A DNA stretch of 62,692 nt. Origin: a bacterium (GTDB taxonomy: Bacteria; Campylobacterota; Campylobacteria; Campylobacterales; Arcobacteraceae). The notes under the pieces were generated by a model that did not search any database, was not told the origin of the DNA, and saw only the letters and a list, made by a program, of their open reading frames with translations. Location of the stretch: assembly GCA_018816105.1 (NCBI GenBank), contig JAHIWE010000023.1, positions 1-62,692 of the forward strand. Direction: 5' to 3'. The translations under genes and the position numbers were made by a program. Within the stretch, counting starts at the first letter, position 1. Each line of letters starts with the position of its first letter. Below are positions 1-62,692 of the stretch, in pieces.

Positions 1-172
1 ATTTCTTTTTTTATTCTGATCTTTTTTATTTTTTTAGCATTCTTATATTTTTTTATTACTATTTTCCAGTAAACTAATTATTGTTTTTTTATTTACTAGT
101 CTAAACTTTTTATCTCTCTATATTTGGATTGTAGGAGCTTTTTTATTCTTTTTATTTCTGTATATAAAATAA
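1..172 (+). other. Left-edge remnant of a hydrophobic reading frame, possibly frameshifted
   Basis: No gene with a start codon can be defined here. Frame 1 is open from the window edge to a TAA at 70-72 and frame 2 is open from 38 to a TAA at 170-172. Both encode almost only Phe, Leu, Ile and Tyr and read like membrane helices; the second ends with a segment around WIVGAFLFF. The two frames could be the end of one membrane protein joined across the T-rich tract near 49-54, that is a frameshifted or misread gene, or simply T-rich noncoding DNA. The rest of 173-247 is the promoter and leader of the next gene. Confidence 0.25.
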
Positions 173-247
173 TCTTTTTAGTAACCTTTTTGTAATTTAT
201 TTATTATATAATTTTAACAGTTATATAAAAAATAAAAAGGATATAAA

Positions 248-391
248 ATGGAACCTTTATACAAAGTTACTAAATACAATTCATTTGGAGTTTCTATTGT
301 TCCAGATGAGAAAGACAAAAGCAAGTCTTATATTATGGTAGATGGTTATGTGATTGGTGTTCAGGTTACTACTGGTACTATTTCTAAGTAG
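248..391 (+). CDS. Small hypothetical protein, 47 aa
   Basis: This short ORF starts with ATG eight bases after an AAAAAGG ribosome site. A TATAAT box lies at 207-212 upstream, and a clean hairpin terminator follows the stop at 411-440, so it looks like a complete one-gene transcript. The protein starts MEPLYKVTKY and ends TTGTISK; it has no Cys, no signal peptide and no membrane segment. About a third of it is beta-prone (YIMVDGYVIGVQVTT). I do not recognise the family and assign no function. The complete promoter-RBS-terminator unit argues that it is real even though it is short. Confidence 0.6.
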   Translation: MEPLYKVTKYNSFGVSIVPDEKDKSKSYIMVDGYVIGVQVTTGTISK

Positions 392-410
392 TAATTCCTG
401 TTCTTATTTA

Positions 411-440
411 TAGTTAGACCTTTTTAGTCTAACTACTTTT
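411..440 (+). terminator. Rho-independent terminator of the 47-aa gene
   Basis: A 9-bp perfect stem, TAGTTAGAC (411-419) against GTCTAACTA (427-435), with a 7-nt loop, is followed by CTTTTCTCTCTT. It begins 20 bases after the stop of the 47-aa gene. Confidence 0.7.
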
Positions 441-592
441 CTCTCTTATAAAATCTTTATTGTTATTAAATAATATAGTATTCAAGATATTAAGGTATAT
501 TTTATTGAATTTATATTTTAGTAAACGTATTTTATCACCTCTTATGCTCTTTTTTGATACAATTCTCATCTTTTTTAGATTACTATTCTCAC

Positions 593-668
593 GCTTGCAT
601 AGCTCCAATGGTAGAGCAATTCCATGGTAAGGAAGAGGTTATCGGTTCAACTCCGATTGTGAGCACCA
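593..668 (+). tRNA. tRNA-Thr (anticodon GGT)
   Basis: A full cloverleaf folds by eye. The acceptor GCTTGCA (593-599) pairs with TGTGAGC (658-664) using two G-U pairs, followed by A and an encoded CCA at 666-668. The D stem is GCTC/GAGC, the anticodon loop ATGGTAA (624-630) carries GGT at 626-628, and the T stem ATCGG/CCGAT encloses TTCAACT. The base pair at 27-43 (A-G) is mismatched; everything else is standard. It reads ACC and, by wobble, ACT codons. It stands alone rather than in a tRNA cluster. Confidence 0.93.
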
Positions 669-714
669 TTTATGTTATACTTTTATTATAAAAAAACATT
701 ACTAGGAAAATGAA

Positions 715-942
715 TTGAATGAAAACCCAAATAACCCATTGCATGGAATTAAGTTAGAAATGATAATAAATTCATTAGTAGAATACTATGGATGGAACGA
801 ATTAGGAAGATTAATAAATATTAATAGTTTTAATTATGAACCTTCAGTAAAGTCTAGTTTGAAGTTTCTTAGAAAAACTCCATGGGCTAGAGAAAAAGTT
901 GAAAAATTATATTTAAATACTTTTATTAATAAAGATATTTAA
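715..942 (+). CDS. VF530 family DNA-binding protein (DUF2132), 75 aa
   Basis: The protein matches the small conserved VF530 family closely: [11 protein letters not shown], then [17 protein letters not shown] and the C-terminal signature [17 protein letters not shown]. Family members are about 70-80 aa, so it is full length. VF530 was described structurally as a putative double-stranded DNA-binding protein; its cellular role is not settled. The start is TTG at 715, chosen because AGG at 704-706 is correctly spaced, the ATG at 710 meets a stop after two codons, and the ATG at 719 is out of frame. It lies 46 bases after tRNA-Thr and 36 bases before the FTR-rhodanese gene, probably in the same transcript. 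Confidence 0.85.
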
Positions 943-978
943 TTAACAATATAAAATAAGAAAATATTAGGATGAATA

Positions 979-1725
979 ATGATTAGAAAAATAGATACAA
1001 ATAGTGAAGAATTTCAAATTGAACTTGAACTAACTAAACAATTTACAGATAAGGTTGTTGCTGATCATGGATTTGCTTATAATCCTGATGATGAAGTTAA
1101 TGAATCTATTCAAATGGGGCTTGCTAGAAATAAAATGATTTATGGAAAGAGATTTTGCCCATGTTTTATGGTTATTGGTCAAACATCTGCTGAACAAGAA
1201 ACAAGTGAAAATAGACTTTGTCCTTGTACACCTGCTTTAACAAATGAGATACCATCAAAAGGTTCATGTCACTGTGGAATTTTCTGTACTGTTGAAAAAG
1301 CACAAGACATTGCAAAACAAACAGATACTCATGATGCAATTGCTACACATTCAAGAGGTTTATCAAAAGAGGAGTGTGAAGCACTACTTACCAAAGTAGA
1401 AGTAAATTCACAGGAATTAGAATCATTATTAGAAGCTAGAGAATTAGGTTTTGTTAAATTTAATTTAATTGATACAAGAGAGTGGATGGAATGGGTAGGA
1501 ACTAGAATTAAAGGAACAGACTATTTAATCCCTACAACATCATTTTATCAAGCATTAGAGGCTATTACTGATCAAAAAAGTACTCCTGTTGTTGTTTATT
1601 GTTTAAGTGGAAGTAGAAGTGCTTATTGTCAAAGAATTATGAAAGATCTAGGATTTAAATCTGTTGCAAATTTAGATTATGGAATTTCTTCTTTTGCTGG
1701 ACAAAGAGAGAGTGGAGATAAATAA
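979..1725 (+). CDS. Ferredoxin-thioredoxin reductase catalytic domain fused to a rhodanese domain
   Basis: Residues about 1-110 are an FTR catalytic (beta) subunit: CPC at 60-62, CPC at 81-83, CHC at 97-99 and Cys103, the pattern that holds the [4Fe-4S] cluster and redox disulfide which pass electrons from ferredoxin to thioredoxin. Residues about 145-248 are a rhodanese-like domain with the active loop CLSGSRS and catalytic Cys208. The spacing of the FTR cysteines (18 and 13 residues) is a little longer than in plant and cyanobacterial enzymes. No FTR variable (alpha) subunit, ferredoxin or thioredoxin gene is nearby. The fusion suggests that a reductant or persulfide is passed between the domains (inference). 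It is cytoplasmic, with no signal peptide. The ATG is the first in frame. Confidence 0.85.
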   Translation: MIRKIDTNSEEFQIELELTKQFTDKVVADHGFAYNPDDEVNESIQMGLARNKMIYGKRFCPCFMVIGQTSAEQETSENRLCPCTPALTNEIPSKGSCHCGIFCTVEKAQDIAKQTDTHDAIATHSRGLSKEECEALLTKVEVNSQELESLLEARELGFVKFNLIDTREWMEWVGTRIKGTDYLIPTTSFYQALEAITDQKSTPVVVYCLSGSRSAYCQRIMKDLGFKSVANLDYGISSFAGQRESGDK

Positions 1726-1734
1726 AACTATTTA

Positions 1735-1764
1735 AAAATGTATCCTAATCGTAGGATACATTTT
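1735..1764. terminator. Bidirectional hairpin terminator shared by two convergent genes
   Basis: A 13-bp perfect stem, AAAATGTATCCTA (1735-1747) against TAGGATACATTTT (1752-1764), has the loop ATCG. The right arm and loop lie inside the last codons of the AI-2E transporter gene, whose stop is at 1745-1747, so that gene reads through the hairpin. For the plus strand the TTTTCTTT tract follows; for the minus strand the AAAA of the left arm gives the U run. Confidence 0.75.
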
Positions 1765-2797
1765 CTTTAAAATCATCTGAATATTTTTTTAATAGGTGCA
1801 TTATTGATATAAAAAATGTCACCATCGCTGGACCTATTATCATTCCCCAAAAGCCAAAACTTGAAAGTCCTGCTACTATTGAAAAGAATATTAAAAGTTC
1901 ATTTACACTTGTTGGAGTTTTTACTACTTTTTGATTTATATATTTAATTATCATGGGTTTTACAAAAGTATCTGCAACTACAGAAATTACCAATATTGAA
2001 TATACTGCAATTATAATGGCATTTCCTAATGAGTTTGTTGTTGCTTCATAAATTACAATTGGAAGCCACATTATAACCCCACCAACAACTGGAATTAAAG
2101 ATGCAAAACCATATAAAACTCCAAATAATAACCCATCGTATCCAAAAAATGTTAAGAAAAATCCAAATAAAAATCCTTCAAATACTGCTGTTATTAATAT
2201 TGAATAAAGAACTACCGTCATTACATTTGATGATTCATAAAATAAGATTGTTGAATCTTCTTTTTTTATTGGTAATAACTCTTTCATAAATGTTGCAATT
2301 GAGCTTGAATACAGTGTAAAGAAAAAGAAAAAGATTAGAATCATAACCATATCAATCATAAATTTTGCAGAGTTTTTACCTAAATAAGCTCCAACAGAAA
2401 GTATATTTTGAACAGTTTTACCAACATCAATTTTTGATGTAAGGTCATTTAAAAAGTCATTTATAAAAACAATATCTTTTGATGATTCTTGTACAAAATC
2501 CTTCATATCACTTAAATTTCTTATTAATTCTTGTTGATCAACTTGATTGAAAAAATTTGCAAAAGAAAAAATACAGTATAAAACAGGAATAAAAAATAGT
2601 GATGTTAATCCTATTGTCATAAATGATGTAGCTAATATTCTACTTTTAAATCTATTTTCTAGATATACTGTTACTGAACTTGTTGCAACTGCCAATAAAA
2701 TTGAAACAAAAATTGATTTTAAAAATGGATTAAAAAGCTCCACCATAAAAAAAATCATTACAATAGCAATTGCAACTAAAAAATAGACTGCTTTCAA
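1745..2797 (-). CDS. AI-2E family transporter (PF01594-type permease)
   Basis: The 350-aa protein has the AI-2E/TqsA/PerM layout: hydrophobic helices at about 5-45 and 65-90, a polar segment at about 90-140 ([10 protein letters not shown] onward), then a block of helices at 150-335 containing the conserved stretch [18 protein letters not shown] and a late [16 protein letters not shown]. The family contains autoinducer-2 exporters but also sodium/proton antiporters, so the substrate cannot be given. The start is TTG at 2797, overlapping the ruvB stop (TTGA) and preceded by AAGGAAAAC inside ruvB, so the gene is translationally coupled to ruvB. Confidence 0.85.
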
Positions 2798-3831
2798 AAT
2801 AGTTTTCCTTGGGTTAAATCATCATCAAGTTTTTCACTTCCAGGATATGAAAGTCTAAACATCTCATATGTTTTTATTGAGGCGATTCTTCCTCGTGCTG
2901 TTCTTTCAATAAATCCATTTGCAAGTAAATAAGGCTCAATTGCATCTTCTATTGTTCCTTCATCTTCACTAAGCGCTGCTGCCATTGTAGAAAGCCCCAT
3001 TGGTTTTCCTCTATTTGAGACTAATAACTCAAGTAAGTTTATATCCATTTCATCAAAACCACTTTCATTTACTCCTAATTCATCTAATGCATATTTACAT
3101 CTACTTAAATGAATAAAATCTTCATTTTCAACTTCAGCAAAATCTCTTACTCTTTTTAGAAGTCTAAGTGCTACCCTTGGTGTTCCTCTACTTCTTCTTG
3201 AGATTTCAAAAGATGCATCATTTTCACATGATTTTGATAGTTTAACAGCTGCTTTTTGAATGATTTTTGATAATTCATCTTGATTATAAAATTGCATTCT
3301 AAAGTGCATTCCAAATCTTTCTCTTAAAGGATTTGACAGCATTCCAGCTCGTGTAGTAGCGCCTATTAACGTAAATCTTGGTAAATCAATTTTAACAGTT
3401 TGAGCAGCAGGTCCAGAGCCTATTATAATATCTAACCTATAATCTTCCATTGCAGGATAAAGTATTTCTTCAACAGTAGGTGAAAGTCTATGAATTTCGT
3501 CAATAAATAGAATATCTCCCTCTTCAAGATTTGTTAAAATTGCAGCTAAATCACCACTTTTTTCAATCATAGGTCCAGCTGTTACTTTGATATTTGTATT
3601 CATTTCATTTGAAATAAGATAAGAAAGTGTAGTTTTCCCAAGTCCAGGAGGTCCATAAAAAAGTATATGATCTAAGGCTTCTTTTCTTTTTTTACTAGCT
3701 TCGATAAATACTTTTAAATTTTTTTTGATTTTTTCTTGACCAATATAATCATCCCAATTTGAAGGTCGCAGACTTACTTCTGTATTATCATCTTCAAAAG
3801 ATATTTGCTCGACCTCTACTAATCGCTCCAT
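2794..3831 (-). CDS. ruvB: Holliday junction branch migration DNA helicase RuvB
   Basis: RuvB is the AAA+ motor that, with RuvA, drives branch migration of Holliday junctions in recombinational repair. The sequence shows [13 protein letters not shown] near the N-terminus, Walker [12 protein letters not shown], Walker [11 protein letters not shown], sensor GATTRAG, the arginine region LRERFG and the C-terminal winged helix with [13 protein letters not shown] and [10 protein letters not shown]. The open frame extends upstream to 3900, but the family start corresponds to the ATG at 3829-3831 (MERLVEVEQ), giving 345 aa, the normal length. It lies one base after panB and is coupled to the AI-2E gene downstream. 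No ruvA or ruvC is in the window. Confidence 0.96.
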
Positions 3832-3832
3832 T

Positions 3833-4642
3833 TTAATACTCTTCTTCTTTAGATGGAAATGAGCTATCTTGAACATCATTTCTATATTGATTAACTGCAT
3901 CTTTTACTAATGATGCCCCATTCATATAATGTCTTACAAATTTTGGTTTAAAATCTTCAAAAAATCCTAACATATCAGACCAAACTAAAACTTGACCATC
4001 TGTAACATTTCCAGCTCCTATTCCAATAATTGGAATATTTACAGCTTTTGTGATTTTTAAAGCAGCTTCACTCATAACACCTTCAAGAACAATAGCAAAA
4101 GCACCTGCTTTTTCAACTGCAATTGCATCTTTGATTAATTGTTCTGTATCTTGAGCTGTTTTTCCCCTTACTTTATATCCACCTTCACTTCTTACATATT
4201 GAGGCATTAATCCAATATGTCCCATAACTGCAATTGAATTAGATGTAAGATGTTTTATAATTTCAGCTCTATCTTCACCACCTTCGATTTTAATAGCTGC
4301 TGCATTTGTTTGTCTATAAACTTCAACTGCATTTTTTAATGCTTCGTTTTTATTAATATATGTTCCAAAAGGCATATCAAGAATAACAAATGCTTTTTTC
4401 GCTCCTGTACATACAGCATTTGTGTGATAAATCATTTGTTCAAGTGTTGCAGAAAGTGTGTCTGGCTTTCCTGCAAAACTCATATTTAAACTATCACCTA
4501 CTAAAATCATATCTGCAATTTCTTCGAAAAGTTTTGCAAATAGTGCATCGTAAGCTGTAATCATTGTTAATTTTTTATTATTTTTAGAATTTTTAATTTT
4601 TGTAACATTCATTTTTTCAAAATCATTTTTAATAATGCTCAT
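3833..4642 (-). CDS. panB: 3-methyl-2-oxobutanoate hydroxymethyltransferase PanB
   Basis: PanB adds a hydroxymethyl group from methylene-tetrahydrofolate to 2-oxoisovalerate, making ketopantoate for pantothenate and coenzyme A. Family motifs visible are [22 protein letters not shown] (metal Asp), [25 protein letters not shown] and IGIGAG with [12 protein letters not shown]. The length of 269 aa is normal. The last residues ([12 protein letters not shown]) are a variable tail. The ATG at 4642 has a GGGAAAA site upstream. It is the first gene of a minus-strand run panB-ruvB-AI-2E, and the 174-bp gap to the divergent ClC gene holds both promoters. Confidence 0.95.
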
Positions 4643-4816
4643 TTTAATTTTCCCTATACTTTATAATATTTGTCTTGATTATATCAAATTATTACTTTTT
4701 TAAATTGAAATTTATAGATTTGCGATTAAAAGACGAGTTTTAAAGAACATGCAAATGAGTGTTTTGTTAGAATTAAATATATTAAACTCAAATATAAACT
4801 AACAAAAAGTTTTCCT

Positions 4817-6232
4817 ATGAAAAATGACTCAAATATTCAAAATCACTTGGCAGAGCAAACTATTATGTTTGCTAGTATTACAAAATGGATTATCATATCT
4901 TCTTTAATTGGCGGTTTAGTTGGTGCTGTTGTATCACTATTTTTAAAACTTTTAGAATATTGCGAAAATTCTAGGGATTTATTACCATTTAATTATTATT
5001 ATACTTTACCCTTTGCTTTAGCATTAACTGTATTTATTGTAAAGAAATTTGCACCAACTGCGCAAGGGCATGGAACTGAAAAAGTAATTGAAGCAATTCA
5101 TAAAAATTCTGGAAAGATAAATATTAGTGTAGTTCCCACAAAACTTTTTGCTACTATTATTACAATTTTTTCAGGTGGATCAGTTGGAAAAGAGGGACCT
5201 GGGGCTCAAATTGGTGCTTCATTAGCTTCATTTATTGCAATGAAATTAAGATTTTCAAGTAGAGATAGAAAAAAAATAGTTATATGTGGAATTAGTGCAG
5301 GTTTTGCATCTGTATTTGGAACACCATTAGCTGGAGCTATTTTTGGTGTGGAAATATTAATTGTCGGGGCTTTAATGTATGATATTTTATTGCCTTCAAT
5401 TGTTGCTGGATTTTCTGCTTTTTTAGTGGCTAAAATGTTTGGAATTAATTACACATATTTCTACATAGCTTTTTATTCAAGTTTTGATTTTAATTATGTA
5501 CTTCTTTCAAAAGTTATATTAGGAGGAATATTTTTTGGTTTAGTTGCTGATTTTATTATCACAACTTTGGGTGGATTACATAAGTTTGTTGATATGGTAA
5601 AAATCAATTATATTTTAAAAGCATTTTTAGGTGGAGTTTTTATTGTAATTTTAACTTTTATAGTTGGAGAGGAATATTTGGGTTTAGGTTTTGAAACCAT
5701 AAAAGATTCTTTATCCTCTACTAATGCTGTTCATGAAACTATTCCTTGGTATGCATTTATTATGAAAACCATATTTACTTCTTTAACCTTAGCTTTTGGT
5801 GGAAGTGGAGGAGTTATCACTCCTATATTTTATGTGGGAGCTACAAGTGGTAATTTCTTTGGTTATATGGTTGATGGGTATATTCCATTATTTGCCGCTC
5901 TTGGATTTGTAAGTGTTCTTGCAGGAACTACTAGTGCTCCAATAGCTGCTATGATAATGGCTGTTGAATTATTTGGTATGGATGTTGGACACTATGCTGC
6001 TATTTCTATTATCATTGCTTTTTTAATGACAGGGCATAGAAGTGTATTTCCATCTCAAGTTTTATCAATGAAAAAGTCTGAAGCTATTAATATCAAATTA
6101 GGTGAAGAGATAGTTAATAGTGAAACAACTTATACAACAAGGTTTTTTATTAATATTCAAAATATTTTCATATCTATTTTTAAAAAAACAACTAAAAGTG
6201 CTGAAAATAATGAAAAAGATAAAAAAGAATAA
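4817..6232 (+). CDS. ClC family chloride channel or proton/chloride antiporter
   Basis: The 471-aa membrane protein has the ClC double-barrel topology. The motif GKEGP at 124-128 carries the gating glutamate Glu126, and GGSGGVITP near residue 335 matches the late GxFxP helix start. The usual N-terminal GSGIP selectivity motif is replaced by GHGTE at 84-88, so the chloride-coordinating Ser and Pro are missing there. The C-terminal tail is short, without CBS domains. Anion identity (chloride, fluoride or other) cannot be fixed from this. The gene is monocistronic or leads trpA, which starts 61 bases later. Confidence 0.88.
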   Translation: MKNDSNIQNHLAEQTIMFASITKWIIISSLIGGLVGAVVSLFLKLLEYCENSRDLLPFNYYYTLPFALALTVFIVKKFAPTAQGHGTEKVIEAIHKNSGKINISVVPTKLFATIITIFSGGSVGKEGPGAQIGASLASFIAMKLRFSSRDRKKIVICGISAGFASVFGTPLAGAIFGVEILIVGALMYDILLPSIVAGFSAFLVAKMFGINYTYFYIAFYSSFDFNYVLLSKVILGGIFFGLVADFIITTLGGLHKFVDMVKINYILKAFLGGVFIVILTFIVGEEYLGLGFETIKDSLSSTNAVHETIPWYAFIMKTIFTSLTLAFGGSGGVITPIFYVGATSGNFFGYMVDGYIPLFAALGFVSVLAGTTSAPIAAMIMAVELFGMDVGHYAAISIIIAFLMTGHRSVFPSQVLSMKKSEAINIKLGEEIVNSETTYTTRFFINIQNIFISIFKKTTKSAENNEKDKKE

Positions 6233-6293
6233 TTAATAGTTTAAAAGAAGATTTTAGATAAAATAATTCAAATTAAAAGATAGGATAACGATT

Positions 6294-7034
6294 TTGAAAA
6301 AATTAGTAGGTTATATTACGTCATCGCTTCCAAATAACAATTTTACAATTGATTTAGCATATAGTATGAAAGATGCAGGGGTTGATACATTAGAGTTAGG
6401 AATTCCTTTTTCTGATCCAGTGGCAGATGGTCCTGTTATTGAAAAAGCAAACTTAATAGCTTTAAATAATGGATTTAAATTAAAAGATTTATTTGAAGTT
6501 TCTTCAAAAATTGCAAAAGATATTGATACTTTATGGATGGGTTATTTAAATCCGTTTTACCATTATGGAATGGAAAAGTTTTTACAAAATGCTCAAGAAT
6601 TTAATATTCAAGGAACAATTATTCCTGATCTTCCTTATGAAATGGCACAAAATTTCCAAGAATTATTTGATAAATATAATAAAGCGAATATCTCATTTGT
6701 AGCACCAACGGATAGTGAAGAACGAATTAAACTAATAACAGCAAATGCTAAAAAGTTTATTTACATGGTTGCCTATGCCGGAATTACAGGTAGTGGACAA
6801 AAAGAAGATTTATCTTTAATTATTAAAAATGTTAGAAAATATTCTGATACACCACTTTATATTGGTTTTGGTGTTGATGAAAATACTTGTAAAGAAAAAA
6901 TCATTGGTGTTGATGGAGTAATTGTAGGGAGTGCATTTGTAAAACATATTATTGATGATAGTTTATCAAATGATGAAAAAATCAAAAAAATTTCTGCAAT
7001 TGCAAAAGAGATAAAAGAAAAAATAAACGAATAA
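6294..7034 (+). CDS. trpA: Tryptophan synthase alpha chain TrpA
   Basis: TrpA cleaves indole-3-glycerol phosphate to indole and glyceraldehyde 3-phosphate and channels the indole to TrpB. The signature LELGIPFSDPVADGP contains both catalytic residues, Glu34 and Asp45; IPDLPYE, SFVAPT, VAYAGITGSG and IGFGV follow in order. At 246 aa it is about 20 residues shorter than the E. coli enzyme, mostly at the N-terminus. The start is TTG at 6294 with AGGA at 6281-6284. trpB and the other trp genes are not in the window, so the pathway is scattered in this genome. bpt follows after 2 bases. Confidence 0.94.
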   Translation: MKKLVGYITSSLPNNNFTIDLAYSMKDAGVDTLELGIPFSDPVADGPVIEKANLIALNNGFKLKDLFEVSSKIAKDIDTLWMGYLNPFYHYGMEKFLQNAQEFNIQGTIIPDLPYEMAQNFQELFDKYNKANISFVAPTDSEERIKLITANAKKFIYMVAYAGITGSGQKEDLSLIIKNVRKYSDTPLYIGFGVDENTCKEKIIGVDGVIVGSAFVKHIIDDSLSNDEKIKKISAIAKEIKEKINE

Positions 7035-7036
7035 TT

Positions 7037-7765
7037 ATGCATATACTTAACCAAGATATTGAATTTGTAGAAGAAAATAGAGCATGCTCTTATTTTGATG
7101 AAAATATATCTGATATTAGATATAAATATATGTATTCATGTTCAACAACGCAATATCAAGGAATGTTAGAGCGAGGTTGGAGAAGATTTGGTAGAATGCA
7201 TTTTGTACCTGAATGTAAGAACTGTACAAAATGTGTTTCTATGCGAATTGATGTTGCAAATTATAAATTTTCAAAATCAGAAAAAAGAGTAATTGCAAAA
7301 AATAAAGATACAAAATTATATATAAGACCACCTTCTATGACTATGGAGCATCTTGAGTTATATGATAAATATCATAAATTTATGAATGATAAAAAAGATT
7401 GGCCATATTCAGCTATTTCACCAGATGATTATTTGAAATCTTATGTTGAAGCAAAAGAAGAGTTTGCAAAAGAATTTTTATATGTAAGAGATAATAAATT
7501 AATTGGAGTTGCATTAGTTGATATTTTACCAAAATCAATATCTGCAATTTATTGTTATTATGACCATGATTACGCAGATTTATCTATAGGAAAATTTTCT
7601 GTTTTAGCTCAAATAAAAATAGCTAAAGAGCTGAAAATTCCTTATATTTATTTAGGATATTGGATTAAAGATCATTTTTCAATGGGTTATAAAGAGGCTT
7701 ATACTCCTTTTGAAGTATTAAAAAATAGAGCATATTTCGATGAAATGCCAGTTTGGAAAAAGTGA
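7037..7765 (+). CDS. bpt: Aspartate/glutamate leucyltransferase (leucyl/arginyl-tRNA-protein transferase)
   Basis: Enzymes of this family move Leu from Leu-tRNA onto proteins with N-terminal Asp or Glu, marking them for ClpS/ClpAP degradation in the bacterial N-end rule. The 242-aa sequence shows the family blocks: CSYFDENISDIRYKYM, the paired-Cys region GRMHFVPECKNCTKCVSMRI, YHKFMNDKKDWPY, a GNAT-like centre with YCYYDHDY and YIYLGYWI, and the C-terminal SMGYKEAYTPFEVL. Length is normal. ATG at 7037 is two bases after trpA. The gene begins a tight run with the two small membrane/periplasmic genes that follow. Confidence 0.93.
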   Translation: MHILNQDIEFVEENRACSYFDENISDIRYKYMYSCSTTQYQGMLERGWRRFGRMHFVPECKNCTKCVSMRIDVANYKFSKSEKRVIAKNKDTKLYIRPPSMTMEHLELYDKYHKFMNDKKDWPYSAISPDDYLKSYVEAKEEFAKEFLYVRDNKLIGVALVDILPKSISAIYCYYDHDYADLSIGKFSVLAQIKIAKELKIPYIYLGYWIKDHFSMGYKEAYTPFEVLKNRAYFDEMPVWKK

Positions 7766-7766
7766 A

Positions 7767-7994
7767 ATGAATTATAATATGGTTGTGGTAATAAGTGTTG
7801 TTATTTGTGCTATAATCTCGCTGTTTATTAGCTATTATTTAGTATTGTTTGTTTTGGGTGAAAATAGTTCTTTTTTTAAGATAGCTCAGCTAATAATAGC
7901 AATAGTATCAATGACAACATTTTATGCTCCAATTAAATATTTATTAATAAAATATATGAATATAAAAGAGGAAGAAAGAGAAAAAAATGATTAA
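7767..7994 (+). CDS. Small two-helix membrane protein, unknown function
   Basis: This 75-aa protein has two predicted membrane helices (about residues 5-29 and 35-60) and a charged tail, NIKEEEREKND. No family is recognised. The start is the ATG at 7767, one base after the bpt stop; a longer frame from 7740 would begin inside bpt without a ribosome site. The 3' end overlaps the next gene by 8 bases, so the two are translationally coupled and may act together at the envelope (inference). Confidence 0.7.
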   Translation: MNYNMVVVISVVICAIISLFISYYLVLFVLGENSSFFKIAQLIIAIVSMTTFYAPIKYLLIKYMNIKEEEREKND

Positions 7995-8373
7995 ATGTTT
8001 AGTTTCTTTTCTACTGTTAGCAAATGTTTTATTTGCAGAGAATGCGCCAGTAAAAGAAGAAGAAAATTTAACACCTCCAATTGACCAATCAGCTGAACAG
8101 CCATACAATCCAAATGTAGATTGTCTAATATTAGAAGATGAAAATTCAATTATTTGTAAATTTGAAGTAATAAGAGATATAAAAGATCAAGATATTATAA
8201 TTCATTGGATTAGTCCAACAGGAGAAATTTCAAGAACAAGAGAGATGGTTATTCCAGCAGGGGATGTTTCTGCTTATGATTATAGATATCTTGATGGTAG
8301 AGAAGGTGGAAAGTGGAACTTTAGAGTTATTTATAATAACAATGAATACACTTCTTCTTTTGAATTAAAATAA
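7987..8373 (+). CDS. Secreted periplasmic protein of unknown function
   Basis: The 128-aa product begins with a signal peptide (MIKCLVSFLLLANVLFA, cleaved before ENAP), then a Pro/Glu-rich linker, two cysteines at about 46 and 58 that could form a disulfide, and a C-terminal beta-rich domain with W-rich blocks (IIHWISPTGE, GGKWNFRVIYNNNEYTSSFEL). The layout of the last domain resembles Ig-like beta sandwiches, a weak resemblance only. It is the last gene of the trpA-bpt run and is followed by a hairpin terminator. Confidence 0.7.
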   Translation: MIKCLVSFLLLANVLFAENAPVKEEENLTPPIDQSAEQPYNPNVDCLILEDENSIICKFEVIRDIKDQDIIIHWISPTGEISRTREMVIPAGDVSAYDYRYLDGREGGKWNFRVIYNNNEYTSSFELK

Positions 8374-8385
8374 ATAAATTATTAC

Positions 8386-8417
8386 AATAAGTAAAGGAGT
8401 TAATCCTTTAACTTATT
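8386..8417. terminator. Hairpin between convergent genes (secreted protein / feoB)
   Basis: AATAAGT-AAAGGA (8386-8398) pairs with TCCTTT-A-ACTTATT (8404-8417), a 13-bp stem with one bulged A and loop GTTAA. The feoB stop codon (8408-8410) lies in the right arm. U-rich flanks are modest, so strength is uncertain. Confidence 0.5.
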
Positions 8418-10516
8418 AATAATCTTGTTACATTATATGCTACAAAAGATAAAATCCAAGCGGTTATAGTTGTAAAAACAAATAGATAAACTAAATATTT
8501 CCAACCTCCGGCTTCTTTTGCAAAAACCATAGATGCTGCTAAACAAGGTATATAAATCATTACAAATACAATAAATGATATTGCTGATGCAAAGGGGATA
8601 TTATTTTTGATTTTTTCTATTAAACTATTCGATGTTTCGTCATTATCTTCACCTAATCCATAAAGAATAGATAAAGTAGAAACAACTATTTCTTTTGCTG
8701 CAAGGCCTGTTTCAAGTGCAACTGACATTCTCCAATCAAATCCAAGTGGTGCAAACATTGGTTCTGTAAACTTTCCAATATATCCTAAATATGAGTTTTC
8801 TAAGTTGTATAAACTAAGTTCATTAGCTAACACCGCTTTTGCTTCTTCTGTAGAGGCTAATTCAATTTTTTGATTAAATGATTCTTCAATATCTAGATGT
8901 TTTGGGTAGTTACTTGCAAACCAAATAAGTAAAGATGCTGCTAAAATGTATGTTCCTGCTTTTTTTAAGTACATCATTGCTTGATTTGAAACTGTATGCC
9001 AAACAAGTTTAAATGATGGTAATCTATATTTTGGCATTTCCATTACAAATGGTTCATCTTCACTTTTAAATACTACAATTTTTAATACTTTTGCAGCAAA
9101 TAATCCTAAAATTGCTCCACTTATATATATAAGAAATAAGATATTTCCAGCATTACTTTCCCCAAAAAATGCACCAACAAAAAGTACATAAATAGGAAGT
9201 CTAGCTCCACAAGACATAAAACCTATAATAAACAAAGTTAATAATCTATCTTTTTCATTTTTAAGTGTTCTTGCTGCCATATAAGCAGGAACAGAGCATC
9301 CAAAACCTGTTACTAAAGGAATAAATGATTTTCCATGAAGTCCAAATTTATGGAAAAAACCATCAAGTAAAAAAGCAACTCTACTCATATATCCAGTTGT
9401 TTCAAGTAGTGCTATACCAAAAAATAAAATCACAATATTGGGTAAAAATAAAACTACAGAACCTACTCCTGCTATTGCTCCATCTGCAATTATTGAAGAG
9501 ATTTGATTATCCCCTAGAATTTGTTTTGTTCCATCAATTAAGCTAGCAAAAAAAGCATCTATTATATCCATTGGAATAGTTCCTATTTCAAAAGTTAATT
9601 GAAATAATCCCCACATTAAAAATAGAAAAATTGGAAGACCAAAAAATTTATGAATTAAAATAGAGTCAAATTTTTCTGTTAAAGTTTTTTGTTCAATAAA
9701 TTTTTGTTTAACAGTTTCAGTAACAGCACCTTTTGCGAAGGCAAATTTCTCATCATTAAATATATCATCAATATTTTTTGTATTATAATGGATATATAAA
9801 TGCTCAAATGCTTCATTTAAAATTACTTGAAGTTTAACCCAAATTGGTTCATCATGAAAATGTTTATATGTTGTTTTGTCTTCTTTTAAAAGTTTGATTG
9901 CTATTTGTCTATATGTTTGATTTGTTTTATATGCACAATCTTTTAATAAAGTAGATATTGTTTCAATTTCTTCTTCAATTACATCAGAGAAAAATAGCTT
10001 TGTTGGTAATTTTTGACTTTCAAATTTTGTAACAATTTCGTCAAGAAGTTTTATTATACCCATTTTTTTTGCAGCACTTGTTTTTATACAAGGTTTTCCA
10101 AGAATTCTACTTAGTTGTATTTCATCAATAATTATTGATTCTTTATCAGCTTCATCACTCATATTTAAAGCAATAATCATTTTTTTATCAAGAGCTAATA
10201 ATTCAGATGTTAAGAGAAGATTTCTTTGTAGATTTGTTGAATCAAGTACATTTAAGATAATATCATAATCAGCATGATCTAAAAATTCTTTAGTTACTTT
10301 TTCTTCTAATGTATAATCATTTAAAGAGTAAGCTCCTGGTAAATCTGTTATTTGAATTTTATAGTTTTTATACTCTAAAAAAACTTCCTCTTTTGCAACT
10401 GTTACACCTGAGAAGTTTCCTACTCTTAATCTTGCATTTGATATTGAGTTAATAAGCATTGATTTCCCAACATTTGGTTGGCCTACTAGTGCTATTTTTA
10501 TTGTATTAGTTTGCAT
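8408..10516 (-). CDS. feoB: Ferrous iron transporter FeoB
   Basis: FeoB is the inner-membrane Fe(II) importer with an N-terminal G domain. Visible G motifs are GQPNVGKS (G1), the switch region FSGVTVAKEE (G2), DLPGAYSL (G3) and NMSDE (G4). The membrane part starts near residue 280 and contains the two gate regions, including LVTGFGCSVPAYMAARTL and the related GFMSCGARLPIY, then LETGLAAKEIVVST and IPCLAAS. The start is taken as the ATG at 10516 (702 aa), because GAGG is correctly spaced for it and directly abuts the in-frame TTG at 10522. It overlaps feoA by 11 bases and shares its Fur-boxed promoter. Confidence 0.95.
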   Translation of the reverse strand: MQTNTIKIALVGQPNVGKSMLINSISNARLRVGNFSGVTVAKEEVFLEYKNYKIQITDLPGAYSLNDYTLEEKVTKEFLDHADYDIILNVLDSTNLQRNLLLTSELLALDKKMIIALNMSDEADKESIIIDEIQLSRILGKPCIKTSAAKKMGIIKLLDEIVTKFESQKLPTKLFFSDVIEEEIETISTLLKDCAYKTNQTYRQIAIKLLKEDKTTYKHFHDEPIWVKLQVILNEAFEHLYIHYNTKNIDDIFNDEKFAFAKGAVTETVKQKFIEQKTLTEKFDSILIHKFFGLPIFLFLMWGLFQLTFEIGTIPMDIIDAFFASLIDGTKQILGDNQISSIIADGAIAGVGSVVLFLPNIVILFFGIALLETTGYMSRVAFLLDGFFHKFGLHGKSFIPLVTGFGCSVPAYMAARTLKNEKDRLLTLFIIGFMSCGARLPIYVLFVGAFFGESNAGNILFLIYISGAILGLFAAKVLKIVVFKSEDEPFVMEMPKYRLPSFKLVWHTVSNQAMMYLKKAGTYILAASLLIWFASNYPKHLDIEESFNQKIELASTEEAKAVLANELSLYNLENSYLGYIGKFTEPMFAPLGFDWRMSVALETGLAAKEIVVSTLSILYGLGEDNDETSNSLIEKIKNNIPFASAISFIVFVMIYIPCLAASMVFAKEAGGWKYLVYLFVFTTITAWILSFVAYNVTRLLIS

Positions 10517-10733
10517 ATGCAACCTCTATTTTTGAAGCTTCACTAAGTCTTAAAGCGATTTTTGAATGATTTATTTTTATTTCAATAGTACTTTTTGTTA
10601 GAGTTAATTCCTCAATAGTTACAAAAGCACCTTTTATAATTCCAAAAGAATAAAGTCTATTTTTTAAGATTTTATCACAATTTACATCAATAATCTCAGC
10701 TCTTTCTTTTATTTTTAAATCACTTAATTTCAT
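10506..10733 (-). CDS. feoA: Ferrous iron transport protein A (FeoA)
   Basis: FeoA is a small SH3-like cytoplasmic protein that supports FeoB. The 75-aa sequence has the family pattern LSDLKIKERAEI, a central LYSFGIIKGAFV (the usual LxxLGIxxG block) and IALRLSEASKIEV at the end. Length is normal. It is the first gene of the feoAB operon; its stop lies inside the start of feoB. A perfect 7-1-7 Fur box 20 bases upstream predicts repression by iron-loaded Fur. Confidence 0.92.
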   Translation of the reverse strand: MKLSDLKIKERAEIIDVNCDKILKNRLYSFGIIKGAFVTIEELTLTKSTIEIKINHSKIALRLSEASKIEVAYAN

Positions 10734-10752
10734 CTTTTTCCTTTTATGGTAT

Positions 10753-10767
10753 TAATAATGATTATTA
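10753..10767. promoter_or_regulatory. Fur box between feoA and fur
   Basis: TAATAAT-G-ATTATTA is a perfect 7-1-7 inverted repeat, close to the TGATAAT-N-ATTATCA Fur consensus. It sits 20 bases upstream of feoA and about 110 bases upstream of the divergent fur gene, so it should control feoAB and may allow fur autoregulation. Confidence 0.8.
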
Positions 10768-10875
10768 TAATATAATTTAACTTTTGTAGAGTTGATTTAT
10801 ATCAATATTTTGTGTTTGTACTTTTTGTTAACTTTAGATATACTAGTTTTTATAAAATTTTAAGGGTGTATTTTA

Positions 10876-11328
10876 ATGTTAATTGAAAACAATAATGAAG
10901 AAATAATAGATGAATTAAAAAAAATAGTAAAACAAAAAGGGCTTAAATACACAGAGCAAAGAGAAATTGTTTTAAGTATATTACTTCATGCACAAGGCCA
11001 TTTAACTGCTGAAGAAGTATATAATGAAATCAAAAAAGAGCATAAAGATTCAAATATTGGAATCGCTACTGTATATAGAGCACTTAGTTTTCTTGAAGAA
11101 GTTGACTTAATCGCATCAATTACATTTGGAACTGATGGTAAAAAATATGAGAGTAATGCAAAATCTCATCATGACCATTTAATTTGTACAGATTGTGGAA
11201 AAATAATTGAGTTTATTGATGATGAAATTGAAAAAAGACAAGATAAAATAGCTAAAAAAAATAAGTTTAAAATCACTAGCCATTCAATGCAATTGTATGG
11301 AGTTTGTGAAACTTGTCAAGAAGCGTAG
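10876..11328 (+). CDS. fur: Ferric uptake regulator Fur
   Basis: Fur represses iron-uptake genes when bound to Fe(II). The 150-aa protein has the N-terminal winged helix (KGLKYTEQREIVLSIL, then the recognition helix NIGIATVYRALSFLEE) and the dimerisation/metal domain with SHHDHLICTDCGKIIEF and a C-terminal CETC pair, the HHDH and CxxC metal ligands of Fur. TVYRAL together with the HHDHLIC block fits Fur better than PerR or Zur, although PerR cannot be excluded by sequence alone. It is divergent from feoAB, which carries a Fur box. A strong terminator follows. Confidence 0.9.
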   Translation: MLIENNNEEIIDELKKIVKQKGLKYTEQREIVLSILLHAQGHLTAEEVYNEIKKEHKDSNIGIATVYRALSFLEEVDLIASITFGTDGKKYESNAKSHHDHLICTDCGKIIEFIDDEIEKRQDKIAKKNKFKITSHSMQLYGVCETCQEA

Positions 11329-11364
11329 TATATTAAGAATTTCTTAATATACTAATTTTTTTAT
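11326..11364 (+). terminator. Rho-independent terminator of fur
   Basis: TAGTATATTAAGAA (11326-11339) is followed after one base by TTCTTAATATACTA (11341-11354) and then ATTTTTTTATTTTT. The stem starts at the fur stop codon itself. Confidence 0.75.
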
Positions 11365-11366
11365 TT

Positions 11367-11864
11367 TTATAAAATATTCTCTTTTATCTCATTTACCCAA
11401 TTTTCAATTCTTTCATCTGTTAAATCACTTTGATTATCTTCATCTAAAATTAACCCAACAAACTTATCTTCTAGTTGAGCTTTAGAAGCATCATGATAAT
11501 AACCTTGCGTTGAGGTAAAACCTACAATTTCTGCTCCACTTAAATTAACTTGTTCATAAATAATTCCTAAGGCACTGCAAAACTCATCACTATAACTTTC
11601 TTGATCACCTAATCCAAATAAAGCAATAGTTTTACTTGATAAGTCTAATTTACAAAAATCAGCCCAAGCATCTTCCCAATCATCATTTAACTCTCCATCT
11701 CCCCAAGTTGATCCACCTAAGATAATTTTGTCATAGTTATTGATTTTTTCAATTTTAGTTCCTGCTAAATCAAATACTTCAATACCATCTAATTTTGAAG
11801 ATATTTTAGAAGCTATTTCTTCACTGTTTCCAGTACTACTTGCAAAAAATATTGCTGTTGCCAT
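11367..11864 (-). CDS. fldA: Flavodoxin (long-chain)
   Basis: Flavodoxin carries low-potential electrons on FMN and replaces ferredoxin under iron limitation; in Campylobacterota it is the electron carrier of pyruvate and 2-oxoglutarate oxidoreductases. The phosphate loop is FFASSTGNSEE at the N-terminus; the isoalloxazine loops are GGSTWGDGELNDDWE and GLGDQESYSDEFC. The roughly 20-residue insertion ending in GYYHD makes it the long-chain type; 165 aa is normal. It is the last gene of a four-gene operon starting at 13050 under two Fur boxes, which fits an iron-sparing role. Confidence 0.95.
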   Translation of the reverse strand: MATAIFFASSTGNSEEIASKISSKLDGIEVFDLAGTKIEKINNYDKIILGGSTWGDGELNDDWEDAWADFCKLDLSSKTIALFGLGDQESYSDEFCSALGIIYEQVNLSGAEIVGFTSTQGYYHDASKAQLEDKFVGLILDEDNQSDLTDERIENWVNEIKENIL

Positions 11865-11879
11865 TTTTCATCCTTTTAT

Positions 11880-12641
11880 TTAGTTTTTTATAATTGATCT
11901 TAAAGAGTATGGAATAGCTTTTATTTGATACTCTTCATTTTTTAATTCATCAACATAAATAGGTATTTGTTTTTTAAATTCGTCATTTTTTGGATAGGCT
12001 AAATATATTTGATAATATTCACCTTTTTTAATTGATTTTATTGCATCTTCTAATTCATCATTTATATTTGGCTTTTTAACTTCAATATCTTTCCAAGAAG
12101 TATAAACTTTTAATCCAATAAAATCTTTTGACTTAATACAAATAGAATCTCCTAAATCAATTACTGTTTTATCACTATGTAATTTTTTTATTTTCTTTAA
12201 TACAAATTCATGAAATAATAAATGTTTATCAATAAGTACTTGCATTTTATTATTACTATAACAAATAGATATAAGTTTTGCAAGTGGAAGTAAATTTTTA
12301 TTTGATATAAAAATTGAATCTTTTGTTTTTGGATTTAAATAGTTATTAATTATTTTTGTAGAATTAAGGCAAAAATTGAAACTTTGTTTACTACTATATT
12401 TATTTGTTTTTATAAAACTAATAGGAAGCATTTTTTTTATTTTATAAGAAAAAGCACTTTGCAATGGGAAAAATGATAATTTCTTTTGTTCATATTTAGA
12501 AAAATTGCAATATGATTGTAAAATATTATTGCTAAGATTTAAAAACATATGTCTTAATCTTATTAATGAATTAAATTCATCGAAATCTTTTGGTAGAAAT
12601 TCTTTTTCTTGAGTAAAACCAATTAAATTTTTATCTAACAT
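11880..12641 (-). CDS. Conserved hypothetical protein in Fur-boxed flavodoxin operon
   Basis: I do not recognise a family for this 253-aa, lysine- and isoleucine-rich soluble protein. It has no signal peptide or membrane helix. Two parts can be seen: an N-terminal helical half (about 20-120) and a C-terminal half with alternating beta segments (SICIKSKDFIGLKVYTSW, YYQIYLAYP). Four Cys are scattered, with no obvious metal motif. It starts in a TAATG overlap with the DUF2325 gene and ends 16 bases before fldA. From memory the same order (unknown, DUF2325, flavodoxin) occurs as Cj1384c-Cj1382c in C. jejuni, so the linkage appears conserved; that is the best hint to an iron- or redox-linked role. 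Confidence 0.7.
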   Translation of the reverse strand: MLDKNLIGFTQEKEFLPKDFDEFNSLIRLRHMFLNLSNNILQSYCNFSKYEQKKLSFFPLQSAFSYKIKKMLPISFIKTNKYSSKQSFNFCLNSTKIINNYLNPKTKDSIFISNKNLLPLAKLISICYSNNKMQVLIDKHLLFHEFVLKKIKKLHSDKTVIDLGDSICIKSKDFIGLKVYTSWKDIEVKKPNINDELEDAIKSIKKGEYYQIYLAYPKNDEFKKQIPIYVDELKNEEYQIKAIPYSLRSIIKN

Positions 12642-12970
12642 TATTTATCCTTTTTACAGTTTGCATAACACTCACTACAATCTTTTATACCCATTATTTT
12701 TACATATTCATCATAAACACAAGAGATAGATCTTTTTGCACAAATAAATGGAATATTTTTCTTTTTTGCTTCATTTTTATATTTAAGCATAGTATTATGG
12801 TTTAGAAATGAAGTTAACATTACTATGCAATCTGTATTTAGCGGAACTTTTTTCTTTGGTGCAGAAGATTTCTTTCTTGCATCCCAATGATTTATAGTTT
12901 TGGCACCTAAAGTTTCTAGCATTGAAGTTATTTGTGAGATTTGATCTCCTCCAATAATTAATACGCTCAT
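12641..12970 (-). CDS. DUF2325 domain protein
   Basis: The 109-aa protein follows the DUF2325 pattern: SVLIIGGDQISQI at the N-terminus, GAKTINHWDARK, DCIVMLTSFLNHNTMLKYKNEAKKKNIPFI and a Cys-rich end. The four cysteines near the C-terminus (SCVYDEY, then DCSECYANC) could bind metal. The family has no agreed function; members often sit in iron or redox operons. It is the second gene of the Fur-boxed operon, starting 14 bases after a 21-aa leader gene, with AAGGA as ribosome site. Confidence 0.8.
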   Translation of the reverse strand: MSVLIIGGDQISQITSMLETLGAKTINHWDARKKSSAPKKKVPLNTDCIVMLTSFLNHNTMLKYKNEAKKKNIPFICAKRSISCVYDEYVKIMGIKDCSECYANCKKDK

Positions 12971-12984
12971 TTAAAATCCTTTTA

Positions 12985-13050
12985 TTAACAAGTACAACCA
13001 GTTGGTTTTACTAAGTCAGTTTTTTTTTCAATGTCAAAACAAATAATCAT
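12985..13050 (-). CDS. Candidate 21-aa peptide with Cys-Thr-Cys end, first gene of Fur-boxed operon
   Basis: The ORF begins with ATG at 13048-13050, behind the strong site AAAGGATG, and ends in TAA at 12985-12987. The peptide starts MIICFDIEKK and ends PTGCTC, with Cys at positions 4, 19 and 21. The frame crosses a run of nine A residues without breaking. The stop is 14 bases before the DUF2325 start, and a Fur box centre lies 24 bases upstream of the ATG. It could be a small functional metal- or cluster-binding peptide, or a leader peptide that couples translation to cysteine or threonine supply. No known family is recognised. Confidence 0.5.
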   Translation of the reverse strand: MIICFDIEKKTDLVKPTGCTC

Positions 13051-13066
13051 TTCACATCCTTTATAT

Positions 13067-13081
13067 TGATAATCATTATTG
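13067..13081. promoter_or_regulatory. Fur box, proximal, upstream of the 21-aa peptide operon
   Basis: TGATAAT-C-ATTATTG matches the 7-1-7 Fur pattern with five of seven symmetric pairs. It lies 16 bases upstream of the peptide's ATG, where bound Fur would block transcription. Confidence 0.7.
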
Positions 13082-13119
13082 AAATAATAGTGGAAGTAAT
13101 CTTAAAGTATTATTAATAT

Positions 13120-13134
13120 TAAGAATGATTATCA
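13120..13134. promoter_or_regulatory. Fur box, distal, upstream of the 21-aa peptide operon
   Basis: TAAGAAT-G-ATTATCA keeps five of seven symmetric pairs of the Fur pattern. It is 53 bases from the proximal box, about five helical turns, on the same face of the DNA. Confidence 0.6.
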
Positions 13135-13224
13135 ATTGAATAATTAAGTTTTGGAAATTTCTTTTTTGTATTGTTAGATTTAAAATAAATTGTGAAAAGT
13201 AAGGGGATAAAAAAGTGGGGGGAT

Positions 13225-13244
13225 AACTAGGAAATGACCTAGTT
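13225..13244. terminator. Small hairpin downstream of the transglycosylase gene
   Basis: AACTAGG (13225-13231) and CCTAGTT (13238-13244) form a 7-bp perfect stem. On the minus strand it is followed by ATCCCCCCAC rather than a U run, so it is not a classical terminator. The neighbouring G-rich repeats GGGGATAA and GGGGGGATAA (13203-13226) are unexplained. Confidence 0.3.
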
Positions 13245-13252
13245 AAAAAGTT

Positions 13253-13750
13253 TTATACATCTATTTTTTTTAGTTCTCGTATAATTGAAGCTATATCTTG
13301 AGAATATTCTCTTGCAGCTTTACTGTTGTATTTCCAACCACCGTTGTAACTACTCCAAACTTTTGACCAATCATTCTTATGAATCTTTTGCCAATAAGCT
13401 AGTTCTTCAATTGCATTTGTTGTTGCAAATTTAAAATCTGAAATTAATTTCATTGCAAATTTATTTCTATTCCATGAAGTATCTTTTGCATTTTGTCTAT
13501 CAATAACTGTTTTTATATGAGCTTGATATAAACCATAATCTTTAGTATCAACATTAACTAAATATTTTCCTAGGCTAGATTCTTTAATTGCAATAGCCAT
13601 TAGCGAATAGCTAAGTCCATGTGCTTGACCTTGTCTTTTGATCTCTTTTAAAGTTTCAATTTCATCTTTTGTTAAATTATTAATATCAAAATCTGATGCA
13701 TAAATATTAGATATAAACATTAGAATTAGTAAAATAACTTTCAATTTCAT
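13253..13750 (-). CDS. Secreted lytic transglycosylase-like (SLT fold) protein
   Basis: A signal peptide (MKLKVILLILMFISNIYA, cleaved before SDF) is followed by a small lysozyme/SLT-type domain. The probable catalytic Glu is in AIAIKESSLGKY, followed by DYGLYQAH and the C-terminal substrate-groove motif VWSSYNGGW. At 165 aa it is a minimal single-domain enzyme that would cut peptidoglycan in the periplasm, as needed for machinery assembly or wall turnover. The catalytic assignment is by pattern. It is divergent from a small HTH gene across a 163-bp gap with an imperfect palindrome. Confidence 0.75.
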   Translation of the reverse strand: MKLKVILLILMFISNIYASDFDINNLTKDEIETLKEIKRQGQAHGLSYSLMAIAIKESSLGKYLVNVDTKDYGLYQAHIKTVIDRQNAKDTSWNRNKFAMKLISDFKFATTNAIEELAYWQKIHKNDWSKVWSSYNGGWKYNSKAAREYSQDIASIIRELKKIDV

Positions 13751-13801
13751 TGATTTCTCCTTTGTTTTTTCTTAATTAAATTGCTGCATTGTACTTTAAA
13801 A

Positions 13802-13825
13802 TAGTTAATTTGTCAAATTTAACTA
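13802..13825. promoter_or_regulatory. Imperfect palindrome, possible operator
   Basis: TAGTTAA-TTTG (802-812 of the 13-kb block), a central T and CAAA-TTTAACTA form a nearly perfect inverted repeat with one unpaired A. It lies between the divergent transglycosylase and HTH genes, upstream of a TATACT box at 13851-13856. The regulator is unknown; the adjacent HTH protein is a candidate. Confidence 0.35.
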
Positions 13826-13913
13826 TATTTTGCTTGGATTTATACTATGATTAATTAGTTATTTAGGTAGGTATAAATATAATTCCGCAAAAATTAATAA
13901 GAAATTAGAGCCA

Positions 13914-14123
13914 TTGGAAAAGAAAGAATTTAAAAGAATAATTAAGGAAATTGGATTTCCTTCACAGGGTAGATTTGCAGAACAAATAGGCGTAAAAGCA
14001 ACGACTTTTACAACATATAAGATAATTCCATCTCATATAAAAAGAATAACAAGATTAGCATTACTTGCTAAAAAAAATGGTGTTCCTTTGGAAGAAATCA
14101 AAGAATCTTTGAGAATTGAATAA
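13914..14123 (+). CDS. Small helix-turn-helix DNA-binding protein
   Basis: The 69-aa protein has a Cro/repressor-like HTH in its first half: FPSQGRFAEQIGVKATTFTTYKIIPSHI, with a helix, a GV turn and a recognition helix. The C-terminal part is a short amphipathic helix (EEIKESLRIE) that could dimerise. The start is TTG at 13914. Its proximity to the palindrome at 13802-13825 suggests autoregulation (inference). The target genes are not known. Confidence 0.65.
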   Translation: MEKKEFKRIIKEIGFPSQGRFAEQIGVKATTFTTYKIIPSHIKRITRLALLAKKNGVPLEEIKESLRIE

Positions 14124-14142
14124 ATTTTAATTTATTCTCTTC

Positions 14143-14859
14143 TTAATTTAGACCAATATCGATATATTTTCTAGTTTTTTCTATCTCAATTGGATCAAAA
14201 ACTGTTTTTATAATTTCTTTTGAATCATCTTTAATAATATTTCCAAAAGAACTAATTATTGCACTTCCCTTTGCCATATTTTCATCAGCACAATTACAGG
14301 CAATTACAAAACATTGATTTACTAAAGCCAAAGATTTTGAGATAGTTTCATAATGATCTTTTCTTTTTAATCCCCACATTGCAGGATTTAAAATTATATC
14401 AGCACCTTTTACTTTTTCCCAAAGTCTTGGAAATCTAAGCTCAAAACATATTAAAGTTGCTATTTTTATTCCATTTATTTCAATGATTTTTATATCTTTT
14501 TCATCTCCTGCACTAAAATACTCAAGCTCATTTCCAAGTGGAAATAGTTGAACTTTTGATTGGGTATGAACAATATTTTGTTTATGAAAAATATATAAAG
14601 TATTAAAAAACTTCTTATCTTTTTTTGTAATAAATGTTAAGGCAATGATTTTATTTGAACTTAAGAGCTTTAATTGTTCTATTGCTTTAATTGAAAAATC
14701 ACTTGCTTCTTGCATTCTTTCATAGCAAAATCCACTAAGAGCTAATTCAGGTGCTAAAATTAAAGAGTCTTCTTCACATGAATTTATTAAGTTTTTTAGA
14801 TAAATTAAATTATCTTCAAAACTAGGATTTGTTTTAATTTGTAATGCAATTAAGTTCAT
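14143..14859 (-). CDS. Carbon-nitrogen hydrolase (nitrilase superfamily)
   Basis: The Glu-Lys-Cys triad is visible: Glu in LILAPELALSGF, Lys in HTQSKVQLFP and Cys in TLICFELRFPRL, where the second Glu typical of the family also follows. At 238 aa it is a compact cytoplasmic amidase-type member. Substrate cannot be told; relatives include omega-amidases, deaminated-glutathione amidase and carbamoylputrescine hydrolase. It overlaps the end of the phosphomannomutase gene by 26 bases and is the last gene of the ogt-PMM run. Confidence 0.88.
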   Translation of the reverse strand: MNLIALQIKTNPSFEDNLIYLKNLINSCEEDSLILAPELALSGFCYERMQEASDFSIKAIEQLKLLSSNKIIALTFITKKDKKFFNTLYIFHKQNIVHTQSKVQLFPLGNELEYFSAGDEKDIKIIEINGIKIATLICFELRFPRLWEKVKGADIILNPAMWGLKRKDHYETISKSLALVNQCFVIACNCADENMAKGSAIISSFGNIIKDDSKEIIKTVFDPIEIEKTRKYIDIGLN

Positions 14860-16252
14860 TTCTTACCTCTTGTATTATATTTTCCACAGCTTTCTTATAA
14901 GTCATAGCTGTTGCATGACTTGTGGCTTCATATTTAGTCATTATTAAAGCATTTGTATTTGATGCTCTAATTAATGCCCAACCGTACTCAAAATTGATTC
15001 TAAGACCATCTATTTTTAGAATATCTTTTATTATTGGAAATCCTCTTTGAATTTGAGTTAATTTATTTTCTATTTTTTCAATAATCAAAAACTTTTTATT
15101 TTCAGATACTTCTATTTCTATATTTTCACTTGTATAAACTTTTGGAAGTTTATCTAACTCATCATCAAGATTTATTCCCAGATATAAAAGCTCTAATACT
15201 CTAAATGTGGCATAAATAGCATCATCAAAGCCATAATATCTATCATTAAAAAATATATGTCCTGAAACTTCAGCTGCTAGATCTGCATTTAACTCTTTTA
15301 GTTTTAGTCGTAGATTTGAGTATCCTGTTTTATCCATTATTGTTTGAGAATTTTGATTCATCTCATCAAAGATATTTTGTGAATAGCTAACTTCTCCAAT
15401 AATTATTGGGTTTTTCATAGTTTTTGAAAAAAGAAGAGCTAACATATCTCCTTTTATATTATATTTTTGAGTTAACACAGCAATTCTATCAGCATCTCCA
15501 TCGTAGGCAAAACCTAAATTACAATCATTTATCAATAAAGTTTTTAAATCTTCAAGATTTTTTTCATTTGTTGGATCTGGATGATGATTTGGAAACTCTC
15601 CATCAGGCTCTAAGTGTAAGCCTTGATAATTTAAATTTAATTTATCTAGGATATCACATAAAACTGTATTTGCAACACCATTTCCACAATCAAGAGCAAA
15701 AGGAACTTTAAAATCTTTTAGATGAGCAAATTGATTTATCATATAATCTATATATAAAGTTTTTGCATCAATTTTAATAAAATCTTGATTATCAGGGATT
15801 TCTATCTCTTGTGCTTTTATAATTCTTTCATATAACTCTATTAATTCATCACCAAAATATGGTTCATTATTTATTGTTATTTTAAAGCCATTATAGTTTT
15901 TTGCATTATGACTTCCTGTAATCATTATCGATGCATCTGGTTTAATAGTTTTATTTTCTATTTCAAACTCTTGATAAGATGCAAAATAATTAACCCCCGT
16001 TGCTACAAGTTCTATATTTAGTACCTTACATCCTGATAGGTTAAGTCCTGAAATCAAGGCATTAAATAACATAGTTGAGTGTGTTCTTACATCATAACCA
16101 ACTACTATATATGGAGTTTTTTTCAGTTTCTCTTTTATTGTAAGGCCTAAATAATAGGCTATTAATTTTGTATTTTCAGCTGTAAGCTCTTTATTTACGA
16201 TACCTCTGATGTCATATTGTCTAAAAATTGTCTTTTCTATTTTATTAATCAT
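14834..16252 (-). CDS. Phosphomannomutase/phosphoglucomutase
   Basis: This enzyme interconverts the 6- and 1-phosphates of mannose or glucose, feeding nucleotide sugars for LPS, capsule and glycans. The phosphoserine loop is MITGSHNAKNYNG, the metal loop is FAYDGDADRIAVL, the sugar loop is LAAEVSGHIFFND, and a C-terminal phosphate-binding block contains GWALIRASNT. The N-terminal FRQYDIRGIV is characteristic of AlgC/ManB-like enzymes. Length of 472 aa is normal. It overlaps ogt by 8 bases upstream and the nitrilase downstream. Confidence 0.93.
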   Translation of the reverse strand: MINKIEKTIFRQYDIRGIVNKELTAENTKLIAYYLGLTIKEKLKKTPYIVVGYDVRTHSTMLFNALISGLNLSGCKVLNIELVATGVNYFASYQEFEIENKTIKPDASIMITGSHNAKNYNGFKITINNEPYFGDELIELYERIIKAQEIEIPDNQDFIKIDAKTLYIDYMINQFAHLKDFKVPFALDCGNGVANTVLCDILDKLNLNYQGLHLEPDGEFPNHHPDPTNEKNLEDLKTLLINDCNLGFAYDGDADRIAVLTQKYNIKGDMLALLFSKTMKNPIIIGEVSYSQNIFDEMNQNSQTIMDKTGYSNLRLKLKELNADLAAEVSGHIFFNDRYYGFDDAIYATFRVLELLYLGINLDDELDKLPKVYTSENIEIEVSENKKFLIIEKIENKLTQIQRGFPIIKDILKIDGLRINFEYGWALIRASNTNALIMTKYEATSHATAMTYKKAVENIIQEVRNELNCITN

Positions 16253-16778
16253 TGGAATTTTCCAATTTTAATAAAAATTCTTTTTTTTCAATGCCACCTG
16301 TGTAACCGCCTAGTTCTCCATTATTTGCTATTACTCTATGACAAGGTACAAGTATAGATATCATATTTTGTCCATTTGCATTTGCTACAGCTCTATATGC
16401 CTTTTCATTTTCTATTTTTATTGCTTGTTCTTTATAAGAAATTGTTTTTCCATATGGAATATTTAGCAACTCTTTCCAAACTTTTATTTGAAAAGCTGTT
16501 CCAACTAATTGTAAAGGAATCTCAAAAGTTGTTCTTTTTTTATTAAAATATTCATCAAGTTGAATTCTTAAGGAGTCAAATATTTCATTGTTTCCTGGAA
16601 TAACATCAGCATTTAATGTTTTTTTTAATTTATCAATATTTGCTTCAATATCGTAAGGTGTAAAAAAATAAAGTAAGACTAAAGCTTTTTTTGAAGCAGC
16701 AGCGAACATTTCACCCAATGGTGTTGAAAATGTTGTAGTAGTAATTATCTCTTTTGTTTGTGATTTATATTCTCTCAT
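16245..16778 (-). CDS. ogt: Methylated-DNA-[protein]-cysteine S-methyltransferase (Ogt type)
   Basis: The protein repairs O6-alkylguanine by transferring the alkyl group irreversibly to its own cysteine. The active site ILVPCHRVIANNGELGGYTGG is complete, preceded by GTAFQIKVWKELLNIPYGKTISY, the HTH DNA-binding region, and YRAVANANGQN with the arginine finger. At 177 aa it is the single-domain Ogt form without an AdaA domain. It is the first gene of a minus-strand trio with overlaps. Confidence 0.93.
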   Translation of the reverse strand: MREYKSQTKEIITTTTFSTPLGEMFAAASKKALVLLYFFTPYDIEANIDKLKKTLNADVIPGNNEIFDSLRIQLDEYFNKKRTTFEIPLQLVGTAFQIKVWKELLNIPYGKTISYKEQAIKIENEKAYRAVANANGQNMISILVPCHRVIANNGELGGYTGGIEKKEFLLKLENSND

Positions 16779-16819
16779 GGTGCAATTCTAACATAATCAT
16801 ATATAAGATATAATTTTAA

Positions 16820-17500
16820 ATGATAAAAAAATTATATAAAAATATAAAAATCTTATATGTTGAAGATGATGATATTGCACGAGAGAATGGACTTGAATAT
16901 CTTGAAAACTTTTTTGATACTATTTATGAAGCAAGTGATGCTATAAATGCTTTAAAATTATATGAAAAACACAAACCTGATATTATAATCACAGATATTC
17001 AAATGCCAAAATTAAATGGTTTAGAGTTTGTAAAAAGAATTAGACAAAATGATAAAAAAACTCAAATCATAATTATCACTGCATTTAGTGATAAAGACTA
17101 CTTATTAAAAGCAATTGAGTTGGGATTAGTTAAGTATTTAGTAAAACCTGTACGTGAAAAAGAGTTTGAAGAGGCCTTGTTTTTATGTATAAATGCCCTA
17201 GAAAAAGATGAAACAAATATTATTCAATTAGATGAAATTACTTTTTTTGATACTTTTAATAAAAATCTTATTTCAAATAATGAAATAGTAAAATTAAGAG
17301 CAAAAGAATTAGATTTTTTAGAGTTATTAATTAAAAATAAAAATAGGTATGTAAGTTACGAAGAGATTGAAAACTATGTTTGGAATGATAGTGTTATGAC
17401 AAAAGATGCTTTGAAAACACTAGTAAAAAACATAAAAACAAAAATACCAAAAGATTTAATTCTTAATCTTACAAATAGTGGATATAAAATTGCAATATGA
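16820..17500 (+). CDS. Response regulator with winged-helix output domain
   Basis: An N-terminal receiver (about 8-125) contains the acidic pair VEDDD, the phospho-acceptor Asp in PDIIITDIQMP, the conserved Thr/Ser region IIITAFSD and Lys in YLVKPV. The C-terminal half (about 135-226) is an OmpR/PhoB-like winged helix with LRAKELDFLELLIKN, YVSYEEIENYVW and a final SGYKIAI. It overlaps the sensor kinase gene by 23 bases, so the two form a cognate pair. Targets are not visible. Confidence 0.9.
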   Translation: MIKKLYKNIKILYVEDDDIARENGLEYLENFFDTIYEASDAINALKLYEKHKPDIIITDIQMPKLNGLEFVKRIRQNDKKTQIIIITAFSDKDYLLKAIELGLVKYLVKPVREKEFEEALFLCINALEKDETNIIQLDEITFFDTFNKNLISNNEIVKLRAKELDFLELLIKNKNRYVSYEEIENYVWNDSVMTKDALKTLVKNIKTKIPKDLILNLTNSGYKIAI

Positions 17501-18809
17501 TATTAGTTTAATTCTATTTTATGGGATTACTTTTGGAATATTAATTATGACAATTGTATATACTTTTATTAGATATATATACTCAAAAGAGATATTTTAT
17601 ATAAGTTACTGTTTTATGCAGATTTTTTCATTGGTTTATATTGCAGCATTTAGTAAACTTTTTGAAATTAGCAATTTTATTCAAGAGTTATCTTTACTAA
17701 TTGCTAGTATTAGTGCTGTACTTTTTGCAATTACTTTTTATGAAGGTAAGTTTTTGCCAAAGATTTCAAACTATAAAGAGCTAATAATTAATACCTTACT
17801 TTTAAATGTGGTTATATTAACAGCTTTTTATCACTATATGCTTTTTGAGTATATACCTTATACTATTATATATGCAATTTTATTTATATCAATTGTTTTT
17901 AATTTAAAGCAAGGTTTTAAACCAACACTTATATATGTTCTTGGTTGGTCGATTTTTTGTATTTTATTATTTGCTTTTGATTTTAAAAATTACTATATAC
18001 AAAAAGGGTATTTTGATATTGTATTAAGTGTCTTTGCAATTGAAGCTATTTTATTTACTATTTCTGTTGGCTATAAATATAATGATTTAAAAAATAGAAA
18101 TAAAAGTTTTGAAGAAATGGTTTTACAGCAATCTAAATTTGTAAAATCAGGAGAAATGATAGCAAATATTACACACCAATTTAGACAACCTTTAAATAAT
18201 ATCTCTTATATTTTAATGAATTTAAAGAAAAAGTTTGAAAATAATAGTTTAGATGAAATATATTTTGATAAAAAATTTATTCAAGCAAATAATCAAGTTG
18301 AATTTTTATCAAAAACAATTGAAGATTTTAAAGAGTTTTATACAAATTCAAAAGATAAAAACAACTTTTCTGTAAAAGAAGCAATATCAAATGCTCTTAC
18401 AATTTTATCAGCTGATTTAAAAAGTAACAATATAGAGCTTGATTTAAAATTTGATACCTTTGAAGAGGTGGAAATTTTTGGAGTTAAAAGTGAATTTACT
18501 CAAGTTATACTCTCTATTATCTCAAATGCAATTGATGTTTTAAAAAATATTGAAAATCCAAAAATAAAAATACTTGTTTCTTCAAATAGTGCTGAGGTTA
18601 CTATTAGTTTAGCAGATAATGGTGGTGGAATAAAAAGTAAAAATATAAAAAAGATATTTGAGCCATATTTTTCTACAAAAGAGCAAGGATTTGGAATTGG
18701 TTTATATTTAAGTAAAATGATAATTGAAGAGAGTTTTGCTGGAAAAATAAGTGTAGAAAACCAAAAAGAGGGGGCTTTGTTTTCCCTCTTTATTGAAAAA
18801 GCTTTTTGA
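17478..18809 (+). CDS. Membrane sensor histidine kinase with a multi-helix N-terminal domain
   Basis: The first 200 residues form about seven membrane helices, resembling the 7TMR-DISM sensor domain but without an extracellular lectin-like part. A coiled segment then leads to the kinase: the H box is ITHQFRQPLNNISY, the N box SIISNAIDVLKN, the G1 box LADNGGGIKS, the F box FEPYFSTKE and the G2 box GFGIGLYLSK. The start is GTG at 17478 inside the response-regulator gene; no other in-frame start precedes the first helix. The signal is unknown. It ends two bases before the convergent ccoG. Confidence 0.88.
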   Translation: MDIKLQYDISLILFYGITFGILIMTIVYTFIRYIYSKEIFYISYCFMQIFSLVYIAAFSKLFEISNFIQELSLLIASISAVLFAITFYEGKFLPKISNYKELIINTLLLNVVILTAFYHYMLFEYIPYTIIYAILFISIVFNLKQGFKPTLIYVLGWSIFCILLFAFDFKNYYIQKGYFDIVLSVFAIEAILFTISVGYKYNDLKNRNKSFEEMVLQQSKFVKSGEMIANITHQFRQPLNNISYILMNLKKKFENNSLDEIYFDKKFIQANNQVEFLSKTIEDFKEFYTNSKDKNNFSVKEAISNALTILSADLKSNNIELDLKFDTFEEVEIFGVKSEFTQVILSIISNAIDVLKNIENPKIKILVSSNSAEVTISLADNGGGIKSKNIKKIFEPYFSTKEQGFGIGLYLSKMIIEESFAGKISVENQKEGALFSLFIEKAF

Positions 18810-18811
18810 TT

Positions 18812-20125
18812 TTATGGATGAATAAATGATATATTTTTAATTACTTTTAAACTTTCATTTAAAGTTTTTATTTCTATTTTAATATTTGCATTATCTTTTG
18901 ATTTTATATAATCTTTTGTTGTTTCAATAATTAGAACTTTTTTGATTTTTTTACCAGCATCTAATGCAAAACTTTCAAATCTTTTGATTTTATAATTTTT
19001 TTCATCTTCTAATTTTATATGAAAAATTAGAGTTTTATCTTGAGTATTATGAAATGTTAAAACATAGTTATTTGCAATTACACCATTCTCTTTTGTTTTA
19101 TAAAGTTGTGTTGTTTTATTTACATTTACTAAAAAATCCTCTTTATCTAGAGAAAAATAAAATGCTAAAAATATACATAAAAATAAAGAGGTAAAATATG
19201 TGATATTTCTTTTTGTAAAAACTGATATATTCTTTTTATTTATTACTTTATTTGTACTTCCCCAATTTATTAATGATGGTTTATCAAACTTTTTCATAAC
19301 AGTAGCACAAGCATCACTACACTCTAGACAGTTTATACACTCAACTTGTAAACCTTTTCTAATATCTATATGAGTAGGGCAGATTTTAACACAGGCTTCA
19401 CAGGTCGTACATTCATCATTGGCATTTAAATCTTTTAATTTAAATATTGATTTAACACTATTTTCATAGATTTTTCCACCTCTTGTATAATCATAACTTA
19501 CTTGTTTTGTATTATCATCATATAAAACAGATTGGATTCTTGAATAAGGACATATGTAAGTACAGAAATTTTCTTTCATAAAAACAATATCATATATTAA
19601 AAAAACAGCAATTGATATAATAAACATAATCATAAAACTATGTTCACTTGGATTTTGAATATATGTAAAAAAATCTTCACTTGCTATAAAATAAAGCATA
19701 AAATTTGAAGCTATAATCAAACAAATAATACTCCATAAAACTATAGCGGTATATTTTTTTATTTGATTACTTCTTTTATTATAATCAATATCTTTTTGTT
19801 TGTTTTTTATTCTTCTTAAATCAAGAATTGTACTTTCTATTAAATCTCTGTATATAACTCTAAAAATAGTTTGAGGACAGCCCCACCCACACCAAACTCT
19901 ACCAAAAATAGAGGTAATGGCAAAAATACCAATAAATAAAAACATAAGTAAAAAAGGCATCACATAAAGTTCACTTACATTATAAACTATTCCTAAAAAG
20001 TGAAACTGTAATTTATCAAAAGATAACAATAATAAGTGATTATTATTTACTGTGATAAAAGGTATTATCATAATAAATAAAGTAATAAAAAAATAGACCA
20101 AATATCTTTTTTTTGAATATGACAT
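18812..20125 (-). CDS. ccoG: Cytochrome c oxidase accessory protein CcoG (FixG/RdxA)
   Basis: CcoG is a membrane iron-sulfur protein needed to assemble cbb3 cytochrome c oxidase, apparently by reducing copper. The sequence shows several membrane helices, the FixG signature FGRVWCGWGCPQTIFR, then two ferredoxin-type clusters (CTTCEACVKICP and CINCLECSDAC), and a C-terminal periplasmic Ig-like domain of about 110 residues. The length of 437 aa is slightly short of typical members. ccoNOPQ are not in the window. It has a strong AAAGGAG site. Confidence 0.92.
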   Translation of the reverse strand: MSYSKKRYLVYFFITLFIMIIPFITVNNNHLLLLSFDKLQFHFLGIVYNVSELYVMPFLLMFLFIGIFAITSIFGRVWCGWGCPQTIFRVIYRDLIESTILDLRRIKNKQKDIDYNKRSNQIKKYTAIVLWSIICLIIASNFMLYFIASEDFFTYIQNPSEHSFMIMFIISIAVFLIYDIVFMKENFCTYICPYSRIQSVLYDDNTKQVSYDYTRGGKIYENSVKSIFKLKDLNANDECTTCEACVKICPTHIDIRKGLQVECINCLECSDACATVMKKFDKPSLINWGSTNKVINKKNISVFTKRNITYFTSLFLCIFLAFYFSLDKEDFLVNVNKTTQLYKTKENGVIANNYVLTFHNTQDKTLIFHIKLEDEKNYKIKRFESFALDAGKKIKKVLIIETTKDYIKSKDNANIKIEIKTLNESLKVIKNISFIHP

Positions 20126-20271
20126 ATAAAACTCCTTTGTTTTTTTTATGTTAATAAAAAATGGTGTTCCTTTGGTGGTATTTATTTTAAATTTATCAAA
20201 AAAAACTCTTTAACTTCTATTGCAATATTGCTTTATTAGCTGTATAATTTCGCAATTTATTCAAGGATGAG

Positions 20272-20928
20272 ATGGTGAGAAAATCAAGATACGTAGGTAT
20301 ATTTTTATTGTTAGGTTTTGTTAGTTTATTTGCACAAACAAATAGATATGAAGTGAAATCAGGTATGGTTGAGTATGAAATTATAGGTAGTGGTGATGTG
20401 ATGGGAAGTGCTACAACAGTTTCAGGAACTAGCAAACTATATTTTAAAGATTTTGGTAATGTTGAATTATCAGATGAAAAAATCCAACAAACAATTGATG
20501 GAGATAAAGAAGAAGAAAGAATTGTTTCTAAAATCATGGGAGATAAAATTTATACAGTTGATTTTACTGATGAAATTATTTATACTCAAAAAATGGTTTT
20601 AGATGAAGAAGAGTCTACATTAAACATAAAAAGTAAAGAAGCATTTATTTCAATGGGTGCAAAAAACTTAGGAACAGAAGAAATTCTAGGTTATAAATGT
20701 GATGTTTGGCAATTAGGTGAAGATAGAATTTGGGTTTATAACTCTGTACCACTAAAGTTAATTTCTAAATCTTTAGGTCTTGTTCAAATTCAAGAAGCTA
20801 AATTAGCAGTTTTTGATATTATAATAAAAGATGACAAGTTTAAATTACCAGCTTATCCTCAAAAACCAATGGATGAAATTATTGGAGAACCAGATCCTGA
20901 TGAAATGCCACCTGTTAATAATAATTAA
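20272..20928 (+). CDS. Secreted protein of unknown function, DUF4412-like
   Basis: A signal peptide (cleaved near LFAQ-TNRY) precedes a beta-rich domain. The pattern of a repeated strand layout, the block LGTEEILGYKCDVWQLGEDRIWVY and the following VPLKLIS resembles DUF4412/outer-membrane LolA-like folds, in which a modified lipid or metal may be bound; this resemblance is weak. A single Cys is present in the mature chain. The tail is Pro-rich (EPDPDEMPPVNNN). ATG at 20272 has AGGATG upstream. The gene stands alone, divergent from ccoG. Confidence 0.65.
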   Translation: MVRKSRYVGIFLLLGFVSLFAQTNRYEVKSGMVEYEIIGSGDVMGSATTVSGTSKLYFKDFGNVELSDEKIQQTIDGDKEEERIVSKIMGDKIYTVDFTDEIIYTQKMVLDEEESTLNIKSKEAFISMGAKNLGTEEILGYKCDVWQLGEDRIWVYNSVPLKLISKSLGLVQIQEAKLAVFDIIIKDDKFKLPAYPQKPMDEIIGEPDPDEMPPVNNN

Positions 20929-20953
20929 TAAAAATAAATAGTAAATTTAGTAG

Positions 20954-20995
20954 AAAATAAAAAACCATAGTTTGTGCATTATATGCACAAACTAT
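20954..20995 (-). terminator. Terminator of the GH17 gene
   Basis: ATAGTTTGTGCAT (20967-20979) pairs perfectly over 13 bp with ATGCACAAACTAT (20983-20995), with a TAT loop. On the minus strand it is followed by GGTTTTTTATTTT, a good U run. The plus strand side lacks one. Confidence 0.8.
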
Positions 20996-21004
20996 TAACT
21001 CTTA

Positions 21005-22879
21005 TTAGTTTTTCTCTTTTGTAAGAAGATAAGTAACTATAATAAATCCAATAGAACCTAAGAATGTATTTGAAAGTATTACTGAGCCAACACTAAAAAA
21101 TAAAGCAATCATTGTGTAAGATCTTTTATCAACAATAAATGCAATTATAGCTGTAATAATTGCTATAAATCCCACATATCCAAAGTATACAGCAGCTCCT
21201 ATAAAGTCTTTTATTCCACATGATAATGAGTTAGAATCTAAGTTACATTGTATTGATAACTCTTTGTTTGAAACAAATCCAAATTTAAAAGCTGTAAAGA
21301 TAGCCACAAAAGCCAATGTATAAATTGAAATCTCTTTTAAATCACATATAGTGATATTTTTACTTGTTCCTTTATTTAAAATATAAGCAAAAATTAAAGC
21401 TAAAATAACCCAAACATTAGAGAAAACATTTAAATATGTTTCATTATACACAACAATAATTGAAGCAATTACTAAAACTAAACTTAGTGCTTTTTCAAAA
21501 TTACCAAAGTTAAGTTTGCTATATTGGTTTTTGAATAACCATAAAAATGAAATTGCTAAAATTATAAATCCATAAATTTCAAAGTTTTCATATCTTCCAT
21601 TAAAAGCTAAGTTTATTGTTAGAATAAAAGCAAAAAAACTAGCTAAATAGAAGAATAAGTTTGGAATAACATCACTTCTTTTTGGTTTAACAATATAAGA
21701 TAATAAGAAATAATAAACAAAAATAGTTGTTAATAAAACTAAAATTGCCCAAGTTCCTTCCCAAAAGTTTCTAACTACAATATTATATTGTTCAACTTGA
21801 AGTATATATAAAACTGCAAAAGATGTATTTACAGCTGAAAACAGTAAAATTTTAGCTGCGCTGATTTCTTTATTTCTTAATAATAAAGAGAATAATAAAA
21901 TCAATAAAATAGAAGCAAATGCTAAATATTTATAATTAGGGAAATTAGAAACATCACCTGCGAATACATTTTTATCTAATCTATCTTTATCAAATAATCC
22001 CCAGAATCCACCAACTGCACCTTCACTTACTCTTTTCCAAGGTTGATCAAAAGCTTCGATGATATTATAATCCCAGTTTTTTTCCTCAGCTAGTTTTACA
22101 AATTCTCTTACAAATAGTGCTTGGTTTATTTTACTTGGATGTGCATCTTCTCTTGATCTTCCTTCTGAAGGCCAACCTGTTTCACCAATTAGGATATTTT
22201 TTTCTTTTAAAATATCTTCAACTTCAACTCTCACTTGTGCTAAATGTGAAATTGCTTTTTTGATTCCCATCGGTTCATCTTCCCAATATGGCAGAATATG
22301 AATAGTTACAAAATCAGTGCTATCTTTTATCATTGGATGCTTAATCCAAAATTCCCAAACATCAGCATAAGTTACTTTTGTATTTGGAAGCGCATCTTTT
22401 ACTTTATTAATATACTCTAAAAGTAAAAGATCAGATGTGTCACCTCTTAATAAAACTTCATTCCCAACAATTACAGCTTTTACTATATCTTGGTTTTCAC
22501 TTGCTAGTTTGATTAAAGTATCTAGTTCTTGTTTAGTTTGATTTACATCTTTACTAACCCAAGCTCCCATTAACATTTTTAGATTATTTTCCCTAGCAAT
22601 TGCAGGAATCATTTCTAATCCTACTGTTGAATAAGTTCTAATACAGTCCGTATATTTTGATAAAAGTTTTAAATCTTCTTTTATTTTTTCAGAAGATAGT
22701 ACTAATCCCTTGTCAAATAAGAATGGAGATTCATCTTTTCCAAAAGGAGCATAAGATACACATTGAAGTTTTGAAAAAGAGCTTGAATTATCTTTTAAAA
22801 CCCAAACAGCACCAATGTAGTACCAAAATAGTACAGCAACAGCCATACTTGAAAGTGTTAATAATATTTTTTTTGTCAT
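21005..22879 (-). CDS. Membrane-anchored glycoside hydrolase family 17 protein
   Basis: After one N-terminal helix (about 5-28) comes a periplasmic GH17 barrel of about 290 residues: VSYAPFGKDESP, IRTYSTVGLEMIP, the acid/base Glu in IVGNEVLLRGD, and the nucleophile Glu in LIGETGWPSEGRSR. The C-terminal 300 residues form about 10-12 membrane helices. GH17 enzymes act on beta-1,3-glucans; in proteobacteria membrane-linked forms (NdvB/NdvC type) make or remodel cyclic or branched beta-glucans by transglycosylation. No glycosyltransferase lies beside it, so the substrate is open. It is the last gene of the proA-monooxygenase-GH17 run. Confidence 0.85.
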   Translation of the reverse strand: MTKKILLTLSSMAVAVLFWYYIGAVWVLKDNSSSFSKLQCVSYAPFGKDESPFLFDKGLVLSSEKIKEDLKLLSKYTDCIRTYSTVGLEMIPAIARENNLKMLMGAWVSKDVNQTKQELDTLIKLASENQDIVKAVIVGNEVLLRGDTSDLLLLEYINKVKDALPNTKVTYADVWEFWIKHPMIKDSTDFVTIHILPYWEDEPMGIKKAISHLAQVRVEVEDILKEKNILIGETGWPSEGRSREDAHPSKINQALFVREFVKLAEEKNWDYNIIEAFDQPWKRVSEGAVGGFWGLFDKDRLDKNVFAGDVSNFPNYKYLAFASILLILLFSLLLRNKEISAAKILLFSAVNTSFAVLYILQVEQYNIVVRNFWEGTWAILVLLTTIFVYYFLLSYIVKPKRSDVIPNLFFYLASFFAFILTINLAFNGRYENFEIYGFIILAISFLWLFKNQYSKLNFGNFEKALSLVLVIASIIVVYNETYLNVFSNVWVILALIFAYILNKGTSKNITICDLKEISIYTLAFVAIFTAFKFGFVSNKELSIQCNLDSNSLSCGIKDFIGAAVYFGYVGFIAIITAIIAFIVDKRSYTMIALFFSVGSVILSNTFLGSIGFIIVTYLLTKEKN

Positions 22880-22888
22880 ATATCTCTA

Positions 22889-23215
22889 CTAATTAATTTC
22901 ATCTGTGTAAACACAAACGTTAAAGTCTTTTACTAAGCCATCTTTATGCACACAATGTTTTTGAAAAAATTTCGTAATATAAGATTTATTACAATGGAAT
23001 TCAAAAGCTTCTTTAGATTCCCAAATTTCATTAAATACTATTGGAAATGATTTTCCGCAAGCATTTGGGTGAGAAAACTGTTTTGTAACAATGTATTGAA
23101 TACATCCATCTTCTCTTAATGTTTTTGGTTCTAAGGCTTGAAGAACTTCAAGTAACTCTTTTTCTTTTCCTTCTTTTGCTTCAAAAGAGGCAATACAATA
23201 TACTTTTTGTGACAT
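22889..23215 (-). CDS. Antibiotic biosynthesis monooxygenase (ABM) domain protein, YgiN-like
   Basis: The 108-aa protein is a small ferredoxin-like ABM fold: AKEGKEKELLEVLQALEPKTLREDGCIQYIV, then VFNEIWESKEAFEFHCNKSYITKFFQK. Members such as YgiN act as quinol monooxygenases without cofactor, or detoxify reactive aldehydes and quinones. Substrate cannot be given. It sits between proA and GH17 on the minus strand with 9-12 base gaps, so cotranscription is likely. Confidence 0.82.
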   Translation of the reverse strand: MSQKVYCIASFEAKEGKEKELLEVLQALEPKTLREDGCIQYIVTKQFSHPNACGKSFPIVFNEIWESKEAFEFHCNKSYITKFFQKHCVHKDGLVKDFNVCVYTDEIN

Positions 23216-23227
23216 TTTTATCCTAAA

Positions 23228-24460
23228 TTATCTAATTTGACCAGAACCATAAATCTTATATTTAAATGTTGTTAAATCATTTATTCCCATAGGACCTCTT
23301 GAATGAAGTTTATTTGTAGAAATTCCAACTTCAGCACCAAGTCCAAAAGCTCCACCATCTGTGAATCTTGTACTTGCATTTGCATAAACACAAGCAGCAT
23401 CTACTTCATTTAAAAACTTATTTACTGTTGTGTAGTTTTCACTTAAAATTGATTCTGAGTGACCAGAGCCATGTCTTTGAATATGAGTAACTGCTTCATC
23501 TAAATTTTTTACAATTTTAATATTTAAAATATTAGCTAAATATTCAGTATCATAATCTTCTAAAGTTACAGGAATGGCTTTTATATATTTTAAAGTTTCA
23601 CTACAAGCTTTTAAAACAGTCCCTTGTTCACTAAATGCATCTTCAAGGCCTGTTAGAATATATGGAGCAATTTCTTCATGAACTAATAATGTTTCCATAG
23701 AGTTACAAGCACTTGGTCTTTGACATTTCGCATTTATAGCAATATCAATGATTTTTGCAGGAGCTGCATCTTTATCAACATAAATATGACAAATTCCTTT
23801 ATCATGTTTTATAACTGGAATTGATGAGTTTTCACTCACATATCTAATCAAAGACTCTCCACCTCTTGGAACTATTAAATCAACATATTTATCTTGTTTA
23901 ATTAGTTTTGTAACACCTTCTCTTGATGAATCAGGTAGTAATGAAATTGCTTGTTCAGGTAGTTTATTTTTAGCTAAAACTTCTTTTAAAACAACAGCAA
24001 TTGCTTTGTTTGAATGTTCAGCTTCTTTTCCACCTTTTAAAACACATACATTTCCACTTTTAAAACATAAAGCTGCTGTATCACTTGTAACATTTGGACG
24101 ACTTTCATAGATAATACCAATTACACCAATTGGAATTGATACTTTTTGAATATTTAATCCATCTTTTGTAACCCATCCGTCAAGTATTCTTCCAACGGGT
24201 TCTAGTTGTGATGCAATTTGTCTTATTGCATCGGCCATATCTTGTACTCTGTCTCCTGTTAACAGAAGTCTGTCTTGTAGTGCTTCACTTAAGTTATTTA
24301 CTCTTGCATTAACCATATCTTTTTCATTATGAGTGATAATAAAATCACAATGTTTAATTAAAGCATCAGCCATTTCATTTAAGACTTTATTTTTAACAGC
24401 AGTACTTAGGTTCGCAATAGTTCGGCTAGATCTTTTAGCTTCTTCTAAAAATGCTTGCAT
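23228..24460 (-). CDS. proA: Glutamate-5-semialdehyde dehydrogenase (gamma-glutamyl phosphate reductase) ProA
   Basis: ProA reduces gamma-glutamyl phosphate with NADPH to glutamate semialdehyde in proline synthesis. The 410-aa aldehyde-dehydrogenase fold shows PIGVIGIIYESRPNVT, LKGGKEAEHSN, IVPRGGESLI, VIKHDKGICHIYVD and the catalytic cysteine in KCQRPSACNSMETLLVH, plus the end motif GLGAEVGISTNKLHSRGPMG. Length is normal. ATG at 24460 follows AGGAATAAAT. proB is not in the window. Confidence 0.96.
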   Translation of the reverse strand: MQAFLEEAKRSSRTIANLSTAVKNKVLNEMADALIKHCDFIITHNEKDMVNARVNNLSEALQDRLLLTGDRVQDMADAIRQIASQLEPVGRILDGWVTKDGLNIQKVSIPIGVIGIIYESRPNVTSDTAALCFKSGNVCVLKGGKEAEHSNKAIAVVLKEVLAKNKLPEQAISLLPDSSREGVTKLIKQDKYVDLIVPRGGESLIRYVSENSSIPVIKHDKGICHIYVDKDAAPAKIIDIAINAKCQRPSACNSMETLLVHEEIAPYILTGLEDAFSEQGTVLKACSETLKYIKAIPVTLEDYDTEYLANILNIKIVKNLDEAVTHIQRHGSGHSESILSENYTTVNKFLNEVDAACVYANASTRFTDGGAFGLGAEVGISTNKLHSRGPMGINDLTTFKYKIYGSGQIR

Positions 24461-24490
24461 ATTTATTCCTATTATAATTAATTTTTAAAT

Positions 24491-24790
24491 TTATTTTTTA
24501 CTATTAGGTACATACTTGAAGAATAGATATAAAACACCAAGCATTACAACAACTGTTAGAATACTCATAAATGTTATCTCAACTTCAGGTCCAGCACCTC
24601 TTTGATAGTTTTTTGGCATAAATAAAAACATTGATGACAATAGCATAAAAGATGAAGTAACTACTGCAATCAAATGTGCGAAAAGCTTATGTATCTTTGT
24701 TATGTAAAAATCTTTTACCATTTTCCATGTTAAAAATGCAGCTGTCAGTACTATTAGTAGTACTATTATTTTTTCATATTGTGGTTCCAA
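24491..24790 (-). CDS. Small integral membrane protein, unknown
   Basis: The 99-aa protein has three predicted helices (about 8-25, 36-57 and 72-92) with a lysine-rich tail. No family is recognised. The start is TTG at 24790 with AAAGGG upstream. It lies 31 bases upstream of proA on the same strand and could be in the same transcript; a hairpin separates it from thiD. Confidence 0.65.
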   Translation of the reverse strand: MEPQYEKIIVLLIVLTAAFLTWKMVKDFYITKIHKLFAHLIAVVTSSFMLLSSMFLFMPKNYQRGAGPEVEITFMSILTVVVMLGVLYLFFKYVPNSKK

Positions 24791-24832
24791 AATATATCCC
24801 TTTTTTGATTTCGTATTTTATGTATAATCTGC

Positions 24833-24856
24833 TTAAATAAGGCTTTGCTAAGCCTT
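24833..24856 (-). terminator. Hairpin after thiD
   Basis: AAGGCTT (24839-24845) and AAGCCTT (24850-24856) form a 7-bp stem, loop TGCT. On the minus strand, downstream of thiD, it is followed by ATTTAAG, a weak U run. A second small AT-rich inverted repeat (ATTCATTTTAATGAAT) sits just before it. Confidence 0.5.
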
Positions 24857-24861
24857 TTAAT

Positions 24862-25617
24862 TCATTTTAATGAATGATTTATAGGTCCATTTCCTTTTCC
24901 CAAATTTGGTGCGTTTTTTATTGCCTTATAAATATAAGTTTTTGCTTCTTTAATTGCTTCTTCTAAATATTTATCTTTTGCAAGTAATGATGCTATTGAT
25001 GAGCTATAACTACAACCTGTTCCATGGGTATTTTTTTCATCTGCTTTTGGTGACTCAAACTTTATTATTGATGAATCTTTTTTTAATAAAATATCAATTG
25101 TTTTGTTTTTATCTTCAAACATATTTTTAAATAAAATATTCGTTTGTGGATTTTTTAACTTTTTTATATCTTCAATTGAATTAACATCAAAAAATAGTTT
25201 CGCTTCATATTTATTTGGAGTAATGAGGAAAGAATATTTAAATAATTCTTTTAAACTTTCTATTGCTTCATCATCAATTAGTTTTGAGCCAGCCCTTGAA
25301 ATAGCAACTGGATCTAAAATAATTGGGATATTTAAATCTTTGATGCACTCTTTTATTTCTGTAATTAAACTTTTTGAGCCTAACATTCCTATTTTTACAG
25401 CACTAATATCAAAATCACTTAGAATACTAATTATCTGCTCTTTTACAAAAGAGGGGTCTAAAACGACAACTTGACTAACACCTAGAGTATTTTGAGCAGT
25501 AAGAGCTGTAATTGCAGTTGTCATAAAAACACCATGATATTGAGCAGTTTTTATATCAGCTTGAATTCCAGCTCCTCCACCGCTATCGCTTCCTGCGATT
25601 GATAATACAACTTTCAT
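24862..25617 (-). CDS. thiD: Hydroxymethylpyrimidine/phosphomethylpyrimidine kinase ThiD
   Basis: ThiD phosphorylates HMP and HMP-P to make HMP-PP for thiamine. The ribokinase-fold sequence shows AGSDSGGGAGIQADIKTAQ, ALTAQNTLGV, AVKIGMLGS, ILDPVAISRAG, LITPNKYEA and the catalytic anion hole KNTHGTGCSYSSSIAS. Length of 251 aa is normal. It starts 10 bases after a small HTH gene on the same strand; other thi genes and any TPP riboswitch are absent here. Confidence 0.93.
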   Translation of the reverse strand: MKVVLSIAGSDSGGGAGIQADIKTAQYHGVFMTTAITALTAQNTLGVSQVVVLDPSFVKEQIISILSDFDISAVKIGMLGSKSLITEIKECIKDLNIPIILDPVAISRAGSKLIDDEAIESLKELFKYSFLITPNKYEAKLFFDVNSIEDIKKLKNPQTNILFKNMFEDKNKTIDILLKKDSSIIKFESPKADEKNTHGTGCSYSSSIASLLAKDKYLEEAIKEAKTYIYKAIKNAPNLGKGNGPINHSLK

Positions 25618-25627
25618 ATAAAATCCA

Positions 25628-25846
25628 TTATTGACACACCCCTGTGTCTTTTAGCATCTCTTTTATTTTTTTACATTTATTATTGTCAATATATAAATTT
25701 AACCATGATTCTACCCAATAAGGTACGTTTCTACCATTGTTTCCCCATGAATTTACACTTTGATATTTTAATCCTAAATGCTCAGAAAATGTGCGTTTAT
25801 TAAAATTTGCTTTTTTTAATAGTAATTTAAAATTATCTTTTTCCAT
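25628..25846 (-). CDS. Small HTH protein upstream of thiD
   Basis: The 72-aa protein has a phage-repressor-like HTH: FKLLLKKANFNKRTFSEHLGLKYQSVNSWG, where HLGLKYQSV would be turn plus recognition helix. A C-terminal CKKIKEMLKDTGVCQ follows. The GGAGTGAG site precedes its ATG. It is divergent from a 37-aa gene, and the gap between them contains a pair of 15-bp direct repeats and a 9-bp inverted repeat, likely its own operators (inference). Link to thiD may be only positional. Confidence 0.6.
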   Translation of the reverse strand: MEKDNFKLLLKKANFNKRTFSEHLGLKYQSVNSWGNNGRNVPYWVESWLNLYIDNNKCKKIKEMLKDTGVCQ

Positions 25847-25863
25847 CTCACTCCGCCATTAAA

Positions 25864-25910
25864 TATGCAAAAGTATATCATAAAATATAAAATAATATGT
25901 AAAAGTATAT
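25864..25910. repeat. Pair of 15-bp direct repeats, possible operator
   Basis: TATGCAAAAGTATAT (25864-25878) and TATGTAAAAGTATAT (25896-25910) differ at one base and are 32 bases apart, about three helical turns. They lie between the divergent small HTH gene and the 37-aa gene, overlapping the likely promoter of both. Confidence 0.55.
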
Positions 25911-25917
25911 AATTTAA

Positions 25918-25950
25918 GAACATTATTATGAAAAATTTAATATAATGTTC
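25918..25950. promoter_or_regulatory. 9-bp inverted repeat upstream of the 37-aa gene
   Basis: GAACATTAT (25918-25926) and ATAATGTTC (25942-25950) are perfectly complementary with a 15-nt spacer. The right arm contains the sequence just upstream of the ribosome site of the 37-aa gene, so it could act as operator or as a leader hairpin. Confidence 0.45.
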
Positions 25951-25973
25951 CTAGAAAAATCAAGGAAAATAAA

Positions 25974-26087
25974 ATGAAAATTAAAGCATTTTTAACAAGT
26001 GGTAGATTTAAAATTATTAATGTGTTTAAGATTGATGATATGAAGTCTATAACTGCAGTTTATCCGCGATGGGAATATGTTTTATAG
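25974..26087 (+). CDS. Small hypothetical protein, 37 aa
   Basis: The ORF has a strong AAGGAAAATAAA ribosome site before ATG and ends in TAG. The product starts MKIKAFLTSGRFKII and ends AVYPRWEYVL; it is basic, with alternating hydrophobic residues and no Cys. I recognise no family. Its position opposite a small HTH gene with shared repeats suggests a regulated pair. It is too short to score as coding by composition alone. Confidence 0.5.
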   Translation: MKIKAFLTSGRFKIINVFKIDDMKSITAVYPRWEYVL

Positions 26088-26140
26088 AATTTTTTAGAAA
26101 TATTGAATTTTAGAAAGATATAACAGTCTATAGGTTATGG

Positions 26141-26422
26141 CTAGTATCTAGCCATAATTTCTATTAAGTGAAAACCAAATTGGGTTTTAATTGGTCCATG
26201 GATTTTATTTAAATCTTGTGAAAAAATCACATTATCAAACTCTTTTACCATATCACCTTTTTTAAAAGTACCTAAACTTCCACCTCTTTTAGAAGAAGGA
26301 CATTTCGAAAATTTTTTTGCAGCTTTCTCAAATGTAATTTCATTAGTAATTATCTCTTTTTTTAGTTTTCTTGCTAACTTTTCATTGTTTAAAAGTATGT
26401 GTCGAGCTGTTGCTTGTGGCAT
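26141..26422 (-). CDS. ppiC: Single-domain parvulin peptidyl-prolyl cis-trans isomerase
   Basis: The 93-aa protein is a complete stand-alone parvulin: TARHILLNNEKLARKL, FEKAAKKFSKCPSSKRGGSLGTFKKGDMVKEFD and KTQFGFHLIEIMARY. These include the catalytic His/Cys-type pocket (ARHIL, CPS, FGFHLI). Such PpiC-type proteins are cytoplasmic and speed proline isomerisation in folding. AAGG precedes the ATG. The neighbours are unrelated. Confidence 0.93.
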   Translation of the reverse strand: MPQATARHILLNNEKLARKLKKEIITNEITFEKAAKKFSKCPSSKRGGSLGTFKKGDMVKEFDNVIFSQDLNKIHGPIKTQFGFHLIEIMARY

Positions 26423-26532
26423 TTTGAACCTTATTTTTCTTTTATTTTATCAAATATGCTTTGAAATTTCCTTGATTATGAATTCATTAATAGTTAAATG
26501 ATAGAATAAGAAAAACAAAAATTGGGAAAATC

Positions 26533-26847
26533 ATGGGAATAAAAGATACATTAAAAGAAAATTCAAATAAATTATTAAGCCTTGCTAGTGAAAATGCCAC
26601 AAAAGCTTTTGATTATCCAAAAATAAAAAGTAAACAATTAAAAGATGCAGTAAATGCAAAAATAAGAGAAAAAGCAGTTCTTGCTACGAAAGCTAGACTT
26701 GTTGAAAACTATAAAACATTTGATGATTATACAGATGAACAACTAGAAATCATAATTGCAGATGAAGAGAGAAAAATTGTTGATGATTTAAAAACAAAAT
26801 CTTTAGTTGTGGCACTTGCAGCTTTAGGTTTAAACTTTTTTGTTTAG
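26533..26847 (+). CDS. Hypothetical protein with hydrophobic C-terminus
   Basis: The 104-aa protein is mostly helical and charged, with a short hydrophobic C-terminal segment (SLVVALAALGLNFFV) that could insert in the membrane or pack on a partner. I do not recognise the family. It precedes a membrane protein gene by 9 bases, so the two are likely an operon. Confidence 0.6.
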   Translation: MGIKDTLKENSNKLLSLASENATKAFDYPKIKSKQLKDAVNAKIREKAVLATKARLVENYKTFDDYTDEQLEIIIADEERKIVDDLKTKSLVVALAALGLNFFV

Positions 26848-26856
26848 GAATAAAGA

Positions 26857-27264
26857 ATGTTTAAACAAGTAAAATCGGCACTATTTTGGTACTATTTATT
26901 TAAATTTAGAAGAAGGGTTATATTAATCGTTTTACTATTAATTGTTGCATTGTTTGCAAATGCTATTTATGGTGATGTGGTTGAATATTTAAAGTTAAAA
27001 GATAAATTAGTATTTTTAGAGATGGCACTTATTTCAAAATGGGCTATTATAATTTTTAACATAGTTTTTTCTGTTTATTTACTTTTGACAATGTTTAAAA
27101 ATGAAGAGGAACAATCTTCTAAAAAACAAAATAAAAAAGAAGAAACAAAAAGAAAAGAGCAAACTAAAGAGAGTAAAAAAGAGGAAAAATTTACTGCAAG
27201 AGAAAAAGAGTTTTTATATAAAAAGAAACTTCGATCTCAAGCTGATTTATTAGTAGACAAATAG
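26857..27264 (+). CDS. Two-helix membrane protein with charged coiled C-terminus
   Basis: Two membrane helices (about residues 18-39 and 62-82) are followed by a highly charged Lys/Glu tail (about 85-135) likely to be helical and cytoplasmic. No family is recognised. The last codons and stop lie inside a 15-bp hairpin shared with the convergent mscS gene. Confidence 0.6.
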   Translation: MFKQVKSALFWYYLFKFRRRVILIVLLLIVALFANAIYGDVVEYLKLKDKLVFLEMALISKWAIIIFNIVFSVYLLLTMFKNEEEQSSKKQNKKEETKRKEQTKESKKEEKFTAREKEFLYKKKLRSQADLLVDK

Positions 27265-27303
27265 AAGATTAACTTAAATCTTCTATTTGTCCATCTTTTT
27301 TTA
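27256..27303 (+). terminator. Terminator overlapping two convergent stop codons
   Basis: GACAAATAGAAGATT (27256-27270) and AATCTTCTATTTGTC (27277-27291) form a perfect 15-bp stem with loop AACTTA, followed by CATCTTTTTTT on the plus strand. The stop codons of both convergent genes lie within it. The minus side lacks a U run. Confidence 0.75.
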
Positions 27304-29152
27304 AATGAATCATTTGAGTAGGGTAAGCAAATTCACAATTGTTTTTTTCTACTAGTTTTGCTATTTCTATCATTACATCCTCTTTTGTCTCAAGCCAATC
27401 TTCCCATACAGGACTTCTTGAGAAACAATAAACTAAAATATTTATTGAAAATGCTCCAAACTCATCAACATAAACTAAAAGTGTATTTTTAACACCATCT
27501 AAATCTTCCATTTTAATTGCTTCAAAGGCTTTTGTTCTTGAAATATTGATATTTTTATTAGTTGCAATTTTTGGATGAGAAAGAAGCATATCAAAAATAT
27601 CATTTTTTAAATTTACAATATCTTCCATTTTGTTTTCATATGTTAGTCCAATTGACATTTTTATTCTTCTACCGATTATTCTTTTTGACCAGTTTAAAAT
27701 ATGAGCATTTGCAATTTGTGAGTTTGGAACTGTAATCATTGCATTATCAAAAGTTCTAATTCTTGTAGTTCTCATTCTAATATCAACAACAGTTCCTTCA
27801 AAATCATCTGTTTTAATCCAATCACCTTGAGAAAATGAGTTATCAGTCATAATATTTAAAGATGCAAAGAAGTTAGCAAGGGTATCTTTTGCAGCAAGTG
27901 CAATGGCAATACCCCCAACTCCAAGTGATGCAGCGATTGCTTTTACATCAATTCCAAGTTGGGTAAATAAAAATAGAATTACAACTAATATAAGTAGAAC
28001 TTTGATGATTTTTAGTATAAAAACAATCATCTCTTTTCTAACATTTTGATATTTTTCAAGTAAATTCTGAGCATAAATTGTAATACTATTATTTAAAGTA
28101 GCATAAATAGCCCATGTTAATAAAGCCATATATAGAGTATTTATCCATGGCATAATTTGATTTATTAATATTTGATCTTTTATTAAAATAAAAATAGAGA
28201 TTTGAATAGAAAAAAGATATAAACTATAAATCAGTGGTGAACTAATGGCATCTTTTAAATAATAAAGAACACTTTCTTCAAGTATTGTTTCTTTTTTTAT
28301 AAATATTTTTGAAATAAAATTTATAATAATTGTTAATAAATATCTATTGATTAATCTAAAAAATAGAATTATTAGTAAAACAACAGCTATTTCTCCAAGA
28401 GAAAAATTTAAATGATAAGAGGTTAGTGATGATAAAAAAGAAATACCTTTTATATTATCAATTGTATTTATCATATATTTTAAATTAAATTCATCAATAA
28501 GAAAATTTGATGCTCTAAATTTTTGTATATTTGAATATAAATATTGAAGAATAAAAAGCTGAGTATGTTTTTGATTGTAAAATGCTATATAATTTTCTGT
28601 AAATTCAGTTGATACTTTACTCGTACTTTTTGATTCAGTTTCATAAATAAGAGTATATTCATCTAACTTGAAATCTTGAATTGATTTTATATTATTTTGT
28701 AAAAGCTCTTGAAAGTATTGTTTATTTTTGAACTCTTGTTTTGCTAAAATTATCTCTTTTAGGGTATTTTCGTAAGCTGCTCTTTCTTTTAAATAAGCAA
28801 CTCTTAATTCATCTCTTTTTGCTGCAAGTGAATTATTTTGTATATTGTTAGCATTTATTCTATTTGATAAAAATAAAATTTCATTATCATAATAACTCTT
28901 TTCAGGAAGTGTAGTTAAATATATTTCTTTATTTATATTATCAATTATTTCATCAACTAATTTTTTTTGAGCATTAATCTGATCTTCTATTGTTTGGTTA
29001 TTATCTTCAATTATTACTTGCTCAACAGGTTTATTTGTAGTGGTATCTTCTTTTGAGATTAGTTTAATAGGAGTTGTTGGAATATTGTCTGAGAATAGAA
29101 ATATTGGAATTATTAAAATAATAAAAATTTTTAATAAAAATTTATGAAGCAT
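27269..29152 (-). CDS. Mechanosensitive ion channel of the MscS family
   Basis: A signal-like N-terminus and a helical periplasmic region (to about 230) precede five or so membrane helices and the MscS core. The pore helix is ALAASLGVGGIAIALAAKDTLANFF-like (around 410-435), followed by the beta domain FSQGDWIKTDDFEGTVVDIRMRTTRIRTFDNAMITVPNSQ. At 627 aa it is a larger, YnaI/YbdG-like member rather than minimal MscS. Such channels release solutes on membrane tension. It is monocistronic. Confidence 0.9.
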   Translation of the reverse strand: MLHKFLLKIFIILIIPIFLFSDNIPTTPIKLISKEDTTTNKPVEQVIIEDNNQTIEDQINAQKKLVDEIIDNINKEIYLTTLPEKSYYDNEILFLSNRINANNIQNNSLAAKRDELRVAYLKERAAYENTLKEIILAKQEFKNKQYFQELLQNNIKSIQDFKLDEYTLIYETESKSTSKVSTEFTENYIAFYNQKHTQLFILQYLYSNIQKFRASNFLIDEFNLKYMINTIDNIKGISFLSSLTSYHLNFSLGEIAVVLLIILFFRLINRYLLTIIINFISKIFIKKETILEESVLYYLKDAISSPLIYSLYLFSIQISIFILIKDQILINQIMPWINTLYMALLTWAIYATLNNSITIYAQNLLEKYQNVRKEMIVFILKIIKVLLILVVILFLFTQLGIDVKAIAASLGVGGIAIALAAKDTLANFFASLNIMTDNSFSQGDWIKTDDFEGTVVDIRMRTTRIRTFDNAMITVPNSQIANAHILNWSKRIIGRRIKMSIGLTYENKMEDIVNLKNDIFDMLLSHPKIATNKNINISRTKAFEAIKMEDLDGVKNTLLVYVDEFGAFSINILVYCFSRSPVWEDWLETKEDVMIEIAKLVEKNNCEFAYPTQMIHLKKDGQIEDLS

Positions 29153-29212
29153 TTAGTTTTCCTCTGTTAGATTTTATTATTGGTGTTTATATTGTTATTA
29201 GATTTATTAACA

Positions 29213-29626
29213 TTACATTTTGAAGGTTTGATTATTAAACTTATCTAGAGTTGTACTTTTATACATTTCTCTTATTGAATCTCTTGGAATAAAACACTCA
29301 TCATGTAAAACACATTTATTGTTTTTATCACATTTCCCAATACCTAGAATACATTTTGTTTCATCATCTACATCTTTGAAAGACTCTATAATATCAAATA
29401 TAGTTATTTCACTTGAAGGTCTAGATAGCTCATATCCTCCTTCTCTTCCTCTTATTGAATTGATAAAATTTGATTTTGCTAAGTCAGTCATGATTTTTGT
29501 TAAAAATTTATAAGGGATATCTAATACATCTGATAGTTCTTTTGCAGTATATAACTTATCTTTACCATTTTTAGATATATAAACGAGTACTCTAATAGCA
29601 TATTGCGTAGTAGTATGTAAAAGCAT
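29213..29626 (-). CDS. Rrf2 family iron-sulfur regulator, NsrR-like
   Basis: The 137-aa protein has the Rrf2 winged helix (TTQYAIRVLVYISKNG, LSDVLDIPYKFLTKIMTDLAKSNFI, SIRGREGGYELSRP) and the cluster region with Cys92, Cys99 and Cys105, plus Cys111. The spacing fits an [Fe-S] sensor such as NsrR. It is divergent from norCBDQ, and two similar palindromes lie between them, so it probably represses the nitric oxide reductase operon until NO destroys its cluster. NsrR is inferred from context; IscR or another Rrf2 member is possible. Confidence 0.82.
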   Translation of the reverse strand: MLLHTTTQYAIRVLVYISKNGKDKLYTAKELSDVLDIPYKFLTKIMTDLAKSNFINSIRGREGGYELSRPSSEITIFDIIESFKDVDDETKCILGIGKCDKNNKCVLHDECFIPRDSIREMYKSTTLDKFNNQTFKM

Positions 29627-29740
29627 GATTCTCCTTTAGTAAAGGTCATTCTACATAAATAATAATTAAAACAAAATCTTATAAGTTAAAAGTAATAAAT
29701 TATTATTCTACCTATTTATAGTAATTAATTATTTTAATAT

Positions 29741-29756
29741 ACTACTTTAAGGTAGT
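29741..29756. promoter_or_regulatory. Palindrome 1 upstream of norC, candidate NsrR/Rrf2 operator
   Basis: ACTACTTTAAGGTAGT is an imperfect palindrome (ACTAC...GTAGT), flanked by AT-rich sequence. A second copy is 46 bases downstream. Both are between the Rrf2 gene and norC. Confidence 0.6.
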
Positions 29757-29786
29757 ATTAAAATTTACAAGTTATAATTCGAAAAT

Positions 29787-29802
29787 ACTACTTCAAGGTA
29801 GA
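29787..29802. promoter_or_regulatory. Palindrome 2 upstream of norC, candidate NsrR/Rrf2 operator
   Basis: ACTACTTCAAGGTAGA repeats site 1 with two changes; the shared flanks extend the match (ATACTACTT and AAGGTAG, then ATTAAAA). It ends 20 bases before the norC ATG, where a repressor would block the ribosome site or early transcription. Confidence 0.6.
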
Positions 29803-29822
29803 ATTAAAAAGAAGGAGATAAA

Positions 29823-31657
<1,835 letters not shown>

Positions 31658-31678
31658 CAAAATAAGTAAAGGTTTAAT

Positions 31679-33457
31679 ATGGAAGAGCATATCGGTAAAG
31701 TTTGGCATAAGTACATCAGTAAAAAAGCAATAAAAAGTTACGATGAACAAAAAGTATACTTCCAAGATTTAAAAAAAAGTCTAAAGATTTTTTATCACCT
31801 TTTAGGAGGTGATAAAGCAAAAGATATTCTAATTACTGATAAGCGTCCAATATTTAAACAAAGAACTTTAATAGAAAAAGTTTCAGGGGTAGGTAAAAGT
31901 TTTTTTCTTCCTTGGCAGGATGAAAAAGCTCTTTATCTTCCTGCTTCATTATCTTGTTTTTCAAAAAAACAAGATAATGAAATGCTTTACTTTTGGGTAG
32001 TTGCTATGATGAGTAAAACAATAATTAAACAAAACAATTTAATAAGTCAAAATATAAAAAATACCAATGAATTATTAAATACTTACGAAGGATTTAATAG
32101 TTTTTACAAAAGATGCTCAAATGAACTATTTGAAAATCATGAAGAGTTGTCATTTATTAAGTCTTTAGATGAAAAAGATTTAAAAAATGAAACAACAAAT
32201 ATTCAGCCTTTTTATATGTGGATATATCCTGCTTTAAATTCTAAAAAAATACTTGAAGATTTTGAAGATGATGAAGAACTTGAGGGAGTAAAAAAAGATC
32301 CTTCTAAAACTGAAACACTTCAAATGAAAAAACAAGTAAATAAAATGGATGATAAGAAAAAAACAGATGGTTTACTGATGTTTTTACCTGATAGTATTAT
32401 GAGTATTTTAGAGCAAGTGAATGTAGATAGAAGTGAAGATGATAGTTTTGATGAAGATGCTTTATATAATGCAGAAGATTTAGATGAAATCACTCTTGGG
32501 AGAAAAAAGGCAAATCTAAATGCTAGAATAAAAATGGACTTAGATATTTCATCAAATTCACAAGAAGAATTTCCAATAGGAAAAGGTTTTTTCTTAGATG
32601 AATGGGATTATAAAAAAAATGCTTATTTAATAAATTATGTAAAAATAAAACCAATTATCACAACAAATATACAAGCAATACAAATACCAAAAAGATTAAC
32701 AAAAATAGTTAAAAGAGTTCAAAGTGAACTAGATTTAATGGAACTAGATAGAATCAAAAAAACAAATCTATCCTATGGTGATGAGGTAAATATTGATTCT
32801 TGGATTGATTATCAAGGCCACCAAAATAAAGAAGGTCATAATCAAAAATTTTTTGAAACATTTGAGAAAAAAACAAGAGATATGAGTACTTTGATTTTAG
32901 CTGATGTCTCTTTATCAACAGAAGCTGGAATTACATCTGAAATTAGGGTAATTGATATGATTAAAGATGGTCTTATGGTATTTTCTGAAGCATTAGAAAG
33001 ACTAGAAGATAGATTTGCTATTTATGCTTTTTCAAGTTTAAAAAACACAAATGTTCGTTTTCATATTATTAAAAACTTCAAAGAAAAATATTCAAATTTA
33101 ATCTTAGGAAGAATAGATGCAATTAAACCAGGTTATTACACAAGACTAGGTGCTGCAATTAGAGAATCTGCAAAGATTTTGAATAATCAAAAAAGTGCTA
33201 ATAAACTGCTTTTAATAGTAAGTGATGGTAAACCAAATGATGTGGATAGATATGATGGAAGATATGGAATTGAAGATACAAAAAAAGCAATCATGGAAGC
33301 AAAGAAAAAAGGAATTACTCCTTTTTGTGTAACTATTGATTTAGAAGCAAAAGATTATTTAACACATCTTTTTGGTAAAAATGGTTTTGTAGTAATTCGT
33401 GATACGAAAAAACTACCAAAAGTTTTACCAGAAATATATATGAATTTAACCAAATAA
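31679..33457 (+). CDS. norD: Nitric oxide reductase activation protein NorD
   Basis: NorD is a large cytoplasmic von Willebrand A domain protein that, with the AAA+ protein NorQ, inserts the non-heme iron in NorB. The C-terminal VWA domain shows the MIDAS motif LADVSLSTEAG, then LGRIDAIKPGYYTRLGAAIR and LLIVSDGKPND. The N-terminal 380 residues are the variable NorD-type region, rich in acidic residues at about 195-290. 592 aa is in the normal range. It is the third gene; norD here precedes norQ, unlike the more usual norQ-norD order. Confidence 0.9.
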   Translation: MEEHIGKVWHKYISKKAIKSYDEQKVYFQDLKKSLKIFYHLLGGDKAKDILITDKRPIFKQRTLIEKVSGVGKSFFLPWQDEKALYLPASLSCFSKKQDNEMLYFWVVAMMSKTIIKQNNLISQNIKNTNELLNTYEGFNSFYKRCSNELFENHEELSFIKSLDEKDLKNETTNIQPFYMWIYPALNSKKILEDFEDDEELEGVKKDPSKTETLQMKKQVNKMDDKKKTDGLLMFLPDSIMSILEQVNVDRSEDDSFDEDALYNAEDLDEITLGRKKANLNARIKMDLDISSNSQEEFPIGKGFFLDEWDYKKNAYLINYVKIKPIITTNIQAIQIPKRLTKIVKRVQSELDLMELDRIKKTNLSYGDEVNIDSWIDYQGHQNKEGHNQKFFETFEKKTRDMSTLILADVSLSTEAGITSEIRVIDMIKDGLMVFSEALERLEDRFAIYAFSSLKNTNVRFHIIKNFKEKYSNLILGRIDAIKPGYYTRLGAAIRESAKILNNQKSANKLLLIVSDGKPNDVDRYDGRYGIEDTKKAIMEAKKKGITPFCVTIDLEAKDYLTHLFGKNGFVVIRDTKKLPKVLPEIYMNLTK

Positions 33458-33485
33458 AAATCAAAAGTAAAAATGAAGGACAAAT

Positions 33486-34268
33486 ATGACAAATAATACA
33501 TACTATTTAGAACAAAAAAATGAAGTAGAACTTTTTTTAGCAGCAGCAAATATGAACTTACCAATATTAATCAAAGGCCCAACAGGATGTGGGAAAACGA
33601 GATTTATTGAAGCCATGGGTGAAAAACTCAATAGAAAAGTTTATACAGTGATTTGCCATGATGATTTAAGTGCAGCTGATTTACTTGGACGACATCTTAT
33701 AAATGAAAATGGAACATTTTGGCAAGATGGCCCTTTGACAAAAGCAGTTAGAGAAGGTGGTATATGCTACCTAGATGAGATTATTGAAGCTAGAAAAGAT
33801 ACTACTGTTATTTTACATTCCCTTGCTGATTATAGAAGGGTTTTACCAATAGATAGAACAGGAGAGTTAATTGAAGCTCATCCTGATTTTATGCTTGTTG
33901 TGTCGTATAATCCTGGATATCAAAATGTATTAAAAGGAATGAAACCAAGTACAAAACAAAGGTTTATTTCACTTAGTTTTGATTACCCAAAAGCAGAAAT
34001 AGAAAAAGAAATTATAATAAAAGAAAGTGGAATAGATGAATCAACTGCTTTAAAACTTGTGACCATTGCAGGTGAAATTAGACAATTAACAGATAGTGAT
34101 ATTCAAGAAGCAGTATCAACTAGACTTTTAGTTTATGCTGCAAAACTTATGAGTAAAGGTTTTGATAAAAGAGAAGCTTGTTTACACTCTATTGTAGAAT
34201 CACTTAGTGATGAAGAAGAGGTTTTAGATGTTTTAGAAAAACTAGTAAATTTACACTTTCCTAAATAG
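33486..34268 (+). CDS. norQ: AAA+ ATPase NorQ (CbbQ/NirQ/NorQ family)
   Basis: NorQ is the MoxR-related ATPase partner of NorD. Walker A is KGPTGCGKTRFIE, Walker B GICYLDEIIEAR, then DFMLVVSYNPGYQ and KPSTKQRFISLSFDYP (arginine finger region). The family-specific C-terminal region follows, with VSTRLLVYAAKLM. 260 aa is normal. AAGGACAAAT precedes ATG. It ends the operon; tRNA-Leu lies beyond on the other strand. Confidence 0.94.
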   Translation: MTNNTYYLEQKNEVELFLAAANMNLPILIKGPTGCGKTRFIEAMGEKLNRKVYTVICHDDLSAADLLGRHLINENGTFWQDGPLTKAVREGGICYLDEIIEARKDTTVILHSLADYRRVLPIDRTGELIEAHPDFMLVVSYNPGYQNVLKGMKPSTKQRFISLSFDYPKAEIEKEIIIKESGIDESTALKLVTIAGEIRQLTDSDIQEAVSTRLLVYAAKLMSKGFDKREACLHSIVESLSDEEEVLDVLEKLVNLHFPK

Positions 34269-34343
34269 TATAGATTAAATAAAAAAGAGATCTTTTTAAG
34301 GTTAATTTCGAATTTACAGGAATAATATCTAATAGTTAATACG

Positions 34344-34428
34344 TGGTGCGGATAGCGAGATTTGAACTCGCACACCCGTGGGGCACTACCACCTCAAGGT
34401 AGCGTGTCTACCGTTCCACCATATCCGC
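34344..34428 (-). tRNA. tRNA-Leu (anticodon GAG)
   Basis: On the minus strand the acceptor GCGGATA pairs with TATCCGC, with discriminator A and an encoded CCA (TGG at 34344-34346 of the plus strand). The anticodon loop TTGAGGT carries GAG, and the long variable arm (about 14 nt, GCCCCACGGGTGT region) is the class II mark of tRNA-Leu. It reads CTC/CTT codons. Confidence 0.95.
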
Positions 34429-34546
34429 ATATTTATTTATAAGCATTTACTTCTAAGGCTTTGAAAATAAGGTTGAAATGTTACTATCATAATACTTCAT
34501 CTAAGATTAAGTATTATGATGAGCTTTTTGCAAAAAAAGTTGAGGT

Positions 34547-36670
34547 TTATTTGTTTCTAAACTCTTTTTCATTTACTGTTTCAAGGATTTTTTTTGCAAT
34601 ATTTGAGGTATTAATAGCAATATCTTGAGTTTGTGTGGCAATTGATGCATTGTTTTGTGTTTGTCTATCTAATCTATTTACTACATCATTTATTTGTTCT
34701 ATACTTGTTTTTTGTTCATTTGAAGAGACTGAAATATCATGAATAACTTCTGTTGTTTTAGCGATATTTTCTTTTAGTTTTATATAACCTTTTATCATAT
34801 CATCAGCAATTTTTTTACCACTGTTAGTTTTATTTGTTGCATTTTCAACCAAATCTTTTATTTCTCGTGCAGCCTCTGCACTTCGTGAAGCTAAATTTCG
34901 AACTTCTTGTGCAACTACTGCAAATCCACGTCCTGCTTCACCAGCAGTTGCAGCTTCTACAGCTGCATTTAAAGATAAAATATTTGTTTGAAAAGCAATT
35001 TGATCAATAATACTTATTGCATCTGCTATTGCTTTTGTTTGCTCATTTATTGAATCCATTGAATCAACTGTAATGCTAGCTAAATTTTGGCCTTCTTCTA
35101 TTGAGCTTGATAGTTCTTTTGAATGACTTGCCATTGTTGAAATTCTTTGGGTATTATTTATTACTGTACTTGTAATTTCTTCTAAAGCAGCTGCTGTTTC
35201 TTCTAAAGATACAGCTGTTTCATTTGAAGATTTATTTAATGTATTAACATTTTCTAATAATACTTTTGAGCTTTTATCTAGTGTCAATCCATTTGTTTTA
35301 TTTTCTAATAGCATTTGATTAATAATATTTGATAAATTATTTAGTCCTTTTGCAACATTTCCACTTGGATTTGGAATTTCATCAACAAAGTTTAATTGAG
35401 CATATTTCTCAAGTGATGATAAGATTACATTTATATCTTCATTTACATTGTTTTTAATTGTAACAATCATATCATTTAAGATATTTTTTAATTCATCTAA
35501 AGAAGAATTTGATGTTTTAGATATTATTTGAGAATTTAAATTACCTGATTTTACTTTATTTACAATCTCTTTAACTTCTTCAATAAGATGTTTATCTTGA
35601 TCTAAATTCTTAGCAATTATTTCCATTTGCTTGTCAATTTCTGCTGCCATATTACCAAACTCATCATTTGTATTGATATTTAATTTATTAATATTTTTTT
35701 CTTCACCTTTTAAATATTTGAAGAAAAAATTCAATCCATTTTCAAGAGTTTTTAGCGGAACTAAGATTTTAATAAGAGCAAAAAATAAAATACTTAAAAT
35801 GATAATAAGTAATACAAGATACAAAAATACTTCTTTTAGTAAATTTTCATTCATTTTTTTTGATAATGTATTTTTATCTAATTGGATTATTAACTTCCAA
35901 TTTGTGATAGGAACATTACTATAAGCGATTAGTTGTAAATTGTCATTGTCCAAAGCTTCTGCAAAATGTAAACTATTATCACTTTTGATTTGTTCATAAA
36001 CTTTATTTTGAATATTAAATTGTTTATCATCTTTATGTATAATAGTTTTGCCATTTTCATCAATAAGATAAGCAAATCCTTCCTCATCAAGAGAAATATT
36101 TAAAATGGTACTTACAACTGTATCAAGGGCAATATCTGAGCCAATAACTCCAAGAACTTTTCCATCTTTTTTTATAGGTGCAGATACTGATATAACTAAT
36201 TTTTTTGTTGAAAAATCAATATATGGTTCACTAACTCCTGCTTTATTTTCATCAATAGCTTTTTTATACCAAGGTCTAGCTCTTGAATCATAATCATGGG
36301 TTTGAGGTGTTCTGAAAGTTCCATCAAATTGTAAGAAATTACCATTGTCTTGAATTCCTAAATATAATCCTGAAAAATTACCAGCTAGATTTCCTAAACG
36401 TAATTTATTAATTATTTCACTATTTTTTACATCTAAAGGTAATGTAGATACCTCCTGTGCTACTGCTTCAACTATATCTATTTTAGATTGTAGATAATTA
36501 TTAATTAATTTTGATGTTTCTTTTACTAGGTTTAGCTCTTTTTGTTTTATTAGATTATATTCTGAATTGTAGTTGTTATAGGCATTGTAAAAACCTAATA
36601 TAATAAATGAACATGAGATACTTATAAAAAGAAGTACTAATAATTTTGACTTTATACTATTTACTTGCAC
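34547..36670 (-). CDS. Methyl-accepting chemotaxis protein with dCache-type sensor domain
   Basis: An N-terminal helix (about 8-28) precedes a periplasmic double-Cache domain (about 40-275; [25 protein letters not shown] is typical), a second helix (about 283-306), HAMP-like linker and a cytoplasmic signalling hairpin. Its tip shows [21 protein letters not shown] and [20 protein letters not shown]. Ligands of dCache receptors include amino and organic acids; the specific one is not visible. The start is GTG at 36670 with AAAGGATTTACT upstream. It is monocistronic. Confidence 0.92.
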
Positions 36671-36730
36671 AGTAAATCCTTTTGATTAAACTAAAAAGAT
36701 ACTATAACATAAGTCAGGGTTAAAAAAGTG

Positions 36731-36770
36731 TCTAAAAAAAAAGGTCAAGAAGAAAACTTCTTGACCTTTT
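36731..36770 (-). terminator. Strong terminator of atpE
   Basis: AAAAGGTCAAGAAG (36739-36752) pairs over 14 bp with CTTCTTGACCTTTT (36757-36770), loop AAAA. On the minus strand, downstream of atpE, it is followed by a run of eight U (AAAAAAAA at 36734-36742). It is also close upstream of the MCP gene. Confidence 0.85.
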
Positions 36771-36801
36771 AAAGTATTTATTAAATCTGTAGATTTAAAG
36801 A

Positions 36802-37116
36802 TTACCCTAAAAATGGATTTGCATATAATGCAATCATAGCAACAACAAGTGCATAAATAACTTGTGCTTCGATCATCGCTAATGCAATGAACATAGTTGT
36901 CATTAATTTTCCACCTAAACCTGGGTTTCTAGCAGTACCAGCAATAGTTGCAGCAGCAGTATTACCCATACCAATAGCACCACCAAGTGCAGCAAGACCT
37001 AATCCAATTCCAGCAGCTACTACAGAGTAAGCTTTTAAAGTTTGGTTAGCAACTTCACCATCAGCAGCGAATGCAACAGCAGCAATAGCTAACATTAAAA
37101 GAACGATTTTTTTCAT
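36802..37116 (-). CDS. atpE: ATP synthase F0 subunit c
   Basis: Subunit c forms the proton-driven rotor ring. The 104-aa protein has an N-terminal signal-like segment (MKKIVLLMLAIAAVAFA) typical of Campylobacterota AtpE, then two helices. The first has GIGLGLAALGGAIGMGNTAAATI; the connecting loop is ARNPGLGGKL; the second carries the ion-binding Glu in IALAMIEAQVIYALV. The lack of a sodium-type Gln/Ser pair suggests proton coupling. It stands apart from the other atp genes, as in related genomes, and has its own promoter, leader and terminator. Confidence 0.95.
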   Translation of the reverse strand: MKKIVLLMLAIAAVAFAADGEVANQTLKAYSVVAAGIGLGLAALGGAIGMGNTAAATIAGTARNPGLGGKLMTTMFIALAMIEAQVIYALVVAMIALYANPFLG

Positions 37117-37197
37117 TCTAGATCCTTATATTTTATTAGTTTCAAAGTCCGTTCGGCTTGCGTATCCCTACTTAACACTTTGTTGGCTGGGATTATA
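37117..37197 (-). promoter_or_regulatory. atpE promoter and structured 5' leader
   Basis: On the minus strand a TATAAT box lies at 37192-37197. The roughly 70-nt leader has a more GC-rich core than its surroundings, and pairing is possible: CAAAGT (37143-37148) with ACTTTG (37177-37182), enclosing CCG-TT-CGG (37149-37156). The outer ATCCC/GGGAT pair (37164-37168 and 37189-37193) would overlap the promoter. This may stabilise the highly expressed atpE mRNA (inference). Confidence 0.4.
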
Positions 37198-37289
37198 TAT
37201 AACTTAAGCTAAAGAAAAGCTAAAATTTATAACTTAATTTTTTACAAAAAATTCGTTATAATGAAAGCAATTATTATAAAAGGTTGCAA

Positions 37290-39371
37290 ATGAAAAAACT
37301 GTTTTTATCTCTAACTGCTATAATCCTTCTTGTTTTAGGCTCTATTTATGGGATTTTATTTACAAAATATGGTAATGGATTAATAGCTTCATACATAGAA
37401 AAAAAAGTAAATGCTGATCAAGAAGATGTAAAATTAAAAGTAAATGATTTTAGATTAACTTTTAAAACAATAAATTTTGATGCTAAAATAAATGATGATT
37501 CTTTAATATTAATTAAAGGTGATTTGGAAATTTTTAAACAAAGTGTTGATTTAAAATATGATATCAAAATAAATGATTTAGCAACTTTAAAAAATTTAAC
37601 AAAACAAGAGTTAAAAGGTCCATTTTCAACAAATGGAACATTTAAGGGAAATAAACATGAATCTGTAATTCAAGGAGTTTCAGATATTGCTTTAAGTCAA
37701 ACAAAATATTATGTAAATTTAGTAGATTTTGAAGCAAAAAATATCCATGTTGATTTAAAAGAAGCGAAAATTGAAGAGTTATTAACTTTACTTAATAAAC
37801 CAATTTATGCAAAAGGTAATCTAAATATTACAGCTGATATAAAAAATATTGACGTGGATAATTTAGATGGGGCAATTGTTGCTAATATATCAAAGGGTAA
37901 AATCAATAATGAAGTGGTTAATAAAGAGTTTTCTCAAACAATTCAATCTTCAATAAATTTTCAAAGTGATATAAATGCATCATTATTGGGAAAAAAAGTA
38001 GAAATAAAATCAGAACTAATTAGTTCTTTAGCAGATGTTTTTTTAGATAAAACTATTATTGATTTAGAAAAAAACAAAATAATTAGTGATTATAAAATTG
38101 ATGTAAAAAACTTAAATAAACTAGAAGGTGTTATTGGTAAAAAATTAAATGGTGATTTTTTAACATCTGGAAATATTTTTGTTGAAAATTCTTTGATTGT
38201 TGTTACTGGTAATTCAAATATTTTTGAAAGTTCAACAAGCTATGATTTAAAAGTAAAAGATTCAAATCTTCAAAATGTAAACTTTAAAATACAAAATGCA
38301 AAACTTGAAAAACTTCTTCATATGTTAAATGAACCTGTTTATGCAACTGGAAATTTAGACATTCAAGGTGATATAAAAAATGCAAAACTTGATAGTTTAG
38401 ATGGTTTAATTGTTTCAAAAGTAAGCCAAGCAAAAATAGTAAATGAAGTTGTAAATACTGTTTTTAAACAAGAAATAAAAGACACAATTAATTTTGATTT
38501 ACAAGTTGATACTTCACTTATTCCTACTCAAGCAGTATCGAAAGCTTTTGTAAATACTAATATTATGAATTTAATTATAGAAAAAGCAATTTTTGATTTT
38601 AAAGAGGCTTCATTTAATAGTGATTATTTAGTAAAAATTCCATCATTAGACAATCTAAAAAATTTCACAAAAACTAAGTTAAGAGGAAGTTTAGATATAA
38701 AAGGTGATATTCAAAATAAAGATAATTCTTTACTTGTAAATGGAAATTCAAATCTTTTAGGTGGAGCTTTAAATTTCACTTTAAAAAATGATGATTTTAC
38801 TTCAACAATTAATAATATCAATATAAAAGATCTTACTTATATGCTTTATCAACCTGAGATATTTGATTCAAAAGGAAATTTTAAAATTGATTATAATTTA
38901 TTAGTTAAAAAAGGAAATTTATCAGGAAAACTAGTAAATGGTCATTTCTTAGCAAATGAATTCTCAACTTTGATTAATCAACTTTCAAAATTTGATTTAA
39001 CAAGAGAGGTTTATGAATCTGTTGATATAAATAGTGATATTAATCAAAGTGTATTAACTTCAAGTATAAATATGAAAAGTAAAAATACTCAGATTAATAT
39101 AAATAATTCAGTTTTAGATTTAGAGAATAGTACTATAGATGCGAAATTAGATGCAAAAATCAAAGATAGCTCATTTTCAGTTAATATAAAAGGAAATACT
39201 TCAAATCCAAATATTTCTCTCGATACAAAAGATTTATTAAAAGAGCAATTAAATAAACAACTAGAGAAAAAAAGAGATAAAATCGAAGAGAAATTAAATA
39301 AAGCTTTAGGTGGAAAACTTGAAGATGAAAAAGCTAAAGAGCTTATTCAAAATTTAAAATCAATTTTCTAA
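37290..39371 (+). CDS. AsmA/TamB-like repetitive envelope protein
   Basis: One N-terminal anchor helix (about 5-24) is followed by a long periplasmic beta-rich protein of 693 aa in total. It is built of three similar units of about 175 residues. Clear matches are KIEELLTLLNKPIYAKGNL (159 onward), KLEKLLHMLNEPVYATGNL (337 onward) and IKDLTYMLYQPEIFDSKGN (512 onward). The anchor plus repeats resemble the AsmA/TamB/YhdP bridge-like lipid-transfer family, but I cannot assign a particular member. A charged, helical C-terminus (about 640-693) follows. The start is the ATG at 37290, six bases from AAAGG; the in-frame TTG at 37284 is too close to it. Confidence 0.7.
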   Translation: MKKLFLSLTAIILLVLGSIYGILFTKYGNGLIASYIEKKVNADQEDVKLKVNDFRLTFKTINFDAKINDDSLILIKGDLEIFKQSVDLKYDIKINDLATLKNLTKQELKGPFSTNGTFKGNKHESVIQGVSDIALSQTKYYVNLVDFEAKNIHVDLKEAKIEELLTLLNKPIYAKGNLNITADIKNIDVDNLDGAIVANISKGKINNEVVNKEFSQTIQSSINFQSDINASLLGKKVEIKSELISSLADVFLDKTIIDLEKNKIISDYKIDVKNLNKLEGVIGKKLNGDFLTSGNIFVENSLIVVTGNSNIFESSTSYDLKVKDSNLQNVNFKIQNAKLEKLLHMLNEPVYATGNLDIQGDIKNAKLDSLDGLIVSKVSQAKIVNEVVNTVFKQEIKDTINFDLQVDTSLIPTQAVSKAFVNTNIMNLIIEKAIFDFKEASFNSDYLVKIPSLDNLKNFTKTKLRGSLDIKGDIQNKDNSLLVNGNSNLLGGALNFTLKNDDFTSTINNINIKDLTYMLYQPEIFDSKGNFKIDYNLLVKKGNLSGKLVNGHFLANEFSTLINQLSKFDLTREVYESVDINSDINQSVLTSSINMKSKNTQININNSVLDLENSTIDAKLDAKIKDSSFSVNIKGNTSNPNISLDTKDLLKEQLNKQLEKKRDKIEEKLNKALGGKLEDEKAKELIQNLKSIF

Positions 39372-39401
39372 GATTATTTTATGAAATGGAGTTTTATAAC
39401 T

Positions 39402-40100
39402 CTATTTCATCTGTTTTGTTACAGTCAAAGACAAGGCATTCCACTCACTCATCCCACCTCTATACCACATCATTTTATTTGCAGGATATCCAAGATTTAA
39501 AAAGTAATTAATTGTTTTTGTTGATATTGGACACCATGGACCATTACAAAAAAATATTACTGTTTTTGCATTTGAGAAATCAAATTTATTCTTTCTTATG
39601 TCAATTATTTTAATACCTAAATTTTCATAAGCTTTATAAAATTCATCTTTAAAATCTTCATCATAAATTAAATCTTCAAAAGGAACATTTATAGAACCTG
39701 GAATAGTTTGTTGATTAAACCATACGGGTTTTCTAGTATCAACTAAAGCATAAGACTTAGGATTCTTTGATGATTTACTGTAAATAAATTCTAATACTTC
39801 AATTTCTGATAGGGTTTTTATTTGCTCATTTATAAACAAAGGTTGAATTACTCCACTTGTAGTAATAAATGTTTTTTTACACTCTTTTGGAATGTTTTTG
39901 CTGATATTATCATCTGAAAAACTCTCAGCACTTATGGGAATATCTAAGCAGTTCTTATTTATTTCTCTTTGAATTTTATATATTTCTTCTTTTTTATTTA
40001 AGTAAGTATGTTTAACTTCAATATCCATATATTGTAATGATATGGGATTTATTGCATTTGCATAAATAAAAAATGTAAATATTAGTAATATTTTACTCAT
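39402..40100 (-). CDS. Secreted rhodanese-like domain protein
   Basis: A signal peptide (cleaved near ANA-INPI) precedes a C-terminal rhodanese domain (about 110-230). ALVDTRKPVWF and GSINVPFEDLIYDEDF match the family, and the active loop is FFCNGPWCPIS with the expected cysteine. Substrate would be a sulfur or oxyanion compound in the periplasm. The N-terminal third, with two cysteines, is not recognised. AAGGAG precedes the ATG. It is divergent from the imelysin operon. Confidence 0.82.
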   Translation of the reverse strand: MSKILLIFTFFIYANAINPISLQYMDIEVKHTYLNKKEEIYKIQREINKNCLDIPISAESFSDDNISKNIPKECKKTFITTSGVIQPLFINEQIKTLSEIEVLEFIYSKSSKNPKSYALVDTRKPVWFNQQTIPGSINVPFEDLIYDEDFKDEFYKAYENLGIKIIDIRKNKFDFSNAKTVIFFCNGPWCPISTKTINYFLNLGYPANKMMWYRGGMSEWNALSLTVTKQMK

Positions 40101-40180
40101 TGGGATTCTCCTTCTTTTATTGATAAGTATAGATTCTTAAGCTTAAATAAATGATTAAGTATTAAATTTAAAGATTGTTA

Positions 40181-40195
40181 TGATAATTATTATCA
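40181..40195. promoter_or_regulatory. Fur box, perfect, upstream of the imelysin operon
   Basis: TGATAAT-T-ATTATCA is a perfect 7-1-7 match to the Fur consensus, 74 bases upstream of the imelysin ATG. Confidence 0.85.
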
Positions 40196-40237
40196 GTTTA
40201 AGAGAAGTGAAAGTTTCTTTTAGATTTAATTCATTAA

Positions 40238-40252
40238 TGATAATTAATATTA
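40238..40252. promoter_or_regulatory. Fur box, weaker, upstream of the imelysin operon
   Basis: TGATAAT-T-AATATTA keeps five of seven right-arm bases of the consensus. It lies 17 bases before the ATG and 57 bases from the perfect box. Confidence 0.55.
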
Positions 40253-40269
40253 AAATTAAAAGGAAATAA

Positions 40270-41631
40270 ATGATAAATTTTACTAAAAAAGTACTGGTTT
40301 CACTTTCTGTTGTAACTGCTCTTGCTTTAAGTGCAAATGCAGCTTCAAACACAGAGCATTTAAACTCTACAAAGTCTGAGTTAGTAAAGGTTAATCCACT
40401 TTTAGATGCATATGCAAATATTGCATATGCTAATTATGGTGATACATTAAAGGATGCTAGGTCTTTAAAAACTGCAATTGATACTTTTGCAAAAGAAGCA
40501 AATGAAAAGAATTTTGAAAATGCAAAAAAAGCTTGGTTAAAATCAAGAGAATCTTATGGTCAAACAGAAGCGTTTAGACTTTCAAATGGTCCAATAGATG
40601 CTGAAGATAATTGGATTGCAGAAGCTTATGGTGCACTTGAAGGGCAGATTAATGCTTGGCCACTTGATGAAAACATGATTGATTATACTATTGATGCTAA
40701 AGGTGAAAAAACAAGTGGAAATATTATAGATACAGCAGGTGTATTTAATCCAGGTGGTGAAGGTTCATCTGCTATTGATGTAACAAATATTACAGTTGAT
40801 GCAATTGCTTCTTTAAATGAAAATGGAGGAGATGCAAATGTAGCTTCAGGTTATCATGCTGTTGAATTTCTATTATGGGGACAAGATCAAGATTATTCAA
40901 ATTTCCTAAAAGATGGTGTAACACCTGGTGCGATGAGCGCAGGAGCTAGACCTTTAAGTGATTTTACAAGTGAAAAAAATGCTAAAAGAAGATTAGCTTA
41001 TTTACAAGTAGCTAGTCAAAAAATTGTAAATGATTTAGAATTAGTAGCTAGTGCTTGGGAAAAAAAGGTAGATGGTAATAAAGGTTTATATCAAGCTGCA
41101 TTAAAAGGGCAATTAAAAGGTGAAAATGCATCAAAAAATATTGATTCAAGTGAAGCATTAAAACAAATCATTGCAGGACTTGGTGTTTTTGTTAAATCTG
41201 AACTTGCAAATGAAAGAATTGCAGTTGCTGTTTTAACTCCAAGTGAAGAGGATGAACACTCTTGTTTTTCTGATAATACACATAGAGACATAGAAAATAA
41301 CTATTTAGGATTTAAAAATATTTTAACAGCTACATATAATGGCAAAAAATATGGAAAATCACTTTTAGATGCTCTTGATAAAGAGACAAAAACAAGAATT
41401 GAAAAGTTGATGACATCTATTGAGAAAAAAATAGCAAACATAGATGAAGTAGCACGTACAAAAGAGCATTTTGATTATCAAATAAGAGAAACAAGTCCTC
41501 AATCAAAAGTTATTGTAAAACTTAAAAATGAGCTTAGAAAACTAGGTGATGAGATGGTACATGTGGCAAAAGCTAATAAAATAAATTTAAGTACAGATGA
41601 TGTTACAGACCCAGAAGAAACAAAAATTTAA
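40270..41631 (+). CDS. Imelysin family protein (iron-regulated, M75-like)
   Basis: Imelysins are periplasmic or outer-membrane proteins of iron-regulated operons, with a duplicated helical fold and a conserved GxHxxE motif; their molecular role in iron handling is unsettled. The 453-aa protein has a signal peptide (cleaved near SANA-ASNT), the block AYANIAYANYGDTL, RESYGQTEAFRL and the motif GYHAVEF with His196 and Glu199, followed by LLWGQD. Two Fur boxes lie upstream. First gene of a five-gene operon. Confidence 0.9.
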   Translation: MINFTKKVLVSLSVVTALALSANAASNTEHLNSTKSELVKVNPLLDAYANIAYANYGDTLKDARSLKTAIDTFAKEANEKNFENAKKAWLKSRESYGQTEAFRLSNGPIDAEDNWIAEAYGALEGQINAWPLDENMIDYTIDAKGEKTSGNIIDTAGVFNPGGEGSSAIDVTNITVDAIASLNENGGDANVASGYHAVEFLLWGQDQDYSNFLKDGVTPGAMSAGARPLSDFTSEKNAKRRLAYLQVASQKIVNDLELVASAWEKKVDGNKGLYQAALKGQLKGENASKNIDSSEALKQIIAGLGVFVKSELANERIAVAVLTPSEEDEHSCFSDNTHRDIENNYLGFKNILTATYNGKKYGKSLLDALDKETKTRIEKLMTSIEKKIANIDEVARTKEHFDYQIRETSPQSKVIVKLKNELRKLGDEMVHVAKANKINLSTDDVTDPEETKI

Positions 41632-41641
41632 TTTTTCATTA

Positions 41642-42994
41642 ATGAAAAAAACAATTTTAATAAAAAGCCTTATAGCAAGTTTTGCTATAGGGCTTTTTGG
41701 CGTTGATAATAGTAATGATTTTATTTCAAATGATAAAAATAAATCAATACTATTAAAACCTGTTTCTAATTTAAATGATAAGCAATATGATAAATTTATA
41801 TTAGGAAGAAGTTTTTTTGCAATTCCTTGGGTTGAAGCTCCAAGTGCAACAACTGCAAGGGATGGATTAGGACCTCTTTTTAATGCAAATACCTGTATTT
41901 CTTGTCATCCATCAAATGGAAAAGGAACTTTAATTGATAATAAAAGCTCTCGTTCTTTGGTTGTGCGATTATCAGTTGATTCTAATAATAGTATTGAACA
42001 TAAAATGTTATTAGAGAAAAAAGGGTTTATTCCTGAGCCAAATTATGGAGCTCAATTAGCATTAAATGCAATCCATGGTGTTGATTTTGAAGGTAAAGTA
42101 AAAATAGATTTTGATGAGTTAAATGTTGTTTTCCCTGATGGTGAAAAACAGATTTTATTAAAACCAAAATACTCTTTGGAAAGTTTAAATTATGGTCCTT
42201 TATTCAATGGTACAAATATTTCATATAGAATAGCACCAAGTTTAAATGGGATTGGTTTAATTGAACTTATTTCAAATGAAGATATTTTAAAAAATGAAGA
42301 TATAAATGATAAAAATAATGATGGAATATCTGGACGTGCAAATTGGGTTTATTCTAATATTACAAAAAAAGAAGAGTTAGGTAAATATACTTGGAAAGCT
42401 AGTGTTGCTTTTTTGAAAGAACAAATAGCAGGTGCTGCTTCAAATGATATGGGATTAACAACTTCAGTTTTTCCAGATGAAAATTGTACATCTTCTCAAA
42501 AAGCATGTAACGAGGCACCAAAACCAAAAGATGCTATTGATTTAACTGATGAAAGACTTGATGCGATTACTTATTATTTAAAACATATAAAAACATATAG
42601 TGCTAAACAAACTAAAGAATATACCGAGGCTTTAGAGATATTTGAGCAAATTTCATGTGCTAAGTGTCATATAAGTAGTTTTGAAACAAAAGAAGGTTTT
42701 AAAATCTCACCTTTTTCTGATTTTTTACTTCATGATATGGGTGAAGAATTAAGTGATGGAAGAACTGAGTTTAGTGCAAATAAAAATGAGTGGAGAACGG
42801 CACCTTTGTGGGGGTTGTCACTTCATGAAAAAATAAATAAAGAAAAACCTAGACTTTTACATGATGGAAGAGCTAGAAGTTTTCAAGAGGCTATTTTGTG
42901 GCATGGTGGTGAAGCACAAAAGAGTAAAGAGAATTATATGAATCTACCAAAAGAACAAAGAGAAAAACTAATTAAATTTTTAGAGGAGTTATGA
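41642..42994 (+). CDS. Di-heme oxidoreductase, DUF1111 type
   Basis: A signal peptide is followed by two heme c sites: CISCH at 85-89 and CAKCH near residue 340. The surrounding RDGLGPLFNANTCISCHPSNGKG and the C-terminal WRTAPLWGLSLHEKINKEKPRLLHDGRARSFQEAILWHGGEA match the DUF1111 family, often paired with imelysin in Fur regulons. The start is the ATG at 41642 (450 aa); an upstream in-frame ATG at 41597 lies inside the previous gene. It follows the first imelysin after 10 bases and overlaps the second by 4 bases. Confidence 0.9.
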   Translation: MKKTILIKSLIASFAIGLFGVDNSNDFISNDKNKSILLKPVSNLNDKQYDKFILGRSFFAIPWVEAPSATTARDGLGPLFNANTCISCHPSNGKGTLIDNKSSRSLVVRLSVDSNNSIEHKMLLEKKGFIPEPNYGAQLALNAIHGVDFEGKVKIDFDELNVVFPDGEKQILLKPKYSLESLNYGPLFNGTNISYRIAPSLNGIGLIELISNEDILKNEDINDKNNDGISGRANWVYSNITKKEELGKYTWKASVAFLKEQIAGAASNDMGLTTSVFPDENCTSSQKACNEAPKPKDAIDLTDERLDAITYYLKHIKTYSAKQTKEYTEALEIFEQISCAKCHISSFETKEGFKISPFSDFLLHDMGEELSDGRTEFSANKNEWRTAPLWGLSLHEKINKEKPRLLHDGRARSFQEAILWHGGEAQKSKENYMNLPKEQREKLIKFLEEL

Positions 42995-43938
42995 TGAAAA
43001 AAGTGTTATTTTTACTAGTATTATTTTCAAGTTTGGTTTTTGCAAATGAGAGAGTATTACTTAATGTTATAAAAAATGTATCAATCCCAAATGTGGAAAA
43101 TACAATTAAAAATGCCAAGATTTTACAAAAAGATTTAAATGCACAAAATTTTACAAATTTTTTGCAATCTTGGAAAAAAGTTGAAGCCTTATATTTTGCT
43201 GGTGATTTAAATGAAGATTTTTTAGATACACCACGATATATTGATGTTTTTAATAATCTAAAAGAGGATTTAAATTCTCAAATGAAAATGGTAATTGAAT
43301 CAAAAGATGAGGTAAATGTTGCTTTATTTAAGAACTCATTTAAAACAATAAATGCTTTAGAGTATGTAATGTTTAATGATAATCATATTTCACAAAGAGA
43401 AAAAGATTTAAGTGTTGCTATTTTAAACTCAATGATTTCTCACTTAGAAGATATAAATGAAGTTTATAAAGATTATTTAGTATCTAAACCAAAAGATGAA
43501 AAATGGGAAAATGCTTTGATAATCAATACTTTGATTGCTAGTTCTTATAGATTAAAAGAGTGGAGAATTGGAAATGCAAGTGGAAACTCTAGTAAATTTA
43601 AAAATGATGCAAAAAACGAAAGAGCTGAATATTTCTTAAGTCAAAACTCATTTGCTGCAATTGATGCTATTTTAGATGCACATAAACAAATAGTTTTAAA
43701 AAACAAATATTATGATTTTGCTGGATTTGCTCTTGATAAAGGTGCTGCAATTCAGCTTTTAATGGCTGTTGATAATATTGATGAAATGAAAAATGAGTTA
43801 AAAACTCTTCCAAAAGATGATTTTACAAATGCAAATAAGCTATTTACAAATGCAAAAGATTTACATAATGCATATTATGTATCTTTAATCGAGCAGTTAA
43901 GTATTGTAGGAAAAATATTAGATGCAGATGGAGATTAA
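42991..43938 (+). CDS. Second imelysin family protein
   Basis: The 315-aa secreted protein (signal peptide cleaved near VFA-NERV) is a shorter imelysin-like helical protein: FLQSWKKVEALYFAGDLNEDFLD, FKTINALEYVMFND and AIDAILDAHKQI fit the fold. The GxHxxE motif of canonical members is altered to INALEYVMF. It overlaps the DUF1111 gene and may be lipid-independent; its partner function is unknown. It directly precedes a membrane hydroxylase gene. Confidence 0.8.
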   Translation: MMKKVLFLLVLFSSLVFANERVLLNVIKNVSIPNVENTIKNAKILQKDLNAQNFTNFLQSWKKVEALYFAGDLNEDFLDTPRYIDVFNNLKEDLNSQMKMVIESKDEVNVALFKNSFKTINALEYVMFNDNHISQREKDLSVAILNSMISHLEDINEVYKDYLVSKPKDEKWENALIINTLIASSYRLKEWRIGNASGNSSKFKNDAKNERAEYFLSQNSFAAIDAILDAHKQIVLKNKYYDFAGFALDKGAAIQLLMAVDNIDEMKNELKTLPKDDFTNANKLFTNAKDLHNAYYVSLIEQLSIVGKILDADGD

Positions 43939-43941
43939 TAA

Positions 43942-44913
43942 TTGAGTAATTTTTTTGCACTTGAGTATTTTATAAATCCTGATAAAAGGTTGTTTTGGGC
44001 TTATTTATTAAGTTCAGTTTTAATATCAATAATTTATTTTTATATAAGTAAAAAAAACACAAGAGTAATAAGCTCTTCAAAATTATGGTTACATCCAAGT
44101 GCAAAGTTGGATTATTACTACTTTTTTTTATCTTATTTTATAAATATTTTTTTATTGATACCTTTTATAATAAGTGCAAAAACTATAGCTTTTGGGGTAA
44201 ATAAGTTTTTATATCAAGAGTTTGATTATTTTGAAAATAGTTTTTTCTCTTATGAAATGATTATTTTGATGTATACCTTATCAATTTTTCTAGTGAGTGA
44301 TTTCACTAGATACTGGCTTCATAGATTTTTGCATACGATTCCATTTTTATGGGAGTTTCACAAGGTTCATCATAGTGCTAAAGTTTTAACTCCAATAACA
44401 TTTTATAGAGTTCATCCTGTGGAAAATTTTCTTTTTGGACTTAGATACTCTTTTAGTATAGGATTGGTTACTGGTGTATTTATCTATTTTTTTGGAGCTA
44501 TGATTGATATTTATATGGTTTTTGGAGTAAATGTTTTTTTATTTTTATTTTCATTATTGGGTTCAAATTTAAGACATTCTCCTGTGCCATTTTCCTATGG
44601 AAGATTTTTAGAAAAATGGTTTATCTCACCAAAACAGCACCAAATACATCATAGTAAAAAATATTTTAATAAAAACTATGGTGGATATATTGCTGTTTGG
44701 GATAGGGTTTTTGGAACACTTTGTTTATCTCAAAGTGTAAAAGTTATGAAATTTGGTTTAAGAAATGAGCAAATGAAAGATTATAAATCTTTGATTGATT
44801 TGATATTTAGACCATTTATAAATTTAGTAAAAAAAGGAGAATTTAATGAAAAATTTAAAACTATTAATAAATATATTTTTAGTATTTTCAAGCCTAAGCT
44901 TAAGTGCAAATGA
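43942..44913 (+). CDS. Membrane di-iron hydroxylase, sterol desaturase/fatty acid hydroxylase family
   Basis: The 323-aa membrane protein has the histidine clusters of this family: HRFLH, HKVHHS, then HPVENFL, and HQIHHS near 235. These bind a di-iron centre that hydroxylates lipids, carotenoids or similar substrates. About six helices surround them. The start is TTG at 43942 with GGAG upstream. It is unusual in an imelysin operon. Its 3' end overlaps the peroxidase gene by 68 bases. Confidence 0.82.
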   Translation: MSNFFALEYFINPDKRLFWAYLLSSVLISIIYFYISKKNTRVISSSKLWLHPSAKLDYYYFFLSYFINIFLLIPFIISAKTIAFGVNKFLYQEFDYFENSFFSYEMIILMYTLSIFLVSDFTRYWLHRFLHTIPFLWEFHKVHHSAKVLTPITFYRVHPVENFLFGLRYSFSIGLVTGVFIYFFGAMIDIYMVFGVNVFLFLFSLLGSNLRHSPVPFSYGRFLEKWFISPKQHQIHHSKKYFNKNYGGYIAVWDRVFGTLCLSQSVKVMKFGLRNEQMKDYKSLIDLIFRPFINLVKKGEFNEKFKTINKYIFSIFKPKLKCK

Positions 44914-45982
44914 GGCTTTATCAAAGGAAGCTTTAGGTCAAATTTTATTTTTTGATAAAAACTTATCACAAAATAGAACACAATCATGTGCTACATGTCA
45001 TAATCCAAATAGTGCTTTTGTAGATGATAGAAGCAATGGTATATCAAAAATGGCATCTTTAGGAGATGATAATAAATCACTTGGAGATAGACAAGCACCA
45101 ACTGCTTCTTATGCTAAATTTTCACCAAACTTTCATTTTGATGAGAAAAAACAAAAATATATTGGAGGACAGTTTTGGGACGGTCGAGCAGCTACTCTAG
45201 AAGAGCAAGCTGGAGGACCACCACTAAATCCAATTGAAATGGGAATGGCTAATAAAAAAGAGGTAATAAATAGAATAAAAGAAAATGACTTATATGTGAG
45301 TTCATTTAAAAATCTTTATGGAGAGGATATTTTAAATGATGAAAAAAAAGCTTATGATGCTTTAACTCAAATAATAGCCTCTTTTGAAAGAACAGATGAG
45401 TTTTCACCATTTGATTCTAAATATGATAAATATCTAAAAGGTGAGTATGATTTAACAGCTCTTGAAGATTTAGGAAAATCACTGTTTTTCTCAAATAATA
45501 ATAACTCTTGTGCCTCTTGTCATGTATTAAAAGGTGAAGATAAAAAAGGGGAAACATTTACAAATTATGAGTTTCATAATATCGGAACACCTTCCAACCT
45601 AAAATTACGTGCTAAAAATGGTGTAAAAGATATTGATAAAGGGCTTTTAAATAATCCAAGTGTTACAGATGAAAAACAAATGGGGAAATATAAAGTTCCA
45701 ACACTTAGAAACGTAGCTGTAACTGCTCCATATATGCATAATGGTGTATTTTCTGATTTAAGAACAGTTGTTGAGTTCTATGATAAATATAATAATAAAG
45801 ATAGAACTATAAATAAAGAAACAAACAAAGCATGGGATGAACCTGAAGTTAAAGATACTATTTCACTAAAAGAGCTAAAAGCAAAAGAGTTAAGTGATAG
45901 AAAAGTTGAAGCATTAGTGGCTTTTATGGAACTTCTAACAGATGAAAAATATGAACATTTATTAAAAAGTAAAGTAAAGTAG
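44846..45982 (+). CDS. Di-heme cytochrome c peroxidase family protein (MauG/CcpA type)
   Basis: A signal peptide precedes two heme c sites, CATCH at 48-52 and CASCH near 219, and ALGQILFFDKNLSQNRTQSC, GGQFWDGRA, FHNIGTPSN, KYKVPTLRNVAVTAPYMHNGVF and VEFYDKY are typical of bacterial cytochrome c peroxidases and related MauG enzymes. It reduces peroxide or oxidises a partner in the periplasm. 378 aa is normal. It starts inside the hydroxylase gene (68-base overlap) at an ATG with AAAGGAG. Last large gene of the operon. Confidence 0.9.
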   Translation: MKNLKLLINIFLVFSSLSLSANEALSKEALGQILFFDKNLSQNRTQSCATCHNPNSAFVDDRSNGISKMASLGDDNKSLGDRQAPTASYAKFSPNFHFDEKKQKYIGGQFWDGRAATLEEQAGGPPLNPIEMGMANKKEVINRIKENDLYVSSFKNLYGEDILNDEKKAYDALTQIIASFERTDEFSPFDSKYDKYLKGEYDLTALEDLGKSLFFSNNNNSCASCHVLKGEDKKGETFTNYEFHNIGTPSNLKLRAKNGVKDIDKGLLNNPSVTDEKQMGKYKVPTLRNVAVTAPYMHNGVFSDLRTVVEFYDKYNNKDRTINKETNKAWDEPEVKDTISLKELKAKELSDRKVEALVAFMELLTDEKYEHLLKSKVK

Positions 45983-46037
45983 TACTCTTTAAATAAGCTA
46001 TTATATAAAAATAGATAAAATCGGAAAAAGGGCTCTT

Positions 46038-46301
46038 TTGAAAAGTAATTTAATAGTGTTTTTTCTTATTTCAAACATGTTTGCAAATGAAGCTGATTTA
46101 ATGGATCTAAAAAGAAAAAAAAATGGATTGATAAATGATTATTCTTTACGAATATTTGAAGCTGAACAAAAAAATTTAAAACATAGAATAGAGTTTTTAG
46201 ATAAAACATTAAAATGTTTTATTACATCAAAAAGCAAAAGAGATATTACAAACTGTAAAATAGCAGAGAGAAAAACTATTATGGATTTAATTAAAGGTTA
46301 G
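46038..46301 (+). CDS. Small secreted protein of unknown function
   Basis: The 87-aa ORF starts at TTG 46038 behind AAAAAGGG. A signal peptide (NLIVFFLISNMFA) precedes a short helical, lysine- and arginine-rich mature chain with two cysteines (LKCFITSK and TNCKIAE) that could form one disulfide. No family is recognised. It is 55 bases after the peroxidase gene and precedes a strong terminator, so it may be the last gene of the Fur operon. Confidence 0.6.
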   Translation: MKSNLIVFFLISNMFANEADLMDLKRKKNGLINDYSLRIFEAEQKNLKHRIEFLDKTLKCFITSKSKRDITNCKIAERKTIMDLIKG

Positions 46302-46312
46302 ATTTTATTTTA

Positions 46313-46346
46313 ACATATCCTAAAATATTTAGGATATGTCTTTTTG
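46313..46346 (+). terminator. Strong terminator of the imelysin operon
   Basis: ACATATCCTAAA (46313-46324) and TTTAGGATATGT (46328-46339) form a perfect 12-bp stem, loop ATA, followed by CTTTTTG. It lies 12 bases after the small secreted protein gene. Confidence 0.8.
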
Positions 46347-46354
46347 ACTATATT

Positions 46355-46663
46355 TTATATAGAAATATATAGAATATTATCCTCTATTTTACTTTCATAA
46401 ACTCCTGTACATCCACTATCATTTCCTAAAGCTTCACCACTTTTTAAATCTATTTCCCAGTTATGTAAAGGACAAGTTACTATTTTGTCATGAACTAAAC
46501 CTTCACTTAATTTTCCTTTTTTGTGGGGGCATACATTGTTTATTGCAAAAATAGAGCCATCTCTTGTTTTAAATATTGCGATTTCAGTATCACCAATTTC
46601 TACTTTTCTTGATCCCATAAGAGGGATATTTTCAACTTCTGTGATTTTATACCATTTTGCCAT
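46355..46663 (-). CDS. nirD: Nitrite reductase small subunit NirD (Rieske)
   Basis: NirD is the Rieske-type small subunit of NADH-dependent assimilatory nitrite reductase. The [2Fe-2S] ligands are CPHKKGKLSEG and CPLHNWEIDL. The start is the ATG at 46663 (MAKWYKI, 102 aa); the frame extends to 46687 inside nirB. It follows the nirB stop by one base, so the two form a tight operon. Length is normal. Confidence 0.93.
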   Translation of the reverse strand: MAKWYKITEVENIPLMGSRKVEIGDTEIAIFKTRDGSIFAINNVCPHKKGKLSEGLVHDKIVTCPLHNWEIDLKSGEALGNDSGCTGVYESKIEDNILYISI

Positions 46664-46664
46664 T

Positions 46665-49130
46665 TTAAATTTGCTCCTTTGCTTCAAAACTGTGTGAGTC
46701 TTCTGGATTAATTACTATTGAATTAAACTCTTTAGTAAATCCATCTTCTATTGCTTTTGCCCAAGGGTCAACTTGTGCTGATTTTTGAGATATTTCGAAC
46801 CTTAAAGCATAATATGCTACTTTTTGTTTATCTAACATCACATCTTTTACATACTGTAATCCAGTTCTTTCAACCCAATGAGCTGTTCTTTCCAAATAGT
46901 GAGCATCTTCTCTGTAAAATTGCATAAAGGCTTTTACATAAGTTAATAGTTCTTCATCTGTTTCTACTTTACAAAGAAAATCTGTAACTCGCACTTTTAT
47001 ACCACCATTTCCAGCAATTGAAATTTCCCATCCTGAATCAACTCCAATAATTCCTAAGTCTTTTATAGTTGCTTCTGCACAATTTCTTGGACATCCTGAA
47101 ACTGCTATTTTGAATTTATGTGGAGTCCATGAACCCCATGTTAATTTTTCAATAATCACACCCATACCCATAGAGTCTTGAGTTCCAAATCTACACCATG
47201 TATTTCCAACACAAGTTTTTACGGTTCTAAGTCCTTTTGCATATGCTTGTCCTGAAACAAATCCAGCATCATTTAAATCTTTCCACATAGGAGCTAACTG
47301 CTCTTTTTTAACACCTAACATATCAAGTCTTTGACCACCTGTAAATTTAACAGTTGGAACATCATATTTAACAGCAATATTAGCAATATCTTTTAACTCT
47401 TGTGGACTTGTAAGTCCTCCCCAAATTCGTGGAACAACTGAGTAAGTTCCATCTTTTTGGATATTTGCGTACATTCTATCGTTTACCAAAGCTGATCTTT
47501 TATCATTTTTGTATTTATCATCATTATATTTTACAAGTAAGTAGTAGTTAATTGCTGGTCGGCATTTTGAACAACCATCTTGTGTGTTCCATTCAAGTGA
47601 TTTAAAAACATCATAAACAGTTTCAAATTCACCATCATCAACAGCTTTTTTGATATCTTTATGTCCAAGTGTAGTACAAGAGCAAATTCCCTCTTCACAA
47701 GCGTTATATTCATCCCCTAAAGTATTTACTAAAATTTGCTCAACCAAACCAAGGCATGAACCACATGAAGCTCCAGCTTTTGTGCATGATTTTACATCGC
47801 TTAATGATTTTAAATCTTGCTCTTTAATAGCTTTTACAATATCACCTTTACAAACTCCATTACATCCACAAACTTCTTCATCATCACTCATAGCGTTTAT
47901 GTCATTTCCACCATGACCGCTATCTCCACTTAAAGCTGATTTTCCAAATAGAATTTTTGTTCTTAAATCACTGATGTCTGTATGCTCTTTTAAAAGTTTT
48001 AAATACCATGAAGCATCTGCTGTATCTCCATAAAGAACAATTCCAATAATTTTATTATCATAAATTACAAGTTTTTTATAAATTCCAACTTTTTCATCAA
48101 GTAATATTAAATCCTCAGTTGTAACATCCCCTAAATAATCACCTGCAGAAAATAAATCAACACCTGAGATTTTAAGTCTAGTTGATAATGTAGATCCATC
48201 ATATCCATCTGTTTTTTTATTGGCTAAAACTTTTGCAAGAACTTTTGCTTGTTCATATAAAGGAGCTACCAAACCATAAGTATTTCCCTTATGTTCAACA
48301 CATTCTCCAATAGCAAAAATAGAGTCATCATTTGTTTTTAAGAAATCATCTACAATAATTCCTTTATTTGTATAAAGTTCTGCTTCTTTTGCTATTTGTG
48401 TATTTGGAACAATTCCTGTTGCAAAAACAACTAAGTTTGACTCAACACTAACACCATCTGTGAAACTTACATTTTCAACAATACCATCACCACTTATTTC
48501 ATCAATAGTAGTATTTAATTTAAACTCAATTCCATAAGATTCAAGATTTTTTTGAAGTAATCTTCCCCCTGTAGAGTCAAGTTGTTGAGAAAGTATACTT
48601 CCACTTCTATGAACTAAAATTGTTTTAATTCCATGCATTGCAATTCCATAAGCAGCTTCCAGTCCTAGAAGTCCACCACCAACAACAACTGCTGTTTTAT
48701 CTTTTCTAATTGTGCTAATAATTGCATCAACATCTGCTTTTGTTCTAAAAGCAATAACATTTTCAAGCTGGCTTCCTTTTGTTTTTGGAATAAAAGCTTT
48801 TGAACCTGTTGCTATTAAAAGTTTGTCATAAGATTCTATTTTCCCACTTTGACTTTTGATTGTTTTACTATTTTTATCTATTGATATAACTTTATCACCT
48901 TTATTTAAAGTGATGTTATTTTGTTCATACCATGATTGATGATTGATAATTGTATCTTCAAAAGTTTTTTCGCAAGAAAGTATATACGATAACATGATTC
49001 GATTATAATTTACGTGAGGTTCTTCACCATAAATAGTGATTTCATATTTATCTTTATTTATTTCCAAAAGGTCTTCGATGGTTCGAAGTCCACTCATTCC
49101 ATTTCCGATTACTACTAGTTTTTCTTTCAC
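46665..49130 (-). CDS. nirB: Nitrite reductase large subunit NirB
   Basis: NirB reduces nitrite to ammonium with NADH through FAD, [2Fe-2S], [4Fe-4S] and siroheme. Visible are the FAD loop GNGMSGLR, the NAD loop VVGGGLLGLEAAYG, BFD-type [2Fe-2S] sites (CGCNGVCKGD and TKAGASCGSCLG), the ferredoxin-like half FTGGQRLDMLGV, and the siroheme/cluster cysteines TCVGNTWCRFGTQD and SGCPRNCAEA. 821 aa is normal. The start is GTG at 49130 behind AAAAAGGAT. It leads nirD. Upstream is a tandem GTGATTTTTTTT repeat. Confidence 0.95.
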   Translation of the reverse strand: MKEKLVVIGNGMSGLRTIEDLLEINKDKYEITIYGEEPHVNYNRIMLSYILSCEKTFEDTIINHQSWYEQNNITLNKGDKVISIDKNSKTIKSQSGKIESYDKLLIATGSKAFIPKTKGSQLENVIAFRTKADVDAIISTIRKDKTAVVVGGGLLGLEAAYGIAMHGIKTILVHRSGSILSQQLDSTGGRLLQKNLESYGIEFKLNTTIDEISGDGIVENVSFTDGVSVESNLVVFATGIVPNTQIAKEAELYTNKGIIVDDFLKTNDDSIFAIGECVEHKGNTYGLVAPLYEQAKVLAKVLANKKTDGYDGSTLSTRLKISGVDLFSAGDYLGDVTTEDLILLDEKVGIYKKLVIYDNKIIGIVLYGDTADASWYLKLLKEHTDISDLRTKILFGKSALSGDSGHGGNDINAMSDDEEVCGCNGVCKGDIVKAIKEQDLKSLSDVKSCTKAGASCGSCLGLVEQILVNTLGDEYNACEEGICSCTTLGHKDIKKAVDDGEFETVYDVFKSLEWNTQDGCSKCRPAINYYLLVKYNDDKYKNDKRSALVNDRMYANIQKDGTYSVVPRIWGGLTSPQELKDIANIAVKYDVPTVKFTGGQRLDMLGVKKEQLAPMWKDLNDAGFVSGQAYAKGLRTVKTCVGNTWCRFGTQDSMGMGVIIEKLTWGSWTPHKFKIAVSGCPRNCAEATIKDLGIIGVDSGWEISIAGNGGIKVRVTDFLCKVETDEELLTYVKAFMQFYREDAHYLERTAHWVERTGLQYVKDVMLDKQKVAYYALRFEISQKSAQVDPWAKAIEDGFTKEFNSIVINPEDSHSFEAKEQI

Positions 49131-49171
49131 TTTGTATCCTTTTTATCTTCTATAATAATTATGACAAAGAT

Positions 49172-49195
49172 GTGATTTTTTTTGTGATTTTTTTT
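49172..49195. repeat. Tandem 12-bp repeat upstream of nirB
   Basis: GTGATTTTTTTT occurs twice in tandem (49172-49183 and 49184-49195), 42 bases upstream of the nirB start. A similar pair of GTGA motifs sits upstream of the formate/nitrite transporter gene (near 52036-52055). It could be a direct-repeat operator for an OmpR-type regulator, or simply repeat slippage in a T-rich tract. Confidence 0.4.
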
Positions 49196-49312
49196 GTATA
49201 TAAAATAATCAATTAACTTAATTTTTAATTAATATTCTTAAAACAACTAGTCAATACTTTATATTTATCTATAAAAAATGCTATTTTAAGCTTTAAATTA
49301 CATTAAAAATGA

Positions 49313-51025
49313 TTACTTAAGAATAAGTATTAAAATAATCATTGAAAGAATAAAAGATATTCCTTGCCAAAAAACGACAGGATTTCTTTCTATTATTGCA
49401 GGCTTTTTTTTATTTAAGTATTTTTTATTTGGATGATATAAATCATATATAAATTCTGATATTTCATTATATCTATTACTTGGATTTACACTTAGAGCTT
49501 TTTTCAAAGTTTCATCAATCCATATTGGAAATTTAGGATACAAAGATTGGTAAGTCAATCTATTTTGAGCTGTTTTATTTTGGCATCTAGCAACTTGAAC
49601 TCCATAAGGAAGTTCACCTGATAATATTTGATAAACAATAACTCCCAATGAAAATAAATCGCTTTTAGAAGTTCCACTTTCTTGTAAGAAATATTCAGGA
49701 GCAGAATAAAGTGCTGTTCCTTGAAGATTTTCTTGTTCTAAATTTATATTTGATTCAATTAGTCCTTCAACTTTTGTTGCTCCAAAATCAATAATTTTTA
49801 TGCAATTATTCGAATCAATCATAATATTGTGAGGACGCAAGTCTTGATGTATCATCTCTAATTTGTGAAAAGCATTCAAGCCTTTTGCAATTTGTTGAGC
49901 TATAGTTCTTACTATTTCTATTTTTGGATTTGGATTATCAATCATCCATTGAGTTAAAGTTTGCCCTTGAATATACTCTGTTATATTATAAAGATAATCA
50001 CTTTTTCTAGTTGATATATAAGATTTAACTACGTTTTCATTATTGATTCTTCGTGCTATCCATTCTTCTAACATAAATCTTTCAAGATATGCTAAATCAT
50101 CTTTTAAGTCAATTGAGGGAATTTTTAATGCAAGTAAAACTTGTGTTTGGATATCTTTTACAAGATAAATATGACTTCTACTACTATGACTTAATTCTCT
50201 AATGATTTCATATCCATCAAAAGTTTCTCTAGCTTCTAAAATAGGAGGTAAAACTCTTTCATGAAGTTGTTTTTGGATTTCATCTATATTTTTTACTGCT
50301 AGATTATCTACTTTTAAAATTTGAATTGTTAAGTTATCATCACTTTGATTTTCATAGGCTAAATCTGAAATTAATTTTGCAGCAACTTGTAAATCATGAA
50401 TATTCTCATTTACAATTTTTGTAATAATTTCATTTGATACAAACTCATAAATTCCATCACTCATTAAAAAGAAAATATCATCTATTTCAACACTTACTGT
50501 TTCATAATCCATATTTAAATTTGAATCCATTCCCATAGCACGACTAAGATAACTTTTGTCTTTTGATATGTAAACCCTATGATCTGTTGTAAGTAGTTCA
50601 ATATTTTCATTTCTTAATCTATAAATTCTTGTATCTCCTAGATGAAAAATATGTGCAGTAGTTGATTTAATAATCATTGCACTAAAGGTGCATACATAAC
50701 CTTTATTTAAATCTAAGTGATATTTATCTTGTCTGTTTTGAGAATATAACCATGAATTTGTAGCTGTTAAAACAGTTTGTGCAGATTTTTTTACAGACCA
50801 TGAATCACTAGTCGCAAAATAATCTTCTAAAAAACTAACAACACAAACTTTACTTGCCTCTTGGCTTACTTGACTACTGCTTATTCCATCTGCAATTGCA
50901 ATTGCCACACCTTTATTTGTAAGCTGTGGTTCATTTGGAATATGGACATCATAAAAGTCTTGGTTAATTTCTTTTCGACCTTTATGTGAGTATTGACCTA
51001 TTGATACTTTTAGTTGATTATTCAT
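49313..51025 (-). CDS. Fused PP2C phosphatase and serine/threonine protein kinase
   Basis: Residues about 1-245 are a PP2C phosphatase (GVAIAIADGISSS, HLGDTRIYRL, FLMSDGIYEF, QSDDNLTIQIL, all metal-site blocks). Residues about 260-535 are a Hanks-type kinase: DGYEIIRELSHS, the Lys in LLALKIPS, HQDLRPHNIMID (catalytic loop with Arg in the place of the usual Lys), IIDFGATKV and DLFSLGVIVYQILSGELP. A C-terminal helix (about 549-568) anchors it. Homologues sit beside nirBD and nitrate genes in other proteobacteria (recalled as PA1782 in P. aeruginosa), so a role in nitrogen assimilation is likely. Confidence 0.9.
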   Translation of the reverse strand: MNNQLKVSIGQYSHKGRKEINQDFYDVHIPNEPQLTNKGVAIAIADGISSSQVSQEASKVCVVSFLEDYFATSDSWSVKKSAQTVLTATNSWLYSQNRQDKYHLDLNKGYVCTFSAMIIKSTTAHIFHLGDTRIYRLRNENIELLTTDHRVYISKDKSYLSRAMGMDSNLNMDYETVSVEIDDIFFLMSDGIYEFVSNEIITKIVNENIHDLQVAAKLISDLAYENQSDDNLTIQILKVDNLAVKNIDEIQKQLHERVLPPILEARETFDGYEIIRELSHSSRSHIYLVKDIQTQVLLALKIPSIDLKDDLAYLERFMLEEWIARRINNENVVKSYISTRKSDYLYNITEYIQGQTLTQWMIDNPNPKIEIVRTIAQQIAKGLNAFHKLEMIHQDLRPHNIMIDSNNCIKIIDFGATKVEGLIESNINLEQENLQGTALYSAPEYFLQESGTSKSDLFSLGVIVYQILSGELPYGVQVARCQNKTAQNRLTYQSLYPKFPIWIDETLKKALSVNPSNRYNEISEFIYDLYHPNKKYLNKKKPAIIERNPVVFWQGISFILSMIILILILK

Positions 51026-51112
51026 TTCACTACTTTTTAGTAATTTTATAAAGCCTTTAAATCTTATGTTTTAAATTATTAAAATCTTAAATAAATTAAC
51101 ACTTTAATAGTT

Positions 51113-51140
51113 TAAAAAAAGGAAGTATGGTATACTTCCT
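51113..51140 (-). terminator. Terminator of the formate/nitrite transporter gene
   Basis: GGAAGTAT (51121-51128) and ATACTTCC (51132-51139) form an 8-bp stem, extended by one A-T pair. On the minus strand it is followed by a run of seven U (AAAAAAA at 51114-51120); the plus strand also has CTTTTTTT. It separates the channel gene from the kinase gene, so the two may be separately transcribed. Confidence 0.7.
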
Positions 51141-51159
51141 CTTTTTTTAATAGTAAATT

Positions 51160-51978
51160 CTATTTTCTATCTAATGTTCTTTTTGAACCTGTTTTAACAT
51201 GTGTATAATAAATAGCTAATCCAACAAATAATAAACCACCAACTAAGTTACCTAATGCAACTGGTAATTCATTCCATAATAAATAATCTGAAATTGTAAA
51301 GTTACCACCCATAATTAAAGAGAAAGGGAATAAAAACATATTTACAATTGAGTGCTCAAAGCCCATGTAAAAGAACAACATAATAGGCATCCACATTGCT
51401 AACCATTTCCCAGAAACAGAAGTTGAAATCATGGCTCCAACTACACCCATAGAAACCATCCAGTTACATAACATTCCTCTAATAAATACTGTTAGCCATC
51501 CATCAAGTCCATATGCAGAATAACCCACAGTTCTAGCTTCACCAATTGATGCCACTTTTGCAGCAATTGCTCCACCATCTGTATTAAATCCATATGTAAA
51601 AATAAAAGCCATCATCACAGCAACCGTAAATGCCCCACCAAAATTACCAAGTGCAACTAAACCCCAATTTCGTAAGATTTCTTTGATTGTAACTCCTGGT
51701 CTTTTATCAATCCAAGCTAATGGAACTAAAGTAAATACCCCTGTTAATAAATCAAATTTCATTAAATATAACATAATAAATCCAACAGGGAATAGTAAAG
51801 CTCCTAGTAAAGCATTTCCTGTTTGTGTTGCAACCGTAATTGCAAAAACTGCTGCTAGTGCTAAAATTGCACCGGCCATATACGCTCTAATTAAGGTGTC
51901 TTTTGTAGACATGTAAATCTTTTGTTCCCCAGCATCTACCATTTTTGTAGCAAACTCAGATGGTTCAATATAAGCCAT
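51160..51978 (-). CDS. Formate/nitrite transporter family channel (FNT, NirC/FocA-like)
   Basis: The 272-aa membrane protein has six helices and the FNT features: MKFDLLTGVFTLVPLAWID, NWGLVALGNFGGAFTVAVM, and GMLCNWMVSMGVVGAMIS with MPIMLFFYMGFEHSIVNMFLFP, the conserved pore region with the central His. Context beside nirBD and nasA suggests nitrite or nitrate import. AAAAAAGGAG precedes the ATG. It is divergent from the heme-domain kinase; about 170 bases lie between. Confidence 0.9.
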   Translation of the reverse strand: MAYIEPSEFATKMVDAGEQKIYMSTKDTLIRAYMAGAILALAAVFAITVATQTGNALLGALLFPVGFIMLYLMKFDLLTGVFTLVPLAWIDKRPGVTIKEILRNWGLVALGNFGGAFTVAVMMAFIFTYGFNTDGGAIAAKVASIGEARTVGYSAYGLDGWLTVFIRGMLCNWMVSMGVVGAMISTSVSGKWLAMWMPIMLFFYMGFEHSIVNMFLFPFSLIMGGNFTISDYLLWNELPVALGNLVGGLLFVGLAIYYTHVKTGSKRTLDRK

Positions 51979-52149
51979 GATAATCTCCTTTTTTGTTTCT
52001 TATAGTCTTATTTTTTTAACAAAGTAATTAAAACAAGAAAAGTGAGGAAAAAAATGTGAAAATAAAAAAAAGCTGTATAAAATATAGACATTGATTTAAA
52101 TATCTTCTGTTTACTTTGTTTTATAATAAAAATAAAAAAAGGTTAAGAA

Positions 52150-53685
52150 ATTAAAAAATCTATAATATATCTATTTATATTCTTTTTATTATCGCTATTT
52201 TTTATAATTGGTTATACAATAAAAAATTCATATACAATTCAAGAGCAACTTTTAAGAGATAGTTTAAAAAGTAAAGCTATTGCAATATTTGATTTAATTG
52301 TTGATATGAGGCATTGGAATGCTCAATATGATGGTGTTTATGTAAAATCAGAAAAATTAGAACCAAATCCATATTTAAATCCAAACTCTATAAAATCAGC
52401 AAATAATGAAACAATGGTTTGGGTAAATCCTGCATTTATGACAAGACAAATATCTGATATTGCTAGTCTTCGAGATGGTTTTAAACTAAAAATCACAAGT
52501 AATAAACTTATAAATAAAAACAATGCCCCAGATGAAGATGAAAAAAAGATTCTAGATCAATTTGATATAAATCCAAATATTCCATATTGGTGGGAAATAA
52601 AAAATAATGAGTTTAAATTTATAGGTGCTTTAAAAACAGAACAAGCATGTTTGGTTTGTCATGCAGCACAAGGGTATAAAGTAGGGGATATAAGAGGTGG
52701 AATTAGTGTAACTTTTGATGTAAAAAAAGAGTTTGAACAATTAAATGAAATAAATAAAGATAAAGAGCAAACAATCATATTTTTAATAATTGCTGCAATT
52801 GGAGCAATTATAACTTTGCTTATTCATGAAAATACAAAAAGAATTAATGAACAAAAAATTTCAAAACTGAATGAATCTTTAGAAATAAAAGTAAAAGAAT
52901 TAGATGATTTTAATCAAACACTACATAATAAAGTGAAGATTGAAATAGAAAAACAAAGGGAAAAAGAAAATCTTTTAATTCAGCAATCAAAATTAGCAGC
53001 TCTAGGAGAAATGATAGGAAATATTGCCCACCAATGGAGACAGCCAATAGGAGCAGTTAGTGCTATTATGATGAATATAAAGTGGACTGCAATTTCTCAA
53101 GGTGTAGATAAAAAATTCTTAGATGAAAGAATGAATGAAGCAAATGAACAGTTAAAATATATGTCACAAACAATAGATGATTTTAGAAATTTTTTCAAAC
53201 CAAATAAAGAAAAAGAGTATTTTGATTTAAAAAATGAAATTAAAAAAGCCTATAAAATTTCCCAAGAATCACTACTTTATAATAATATTAATCTTCAAAT
53301 ATTTTCATCAAGTACAATTACAGTTTATGGTTATGCAAATGAGTTTTCTCAAGTTGTTTTAAATCTTATATCAAATGCAAAAGATGTTTTAATTGAAAGA
53401 AAAGTTGAAACTCCAAGAATTGAAATTCACACTTCTCAAGATGATAAAAATATATATTGTGAAGTAAAAGATAATGGTGGCGGAATTGAAGAAAAATATA
53501 TAAATAGAATATTTGAACCATATTTTACTACAAAACAGCATCAAGGAACGGGGATTGGCTTATATATTTCAAAGGAAATAATTCAAAAACATATGCAAGG
53601 AACACTAGAAGTTAAAAATATAAAGAATGGAGCAAGTTTTATAATTTGTTTACCTATACAAAAGGATGAAAATGCAAATACTTGA
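52150..53685 (+). CDS. Membrane histidine kinase with Tll0287-like heme domain, probable ATT start
   Basis: The usual first ATG (52306) falls after an obligatory membrane helix and signature. In frame upstream, from ATT at 52150, the protein has helix 1 (about 3-22), then the Tll0287/DUF3365-type domain (RHWNAQYDGVYV, WVNPAFMTRQI) with heme c motif CLVCH at 167-171, helix 2 (about 206-224) and a kinase: H box HQWRQP (His293), N box ISNAKDVL, G boxes KDNGGGIEE and GTGIGLYISK. Only ATT fits behind AAAGG (52139-52142) after the stop at 52144-52146; no ATG, GTG or TTG exists before 52306. A TATAAT lies at 52122-52127. It is coupled to the response regulator and divergent from the FNT gene. Confidence 0.8.
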   Translation: MKKSIIYLFIFFLLSLFFIIGYTIKNSYTIQEQLLRDSLKSKAIAIFDLIVDMRHWNAQYDGVYVKSEKLEPNPYLNPNSIKSANNETMVWVNPAFMTRQISDIASLRDGFKLKITSNKLINKNNAPDEDEKKILDQFDINPNIPYWWEIKNNEFKFIGALKTEQACLVCHAAQGYKVGDIRGGISVTFDVKKEFEQLNEINKDKEQTIIFLIIAAIGAIITLLIHENTKRINEQKISKLNESLEIKVKELDDFNQTLHNKVKIEIEKQREKENLLIQQSKLAALGEMIGNIAHQWRQPIGAVSAIMMNIKWTAISQGVDKKFLDERMNEANEQLKYMSQTIDDFRNFFKPNKEKEYFDLKNEIKKAYKISQESLLYNNINLQIFSSSTITVYGYANEFSQVVLNLISNAKDVLIERKVETPRIEIHTSQDDKNIYCEVKDNGGGIEEKYINRIFEPYFTTKQHQGTGIGLYISKEIIQKHMQGTLEVKNIKNGASFIICLPIQKDENANT

Positions 53686-54352
53686 AAGATTAAAAAATAA
53701 AACAATTTTACTCGTTGAAGATGAAAAAGTAATAAGAGAAAATATATCATCCATGTTGAAGTTTTTTTTCAAGGAAGTTTATGTGGCAATTGATGGATAT
53801 GATGGTTTGGATAAGTATGAAAATTATCTTCCTGATATTATAATGACAGATTTAAAAATGCCAAATATGAGTGGTTTTGAACTAATTAAAGAGTTAGAAA
53901 AAAGAGCAAGTAAGTCATATACAATAATTGTATCTGCTCATACAGATACAGAGCTTTTAATAGAAGCTATAAATAAAGGTGTACATAGATATCTAATAAA
54001 ACCAATAACAGAAGATGAACTTTTTGAGGCTTTTAATGCATATTTTGAGAAAATAGATAAAATCTTACCCCAAAGTGTTCAGTTAGAAACAAATATGTAT
54101 TTTGATTTAAATAAAAATCAAATTATATTAGAAGGTGAAGAATTACACTTAAATAAAAAAGAAACACTTTTAATGAAACTTTTATGTAGTGATATAAATA
54201 AAAGTTTTTCTTATGAAGAAATAGAGTATCAAGTATGGGGAAGTGATTCTATGAGTTTAAGTGCCATTAGAAGTGTTGTTAGGGATTTAAGAAAAAAAAT
54301 AGGGCAGGATTATATTATTAATATTTCAGGACTAGGGTATCGTTTGAGGTAG
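53672..54352 (+). CDS. Response regulator with winged-helix output domain
   Basis: The receiver (about 8-125) shows VEDEKVI, the acceptor Asp in PDIIMTDLKMP, and IIVSAHTD with YLIKPI. An OmpR-like winged helix follows (LNKKETLLMKLL, YEEIEYQVW, then LSAIRSVVRDLRKKIG and GLGYRLR). The start is taken as ATG at 53672, since AAGG is correctly spaced; the ATG six bases before is too near. The gene overlaps the kinase by 14 bases. It is about 30% like the other pair in general layout, and its location suggests it governs nitrogen genes nearby (inference). Confidence 0.88.
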   Translation: MQILERLKNKTILLVEDEKVIRENISSMLKFFFKEVYVAIDGYDGLDKYENYLPDIIMTDLKMPNMSGFELIKELEKRASKSYTIIVSAHTDTELLIEAINKGVHRYLIKPITEDELFEAFNAYFEKIDKILPQSVQLETNMYFDLNKNQIILEGEELHLNKKETLLMKLLCSDINKSFSYEEIEYQVWGSDSMSLSAIRSVVRDLRKKIGQDYIINISGLGYRLR

Positions 54353-54368
54353 ATTGTTTTTTTAAATC

Positions 54369-54405
54369 TTTTTTCTATATAATATTATATTTTATATAGA
54401 AAAAA
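54369..54405. terminator. Long AT-rich hairpin after the response regulator
   Basis: TTTTTTCTATATAA (54369-54382) and TTATATAGAAAAAA (54392-54405) are a 14-bp perfect inverted repeat with a 9-nt loop, 16 bases after the stop. There is no trailing U run on the plus strand, so termination is uncertain. Confidence 0.4.
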
Positions 54406-54478
54406 TATAGTTTGTAATTCAAAAATTAGTACTGAAAAAGTATTTTAAATATAGTCTATCTTTATTATGAATTATAAT

Positions 54479-54931
54479 TTAATATATTTTAATCATAATA
54501 TAATCATCTTCTTGTTCTGATTCAACAACAAAACCTAAGCGCGTATATAAGCTTTTGGCTTTTTCATTATTTTTTTGAACTTCAAGACGTAAACTTTTTT
54601 GTGTTATTAGAACTTGTTTAATTAATAAATTTAGAACTTTAGTTCCTACTCCTATCTTTCGGTATTTTGGTAGAATTTGAATACCAGCTATAAATAACTC
54701 ATTATCTGTTTCTACTAAACGTAAACGACCTATTTTTTCTAAATCAAGCTCAATAACATAAGTACTACTATTTAAAAAATCACCATTAATTTCTTGAAAA
54801 ATTCTTTTTTTACATTCTTCAATTTCAGAAGTTTCAATATTTTCTATTTCATCTATATCTGATAGTATTAATGCTTTTACTAAAACATCAATATCATCTT
54901 TATCTGCAATTCTCAATTTCAAACTATCCAT
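54479..54931 (-). CDS. GNAT family N-acetyltransferase
   Basis: The 150-aa protein has the GNAT fold: KLRIADKDDIDVLVKAL, the strand ELFIAGIQILPKYRKIGVGTKVLNLL with the acetyl-CoA loop (RKIGVGT), and LEVQKNNEKAKSLYTRLGFVV. The substrate is unknown. It is a lone minus-strand gene between two plus-strand units in the nitrogen region. Confidence 0.88.
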   Translation of the reverse strand: MDSLKLRIADKDDIDVLVKALILSDIDEIENIETSEIEECKKRIFQEINGDFLNSSTYVIELDLEKIGRLRLVETDNELFIAGIQILPKYRKIGVGTKVLNLLIKQVLITQKSLRLEVQKNNEKAKSLYTRLGFVVESEQEDDYIMIKIY

Positions 54932-55047
54932 TTGAAAATCCCTCTTATTAAAATTCTATTTCTATATTAGAAAGCTTTTATTATAATAGAAAATATTGAG
55001 ATTAGCTAGATATGGTATTAAAGTTGCCTGTCAGCTTTTTCAAATTT

Positions 55048-55072
55048 GAGGTAGATTTCTGTTTTCTACCTC
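55048..55072. other. Hairpin upstream of the second chemoreceptor
   Basis: GAGGTAGA (55048-55055) and TCTACCTC (55065-55072) form an 8-bp perfect stem, loop 9 nt. No U run follows on either strand. The gap 54932-55154 otherwise holds a TATAAT box at 55122-55127 for the chemoreceptor gene. Confidence 0.35.
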
Positions 55073-55154
55073 GATTAAAAACAAATTGACACTAATCAAG
55101 ATAAAAATTGTCCTATTTAATTATAATCCGATTATTAATAATTAAAGGAATCAA

Positions 55155-56564
55155 ATGTTTAATTTAAAATCACTATATTTTAGAATGACAATCATTCATT
55201 ACATCGGAATTATAATTCTTCCTTTGAATGCATTTTTATTTACAACTACAACTATTTCACAAATTATTCAAGTTATTATTGCTCTTGCACTTATTGTTCA
55301 TGAATTAGATGAAAGAAAAAATGGAAAACTTCTATCTCAAGAATTAGTAAAATTTCTTAAAAATATGGATAATAAAAATGTAAGCTTAGAAATAAATACT
55401 TCAATGTCAAGTGAATATACACAAATAAAAGAGGTAATTGACAAAAGAGAAAGGGATCTTCTAAGAAAAGAAAATGAAGAATCACTTTTAATTCAAGAAG
55501 CAAAACAGGTAATGGATAAAGTAAAACATGGTTTATATTCAGATGTAATAAGTTCAAGTACATCAAATAAATCATTAGAAGAGTTTAAAGAAGCTGTAAA
55601 TGAAATGATTGTTGAAATGAGGGTACATTTTTCAACTGTAAATAATATATTAGAGAAATATACAAATTATGATTATCGAGAAAAACTTAAATTAGAAGGT
55701 ATTTCTCAAAAAGGTGAATTTCAACTTTTAGTTAATGCTGTTAATAAATTAAAAGAGGCTATTACTCAAATGTTATTGGAAAATAAAACAAATGGAATTT
55801 CTCTTCAAAATTCATCAGAAGTTTTATTACATAATGTAGATAATCTTAATTCTTCTTCAAATGAAGCTGCCTTAAGTCTAAAAAATACAGCATTAGTATT
55901 AGAAGAAATAACTCAAAATGTAGATAGAACTTCAACTCAAACTATACAAATGTCAAGCCTTGCAAATGCTGTTGTTAGTTCTGCAAATGAAGGATTAGCT
56001 TTGGCTTTTAAAACAACAAAAGCAATGGATGAAATAAATGAAAAAGTAAGTGCTATTAATGATTCAATCATAGTCATTGATCAAATAGCTTTTCAAACAA
56101 ATATATTATCTTTAAATGCAGCCGTTGAAGCAGCAACGGCAGGAGAAGCTGGTCTAGGCTTTGCAATAGTTGCACAAGAAGTTAGAAATCTAGCAAATAG
56201 AAGCACCCAAGCAGCACGTGAAATAAAAAACTTAGTTGAATCTGCAAATGTAAAAGCAAATGAGGGTAAGACTATTGCTAGTGATATGATTCAAGGTTAT
56301 ACAAATTTAAATAGTAATATTGATAAAACAATCGAATTAATAAGTGATGTATCAAATACTTCAAAAGAGCAACAAACTGGAATTATAAAAATAAATGAAG
56401 CAATAAACACACTTGAAAAACAAGTTCAATCAAATGCTGAAGTATCATCTCAAGCAAACAACATAGCTTCTAAAACATCAAATATTGCTAATAAAATTGT
56501 AGATAATGCTAATAAAAAAGAGTTTGAAGGAAAAGATAGTATTAGCTGTAAAAGATGTAGTTAA
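55155..56564 (+). CDS. Chemoreceptor without periplasmic sensor domain, Cys-rich tail
   Basis: Two adjacent hydrophobic helices (about 8-30 and 33-48) have almost no loop, so there is no periplasmic ligand domain. A long cytoplasmic linker leads to the signalling hairpin with tip [21 protein letters not shown] and [20 protein letters not shown]. The C-terminus adds a short tail, CKRCS, after the position where the other chemoreceptor here ends. Such receptors sense membrane or cytoplasmic signals, for example redox state. It is followed by the globin-EAL gene after 25 bases. Confidence 0.88.
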
Positions 56565-56589
56565 GTATGATAAATAAAGGAATATTACA

Positions 56590-57807
56590 ATGGATTTAAA
56601 CTATCGAAAAATAAATAATTTAAATGAGAGAAATTATAAGAAATTACTAAAAAACTATAAATTCAATCAAGAAGATGCCTCTTGTTTAAAGAGTTTAAGA
56701 AGTGTTGTAAATAATTACTCAAAAGAGTTATTAAGTGGATTTTATAAATTTATCTTTGAATTTGACCACGCTCGAATGTTTTTGCATAATAAAGAAATTT
56801 TATTAAGACATGAAAGAGGTATTCAAAAATGGTACTTAAATCTTTTTTCTGGAGTATATGATGAAAACTACTTTGAGAAATTATATATAATTAGTGAGAT
56901 TCATGTTCGTATAGGGTTACCTGCACATTATGTTAATGCTGCATTTAGTTATGTACGAGGATTTTTAAAAAATATTTTAATTAAAGAAAAAAAATATGAA
57001 GTTTTAGGCTCAGTTGATAAAATAATAGATATTAATCTGGATATTTTAACTATTGCTTATAGAGAAGAAGAACAAAGTAAACTTGTAGATGATATTGTAT
57101 TTTTAAAAAATGTTGTTGAGAATTCAAATATCGAACCATATTTCCAAGGTATTTATGATGCTAAAACTACAAAAATAAACAAGTACGAATCTTTGATGAG
57201 ATTAATTGATCCAAAAAGTAAAGAAGTTTTTTCGGTATTTTCTTTTTTACAAACAGCAAAAAAAATAAAATTGTATGAAAAAATGATGGAAATTATGATA
57301 GAAAAAACATTTGAAATAGCTTGCCCTTTAAATATGGAATTTAGTATTAATTTGTGTTATGAAGATATTTCAAATAGATACTTTAGAGAATATATTTATA
57401 AAAAAATCAATACTTGTAATAAAGCAGAAAATATTATCTTTGAAATACTAGAATCTGATTTTATAGAAGATTTTAATATTGTAAAAGATTTTGCCACACA
57501 TGTTAGAACCTTTGGATGTAAAATTGCTATTGATGATTTTGGAAGTGGATATTCAAGTATGGAAAATATTTTAAAATTAAAGCCTGATATTATAAAAATA
57601 GATGGTTCTTTAATAAAAAACATTGATACATCGCTAGAATCAAAAACAATTGTAAAAAATATTGTAAATATGGCAAAGGAATTAAATGCAAAAACAGTTG
57701 CAGAGTATGTTCTCTCAAAAGAGGTTTATGAAGTTGTAAAAACCTTGGATATTGATTTCTTACAAGGATTTTATTTGGCTGAGCCTGAGGCTATAGAAGT
57801 CTTATAA
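56590..57807 (+). CDS. Globin-coupled EAL-domain phosphodiesterase
   Basis: Residues about 1-160 are a sensor globin: the candidate proximal His105 is in SEIHVRIGLPAHYVNAAF, the pattern of globin-coupled sensors. Residues about 165-405 are an EAL domain that would hydrolyse cyclic di-GMP: YESLMRL, SINLCYED, FEILESDF, AIDDFGSGYSS, DIIKIDGSLI, VAEYVLSK and DFLQGFYL. The metal Glu (ESL), the DD pair, Lys and Gln are kept; the EGVE loop is changed to EYVL. So O2, NO or CO may set c-di-GMP level. It is cotranscribed with the sensorless chemoreceptor. Confidence 0.85.
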   Translation: MDLNYRKINNLNERNYKKLLKNYKFNQEDASCLKSLRSVVNNYSKELLSGFYKFIFEFDHARMFLHNKEILLRHERGIQKWYLNLFSGVYDENYFEKLYIISEIHVRIGLPAHYVNAAFSYVRGFLKNILIKEKKYEVLGSVDKIIDINLDILTIAYREEEQSKLVDDIVFLKNVVENSNIEPYFQGIYDAKTTKINKYESLMRLIDPKSKEVFSVFSFLQTAKKIKLYEKMMEIMIEKTFEIACPLNMEFSINLCYEDISNRYFREYIYKKINTCNKAENIIFEILESDFIEDFNIVKDFATHVRTFGCKIAIDDFGSGYSSMENILKLKPDIIKIDGSLIKNIDTSLESKTIVKNIVNMAKELNAKTVAEYVLSKEVYEVVKTLDIDFLQGFYLAEPEAIEVL

Positions 57808-57895
57808 TTAATCAATTTCTAATATACCAGATGAAAAGGTAATTTGATAATTTTATTAAATCTTTCTTTAGATATATTATTTTAGACTATTTACA

Positions 57896-57920
57896 AAAAT
57901 AGGATAAAAATTCCTATTTT
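57896..57920. terminator. Hairpin between the globin-EAL gene and nasA
   Basis: AAAATAGGA (57896-57904) and TCCTATTTT (57912-57920) form a 9-bp stem, loop TAAAAAT. On the minus strand it is followed by TGTAAATAG; on the plus strand by GTAGTTTTTATTTT. It overlaps the last codons of nasA, so it can serve both convergent genes. Confidence 0.55.
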
Positions 57921-60244
57921 GTAGTTTTTATTTTCTCAAAAGTATTAGCAGTAAAATTATTTTCATCCTTAACTACAATATGCTCCAAAACCCCAGCAAC
58001 TTCACCTTCTTGAAAAACAATCCCATTAGGAACTTTAATACTATGAAGTTGAACTGCACATTGTTTATAATTTGGCTCAAATGATTTTGGGTCAAACTCT
58101 GCTTTAGTGATAGTATTTATTAGCTGTTCATTGTAGTGAAAGGGTACGAAAATACTTCCTATTCTTATATTTTGAGACTCTTTTACTATGATGTTATTTA
58201 TTCTTCCTCTAATTGAGCTTATATCTATTCTATCTCCGTTTGATACTTCTAGTTTTTTTGCATCGACTGGATTTATTTCAATCCATGCTTCTGGAGCTAG
58301 GTCATTTAGTATTGAAATGGTTTTTGTTTTTGTTCTTGTGTGCCATTGTTCTACTGTTCTTCCTGTGTTTAAAGTTAAAGGAAAATTACTATTACATGGC
58401 TCACTTAGTGGTAGCCAATCAAGAGCTAGAAGTTTTGCTTTTCCATCTTGGGTTGGGCATGGCATATTTTCATCATAAAGCCGTGCTTTTCCTTTTGGAT
58501 ACTTTTCATTACATGGCCATTGGATTCCTCCAAGTTCTTCGATTAGTTCATAACTCATTCCTGAGTAATCACATAGTCTTCCCGAACTTACTTTCTTCCA
58601 TTCATTAAAAGCATCTCTTGGTTGCTTCCAGTTTGGATATAGCCTTTCATTTACACCTTCAAAATATTTTGAAAATTCTAATACGATATTAAAATCACTT
58701 TTTGTATCTGCTAATGGTTCAACAGCTTTTCTTGCATAGTTACATCTTCTTTCACTATTTGTATAAGTTCCTTCTTTTTCACTCCAAGTGGCTGCACTAA
58801 ATACAATATCAGCTTTTAATGAAGTTTCACTTTTGAAAGCATCTTGAACCACTAATAGTTCTAGTTTATTTAAAGCTCGTCTTAGTTTCTTTTGGTCTGG
58901 ATATGATACTAGTGGATTAGTTGCTACTAACCATAAAGCTTTTATTTCTCCACTTTCAATAGCATCTATAATTTGTGGATATGAATATCCTCTTTTTGTA
59001 GGCACATCTTCAAGGGGAACATTTACAAGTGTTGCGTATTCTTCTCTATCATAAGAACTTGCAAAGTTTCTGTATCCAGGTAGTGATGAGGTAAAGCCAG
59101 TTTCCCTTGTACCCATAGCGTTACATTGTCCAGTTATAGAAAATGCTGTTGCACCTTCACGTCCTATGTTTCCAGTTATAAGGGCTAAATTACAAATTGA
59201 GCTTACTGTATCTGTTCCTATTGAGCTTTGATTTACTCCCATTGTCCATGCACTCATAGCCTTGGGTGCTTTTGCATAAACACGAGCTAGTTCATATAAA
59301 TCTTTTACATCAATTCCCGTGATATTTGCTACATCTTGGGGTTTATAGTTTTCTAAAATATGTTTTCTGAATTCTTTATATCCACTTGTTCGATCTTTTA
59401 TAAACTTCTCATTTTCCCAACCTTGTTCAAGTATGATGTGACAAAGTCCATTCATAAGAGCTAAATCACTTCTTGGATTTATAGGAACATACATATCAGC
59501 CATATTTGCAGTTTTTGAAAATCTAGGATCAACTACGATTATAGTCGGTTTTTTACCAGTGATTTTTTTGTTTTTTGCAATATGAAGTTTTAAAATAGGG
59601 TGATTATCAGCTATATTTGCACCAATTAACATAATCACATCAGCATGAGAAAAATCTTCATAAGCTCCAAGAGGACCATCACTTCCAAATGTTTGTTTAT
59701 ATCCCATTACTGCACTTGCCATACATAAAGTTGTATTTCCACAGTAGTTATTTGTTTTAAGTCCTAGTTGTACAAATTTCCCAAGTGTATAAAACTCTTC
59801 TGTTAGAAGTTGTCCTGTTGACACGATTGCAACTGCACCATTTCCATGAATTGATTGAATATCTTTAAACTTATCACTTGTAGTTTTAAAAACTTCAGCC
59901 CAAGAAGATGGAACTAATTGACCATTTTTTCTAATCATTGGACTTGTGTATCTATTTTCACTATGAACCATTTCATGCTCACTTAATCCTTTTGGACAAA
60001 GTGTTCCCATGTTTACAGGATGTGCTGGATCACCTTTTGTATAAACTGGCTTTGCATCTTTTACACCAATATAAAGTCCACATCCAACACCACAATATCC
60101 ACAAGTTGAACGAACCCATTTATCAGGAGCTTTTGAAAGGGCAACTTTTCCAAACTTTTTATCATCTGTAAGTGCGTATTTTTCGTTTTTTATATCTACA
60201 CCTAAAAAATCTTTTAGATTAAAGTTTTTAATTTTATTTAGCAT
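57914..60244 (-). CDS. nasA: Assimilatory nitrate reductase catalytic subunit NasA (molybdopterin)
   Basis: The N-terminal [4Fe-4S] site is STCGYCGVGCGLYIG with TLCPKG, and the molybdenum cofactor domain follows (LGLKTNNYCGNTTLCM, MLIGANIADNHPI, VDPRFSKTANMAD). Late blocks include TGRTVEQWHTRTKT and FVPFHYNEQ, as in NasA/NarB enzymes. There is no Tat signal, so it is cytoplasmic. The start is ATG at 60244 (776 aa); the open frame continues to 60334 inside the upstream gene. It lies one base after the DmsB-DmsC fusion gene. Nitrate is reduced to nitrite for NirBD or NirA. Confidence 0.92.
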   Translation of the reverse strand: MLNKIKNFNLKDFLGVDIKNEKYALTDDKKFGKVALSKAPDKWVRSTCGYCGVGCGLYIGVKDAKPVYTKGDPAHPVNMGTLCPKGLSEHEMVHSENRYTSPMIRKNGQLVPSSWAEVFKTTSDKFKDIQSIHGNGAVAIVSTGQLLTEEFYTLGKFVQLGLKTNNYCGNTTLCMASAVMGYKQTFGSDGPLGAYEDFSHADVIMLIGANIADNHPILKLHIAKNKKITGKKPTIIVVDPRFSKTANMADMYVPINPRSDLALMNGLCHIILEQGWENEKFIKDRTSGYKEFRKHILENYKPQDVANITGIDVKDLYELARVYAKAPKAMSAWTMGVNQSSIGTDTVSSICNLALITGNIGREGATAFSITGQCNAMGTRETGFTSSLPGYRNFASSYDREEYATLVNVPLEDVPTKRGYSYPQIIDAIESGEIKALWLVATNPLVSYPDQKKLRRALNKLELLVVQDAFKSETSLKADIVFSAATWSEKEGTYTNSERRCNYARKAVEPLADTKSDFNIVLEFSKYFEGVNERLYPNWKQPRDAFNEWKKVSSGRLCDYSGMSYELIEELGGIQWPCNEKYPKGKARLYDENMPCPTQDGKAKLLALDWLPLSEPCNSNFPLTLNTGRTVEQWHTRTKTKTISILNDLAPEAWIEINPVDAKKLEVSNGDRIDISSIRGRINNIIVKESQNIRIGSIFVPFHYNEQLINTITKAEFDPKSFEPNYKQCAVQLHSIKVPNGIVFQEGEVAGVLEHIVVKDENNFTANTFEKIKTTK

Positions 60245-60245
60245 A

Positions 60246-61835
60246 TTAGTTCCTTTGATTTCCAGCGAAGAAATTTCCAGCAAGTCCCTGTGCAACTGCT
60301 GTTTTATAAAATAAAAGTCTTGATACAATTTCACTTGAAAAAGAGATAATAAGTGAAAGAGTTAAAACTAATACTGTTGTAGAATAATTTCCACTTGCAA
60401 GTAATAACATAGCAAATAATGGTAATCCTAAAGCTCCCACATATAAAGACCTAGCTCTAAAATCTGTATGTTTAGCAAAATGTTTTTCATATAAGATTTT
60501 TGTTTTGTTTAGTTGATAAAAGTTTTTAGTTTTATCATCTAGATTTACATAAAAATCTTTTTGTTTTTTAAACTCTTCATATTGGAAATAAGCTATAAAT
60601 AAAGCAAATGGTAAAACAACACCTGCTGTTGTAAATTGTTCATTTAAAACTAAAATCAAAGAGATAAGTAATAATCCAATATATGAAACATAGAAAAATA
60701 TTTTTGTAGTCTCTTTTTTATTCCATGAAGGACGAGCCTTTATTCTATAAATCATAGATTGTGCATAAATACCATAAGTTCCAAGAGCTAGAACACCAAG
60801 CTCTATAATAAATCTAAACCCTTGTGAAACCTCAAAGAAGAATAGGGCAATTAAAAGAGTTAGTCCACCTGCATATAATCCTAAAGCTAAAGCTTCACGA
60901 CTAAGCCATGAAGTTTTGATATTTTTCATAGCTGTATAGGCTAAAATAGGGCGACCAAGATGAAGTGCAGATAAAGGCAATCCAATGGCAGCTGGTAAAA
61001 ATACTGCAATAATCATCCATAAACTAGGTGCTGCTAATTCAAATCCAAGAAGATTTATAAACTCTCCTAAAACTAAAGCTGCAAATCCACCAAAAGATAT
61101 TTGTGTTAAAACTGTCATAAATACCAAAGGCCATTCACTATGGTTTGGTTTTATAATATGAGCATCAGCAGGTGTCATATCAGCAGTTTCATTTATTGTA
61201 TATCTTGTAGTTGGTTTTGTAATATCTATATCTGGAAGGTTTGGAGCGATTCCTTGATTTGCCATATCAACTTCAAGCCATTCTTTTACATTTACTATTT
61301 CAATAGCTATTGCTCCTGATGGACAGGCTTGCACACATGCAGGAGTTTGACCAACATCTAGTTTTTCATGACACATATGACATTTTGTCACAATTCCTCT
61401 GTCAGCATTAAATACGGGAACTTCATAAGGACAATTCCAAGTACAGTATTGACATCCAATACAGCTATCATCATCATGAAAAACTATTCCATTATCAAAT
61501 TTTATATATGAGTTTGTAGGACATCCAATTAAACACTCAGGTTCTATACAGTGATTACATGACATCGAATTGAAGTGATTTTTTACATTTGGGAATATTC
61601 CACTTTGTGTTTCACCAACTCTTCTCCATTTTATATCTGCTTCATTTCCATTTTGTTCATTACAAGCAACTTCACAACAATGACATCCAATACAAGCAAC
61701 CGCATCAAAGTGAAATCTGTATTGTTCTCCCTCTTTAGGTTTTGGAATATCAATTGAATAGTTTCCACATTGCATAGAAGTATCTGCTTTATGTTCTAAA
61801 AAACTCTCTAATGGTGTTTGTTCATTTGTGCTCAT
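60246..61835 (-). CDS. DmsB-DmsC fusion: ferredoxin subunit joined to a quinol-type membrane anchor
   Basis: Residues about 40-185 are a DmsB/NrfC-like protein with four ferredoxin cluster motifs (CIGCHCCEVAC, CNHCIEPECLIGC, CIGCQYCTWNC, CHMCHEKL...CVQAC). Residues about 245-525 are a DmsC/NrfD-like anchor of about eight helices. There is no Tat or Sec signal, so the clusters face the cytoplasm. DmsC oxidises menaquinol; here it could feed electrons to NasA, whose gene follows after one base. Fusion of the two subunits is uncommon but known. Confidence 0.88.
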   Translation of the reverse strand: MSTNEQTPLESFLEHKADTSMQCGNYSIDIPKPKEGEQYRFHFDAVACIGCHCCEVACNEQNGNEADIKWRRVGETQSGIFPNVKNHFNSMSCNHCIEPECLIGCPTNSYIKFDNGIVFHDDDSCIGCQYCTWNCPYEVPVFNADRGIVTKCHMCHEKLDVGQTPACVQACPSGAIAIEIVNVKEWLEVDMANQGIAPNLPDIDITKPTTRYTINETADMTPADAHIIKPNHSEWPLVFMTVLTQISFGGFAALVLGEFINLLGFELAAPSLWMIIAVFLPAAIGLPLSALHLGRPILAYTAMKNIKTSWLSREALALGLYAGGLTLLIALFFFEVSQGFRFIIELGVLALGTYGIYAQSMIYRIKARPSWNKKETTKIFFYVSYIGLLLISLILVLNEQFTTAGVVLPFALFIAYFQYEEFKKQKDFYVNLDDKTKNFYQLNKTKILYEKHFAKHTDFRARSLYVGALGLPLFAMLLLASGNYSTTVLVLTLSLIISFSSEIVSRLLFYKTAVAQGLAGNFFAGNQRN

Positions 61836-61837
61836 GA

Positions 61838-62692
61838 TTAAAGTCCTACACTTTCATGTATTTGCTCAATTGATAAAGTTGATAAAAATCTTGAATCAAA
61901 GCTTTCAAAACTTTCATTTTCATCTCTATGTGTTTTGTAGATATTTAATAACTCTTTTACCACTTCTTGAGCTTTTGGTATTGCAATGGCTTTTGTTAGT
62001 TGTCTAGCTTCTAACACTGAAGTTGTAGCTTTCCCTCCTATAAATATTTTTACACCATCACAAAAATTCCCATTTTCATCTTTTACTTTTGCCCCTTCAA
62101 ATCCAATATCTGCCACTCCATGAACCCCACATCCTTTTGGACATGCTGACCAGTACATTCTAATTTTTGCATTTGAAATTGGAACATGAGTATTTAAATA
62201 TAAAGCCATTTCTATAGCATCTGCTTTATTTGCAATTACTCCAAAAGAGCACTCATTTACTCCTGCACAGGCTATTTGATTATTAAAATAAATATTATGA
62301 AAAGAGTCAAATTTTTTATAAATAATTGAATCTTTAATTAATTGTACATTTTCATCATCAGTGATTATAAAAAAGCTTTGTTCATGGGTTAGTCTTATAA
62401 TTGAGTTTGTTTTTTCCATTAAAGTACTTAAAACTTCTAAGTCTTCGGCACTAAAAATACCTGCAGGAATTGAAAAATAAACAGCAGTTTTATTATCTTT
62501 TAGTTTTATTGTTGAAGTATTATCTATCTTATATTCATCTTTTACAAGAAGTTCTCCTGCTGTTTTTAAAGCAATACCAGAAGTTTCTATAATAGCTTTT
62601 TCAAACTCAATAATGCCAATCTCATCTAAAAAATAAGTCATTCTATTTTTATTTCTATTATCTCTAAATCCATATTTTTTAAATAAATCAAC
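61838..62692 (-). CDS. NirA-type siroheme nitrite/sulfite reductase, 5' end beyond the window
   Basis: The frame is open from the stop at 61838 to the right edge. Codons before the first ATG (62641) read VDLFKKYGFRDNRNKNRM, which fits the GDRxxRxxARxxxLVxxxG block of ferredoxin-nitrite/sulfite reductases, so the gene continues outside. Seen here is the C-terminal half: IIRLTHEQSFFI, the [4Fe-4S]/siroheme cysteines ACAGVNECSFGV (CX5C) and SACPKGCGVHG (CX3C), and the second half-domain end. It may reduce nitrite from NasA, with DmsBC or ferredoxin as donor. Full length and substrate cannot be told. Confidence 0.85.
   Translation of the reverse strand, partial: VDLFKKYGFRDNRNKNRMTYFLDEIGIIEFEKAIIETSGIALKTAGELLVKDEYKIDNTSTIKLKDNKTAVYFSIPAGIFSAEDLEVLSTLMEKTNSIIRLTHEQSFFIITDDENVQLIKDSIIYKKFDSFHNIYFNNQIACAGVNECSFGVIANKADAIEMALYLNTHVPISNAKIRMYWSACPKGCGVHGVADIGFEGAKVKDENGNFCDGVKIFIGGKATTSVLEARQLTKAIAIPKAQEVVKELLNIYKTHRDENESFESFDSRFLSTLSIEQIHESVGL

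Follow-up and report, generated by a model that had tools for sequence, protein, structure and literature searches.

Cysteine-bearing ORFs that sense metal upstream of the genes they control have been described as CruR (DUF2946) and CutF (PMC9426467, PMC9973294). An ORF of similar outline heads a metal-regulated operon in the window (the whole stretch of DNA that was analysed, 62.7 kb), and it shares with these uORFs the presence of cysteines and of a conserved C-terminal motif. Its 21-aa product is far shorter, however, lacks the CXXC and the RAPP/proline motif and has instead a tail GCTC-stop with a C-x-C; no stem-loop or termination site accompanies it, and in other lineages it does not lie upstream. 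The terminator/antiterminator that an amino-acid attenuator has between leader and first gene was likewise not found for the peptide. In gene content the locus resembles Cj1384c-Cj1383c of C. jejuni, where a DUF2325 gene occurs with the same 253-aa family and a flavodoxin, the latter presumably encoded by Cj1382c/fldA next to cj1383c; it differs in that no CTC peptide was found in the Campylobacteraceae. FeoC and other small Feo partners are, like the peptide at one locus (L108), small proteins in a ferrous-iron uptake operon, and FeoC, which has a winged-helix fold, exceeds the 13-22 aa of the peptide several-fold in length. The C-T-C motif with its possible thiolate ligands recalls metallothioneins, which have many cysteines in repeated CxC motifs, whereas the peptide has two that are invariant. 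In C. jejuni both cj1384c and cj1383c are repressed by Fur and respond strongly to iron (PMC4491227, PMC3815106). In a photo-oxidation study of C. jejuni, no gene was induced by light more strongly than cj1384c (352-fold); the study suggested that the seven cysteines of Cj1384 have a redox or metal role, without giving a function, and the mutant showed raised light sensitivity at the highest dose only (PMC9426514). Neither cj1384 nor cj1383 is mentioned in the main text of a small-protein census of C. jejuni.

The operon in the window runs from the Fur boxes through the 21-aa peptide, DUF2325 and the 253-aa protein to the flavodoxin and contains the following features:

13115 to 13139, no strand assigned: distal Fur box TTGATAATCATTCTTAATATT, which forms a twin operator with the proximal box
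13062 to 13080, no strand assigned: proximal Fur box, 16/19 against GATAATGATAATCATTATC, abutting the ribosome site of the peptide and kept in relatives
13055 to 13062, minus strand: ribosome binding site AAAGGATG of the 21-aa peptide, kept in relatives
12985 to 13050, minus strand: gene of the 21-aa peptide, a 66-base ORF with product MIICFDIEKKTDLVKPTGCTC-stop, of which the tail DLVKPTGCTC-stop is nearly invariant
12641 to 12970, minus strand: DUF2325 protein of 109 aa (PF10087, E 6e-17), same family as Cj1384c
11880 to 12641, minus strand: 253-aa protein without a Pfam or NCBIfam family, AlphaFold model McrC-like (PD-(D/E)xK fold)
11367 to 11864, minus strand: long-chain flavodoxin (TIGR01752, E 4.5e-60), last gene of the operon

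The earlier note had placed a 66-base ORF between a near-consensus Fur box and the DUF2325 gene, with a strong ribosome site, a stop 14 bases before the next start and a flavodoxin as the final gene of the operon, and all of these were recovered. The spacer between the stop of the peptide and the DUF2325 ATG (12971-12984) measures exactly 14 bases. No other site in the window matches the 19-bp consensus as well as the proximal Fur box, whose score has an expectation of 0.1 from Markov shuffles. The distal box lies 35 bp beyond it, and the twin box recurs before peptide/DUF2325 in relatives. With Fur boxes in its promoter the operon is a predicted member of the Fur regulon, and it would be under Fur control in vivo. 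The same genome contains a second copy of the twin operator (L002, 1501-1575; G000 C64; 81% over 75 bp), directly 5' of a gene whose product, as read from the sequence, resembles the ferric-binding protein of an iron transporter. A longer N-terminal reading of the peptide ORF, which is open for 38 codons upstream in several species, was rejected: translated, the additional stretch is nothing but the Fur box, and it is the inner ATG that has the ribosome site in front of it.

The model of the DUF2325 protein shows a small domain of Rossmann-like type with a Cys-rich tail of low confidence, and a fold search with this model returned generic Rossmann-like matches only (maximum Z 9.1). The model of the 253-aa protein (pLDDT 84) matched McrC of T. 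gammatolerans over the length of the protein (VIA Z 14.0, 229 aligned, 3.7 A; Foldseek E 6.7e-5). The conserved region reads GDSI...YTSWKDI, and a DxK was not evident in alignment A4 (inspected by eye); the modelled fold is McrC-like, and the active site is apparently missing from it. Sequence searches of the PDB with the DUF2325 and the 253-aa protein recovered nothing, and no DUF2325 relatives were confirmed on viral contigs. The 253-aa gene and the flavodoxin gene are paired in many genomes of the order. One such pair adjoins a probable cysteinyl-tRNA synthetase gene whose product has a very Cys-rich C-terminal tail (CCAGLNEGCEDECKCENECECGCKKES; L206, 1290-1403), and in the operon of one MAG a 72-aa Cys-rich, zinc-ribbon-like protein is encoded in the interval between DUF2325 and the 253-aa gene (L137, 4309-4527).

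By tblastn the 21-mer was found in 17/31 genomes of the genus (a count over related species, which, here as in the following, are not independent of each other), and these copies lie immediately 5' of DUF2325 and downstream of twin Fur boxes. A profile search added more Arcobacteraceae genera and two other families, and about 40 versions of the peptide are now known, in the Arcobacteraceae and a few relatives. The suspicion of the earlier note that gene callers could have missed a conserved family was supported. The 21-mer matched no profile in Pfam or NCBIfam, although peptides so short score poorly on any profile. The peptides measure 13-22 residues, with an N-terminal half that varies in sequence and in length by whole-codon indels and that comprises only a few residues in the shortest cases (MKKNLIKPTGCTC). 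The tail conforms across the family to (D/N)L(V/I)xx(T/N/D)GCTC-stop: it is nearly fixed in the Arcobacteraceae, (D/N/E)L(V/I)(K/E)PTGCTC, and reads DLIKGNGCTC, DLIDPNGCTC, NLIQQDGCTC or DLINTNGCTC in remoter lineages. The third cysteine that had been pointed out at position 4 is present in the window peptide; it is no family trait, as only 16/39 GCTC peptides have a cysteine within the first 8 residues. Nearly all copies have a ribosome site 5' of the start codon.

A conserved CxC with synonymous substitutions, the check that had been proposed for a functional peptide, was indeed observed: omega is 0.13-0.16 for the last 10 codons, which contain many synonymous changes, and 0.88 for codons 2-11, and the variability per codon position is 0.133/0.014/0.366. 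The low omega in the tail, a sign of strong purifying selection, and the variability of the third position therefore indicate a coding sequence with a function in the C-terminus, and by this pattern of change the 21-aa ORF is a genuine conserved coding gene. In one species (L057) the tail runs 4 residues beyond CTC (MWGK) and this extension bears the ribosome site of DUF2325; a free C-terminus is thus the rule for the peptide, not a strict one.

The tail pattern is specific for this operon. Within 397 genomes of the phylum (D/N)L(I/V)xxxGCTC-stop yielded 15 matches, every one a peptide locus beside DUF2325, and the reversed control pattern yielded 0 in the same genomes. When the exact tail pattern in its TAA form was searched in 84,980 species, 23 of the 25 matches fell in Campylobacterota (Aliarcobacter, Arcobacter, Poseidonibacter, Malaciobacter, Sulfurospirillum arcachonense and MAGs), all within or adjoining the operon, with the proviso that at L166 the locus end leaves only the start of DUF2325 visible. 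The 2 other matches (MAGs of Cellvibrionales and Acidobacteria) have no well-placed start, ribosome site or operon neighbours and were set aside as chance. Fusions of the tail to bigger proteins were not found among the pattern matches.

The position of the gene within the operon is not conserved. In the Arcobacteraceae, the window included, the peptide is the first gene, ahead of DUF2325. In S. arcachonense DUF2325 precedes it and the 253-aa gene follows, whereas in a Campylobacterales MAG it comes after the 253-aa gene, with an intrinsic terminator some 55 nt further on. Loci that show it after DUF2325, flanked by DUF2325 and the 253-aa gene, and as the final gene ahead of a terminator are L134, L161 and L171, respectively. 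With gene names read from the sequence, the order is a Fur-like gene, DUF2325, the peptide and an ApbE-like gene in another MAG, and a porin gene, the peptide and DUF2325-FeoA-FeoB in L108; an isolated 13-mer 2.3 kb upstream of DUF2325 (L130) is a less sure member. A probable counterpart ORF of 25-46 aa, ending in LLFCKCTC or LLFKGCAC, was recovered in 15/24 Sulfurospirillum genomes, where it overlaps the flavodoxin stop in 14/15 and is followed by terminator-type inverted repeats (by eye). It has the same design (a loose N-terminus and a fixed C-x-C end) and occurs with the same gene set; it may be convergent instead of homologous.

Absence of the peptide near DUF2325 was judged from scans of about 4 kb on each side for ORFs with CxC-like ends. 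The ORF that was to be sought upstream of DUF2325 in relatives was encountered in the Arcobacteraceae and not in the Campylobacteraceae, Campylobacter included, where no CTC peptide was found and DUF2325, the 253-aa gene and the flavodoxin are present. Also within the genus it is absent from 12/29 DUF2325-bearing genomes. The earlier note had named absence or frame breakage in close relatives as telling against the peptide; absence does occur, no decayed frame was seen in the 12 genomes, and the 253-aa gene is mostly missing from them too. In the genus this gene adjoins DUF2325 in 16/16 testable peptide carriers vs 3/13 peptide-less DUF2325 loci, the remainder of which consist of DUF2325-flavodoxin or DUF2325 alone. 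Outside the genus the link is looser: the Campylobacteraceae have the 253-aa gene and no peptide, and 2 genomes have the peptide beside DUF2325 with no 253-aa gene adjoining. The DUF2325 proteins of one family in which no peptide gene was found (f13; L115, L116, L122, L123 and L125) have Cys-rich tails that end in CCNCEGKC, CECK, CPCN or CPCK, some of the CxC type.

Two functions had been put forward for the ORF, a tiny metal- or cluster-binding peptide or a leader that couples translation to the cysteine/iron status, and the gene order bears directly on this choice. At a leader uORF of the CruR/CutF kind, for which these metal-sensing systems are the precedents, ribosomes would respond to cysteine or iron on reaching the GCTC tail, and their stalling or termination there would determine how strongly DUF2325 and the downstream genes are expressed. 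In the Arcobacteraceae the position suits such a role, the peptide being the first ORF past the operator with the next start close behind. Arrest peptides typically have a conserved C-terminus and a variable N-terminus, a division that the peptide fits. Elsewhere, however, the gene lies 3' of the genes that it should control (DUF2325, the 253-aa gene, the flavodoxin) and twice it is the last gene ahead of a terminator-like repeat; a leader cannot operate from behind its supposed targets. In addition, the 14-nt inter-ORF spacer is too small for a terminator and no attenuator fits, the RNA fold is no better than that of shuffles (z -0.23), and in the 12 genus species without the ORF DUF2325 still has Fur-box-like sites. 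Contradicted by gene order, spacer and RNA fold, a leader is improbable, and the changing place of the gene in the operon makes a small protein the likely product; the Cys-tail peptide (metal, cluster or redox) is the half of the earlier proposal that we favour.

The relocation away from the Fur boxes, together with the codon-position pattern of change and the in-frame indels, also makes it hardly credible that there is no gene at all and that only DNA is conserved (e.g. as part of the operator or as a processing site), to which the tight linkage to the Fur box in the Arcobacteraceae might otherwise have pointed. The conserved C-terminal Cys-bearing part, the iron-starvation operon and its two uncharacterised proteins would agree with a RiPP-like metallophore precursor, of which the tail would be the core that is processed by an operon protein. 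We consider this very improbable, as known RiPP enzymes are absent among the operon genes (Pfam/NCBIfam) and the N-terminal half is almost free of selection and shrinks to a few residues, which a leader that is read by an enzyme should not do. The tail could alternatively act as a stand-alone redox or sulfur carrier, in which the flexible end KPTGCTC would shuttle thiols, a persulfide or electrons, with flavodoxin/DUF2325 on one side and a target on the other, as do the C-terminal Cys arms of DsrC/TusE or ribonucleotide reductase; KPTGC may resemble the C-termini of the DsrC type. The very short peptide, the selection on its tail, the cysteines near the C-terminus and the coupling to flavodoxin in Sulfurospirillum are all consistent with such a carrier, which we nevertheless hold to be unlikely as the whole explanation.

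Our preferred reading, which we consider rather probable, is that of a trans-acting microprotein with a thiolate tail and metal as the leading chemistry; binding of metal by the C-x-C tail, taken alone, is plausible but falls somewhat short of probable. In low iron Fur would leave the twin operator, and the cell would then produce the peptide alongside DUF2325, the McrC-like 253-aa protein and the flavodoxin. Its working part would be the last 9-10 residues, which end in Cys-Thr-Cys and usually at a free carboxyl end, and the N-terminal half would be a tolerant handle. The tail would provide thiolate ligands to iron or a different transition metal, or to a labile cluster, and could be a handle for the DUF2325/flavodoxin machinery; thiol redox or a sulfur-carrier tail would be the next choice after metal. 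As the third cysteine is not conserved (16/39), one peptide has two sure thiols, and metal binding would therefore need a dimer or a partner. Weighing against the microprotein is that the Campylobacteraceae, and within the genus 12 species, do without it. A wider reading, which we regard as doubtful, is that the free-standing C-x-C peptide would be a mobile component of an iron-starvation module not described before, in several Campylobacterota families (DUF2325, a catalytically dead McrC-like protein and flavodoxin, sometimes with FeoAB), and would deliver metal, sulfur or electrons; in some of the lineages that lack the gene, DUF2325 itself may carry a similar tail.

With the peptide, a microprotein family not described before, with a simple and testable motif, joins an operon that responds strongly to iron and whose DUF2325 and 253-aa proteins are uncharacterised. 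A clue to this module would be useful because Cj1384c topped the induction in the published light-stress study, and the analysis illustrates that genome comparison can recognise coding peptides as short as 13 residues.
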